This document shows positions 1-10,762 of a DNA stretch of 10,762 nt, in pieces (within the stretch, counting starts at the first letter, position 1; each line of letters opens with the position of its first letter). The notes beneath the pieces are model-generated. The model was not told the origin of the DNA. It worked only from the letters and a program-made list of their open reading frames with translations, and searched no databases. The stretch comes from Cyanothece sp. UBA12306 (GTDB lineage Bacteria; Cyanobacteriota; Cyanobacteriia; Cyanobacteriales; Microcystaceae). Location of the stretch: the NCBI GenBank assembly GCA_003448685.1, contig DLXW01000309.1:1-10762 (forward strand), written 5' to 3'. Made by a program: the position numbers and the translations under genes.

Positions 1-1
1 A

Positions 2-328
2 CCAGACGATCTACCTTCCTTAGAACAATCCCGTGAATTACAATGGGAGTTCGATGAAGTAGTAAAAAAATACTTCTATGACGCTTGCGATCGCCTAACT
101 CAAAAACTGCTATCTCGATGTGGATGGGATGTAATTAATGATTTTAAGGGATTAACTCTAATTATTATTTGCCCCAATAATGGAGTTAATTGGCATATAT
201 TGCGCCATTTAGCGACTTTTTCCGATTATTTGGAACAATGGCCCGGACTAGCCAAAATTCGCATTTATCCTCCCCCAGGAACAGGAAGTGTGATGGAAAT
301 TTCAGTAGCACAATCTTTTGGCTATTAA
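2..328 (+). CDS. 3' end of an unrecognised gene (partial)
   Basis: An open frame runs in from the left edge and ends at TAA 326-328, giving the last 108 residues of a protein whose start is outside the window. I do not recognise the family. The visible part looks like a compact soluble domain: a charged helix (SLEQSRELQWEFDEVVKKY), a short hydrophobic strand (LTLIIICP), and a Pro/Gly-rich stretch (IRIYPPPGTGS) near the end. No membrane segment is visible. It contains a GCGATCGC site typical of cyanobacteria. It converges on the DAHP synthase gene, with 65 bp between the two stop codons. The reading frame is clear; the function is unknown. Confidence 0.75.
   Translation, partial: PDDLPSLEQSRELQWEFDEVVKKYFYDACDRLTQKLLSRCGWDVINDFKGLTLIIICPNNGVNWHILRHLATFSDYLEQWPGLAKIRIYPPPGTGSVMEISVAQSFGY
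87..94. repeat. HIP1 octamer (one of four in the window)
   Basis: GCGATCGC, the highly iterated palindrome of many cyanobacterial genomes. Further copies lie at 572-579, 3834-3841 and 5315-5322, all inside coding regions. It is useful mainly as a taxonomic marker. Confidence 0.9.
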
Positions 329-342
329 TTAGGGAATTAGGG
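327..342 (+). repeat. Two tandem copies of AATTAGGG
   Basis: AATTAGGG occurs twice in direct tandem. The first copy overlaps the stop codon of the upstream gene. The copies form part of the left arm of the inverted repeat that follows, and resemble the short tandem repeats common in cyanobacterial intergenic DNA. Confidence 0.6.
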
Positions 343-392
343 AAGAGGAAAAAGAGAACGAAGTCTCATTTTTTTCCATTCCCCACTTCCCA
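331..392. terminator. Bidirectional terminator-like inverted repeat between convergent genes
   Basis: The core is GGAAAAAGAGA (347-357), a 6-nt loop, then TCTC, AT and a T-run followed by CC (364-377), so the stem pairs GAGA with TCTC and the A-run with the T-run. Flanking purine-rich (GGGAATTAGGGAAG) and pyrimidine-rich (CCCCACTTCCC) arms extend the imperfect pairing outward. Both strands carry a T-run after the GAGA/TCTC stem. It could therefore end the upstream gene on plus and the DAHP synthase transcript on minus. The stem is AU-rich, so its strength is uncertain. Confidence 0.55.
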
Positions 393-393
393 T

Positions 394-1245
394 TCAAGCT
401 GCCATCAAAGAAGCTATCGGTGGTAAGATACAGCGTCCAACTGCTTGAGCGATTGGTTCTAAATTATGGACTAAATTCACCATTTCTTCTAAGGAAAGAG
501 CTTTCGCAGCATCAGAAACCGATTTTTCTGGTTGAGGATGGCATTCAATAATTAAACCATCGGCTCCCGCTGCGATCGCTGCTTTAGCCAAGGGAGCAAT
601 TAATTCTCTTCTTCCAGCAGCATGGGACGGATCAACAATCACAGGTAAACAGGTAAGCTGTTTAAGAGCCACCACTGCACCTAAATCTAGAACATTGCGG
701 GTATAGTCATCAAAACTACGGATGCCTCGCTCACACAAAACTACCTGAGAATTTCCCTGAGCCAAGATATATTCTGCCGCACAAATAAATTCCTCAAGGG
801 TAGCAGCCAAACCACGCTTGAGGAGGATGGGTTTATTAACTTTTCCTAAGGCTTTGAGTAAATCAAAATTTTGCATATTACGGCTACCCACTTGTAGCAT
901 ATCGGCATGGAGAGCCACAGCCTCTATCTGTTCTATAGTCATCACTTCAGTTACCACGGGTATTGAGTAACGTCGTTTAATATCTGAAAGTATTTTCAGT
1001 CCTTCGAGTCCTAGTCCTTGGAAAGAATAGGGAGAGGTTCTTGGTTTAAAAGCTCCTCCGCGCAATGCTTGAACCGGTGCTAGGCGTAAACGAGATGCAA
1101 CCGCTTCCATTTGTTCTAAACTTTCTACTGCACACGGACCACCAATAATAACGATTTCTTGACTTCCAAAGATAATTCGATCATTTAAAGAAACTGGGGT
1201 AATTGCTTCGGGATGGGATTTTAAAGCGAGTTTAGCGTTGAACAT
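394..1245 (-). CDS. aroF: 3-deoxy-7-phosphoheptulonate (DAHP) synthase, class I-beta, core-only
   Basis: Condenses phosphoenolpyruvate and erythrose 4-phosphate, the first step of the shikimate pathway to Phe, Tyr, Trp and chorismate; a cytosolic TIM barrel. Family marks are GGPCAVES (35-42), RGGAFKPRTSPYSFQG (62-77), TEV (99-101), QVGSRNMQN (118-126), LLKRG (141-145), the VDPSHAAGRR segment (204-213) and ECHPQPEKS (234-242). The likely metal ligands Cys38, His208, Glu234 and Asp245 are present. At 283 aa the protein is the barrel plus about 25 N-terminal residues: the ferredoxin-like domain of longer bacterial I-beta enzymes is absent, as are ACT and chorismate mutase domains, so no allosteric module is visible. 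The start is supported by AAGGAAG eight bases before ATG. KDO-8-phosphate synthase is related, but the KPRTS motif favours DAHP synthase. Expression is probably controlled by the attenuator upstream. Confidence 0.93.
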   Translation of the reverse strand: MFNAKLALKSHPEAITPVSLNDRIIFGSQEIVIIGGPCAVESLEQMEAVASRLRLAPVQALRGGAFKPRTSPYSFQGLGLEGLKILSDIKRRYSIPVVTEVMTIEQIEAVALHADMLQVGSRNMQNFDLLKALGKVNKPILLKRGLAATLEEFICAAEYILAQGNSQVVLCERGIRSFDDYTRNVLDLGAVVALKQLTCLPVIVDPSHAAGRRELIAPLAKAAIAAGADGLIIECHPQPEKSVSDAAKALSLEEMVNLVHNLEPIAQAVGRCILPPIASLMAA

Positions 1246-1286
1246 GGCGATAACTTCCTTTGTTTGTTGAATGGGAGATAAACGTT

Positions 1287-1326
1287 AAAAACCCCGGAAC
1301 CTTATAAGTAAGTGTTCCGGGGTTTT
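1287..1326 (-). terminator. Intrinsic terminator in the aroF leader (attenuator)
   Basis: In minus-strand sense AAAACCCCGGAAC (1326-1314) pairs perfectly over 13 bp with GTTCCGGGGTTTT (1300-1288), with a 13-nt loop. The transcript ends in TTTTT (1291-1287). It lies downstream of the leader ORF and 41 nt before aroF, so it should stop transcription before the gene unless the 5' arm is captured by another pairing. No plus-strand gene ends near it, so it is not an ordinary end-of-gene terminator. Confidence 0.88.
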
Positions 1327-1380
1327 AGATAGCCTGAAAAAGCGACTCAGCTTAAATTAACCGGAACCTCCATGGTTGCC
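1314..1380 (-). promoter_or_regulatory. Alternative leader pairings: pause hairpin and antiterminator
   Basis: Arm 2 (GGTTCCGG, 1368-1361, codons 19-21 of the leader ORF) has two possible partners. Arm 1 (GGCAACC, 1380-1374) pairs with GGTTCC around a 5-nt loop with one bulged C. Alternatively GTTCCGG (1367-1361) pairs perfectly with CCGGAAC (1320-1314), the 5' arm of the terminator, and extends by about three pairs past a bulged A. The 2:3 pairing excludes the 3:4 terminator stem. Arm 2 and the terminator 3' arm share the octamer GGTTCCGG, as expected of competing arms. Confidence 0.75.
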
Positions 1381-1423
1381 AGGTAAAATAAAAGCTATAA
1401 AACCAATTCTGAAACGGGATCAT
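1352..1423 (-). CDS. Aromatic-rich leader peptide (Phe/Tyr/Trp attenuator peptide)
   Basis: A 23-codon ORF, ATG 1423-1421 to TAA 1354-1352. Aromatic residues are Phe 4, 8, 11, 13 and 20, Tyr 9 and 12, and Trp 7, 15 and 18: 10 of 23. Codons 7-13 read W-F-Y-S-F-Y-F, so all three products of the pathway are represented. An in-frame TAG eight codons upstream, with no alternative start between, fixes ATG as the start. The Shine-Dalgarno signal is weak, which is common in cyanobacteria. Ribosomes held at the aromatic codons would leave the segment around codons 19-21 free to form the antiterminator; ribosomes reaching the stop would cover it. The peptide itself probably has no other role. Confidence 0.82.
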   Translation of the reverse strand: MIPFQNWFYSFYFTWQPWRFRLI

Positions 1424-1519
1424 GTCGCTGTTTGTGTTTAAAGTCTACAAAGATTTGGTCTATGTAGTTTGGTTAACTACAGATTGCCTAGAATTAAGCA
1501 TTTTTTCCCAGCGATTATT

Positions 1520-1548
1520 ATAATAACACAATTAAAACTGCTTGTCAA
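1520..1548 (-). promoter_or_regulatory. Promoter of the aroF leader
   Basis: In minus-strand sense a perfect TTGACA (1548-1543) is followed after 17 bp by TATTAT (1525-1520); TATAAT overlaps it three bases further on. Transcription should start near 1513-1511, about 90 nt before the leader peptide start codon. Confidence 0.8.
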
Positions 1549-1630
1549 GTTTAAAGAAATTTTCACTCTACCCCATTTCCTTAAAACAAGCGATGAGCTA
1601 GTATTGATTTATTAACTCGAGTAATTATTG

Positions 1631-1637
1631 AAGGAGG
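1631..1637 (+). promoter_or_regulatory. Strong ribosome binding site AAGGAGG that decides the STAS gene start
   Basis: AAGGAGG is a full anti-16S match. The in-frame TTG at 1628 lies immediately before it, so that codon cannot use it. The next in-frame candidate at useful spacing is ATT 1643-1645, five bases downstream; in-frame GTG 1667 is far away. Confidence 0.7.
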
Positions 1638-1642
1638 GAGCT

Positions 1643-2017
1643 ATTCCTGATCAACTCAACCTGACCGTGAGTTTGCGGGGAACTCATGAAGTCAAGGGAA
1701 ACTATCAAATATTTCGCCTAACTGGCCTCTTAGACGCTTTTTCTGAGCCGACCCTGCGCAAGGTTATTGGTGATTATATAAGTGAAGGGCCAGCAGATAT
1801 TATTTTAGTCCTGTCTCAAATTGATTTTATCGATAGTTCTGGACTAGGGGCTTTAGTCCAGTTAGTCAAAAAAGCTCAGGAATGTGGCGGCAGCTTGCAA
1901 GTGGTTACTAACCCCAGAGTAACCCAAACCGTGAAGTTAGTTCGCTTAGAAAAGTTCTTGTCTCTACAAGATTCGTTAGAAAACGCAGAAAAGTCCCTTA
2001 AAAAACCCAAAAAATAG
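1643..2017 (+). CDS. STAS-domain protein (anti-sigma factor antagonist family)
   Basis: A single small STAS domain of about 124 aa. The family is known for SpoIIAA-like proteins that bind and release anti-sigma factors or other partners in a phosphorylation-dependent way. Visible features are the opening strands (LNLTVSLRG, then FRLTGLLDAFSEP), the hydrophobic strand IILVLSQIDFIDSSGLGALV with the DSSG motif that carries the phosphorylatable Ser, and the C-terminal TVKLVRLEKFLSL. A Lys-rich tail ends the protein. No kinase or phosphatase partner is encoded nearby, so its target is unknown. Start choice: no ATG is available; ATT 1643 fits the perfect AAGGAGG. TTG 1628 (129 aa) and GTG 1667 are alternatives. 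mrnC follows 33 bases after the stop codon and may be co-transcribed. Confidence 0.85.
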   Translation: MPDQLNLTVSLRGTHEVKGNYQIFRLTGLLDAFSEPTLRKVIGDYISEGPADIILVLSQIDFIDSSGLGALVQLVKKAQECGGSLQVVTNPRVTQTVKLVRLEKFLSLQDSLENAEKSLKKPKK

Positions 2018-2050
2018 TTGACCTTACCTGGAGGTTAACTATTTTGTGAC

Positions 2051-2557
2051 TTGGGGTTAAATAAACCCATTAACGGTGTGAATTTATCTAATTCTGATTC
2101 AAATCCCTCCCAACCTTTGATCAATATCAATTTGCCCGATCCTGGGGGTATGCTTCAATGTGTCGGATTAGATGCGAAAAGAAGCTCCTTACTTGGACAG
2201 TTATCTCCAGCTTTTTTAGCTTATTTAGGTGATGCTGTTTACGAACTCTATATTCGTACCTATTATCTCTTACCCCCTCGGCGATTGGTTGATTATCATA
2301 ATCAAGTAGTATCTTTTGTACGAGCAGAGACTCAAGCGGATTTGTTAGAGAAACTTAAACCTTATTTAACCGATACTGAAAAGGAAATTGTGCGGCGAGG
2401 TCGTAATGCGGCTACTGGGAAACCTCGGCGTTTATCCCCAGAAGTTTATCAAAAAGCCACCAGTTTAGAAACTTTAATTGGTTATCTTTATCTCAACAAT
2501 CAGATGCGTTTAAACCAATTATTAGAAAAGTTAAATTTAGCTGAAAATTTTTATTAA
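2051..2557 (+). CDS. mrnC: Mini-ribonuclease III
   Basis: An RNase III catalytic domain without the double-stranded RNA-binding domain. The family processes structured RNAs; in Bacillus subtilis it matures 23S rRNA. Marks are QLSPAFLAYLGDAVYELYIR (50-69), with the catalytic Asp61 and Glu65 of the GDAVYE segment, VRRGRNAATG (114-123), and SLETLIGYLYL (138-148) with the second acidic site Glu140. The start is uncertain. TTG 2051 gives 168 aa but sits 16 bases after the best Shine-Dalgarno (TGGAGG, 2029-2034). ATG 2150 would give 135 aa, close to the usual family length, and would drop a low-complexity Asn/Pro/Ser-rich N-terminus. The catalytic domain is intact either way. The neighbouring rlmB also acts on 23S rRNA, a pairing known in other bacteria. 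Confidence 0.9.
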   Translation: MGLNKPINGVNLSNSDSNPSQPLININLPDPGGMLQCVGLDAKRSSLLGQLSPAFLAYLGDAVYELYIRTYYLLPPRRLVDYHNQVVSFVRAETQADLLEKLKPYLTDTEKEIVRRGRNAATGKPRRLSPEVYQKATSLETLIGYLYLNNQMRLNQLLEKLNLAENFY

Positions 2558-2653
2558 TATAAAAGGGCGAATCAATCACAAATCTTTGCAAAAACCTAGC
2601 ATTTTTCTCGATAATAAACTGATTTTTGACAAAAAACAGTAACCGATCAATTG

Positions 2654-2682
2654 TTGATTATTTATCCACTCTTAGATATAAA
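2654..2682 (+). promoter_or_regulatory. Candidate promoter for rlmB
   Basis: TTGATT (2654-2659), a 17-bp spacer, then TATAAA (2677-2682). Transcription would begin near 2690 and carry the GC-rich hairpin at 2707-2728 in the untranslated region of rlmB. No experimental support. Confidence 0.5.
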
Positions 2683-2700
2683 CAATTAAGCTTATTCTAG

Positions 2701-2740
2701 GGTAATCCCCGCCCGTTTCACGGCGGGGAGGATGTCAAGG
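2701..2740 (+). repeat. Isolated IS200/IS605-type right-end hairpin
   Basis: AATCCCCGCC (2704-2713) pairs through CCCCGCC with GGCGGGG (2722-2728) over 7 perfect bp, followed by AGGATGTCAAGG. The layout AATCCCC, stem, GGGGAG, GTCAA is the same as at the right end of the tnpB element in this window (7102-7146). It is GC-rich in an otherwise AT-rich gap. No tnpB or tnpA remnant is visible beside it, so it is a solo end or a small non-autonomous element. There is no T-run, so it is a poor terminator. Confidence 0.55.
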
Positions 2741-2797
2741 TCTTTTGTATATCGTAAACTTAAAATTGTTCAAAATTAAAATAGGACTTCTACACTT

Positions 2798-3697
2798 ATG
2801 ACTGAAAAACCTCGCAGGGTTTCCTCATCTAGTCGGCGTAAGTCTGGCCAACCAAATATTCACAAGAGAAAACCTTCACCACCGATCATTACCGCAAAAA
2901 CATCTACAGTCACACAATCAGCTGCAACAGAAGAGGAAAATAATGATCTAATTTACGGTTGTCATTCTGTACTGGCTGCACTAGAAAGTAATCGCCAATT
3001 AAATCGCATTTGGATCACCGCTAAACTTCACTACGATTCTCGCTTTCATTCTCTAATCCAAACGGCTAAATCTAAAGGAACAGTCATCGATGAAGTCAAT
3101 CTTCAACGCTTAAGTCAAATTACTCATGGAGGTAATCATCAAGGCATTGCCGCCCAAATTGCCCCCTATATTTATCAAGAGTTAGAGGATTTAATCAAGA
3201 AAGCTAAAGCCAATAATGATGAACCTGTGATTGTTATTGCTGATGGTATTGTTGATCCCCACAATTTAGGGGCAATTATCCGTACTGCTGAAGCTTTAGG
3301 AACTCAAGGGTTAATCATCCCCCAAAGACGCGCTACGGGAATTACTTCTACTGTAACCAAAGTGGCTACAGGAGCTTTGGAATCTTTTCCTGTAGCTAGG
3401 GTGGTCAATCTTAGTCGAGCTTTAGAAACCTTAAAAGAAGCTGGATTTTGGATTTATGGTCTGACTGCGGGGGGAGGTAAGCTCTTACATGATATGGAAC
3501 TTAGAGGTGCGATCGGCTTAGTTATTGGTTCAGAGGGAAGTGGGTTAAGTTTATTAACTCAAAAATGTTGTGATCAATTGCTCTCTATTCCTTTAACCGG
3601 AAAAACTCCTAGTTTAAATGCTTCAGTAGCTTCGGCTATTGCTTTATATGAAGTTTATCGTCAACGTTGGTCAGATAAGCTTCATTTGGAAATTTAG
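2798..3697 (+). CDS. rlmB: 23S rRNA (guanosine-2'-O-)-methyltransferase, SpoU/TrmH family
   Basis: Transfers a methyl group from S-adenosylmethionine to a ribose 2'-OH; RlmB of this family modifies a guanosine in the peptidyl-transferase region of 23S rRNA. Order of parts: a basic, low-complexity N-terminus (1-50); a substrate-binding domain beginning [11 protein letters not shown] (52-62) with [11 protein letters not shown] (109-119); then the knotted SPOUT domain. SpoU motif 1 is [11 protein letters not shown] (153-163), motif 2 IGSEGSGL (243-250) and motif 3 [14 protein letters not shown] (272-285). All three are intact. At 299 aa it is longer than the enterobacterial protein only because of the N-terminal tail. 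It starts at a clear ATG. It lies downstream of mrnC but is separated by 240 bp with its own likely promoter. Assignment to RlmB over other SpoU members rests on overall similarity. Confidence 0.92.
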
Positions 3698-3778
3698 GTA
3701 ACAATATTCTTGACACTTAATAGTTTAAAATGGGAAAAGATTAGAATTAAAAACTAAGATAAGCAGACCTTCATCAAG

Positions 3779-4900
3779 ATGAATTTAGCTAGAATCTGGG
3801 TTATTGCTACTAATGGCTTTAGAGAAGTGATCCGCGATCGCATTCTTTACGTGATCGCTTTTTTCGCGATTCTTCTAGTGTTTGCTGTACGCTTACTCCC
3901 AGAAATTTCCGTCGGTGCAGATGCTAAAATTATTCTAGATTTAGGGTTAGCAGCTATGTCCCTCTTGGGAGCTGTTGTTGCCATTTTTGTCGGTACGGGA
4001 TTAATTAATAAAGAAATTGAAAAAAGAACTGTTCTTGTTTTGATTCCTAAACCCATCAGTCGCGCTGAATTAATTATTGGCAAGCATTTAGGATTATCTG
4101 GGGTTTTAGGGTCGATGGTTGTGATTATGACCGTAATCTATTTCGCCCTAATTAGTTGGTCTAAGATTAAATTTTCAGTTGTTAGTTTATTAGTTTCCCA
4201 ACTGTATTTGTTTTTAGAACTAGCACTATTAACTGCAATAGCTATTGTTTTTGGAGTTTTTACCAGTTCTATTTTAGCTACTCTCTTGAGTTTTGGTGTC
4301 TACCTCATGGGCCATGTGAGTAGTGATTTATTAGCATTAGTCAATGATTTTCTGGATTTATCTAAAATTGAAGCACAAAAAGAAGAAATATTTTTAGAAA
4401 CTATTGCTGTAGAAGATATATGTTTGTCAGCAATTTCTATGATTGAGTCCAAGGCCAAAGAACAAGGATTAGACTTGATTGTAGATATTGGAAGTAATGT
4501 GGATTTTTGTACGGTAGATCAGCGTCGTATTAAACAAATTTTACTAAATTTACTGTCTAATGCCATTAAATTTACAGAAAAAGGTTCAGTCACTCTGAAA
4601 GTCAAAAGTAATCTAGAACTTCTCAGTTTTTGTGTTATTGATACAGGAATCGGTATTAAAAAAGATGATCAAGAAAAACTATTTCAAGCTTTTCAACAGA
4701 TTCAAAATCACTTAAGTCGTAAACATAAAGGCACAGGTTTAGGATTAATTTTGTCAAGAAAATTAGCTCAACTTCATGGAGGGGATCTTACTTTAACCTC
4801 AGAAATAGGAAAAGGAAGTTGTTTCACCCTTCATTTACCTATCAAACCAAAAAACAAGAACCAGGAAACAGAAAATACTCAAACAATAAATTATGATTAA
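3779..4900 (+). CDS. Chimeric ORF: ABC-2-type permease N-half fused to histidine-kinase C-half
   Basis: Residues 1 to about 180 look like a cyanobacterial ABC-2-type permease. They begin MNLARIWVIATNGFREVIRD, carry about five membrane segments (roughly 22-40, 55-77, 104-127, 133-157, 160-178), and contain the cytoplasmic segment NKEIEKRTVLVLIPKPISRAE (77-97). From about 183 the sequence is the back half of a histidine kinase: LLALVNDFLDLSKIEA (184-199) is the end of the dimerisation helices. The ATPase domain follows, with the N box (LLNLLSNAIKF, 255-265), G1 box DTGIGI (288-293), LFQAF (301-305) and G2 box GTGLGL (318-323). The phospho-accepting His box is absent, and the permease lacks its usual second half. 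A deletion joining two genes is the simplest reading. The stop overlaps the larE start by 8 nt. Whether a stable protein is made is unknown. Confidence 0.8.
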   Translation: MNLARIWVIATNGFREVIRDRILYVIAFFAILLVFAVRLLPEISVGADAKIILDLGLAAMSLLGAVVAIFVGTGLINKEIEKRTVLVLIPKPISRAELIIGKHLGLSGVLGSMVVIMTVIYFALISWSKIKFSVVSLLVSQLYLFLELALLTAIAIVFGVFTSSILATLLSFGVYLMGHVSSDLLALVNDFLDLSKIEAQKEEIFLETIAVEDICLSAISMIESKAKEQGLDLIVDIGSNVDFCTVDQRRIKQILLNLLSNAIKFTEKGSVTLKVKSNLELLSFCVIDTGIGIKKDDQEKLFQAFQQIQNHLSRKHKGTGLGLILSRKLAQLHGGDLTLTSEIGKGSCFTLHLPIKPKNKNQETENTQTINYD

Positions 4901-5714
4901 ACAAAAACTAACCCAATTGAAAACCCTTTTTACAAAAATGGAAAGGGCATTAATTGCTTATTCAGGAGGAGTAGATAGTACCTTAGTTGCTAAAATTGCT
5001 TACGATGTTTTAGGTGATCAAGCTTTAGCGATCACCGCAGTTTCTCCCTCTTTATTACCTGAAGAATTAGAAGATGCAAAAATTCAAGCAGCTACCATTG
5101 GTATTGTTCACGAGTGGGTAGAAACTCATGAAATGAACAACCCCAATTACACCAGTAACCCCGTCAATCGTTGCTATTTCTGTAAAAGTGAACTCCATAA
5201 CACCCTTAAACCCTTAGCCCTAGCCAGAGGGTATCCTTATGTGATAGATGGGGTTAACGCCGATGACTTGCAAGATTATCGGCCAGGCATTCAAGCAGCT
5301 AAAGAACGGGGAGTGCGATCGCCTTTAGCAGAAGTTGGCATCACCAAAGCTGAAGTCCGTCAATTATCCCAAGAATTAGGACTTCCTTGGTGGAATAAAC
5401 CGGCCCAACCTTGCTTAAGTTCCCGTTTTCCCTACGGAGAAGAAATTACTGTGAGCAAACTACAAAGGGTAGGAAGGGCAGAAGTTTATTTACAAAAGTT
5501 AGGCTATAACAATCTCAGGGTTCGATCTGAGGGTGATACTGCTAAAATTGAGCTTCCTCCCCACCAAATCAAAGAATTTGTCCTCAAAGCCAATTTATCT
5601 GAATTGGTGGCTCAATTTCAAAGGTTTGGTTTTATTTATGTCACCCTTGATCTAGAAGGTTATCGTAGTGGTAAATTAAATCAAGTTCTAAGTCAGGGAT
5701 CGGTAGTCAATTAA
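4893..5714 (+). CDS. larE: ATP-dependent sulfur transferase LarE (three-cysteine type)
   Basis: A PP-loop enzyme that adenylylates the pyridinium dicarboxylate precursor and inserts sulfur to build the nickel-pincer nucleotide cofactor of lactate racemase and related enzymes; LarB and LarC act before and after it but are not in this window. The PP-loop SGGVDST is at 24-30. NADDLQDYRPG (122-132), NKPAQPCLSSRFPYG (168-182) and VTLDLEGYRSGKLN near the end match LarE. Cys174 corresponds to the sacrificial Cys of the Lactobacillus enzyme. Cys94 and Cys97 (NRCYFCK) add a CxxC, the set associated with LarE forms that hold a [4Fe-4S] cluster. Length 273 aa is normal. Its ATG overlaps the preceding chimeric ORF by 8 nt, so translation may be coupled. 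A tRNA or NAD-synthesis PP-loop enzyme is less likely given the PCLSSR segment. Confidence 0.92.
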   Translation: MIKQKLTQLKTLFTKMERALIAYSGGVDSTLVAKIAYDVLGDQALAITAVSPSLLPEELEDAKIQAATIGIVHEWVETHEMNNPNYTSNPVNRCYFCKSELHNTLKPLALARGYPYVIDGVNADDLQDYRPGIQAAKERGVRSPLAEVGITKAEVRQLSQELGLPWWNKPAQPCLSSRFPYGEEITVSKLQRVGRAEVYLQKLGYNNLRVRSEGDTAKIELPPHQIKEFVLKANLSELVAQFQRFGFIYVTLDLEGYRSGKLNQVLSQGSVVN

Positions 5715-5728
5715 GGATAAACTATCTT

Positions 5729-5800
5729 GAAAGTGCAAAAAGAGGAATCCCGTTAAATTTCTCCCGAAAAAAAGACCCACAGAAATTAGCGGGAGATGAA
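5729..5800 (+). repeat. Probable right-end remnant of a second IS200/IS605-type element
   Basis: The last codons read L-K-V-Q-K-E-E-S-R-stop, ending at TAA 5754-5756, which resembles the V-N-Q-E-S-P tail of the intact TnpB downstream. TCCCGTTAAATTTC (5748-5761) can pair with GAAATTAGCGGGA (5782-5794) with a bulge, and GAATCCC ... GGGAGATGAA mirrors the GAATCCC ... GGGAGTGTCAA of the intact right end. The rest of that element is missing. It could instead be part of the left end of the tnpB element itself. Confidence 0.45.
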
Positions 5801-5855
5801 TTTTTGCCAACAAAAAAAACTAACGCGCTAGCGTTTCCTTTTAGAAAAAGTTTAG

Positions 5856-5884
5856 TTGTTAAAAAGAGGATTTTCGAGTACAAT
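5856..5884 (+). promoter_or_regulatory. Candidate promoter of tnpB
   Basis: TTGTTA (5856-5861), 17-bp spacer, TACAAT (5879-5884). Transcription would start near 5891, about 20 nt before the tnpB ATG. Confidence 0.55.
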
Positions 5885-5912
5885 CATAGCATGAGTTCAA
5901 CTTGTCAAACTG

Positions 5913-7124
5913 ATGTTAGATGTCTTGAAGATTAGAATTTATCCAAATCCACAGCAAGAACTAGCTTTAGTTAAAAACTTAGGCTCTGCTAGATTTGTTT
6001 ATAATTACTACCTAAATCAGACAAATAATCAGTATTTAGAAACAGGGAAAGGGATGACTTATTGCCAAATGGCAAAGGACTTAACCCAACTCAAGAAGCA
6101 CTCTGACTATGAATGGTTAGCTGAAGCTACGGCAGCGACTTTACAACAGTCCCTTAAAAATTTAGAAGTCGCTTTTAATAACTTCTTTGAAAAAAGAGCC
6201 AATTTTCCTAAGTTTAAAAGTAAACGCCGAAAACAATCAATTCGTTATCCTGAGAGTTGTTCAATCAGAAATAATAAATTGAAACTCCCGAAAATTGGTT
6301 TTGTTAAAGCCAAAATTTACAGAGATATTAAGATTAAAGGTAAAATTAAATCAGTAACGGTTTCCCAGACAACTACAGGTAAATATTTTGCTTCCCTGTT
6401 ATTTGAGACTGATGATTTAACAGTTAATAAAGAACCTAAAATTTCAGGAATTGACTTAGGTTTATCAAGCCTAGTAACGGTTTTTGATGGAGAGAATTCT
6501 GACAAAGTTGACCCGATTAAACCCATAAGAAAATATGCTAAACGATTGAAAAGGAGGCAACAAAAGTTATCTCGAAGAGTTAAAGGTTCTAAGAACTGTA
6601 AAAAAGCCATTAAAGAAGTGGCAAAAGTTCACGAAAAAATCACTAATACCCGAGCAGATTTTCTTCATAAACTCTCAAGGAAGCTCGTTGATGAAAACCA
6701 AATCATTGTAGCAGAAGACCTTTGTCTAAAAGGATTAGCTCGAACAAAATTAGCCAAGTCAATTCATGATGCTGGTTTTGGTATGTTGCTAAACTTCTTG
6801 AGTTACAAGCTAGAAAGAGAGGGGGGAAAACTGATTCGAGTTGACAGATTTTATCCGAGTACAAAACTTTGTTCATGCTGTAATTTCAAGAATGATTTAT
6901 TAACTCTAAGTATTCGGGATTGGGTTTGTCCAGAATGCCAAACACATCATGATAGAGATGAAAATGCAGCGAAAAATTTAAGGCAAGAAGGATTAAGAAT
7001 ACTGTCAACAAATACCGAAGGGCATTCGGAATTTGAAGCTTGTGGAGAAACTGTAAGACTCGTTAATACTTGTATTAAAAAGCGGGTTTCTGTGAATCAA
7101 GAATCCCCCGTTATATTGCGATAG
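5913..7124 (+). CDS. tnpB: TnpB, RNA-guided nuclease of an IS200/IS605-type element
   Basis: TnpB proteins bind an RNA from the right end of their element and cut matching DNA, which helps the element persist; they are the ancestors of Cas12. The protein starts MLDVLKIRIYPNPQQE, with a helix-turn-helix-like N-terminal region and the RNA-binding core before the RuvC domain. The catalytic triad is visible: Asp181 (GIDLGL), Glu268 (VAEDL) and Asp349 (HDRDENAAKN). A zinc finger is formed by Cys320, Cys323, Cys339 and Cys342. Length 403 aa is normal and no frameshift is seen, so it is probably active. Its stop codon lies inside the right-end hairpin. No strong ribosome site precedes the ATG. Confidence 0.93.
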   Translation: MLDVLKIRIYPNPQQELALVKNLGSARFVYNYYLNQTNNQYLETGKGMTYCQMAKDLTQLKKHSDYEWLAEATAATLQQSLKNLEVAFNNFFEKRANFPKFKSKRRKQSIRYPESCSIRNNKLKLPKIGFVKAKIYRDIKIKGKIKSVTVSQTTTGKYFASLLFETDDLTVNKEPKISGIDLGLSSLVTVFDGENSDKVDPIKPIRKYAKRLKRRQQKLSRRVKGSKNCKKAIKEVAKVHEKITNTRADFLHKLSRKLVDENQIIVAEDLCLKGLARTKLAKSIHDAGFGMLLNFLSYKLEREGGKLIRVDRFYPSTKLCSCCNFKNDLLTLSIRDWVCPECQTHHDRDENAAKNLRQEGLRILSTNTEGHSEFEACGETVRLVNTCIKKRVSVNQESPVILR

Positions 7125-7146
7125 CAATTAACGGTGGGAGTGTCAA
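7105..7146 (+). ncRNA. Right-end hairpin, probable 3' scaffold of the TnpB guide RNA
   Basis: The outer arm CCCCCGTTA (7105-7113) pairs with TAACGGTGGG (7129-7138), with one mismatch and a bulge; the inner arm ATTGC (7115-7119) pairs with GCAAT (7124-7128) around a GATA loop. The hairpin is followed by AGTGTCAA. In studied IS200/IS605 systems the guide RNA overlaps the end of tnpB and its scaffold ends at the element boundary, with the guide copied from flanking DNA. Here the guide would start near 7147. The 5' end of the RNA cannot be placed. Confidence 0.6.
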
Positions 7147-7168
7147 TACTAAGTCTAGTCCCAGAATA

Positions 7169-8074
7169 ATGACAAAACAGGCATTACTTTTAGTCAATCG
7201 CCATTCCCGCCAAGGTCAAACTAAGTTTGCCCAAGCGGTAGATATTTTGAATGAACTAGGTTTTGAATTAATTACCGTTCCCATTAAGAGTCCTGAACAT
7301 CTACCCGAACTGGTTCGTCAAAAAGGGGCTAATGTAGATTTAGTTATTGTCGGTGGAGGAGATGGAACTCTTAATTGGGTAGTTGACAGTTTAGTAGAAA
7401 TGGGACTGCCTTTAGGAATTTTACCCTTGGGAACTGCTAATGATCTTGCTCGTACCCTCAAAATTCCCCTCGCGATTCCTCAAGCTTGTCGGGTAATAGC
7501 CAATGGTCAGATCAAATATATTGATCTTGGTTGGGTCAATGGGAAATACTTCTTTAATGTGGCTAGTTTAGGGTTGAGTGTGGAGATTACCACTAAATTA
7601 TCCAAAGGAGCTAAACGCCGCTGGGGTATTTTGGCCTATGCTTTTACAGCTTTACAGGTTATTAGTCAAACTCGTTCTTTCCCTGCTCAAATTAGTGTCA
7701 ATGGGCAATCGATTAAGGTTAAAACTATTCAGATTGCTGTGGGTAATGGACGCTTTTACGGGGGGGGAATGGCTGTGGCTAAAGATGCAACTATTGATGA
7801 TCAAAGGTTAGACCTTTATAGTTTGGAACTGAAACACTGGTGGCAAATTTTCCCCCTTTTGTGGAGACTTCCCCATGGACAACATGGAGTATTACCATGG
7901 GTACGAACCCTTGAAGGAGAATGGATGGAAGTTTATACCCGCAAGTCCTATCCCATCAATACCGATGGAGAAATTACCACCGGAACTCCTGCTACTTTTA
8001 GGGTAATTCCTCAAGCTTTGGGAGTATTGGTTCCTCCTTCTGTGACCGAAAAATCGGAGATCGCTCGGGAGTAG
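7169..8074 (+). CDS. Diacylglycerol kinase-like lipid kinase (YegS/BmrU family)
   Basis: Phosphorylates the hydroxyl of a membrane lipid such as diacylglycerol using ATP; the exact lipid cannot be read from the sequence. The nucleotide-binding signature GGGDGTLNWVVDSL is at 62-75 and is followed by GILPLGTANDLARTL (83-97), both intact. The C-terminal beta-sandwich domain holds VGNGRFYGGGMAVAKDATIDD (192-212) and NTDGE (264-268). Length 301 aa is usual. The protein is soluble or peripheral, with no membrane segment. ATG 7169 fits the homologous start (ALLLVNRHSRQG). It begins 22 bp past the end of the tnpB element, so its original promoter may have been displaced; read-through from tnpB is possible. 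The next gene, coaD, is 115 bp away. Confidence 0.9.
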   Translation: MTKQALLLVNRHSRQGQTKFAQAVDILNELGFELITVPIKSPEHLPELVRQKGANVDLVIVGGGDGTLNWVVDSLVEMGLPLGILPLGTANDLARTLKIPLAIPQACRVIANGQIKYIDLGWVNGKYFFNVASLGLSVEITTKLSKGAKRRWGILAYAFTALQVISQTRSFPAQISVNGQSIKVKTIQIAVGNGRFYGGGMAVAKDATIDDQRLDLYSLELKHWWQIFPLLWRLPHGQHGVLPWVRTLEGEWMEVYTRKSYPINTDGEITTGTPATFRVIPQALGVLVPPSVTEKSEIARE

Positions 8075-8189
8075 TCAACCGCTAGCGCTGAACTTCCCAC
8101 CTTGTAGCTAACTTTTGTAACACTTGCTCTAAATCCAGCAACAGAGAATAATAACTATGTAATAAAATCTACTGCGACGAATAACCATT

Positions 8190-8672
8190 GTGATTGCCAT
8201 TTATCCAGGTAGTTTTGATCCCATTACCCTTGGCCATCTTGATATCATTGAACGAGGGCAAAAATTATTTGATTGTGTAATTGTTGCTGTTTTGTGTAAC
8301 ACCAACAAAAAACCGTTATTTTCAGTAGAAAAACGACTTGAACAAATTCGTCAGTGCACCCAACATTTAACTAATGTGAAAGTTGATAGCTTTACTGGGT
8401 TGACAGTAGACTATGCTAAATTACACAAAGCAGGTGTTTTACTAAGGGGATTGAGGGTTTTATCGGATTTCGAGAAAGAACTCCAGATGGCTCACACCAA
8501 TAAAACTCTCTCAGGAAAAATCGAAACGGTTTTTCTCGCTACGACCACAGAATATAGCTTCTTGAGTAGTAGTACCGTCAAAGAAATTGCTCAGTTCGGC
8601 GGAGAAATCTCTCATCTGGTTCCCAAAAATGTAGCTAAAGATCTCTGTCTATATTACAGTAAATCTCATTAG
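8190..8672 (+). CDS. coaD: Phosphopantetheine adenylyltransferase
   Basis: Converts 4'-phosphopantetheine and ATP to dephospho-CoA and pyrophosphate, the penultimate step of coenzyme A synthesis, in the cytosol. The nucleotidyltransferase signature [11 protein letters not shown] is at 6-16 with the TxGH motif. [10 protein letters not shown] (86-95) and [15 protein letters not shown] (124-138) are the other conserved segments. Length 160 aa is typical. The start is GTG 8190, which puts the first strand ([10 protein letters not shown]) at the proper N-terminus; no good ribosome site is visible. It is followed after 38 bp by the coiled-coil protein gene, probably in one operon. A weak promoter candidate (TTGCTC, 17 bp, AATAAT, 8124-8152) lies upstream. 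Confidence 0.95.
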
Positions 8673-8710
8673 TAATTGATACTTTCTCATACTCTACTAA
8701 ACTAATATCT

Positions 8711-9397
8711 ATGGTACGCCGAAATTCATCCTCCCGCAATGAGCCGGTCAACCATCAAAAAACTCCAAATATGGAGCGTCAAGGGGTTGATTTTGATATT
8801 CAACAAGAACTTGCTCATCTTCAAGAAATGATTTATGAGAGCTTTCATATTCCCTTAACTAGATGGACTATGATTGATGAAGGAAAGTTGCTCGATCAAC
8901 TTGATCTGATCGGAGAAACAATTCCTGAGTCTATTAGAAAAGCTCTAGCAGTTCTTGAACAAGAACAAGACATCCTAGCAGAAGCTGAAGCTTATGCACA
9001 GCGAATAATACAATCAGCAAATCAGAAAGCTGCCCAAATTTTAGATGAAACAGGTATTATTCAACAAGCACAACAAGAAGCTCATCAAATAAGACAACAA
9101 GTTAATCAAGAATGTCAAACAATTCAAGACCAAACTATGGCTGAAATCGAACAACTTCGCCAAGTTACCAATGGTGAAATTCAACAATTTCGTCAAAAAA
9201 CTCTGGCAGAATCCCAAAAACTCCAGGAGGACGCTGATAAATATGCTGATGGAGTTTTAACCCAATTAGAACAAGAACTAGCTCAGATGTTGGCTGTTGT
9301 TCGTAATGGCCGTCAGCAATTATATAATAATTCTCCCACACGCCCCCAACCATCAAACGCGAATAAACCTCCCAATTCTAATCAAAAAAGATCCTAG
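8711..9397 (+). CDS. Long coiled-coil protein, function unknown
   Basis: A soluble 228-residue protein of three parts. Residues 1-25 are polar and probably disordered. Residues 27-80 contain two or three helices with a conserved-looking hydrophobic face (IQQELAHLQEMIYESFHIPL, then GKLLDQLDLIGETI). Residues 80-200 are an unbroken Glu/Gln/Ala-rich coiled coil. The tail (206-228) is rich in Asn, Pro and Ser. The pattern resembles DivIVA-like proteins and ATP synthase b-type stalks, but there is no membrane anchor and no DivIVA N-terminal signature that I can identify, so I assign no function. Its tight spacing to coaD (38 bp) and to the next gene (29 bp) points to one transcript. Role in cell shape or division is only a guess from the fold. 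Confidence 0.85.
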   Translation: MVRRNSSSRNEPVNHQKTPNMERQGVDFDIQQELAHLQEMIYESFHIPLTRWTMIDEGKLLDQLDLIGETIPESIRKALAVLEQEQDILAEAEAYAQRIIQSANQKAAQILDETGIIQQAQQEAHQIRQQVNQECQTIQDQTMAEIEQLRQVTNGEIQQFRQKTLAESQKLQEDADKYADGVLTQLEQELAQMLAVVRNGRQQLYNNSPTRPQPSNANKPPNSNQKRS

Positions 9398-9426
9398 TTA
9401 TTGTTATTGTTAATGATCAAGAATTG

Positions 9427-10740
9427 ATGAAAATTATTGCCTATCTTTATAGTGATCCCCTTCTAGAATCATCTCCAGATAGCTCAATTTGGGGGTTGGA
9501 AGTCGATAAAATTTATCAAGATTTAGGTCAACGGCAACAATTACAAATTCTCTTAAAGGAATGTACTGAATCTTCTCCAGATTATTTATTAATTCGTCGT
9601 TTAGATGAATTGGGGGACAATTTTGCGGAAGTAGTCGATTGTTTGACTAAATTAGAAGCTTTGGGAATCAAAATAATTGCTACAGAACAAAACTATAATT
9701 CTTCTCACATAAATTCCCAAAAATCCCTAGAAATGGTCAAAATTTTAGTTGAAAATTTTGAAGAAATTAAGCTTAATAAATATCGTCACCGACTACAGAA
9801 AGGACACGCAAAAAACAGACTTAAATTCTTACCACCTCCAGGAAAAGCCCCCTATGGATATCGTAGAGGCAAAGATCGTTATATAATTGACCGCAGTACG
9901 GCTCCAGTGGTTAAAGACTTTTTTGAACAGTTTTTGTTATTTGGTTCTTTAAGAAGAACAGTTCGTTATTTAGAGAAAAAATATGGCAAAAAAATTTCAG
10001 TTTCTACAGGTCATCGTTGGTTAAATAATCCAGTCTATCGAGGAGATTTAGCTTATAAAAATCATGAGGTAATTCCTGATACCCATACACCGATTATATC
10101 AAGGCAAGAAGCCGCTCAAGTTGACCGTTTATTAAGACGCAATAAAAAGTTACCACCACGGACAGCCAGTGCGCCCCGTTCTTTGGCTGGATTAGTTGTT
10201 TGTGAAAGTTGCCAATCTTCTATGATTGTTAGTCATGTAAAAACTCGAAATAATAAACAAGAATATCTATATCTACGGCCTAAAAATTGTCCTTTACAAC
10301 CTCGATGTAAGTCTAAATCTTATCAAGAAATTTTAGAGCGCACTATTCAAAAAATCTGTCAAGATTTACCAGACACAGTTGCTAATTTAAATCTACCTAA
10401 TCTAGAAGAAGTTAAAATAAATTTACAGGAAAAAATCGCAAAAAATAACCAAATTATTGATCAATTAACTATTTTAAAACAAGAAGGCATTTTAGATGAG
10501 GAAACAGCCCAACTAAGAAACTATAAATTACAGGGAGAAATTGCCGTAATTAGAACTCAACTTGAACAACTTCCTCCTGGAGATTTGAAAGTCATTACTA
10601 AAGCGGTAACTATACCTCAATTTTGGTGGGATTTATCAGAAGCAGAACGGAGGTTTTATTTTCGAGAATTTATTAGTAAAATTTTAATTGTTCCCCTATC
10701 TCCTAAAACTTGGGAACTAAAATTAGTCTTCGTTTTCTAA
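9427..10740 (+). CDS. Serine-recombinase-like protein (XisF-like layout) with a degenerate active site
   Basis: The layout is that of large serine recombinases such as cyanobacterial XisF. Numbering from TTG 9424: a resolvase-like domain (1-125), a recombinase domain (about 138-240, with PPPGKAPYGYRR and WLNNPVYRGDL), a zinc-ribbon-type segment with Cys260, Cys263, Cys289 and Cys295, then a coiled coil (about 325-385) and a C-terminal helix. The catalytic part is abnormal. The usual Y-x-R-V-S motif reads AYLYSDP, and the usual L-D-R-L-G-R motif reads L-D-E-L-G-D, so the conserved arginines are gone. Recombination by the standard mechanism is doubtful; a DNA-binding or structural role is an alternative. 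I prefer ATG 9427 to TTG 9424. It is the last gene of the coaD cluster and no attachment sites are seen. Confidence 0.82.
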   Translation: MKIIAYLYSDPLLESSPDSSIWGLEVDKIYQDLGQRQQLQILLKECTESSPDYLLIRRLDELGDNFAEVVDCLTKLEALGIKIIATEQNYNSSHINSQKSLEMVKILVENFEEIKLNKYRHRLQKGHAKNRLKFLPPPGKAPYGYRRGKDRYIIDRSTAPVVKDFFEQFLLFGSLRRTVRYLEKKYGKKISVSTGHRWLNNPVYRGDLAYKNHEVIPDTHTPIISRQEAAQVDRLLRRNKKLPPRTASAPRSLAGLVVCESCQSSMIVSHVKTRNNKQEYLYLRPKNCPLQPRCKSKSYQEILERTIQKICQDLPDTVANLNLPNLEEVKINLQEKIAKNNQIIDQLTILKQEGILDEETAQLRNYKLQGEIAVIRTQLEQLPPGDLKVITKAVTIPQFWWDLSEAERRFYFREFISKILIVPLSPKTWELKLVFVF

Positions 10741-10762
10741 GGAGTGTGGGGAGAATTAAGCA

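What the first reader, a model, noticed from the sequence alone, without database searches (positions are those of the whole stretch)
1352..1423. Leader peptide with 10 aromatic residues in 23 codons upstream of DAHP synthase
The sequence shows an ORF read in the same direction as aroF and placed between its promoter and a terminator. It carries five Phe, two Tyr and three Trp; codons 7-13 contain six aromatics in seven. Clustering of codons for exactly the three end products of the pathway is the hallmark of attenuator leader peptides (trpL, pheL), which are well known in proteobacteria. I do not know of a described cyanobacterial example on a DAHP synthase gene, and unlike trpL or pheL this peptide samples all three amino acids.
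Basis: partly seen in the sequence, partly recalled or inferred. Interest (0 to 1): 0.92.

Follow-up and report, generated by a model that had tools for sequence, protein, structure and literature searches.

The report
Tandem aromatic-codon attenuators before cyanobacterial aroF
Many cyanobacteria appear to tune the first enzyme of aromatic amino acid synthesis with one or two tiny upstream genes packed with Phe, Tyr and Trp codons, so that a ribosome short of any of the three lets transcription run on into the enzyme gene; this control is familiar in other bacteria but appears undescribed in cyanobacteria.

Summary
On the minus strand 1423-1352 there is a 23-codon ORF (MIPFQNWFYSFYFTWQPWRFRLI) with 5 Phe, 2 Tyr and 3 Trp, between a promoter-like site and a terminator-like hairpin, upstream of a core-type DAHP synthase (394-1245).

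Relatives make the case. An ORF with the same core (WFYGFYFWPR...) stands before the same gene in 83 of 83 loci with at least 400 nt upstream. In 79 of 83 a second aromatic leader (M....YFYFWF..VHR.) lies about 146 nt further upstream, with its own terminator. The aromatic block is conserved as amino acids. The 3' end of each ORF pairs with the 5' side of its terminator, with strong compensatory changes for leader 1, modest ones for leader 2. Folding with a masked ribosome predicts read-through for stalls in most of the aromatic block and termination at the stop. In 386 cyanobacterial genomes both elements track this gene.

Best reading: tandem ribosome-mediated transcription attenuators sensing all three aromatics. 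The window's genus keeps only leader 2; there antitermination is favoured kinetically, not at equilibrium. Translation and regulation are inferred. A 2016 paper saw no reliable data for attenuation in cyanobacteria.

The parts
1520..1548 (-). promoter-like site: -35 TTGACA (1548-1543), 17-nt spacer, extended -10 TATTAT (1525-1520)
   Evidence: 11 of 12 matches; a comparable site lies within 130 nt before the first leader ATG in 80 of 83 loci against 172 of 1660 shuffles
1352..1423 (-). leader ORF ('leader 2'), ATG at 1423, MIPFQNWFYSFYFTWQPWRFRLI, stop TAA 1354-1352
   Evidence: counterpart ORF in 83 of 83 loci; covariance model R2 match 1279-1426 minus, E 5.1e-16 (the window is in the model's training set)
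1379..1405 (-). aromatic control block, codons 7-15 (W F Y S F Y F T W)
   Evidence: conserved by amino acid in relatives; stalling here leaves the antiterminator arm free (P 0.78-0.79)
1361..1367 (-). antiterminator 5' arm GTTCCGG inside codons 19-21 of the ORF; a copy of part of the terminator's 3' arm
   Evidence: sequence; pairing kept in 94.5% of cells over 64 aligned sequences
1287..1326 (-). terminator hairpin AAAACCCCGGAAC...GTTCCGGGGTTTTT; its CCGGAAC (1320-1314) is also the antiterminator 3' arm
   Evidence: -24.3 kcal/mol; 94.4% of cells paired, 4 of 9 pairs with changes on both sides; not listed by the consensus scanner
394..1245 (-). regulated gene: core-type 3-deoxy-7-phosphoheptulonate (DAHP) synthase, 283 aa
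   Evidence: PF00793

Best explanation
A ribosome-mediated transcription attenuator of DAHP synthase. RNA polymerase starts just downstream of the -10 at 1520 minus (inferred) and a ribosome begins the leader ORF. If charged tRNA for Phe, Tyr and Trp is plentiful, the ribosome reaches the end of the ORF, covers the GTTCCGG arm, and the terminator stops transcription before aroF. If any of the three is short, the ribosome stalls in the WFYSFYFTW block, GTTCCGG stays free, pairs with CCGGAAC of the terminator as soon as that is transcribed, and polymerase reads on into aroF. In most relatives two such units stand in series, leader 1 (YFYFWF) then leader 2 (WFYGFYFW), so a transcript must pass both; the window's genus keeps only leader 2. 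Shown here by sequence comparison: ORF conservation, aromatic block, terminator and antiterminator pairings, a promoter-like site before the first leader, tight linkage to aroF. Inferred: translation, stalling, termination and the physiological signal.
For: Leader 2 in 83 of 83 loci and leader 1 in 79 of 83 (78; L011 added). In aligned rows, with no pattern asked of them, the leader-1 core YFYFW is aromatic in 41-43 of 43 at each codon and the next codon in 34 of 43; leader-2 core codons other than the central Gly/Ser are aromatic in 58-64 of 64; Tyr alternates TAT/TAC. All three aromatics occur in 77 of 78 leader-1 and 83 of 83 leader-2 peptides. Pairing: leader-1 antiterminator 92.8% of cells paired, 5 of 10 pairs with changes on both sides, slid controls at most 42.1% and 1 pair; leader-1 terminator 96.8%, slid at most 50.0%; leader-2 antiterminator 94.5%, slid at most 62.5%; leader-2 terminator 94.4%, 30 cells with double changes, slid at most 60.4% and 9 cells. 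Ribosome-mask folding: leader 1 P(terminator) 0.08-0.14 with the A-site at stop-16 to stop-9, 0.97 at the stop; mean over all F/Y/W stalls 0.37 against 0.97 at the stop, 78 of 78 loci in that direction; leader 2 0.22-0.43 at stop-17 to stop-7, 0.81 at the stop, 79 of 82. Nascent RNA: P(leader-2 antiterminator) 0.92 or more for stalls at stop-19 to stop-7 and 0.02 or less from stop-4 on, 82 loci; window 0.78-0.79 when stalled at W7-Q16, 0.00 from codon 18 on. Of 37 genomes with the gene among 386, R1 lies within 700 nt upstream in 35, R2 in 36, both in 34. Promoter-like site before the first leader in 80 of 83.
Against: No expression, ribosome or growth data were available. For the window itself equilibrium folding gives P(terminator) 0.96-0.98 at stalls from F4 on (0.75-0.78 at codons 2-3): the terminator (-24.3 kcal/mol) outweighs the antiterminator duplex (-11.4), so the switch works only if the antiterminator forms first and persists; L082, L083 and L026 also stay at 0.88 or more at their aromatic codons from codon 7 on. 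Without a ribosome P(antiterminator) is 0.01 in the window. In 13 of 82 leader-2 loci P(terminator) stays below 0.5 even with the ribosome at the stop. With a 13-nt footprint, stalls at the W and F that end the leader-1 block already favour termination. Covariation for the leader-2 antiterminator is modest: 3 of 8 pairs with double changes, equalled by one slid control, and its covariation score (0.104) is below that of the +1 slid control (0.113); its support is mainly the percentage paired. The named helices were taken from these sequences, which favours them over slid versions. An SD-like motif is found before leader 1 in 0 of 78 and before leader 2 in only 46 of 83. Peptide conservation exceeds what pure codon counting needs. 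A proposed third helix was not convincing.
Confidence: 0.86

Rival explanations
1. Arrest-peptide sensing: the conserved peptide (WFYGFYFWPR) is read in the exit tunnel together with a free aromatic amino acid, as in TnaC (recalled), and the ribosome stalls or releases according to ligand rather than tRNA charging.
For: The peptide is conserved beyond aromatic identity: the central residue is Gly or Ser in 63 of 64 aligned rows, and Trp-Pro is frequent.
Against: Aromatic sites swap F/Y/W; the last codons follow RNA pairing; leaders 1 and 2 are different peptides that share little but aromatic richness. The CCC of Trp-Pro also pairs with the GGG of the ORF end in the consensus fold, an RNA-level reason for its conservation.
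Confidence: 0.06
2. In the window's own genus the element is decaying: leader 1 is gone and leader 2 ends in a terminator so strong that it works as a near-constitutive brake.
For: No leader-1 match beyond chance in the window (best 6.6 bits, E 0.26), L082 or L083; equilibrium P(terminator) 0.96-0.98 at stalls from F4 on in the window; smaller genomes of the genus have broken aroF fragments.
Against: All three members examined (window, L082, L083) keep the aromatic block and the antiterminator arm; two of the three have a promoter-like site by the rule used (not L083). Nascent-RNA folding gives the window P(antiterminator) 0.78-0.79 when stalled at W7-Q16 and 0.00 from codon 18 on.
Confidence: 0.1
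3. The ORFs encode small functional (for example membrane) peptides, unrelated to termination.
For: Hydrophobic, conserved, with start codons.
Against: Strong matches lie at aroF (or its remnant) alone in 386 genomes; C-terminal codons follow RNA complementarity; N-terminal residues vary.
Confidence: 0.02
4. An RNA-only sensor (T-box, riboswitch or protein-bound leader) with an incidental ORF.
For: Conserved RNA helices and terminators.
Against: No Rfam match at gathering score in the window; at E up to 1 in L001, L006, L016, L053 only four matches far below their gathering scores and outside the leader. Such a sensor would not keep aromatic codons with synonymous changes.
Confidence: 0.02

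Closest known systems
Leader-peptide transcription attenuators of proteobacteria (trpL, pheL; recalled) and Actinobacteria (named in PMC4833913; part 1 of 3 of its text and passages seen)
   Same: Short ORF rich in codons for the pathway's end product, between promoter and terminator; an antiterminator arm that a ribosome at the ORF end covers.
   Different: Codons for all three aromatics; two units in series in most relatives; controls the first, shared step; the antiterminator arm lies inside the last codons and, in leader 2, copies the terminator's 3' arm; phylum Cyanobacteria.
uORFC-13-1 motif before aroF of Acholeplasma (PMC8632094, section 26 read, other passages seen)
   Same: Predicted uORF before a DAHP synthase gene, next to a terminator, with Phe codon(s).
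   Different: 24 representatives, Acholeplasma and environmental sequences only; at least one Phe codon rather than a cluster of F, Y and W; described as single; homology not tested here.
Salmonella mgtCBR leader (mgtM and mgtP; PMC3641672, abstract and outline seen)
   Same: Two short ORFs in one leader acting as tandem attenuators.
   Different: There the two ORFs read different signals (ATP and proline), which the abstract calls a singular example; here both are rich in the same three codon types.
Histidine leader peptides before hisZ/hisS of bacilli (PMC2965389, passages seen)
   Same: A leader peptide found by comparative genomics outside Proteobacteria and Actinobacteria, where its authors knew of no other.
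   Different: Firmicutes, histidine, hisZ and hisS-type genes; cyanobacteria are not mentioned in that text (0 occurrences).

Membership tests
ribosome-mediated (leader-peptide) transcription attenuators | short ORF with clustered codons for the product of the controlled pathway | tested here: met
ribosome-mediated (leader-peptide) transcription attenuators | ORF lies between a promoter and an intrinsic terminator in front of the biosynthetic gene | tested here: met
   by sequence only; hairpin and T run seen, although the consensus scanner listed no terminator in the window
ribosome-mediated (leader-peptide) transcription attenuators | mutually exclusive antiterminator and terminator, with the antiterminator arm covered by a ribosome that finishes the ORF | tested here: met
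   for relatives; for the window only in the nascent-RNA model, not at equilibrium
ribosome-mediated (leader-peptide) transcription attenuators | protector (1:2) hairpin that favours termination without translation | tested here: inconclusive
   CCC:GGG in the leader-2 consensus fold and free P(antiterminator) 0.01 in the window but 0.54 on average; leader 1 free P(terminator) 0.20
ribosome-mediated (leader-peptide) transcription attenuators | the ORF is translated and read-through responds to charged tRNA | not testable with these tools
   needs ribosome profiling, RNA 3'-end mapping and starvation assays
T-box leader RNA | matches the T-box covariance model | tested here: not met
   no Rfam match in the window at gathering score; no T-box match in L001, L006, L016, L053 up to E 1
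uORFC-13-1 (Acholeplasma aroF motif) | shared consensus sequence and structure of that motif | not tested
   only its description was read

The most novel reading that the evidence does not exclude
Cyanobacteria carry a phylum-specific form of attenuation in which two leader-peptide attenuators that sense the same three aromatic amino acids stand in series before the first pathway gene, so that read-through is the product of two switches (steeper, less leaky), and single-unit versions (leader 2 only in the window's genus, leader 1 only in G158) are natural tests of it.
Probability: 0.55. Interest if true: 0.82.

Novelty: new variant of a known kind. Interest (0 to 1): 0.77.

Why it matters
[quoted passage not shown] A conserved tandem system would show that ribosome-coupled transcription control operates in that phylum, give natural single- and double-unit variants for asking why attenuators are stacked, and name a genetic handle on carbon flow into aromatic compounds. 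In the window's family the five g12 genomes (3.7-4.0 Mb) lack the core-type gene; if, as I suspect from size but did not test, these are Synechocystis, that may be one reason it was missed.

Tried and rejected
Third helix pairing the leader-2 start region with a post-stop segment: 80.7% of cells paired, best slid control 61.8%, but pairs with double changes no better than shuffles (231 of 500); not claimed. The first terminator parser for leader 2 misplaced the stem in many loci; redone with a register-free measure; the leader-1 result agreed in both. Leader-1 remnant in the window: none beyond chance (best 6.6 bits). Other aromatic genes, asked for an ORF with 6 of 8 aromatics upstream: second DAHP synthase type 0 of 21 loci (maximum 5 of 8); pheA/PDT 0 of 24 scored (25 matches, the one below the family cut-off left out); trpE-type domain 0 of 28 scored out of 41 matches (L204 dropped as too short, L226 overlooked, 11 had no locus). 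Weak R2 matches in G142 (second site), G267, G166 and G132 align mainly over the terminator, with no aromatic cluster by eye. Rfam: nothing relevant. The aromatic-site counts used patterns that partly require the result; one search recounts them on the alignments without a pattern, and the report uses those. In note 4 I called the frame after the broken aroF of L171 integrase-like by eye; Pfam gave no match, so that is withdrawn.

Literature: ten searches of the open-licence PMC library; some listings were capped (12 of 3,337 papers, 12 of 426). None of the listed titles or abstract openings, and none of the passages opened (PMC8632094, PMC4833913, PMC3641672, PMC7693272, PMC2965389, PMC2864571), describes an aromatic leader peptide or attenuator on a cyanobacterial gene. 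Subscription papers are not covered and one structured-RNA survey was not held.

The 80 loci are the best of 282 candidates, so the nearest relatives. The motif patterns were written, so (pattern-free density) is the fair control. L045 could not be parsed for leader-2 folding (82 of 83). Covariation used non-redundant subsets: 43 of 78 leader-1 rows and 64 of 83 leader-2 rows. Training loci of R2 include G000, G036 and G048, of R1 G048, and other training species may also be among the 386 genomes, which were drawn from a larger group.

Full report
What is there. The ORF lies on the minus strand, 1423-1352, and reads MIPFQNWFYSFYFTWQPWRFRLI*, ten aromatics in 23 codons. Its stop is 106 nt before the ATG of a 283-aa DAHP synthase of the core type (NCBIfam PRK08673, TIGR01361; Pfam PF00793). 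A TTGACA-17-TATTAT site with TG before the -10 stands at 1548-1520 minus. Between ORF and gene is a hairpin, AAAACCCCGGAAC...GTTCCGGGGTTTTT, -24.3 kcal/mol; the 246-nt leader folds better than all of 200 shuffles (z -4.83). The consensus terminator scanner did not list the hairpin.

Conservation. The window gene was used to fetch the best 80 of 282 candidate loci and eight further core-type loci from the window's family. After removing duplicates and loci with too little upstream sequence, 83 remained, window included. All 83 carry an ORF with the window ORF's core (typically WFYGFYFWPRxSSG), its stop 79 to 352 nt before the gene. In 79 there is a second ORF, typically MxxxxSYFYFWFRVVHRE: 78 by pattern, stop-to-stop spacing 142-238 nt, median 146, and L011 by covariance model at 131.7 bits. 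Leader 1 is not found in L018 and in the three members of the window's genus examined (window, L082, L083). A pattern-free measure gives the same picture: 82 of 83 upstream regions hold an ORF with at least six aromatics in eight codons, against 0 of 83 on the opposite strand, 5 of 160 downstream and 1 of 160 far upstream.

Selection on the codons. On the alignments, with no pattern required, the leader-1 core Y-F-Y-F-W is aromatic in 41, 42, 41, 41 and 43 of 43 rows, the next codon in 34; in leader 2 the codons of W-F-Y-(G/S)-F-Y-F-W are aromatic in 61, 63, 62, (0), 64, 63, 58 and 63 of 64 rows, the fourth being Gly or Ser in 63. Tyr uses both TAT and TAC, Phe is nearly always TTT, and most departures are to another aromatic. 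Leader 2 averages 8.5 and leader 1 6.4 aromatics per peptide; all three aromatics are present in 83 of 83 and 77 of 78.

RNA pairing. Each ORF ends in a segment complementary to the 5' side of its terminator. Leader 1: GGTTCACC in the ORF with GGTGAACC, whose last bases belong to the terminator CCGCAG...CTGCGG; 92.8% of cells paired, 5 of 10 pairs with compensatory changes, slid controls at most 42.1% and one such pair. Its terminator: 96.8%, 2 of 8 pairs with double changes. Leader 2: GTTCCGGG at the ORF end with CCCGGAAC, the 5' arm of the terminator; 94.5% paired, slid at most 62.5%; 3 of 8 pairs with double changes, equalled by one slid control, and a covariation score just below that of the +1 slide, so here the percentage paired, not covariation, carries the claim. 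Its terminator: 94.4%, 4 of 9 pairs and 30 cells with double changes. The leader-2 ORF thus ends in a copy of its own terminator's 3' arm. Shuffle controls do not keep relatedness, and helices read off these sequences have an advantage over slid ones.

Ribosome position. Folding only the RNA beyond a ribosome edge (13 nt from the A-site codon; 10 and 16 also tried) gives, for leader 1, P(terminator) of 0.08-0.14 with the A-site at stop-16 to stop-9 and 0.93-0.98 from stop-8 on; the boundary falls at the end of the YFYF run and shifts by one codon with the footprint. Averaged over all F/Y/W codons it is 0.37, because stalls at the final W and F already allow termination, against 0.97 at the stop; all 78 loci show the stop above their aromatic mean. 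For leader 2 the means are 0.22-0.43 at stop-17 to stop-7 and 0.81 at the stop (0.35 over all F/Y/W codons), 79 of 82 loci in the expected direction, but 13 of 82 stay below 0.5 at the stop. In nascent RNA ending just past the terminator's 5' arm, the leader-2 antiterminator forms with P 0.92 or more for stalls at stop-19 to stop-7 and 0.02 or less from stop-4 on.

The window's own copy. At equilibrium the window's terminator wins at stalls from F4 on (0.96-0.98; 0.75-0.78 at codons 2-3). In nascent RNA, however, the antiterminator has P 0.78-0.79 for stalls at W7 to Q16, 0.20 at codon 17, 0.00 beyond and 0.01 without a ribosome. So the window's attenuator needs kinetic antitermination: the antiterminator is complete before the terminator's 3' arm is made. 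I treat this as the weakest point for the window, and list decay in this genus as a rival.

Distribution. In 386 cyanobacterial genomes drawn from the phylum, 37 have the core-type gene at E 1e-100 or better, a cut between the 68-100% identical class and the roughly 50% identical second type seen. Model R1 (leader 1) matches 37 genomes, once each; R2 (leader 2) matches 40, two of them twice. Of the 37 gene-bearing genomes, R1 lies within 700 nt upstream in 35, R2 in 36 and both in 34; the exceptions are G000 and G036 (leader 2 only) and G158 (leader 1 only). Outside them R1 matches G414 and G078: in G414 both leaders precede an aroF frame that breaks off, and in G078 an apparent aroF remnant follows. 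R2 matches G414 plus three weak cases (G267, G166, G132) that align mainly over the terminator. The second DAHP synthase type, pheA and the trpE-type loci scored have no such leader (0 of 21, 0 of 24, 0 of 28).

Promoter and initiation. A promoter-like pair of hexamers stands within 130 nt before the first leader in 80 of 83 loci, in 69 of these 40-59 nt from its ATG, against 172 of 1660 shuffles, so both leaders should lie in the 5' part of the aroF transcript. SD-like motifs are found before leader 1 in 0 of 78, leader 2 in 46 of 83 and aroF in 75 of 83. Without a ribosome leader 1 favours read-through (mean P(terminator) 0.20), unlike E. coli trp as I recall it; leader 2 favours termination at equilibrium (0.73).

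What it is and is not. It works like a trpL/pheL-type attenuator and meets the structural defining features that could be tested; translation and response could not be. Tandem attenuators are known from Salmonella mgtCBR, where the two ORFs sense different signals (PMC3641672, abstract). A predicted uORF before aroF is known from Acholeplasma (PMC8632094, section 26). [quoted passage not shown] Ten searches of the open library showed no cyanobacterial case in their listings; that is not proof of absence from the literature.

Noticed in passing
L171 (G414:C1:3955800-3957700, minus strand): Both leaders are present, but the aroF frame matches only the first part of DAHP synthase (Pfam positions 2-70) and is followed by a different frame of 306 residues, open to the end of the fetched stretch, with no Pfam match; aroF may carry an inserted DNA element.
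   Followed up: partly
L172 (G078:C48:72200-74300, minus strand): Leader 1 is followed by what looks like a degraded aroF remnant; no leader-2 match.
   Followed up: partly
G037, G039, G040 (same genus, 2.8-3.1 Mb genomes): Core-type aroF seems to survive only as fragments, most with in-frame stops, and there is no R1 or R2 match, suggesting loss in the smaller genomes of this genus.
   Followed up: partly
G158:C89:6300-7300 (L175): The only one of 37 gene-bearing genomes with leader 1 but no leader 2; a weak R2 match there (21.5 bits) overlaps leader 1 itself.
   Followed up: yes
leader 1 of 78 loci: No SD-like motif 5-16 nt before the start codon in any of 78 loci, so initiation there should use another route; unexplained.
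   Followed up: no
window 3779-4900 +: One frame joins an ABC-2 permease-like N-terminal part to a histidine-kinase ATPase domain (PF12679 and PF02518), an apparent fusion.
   Followed up: no
window 5913-7124 +: TnpB-type RNA-guided endonuclease gene (NCBIfam guided_TnpB).
   Followed up: no
window 9424-10740 +: Serine-recombinase-like gene (Resolvase, Recombinase and zinc-ribbon domains).
   Followed up: no
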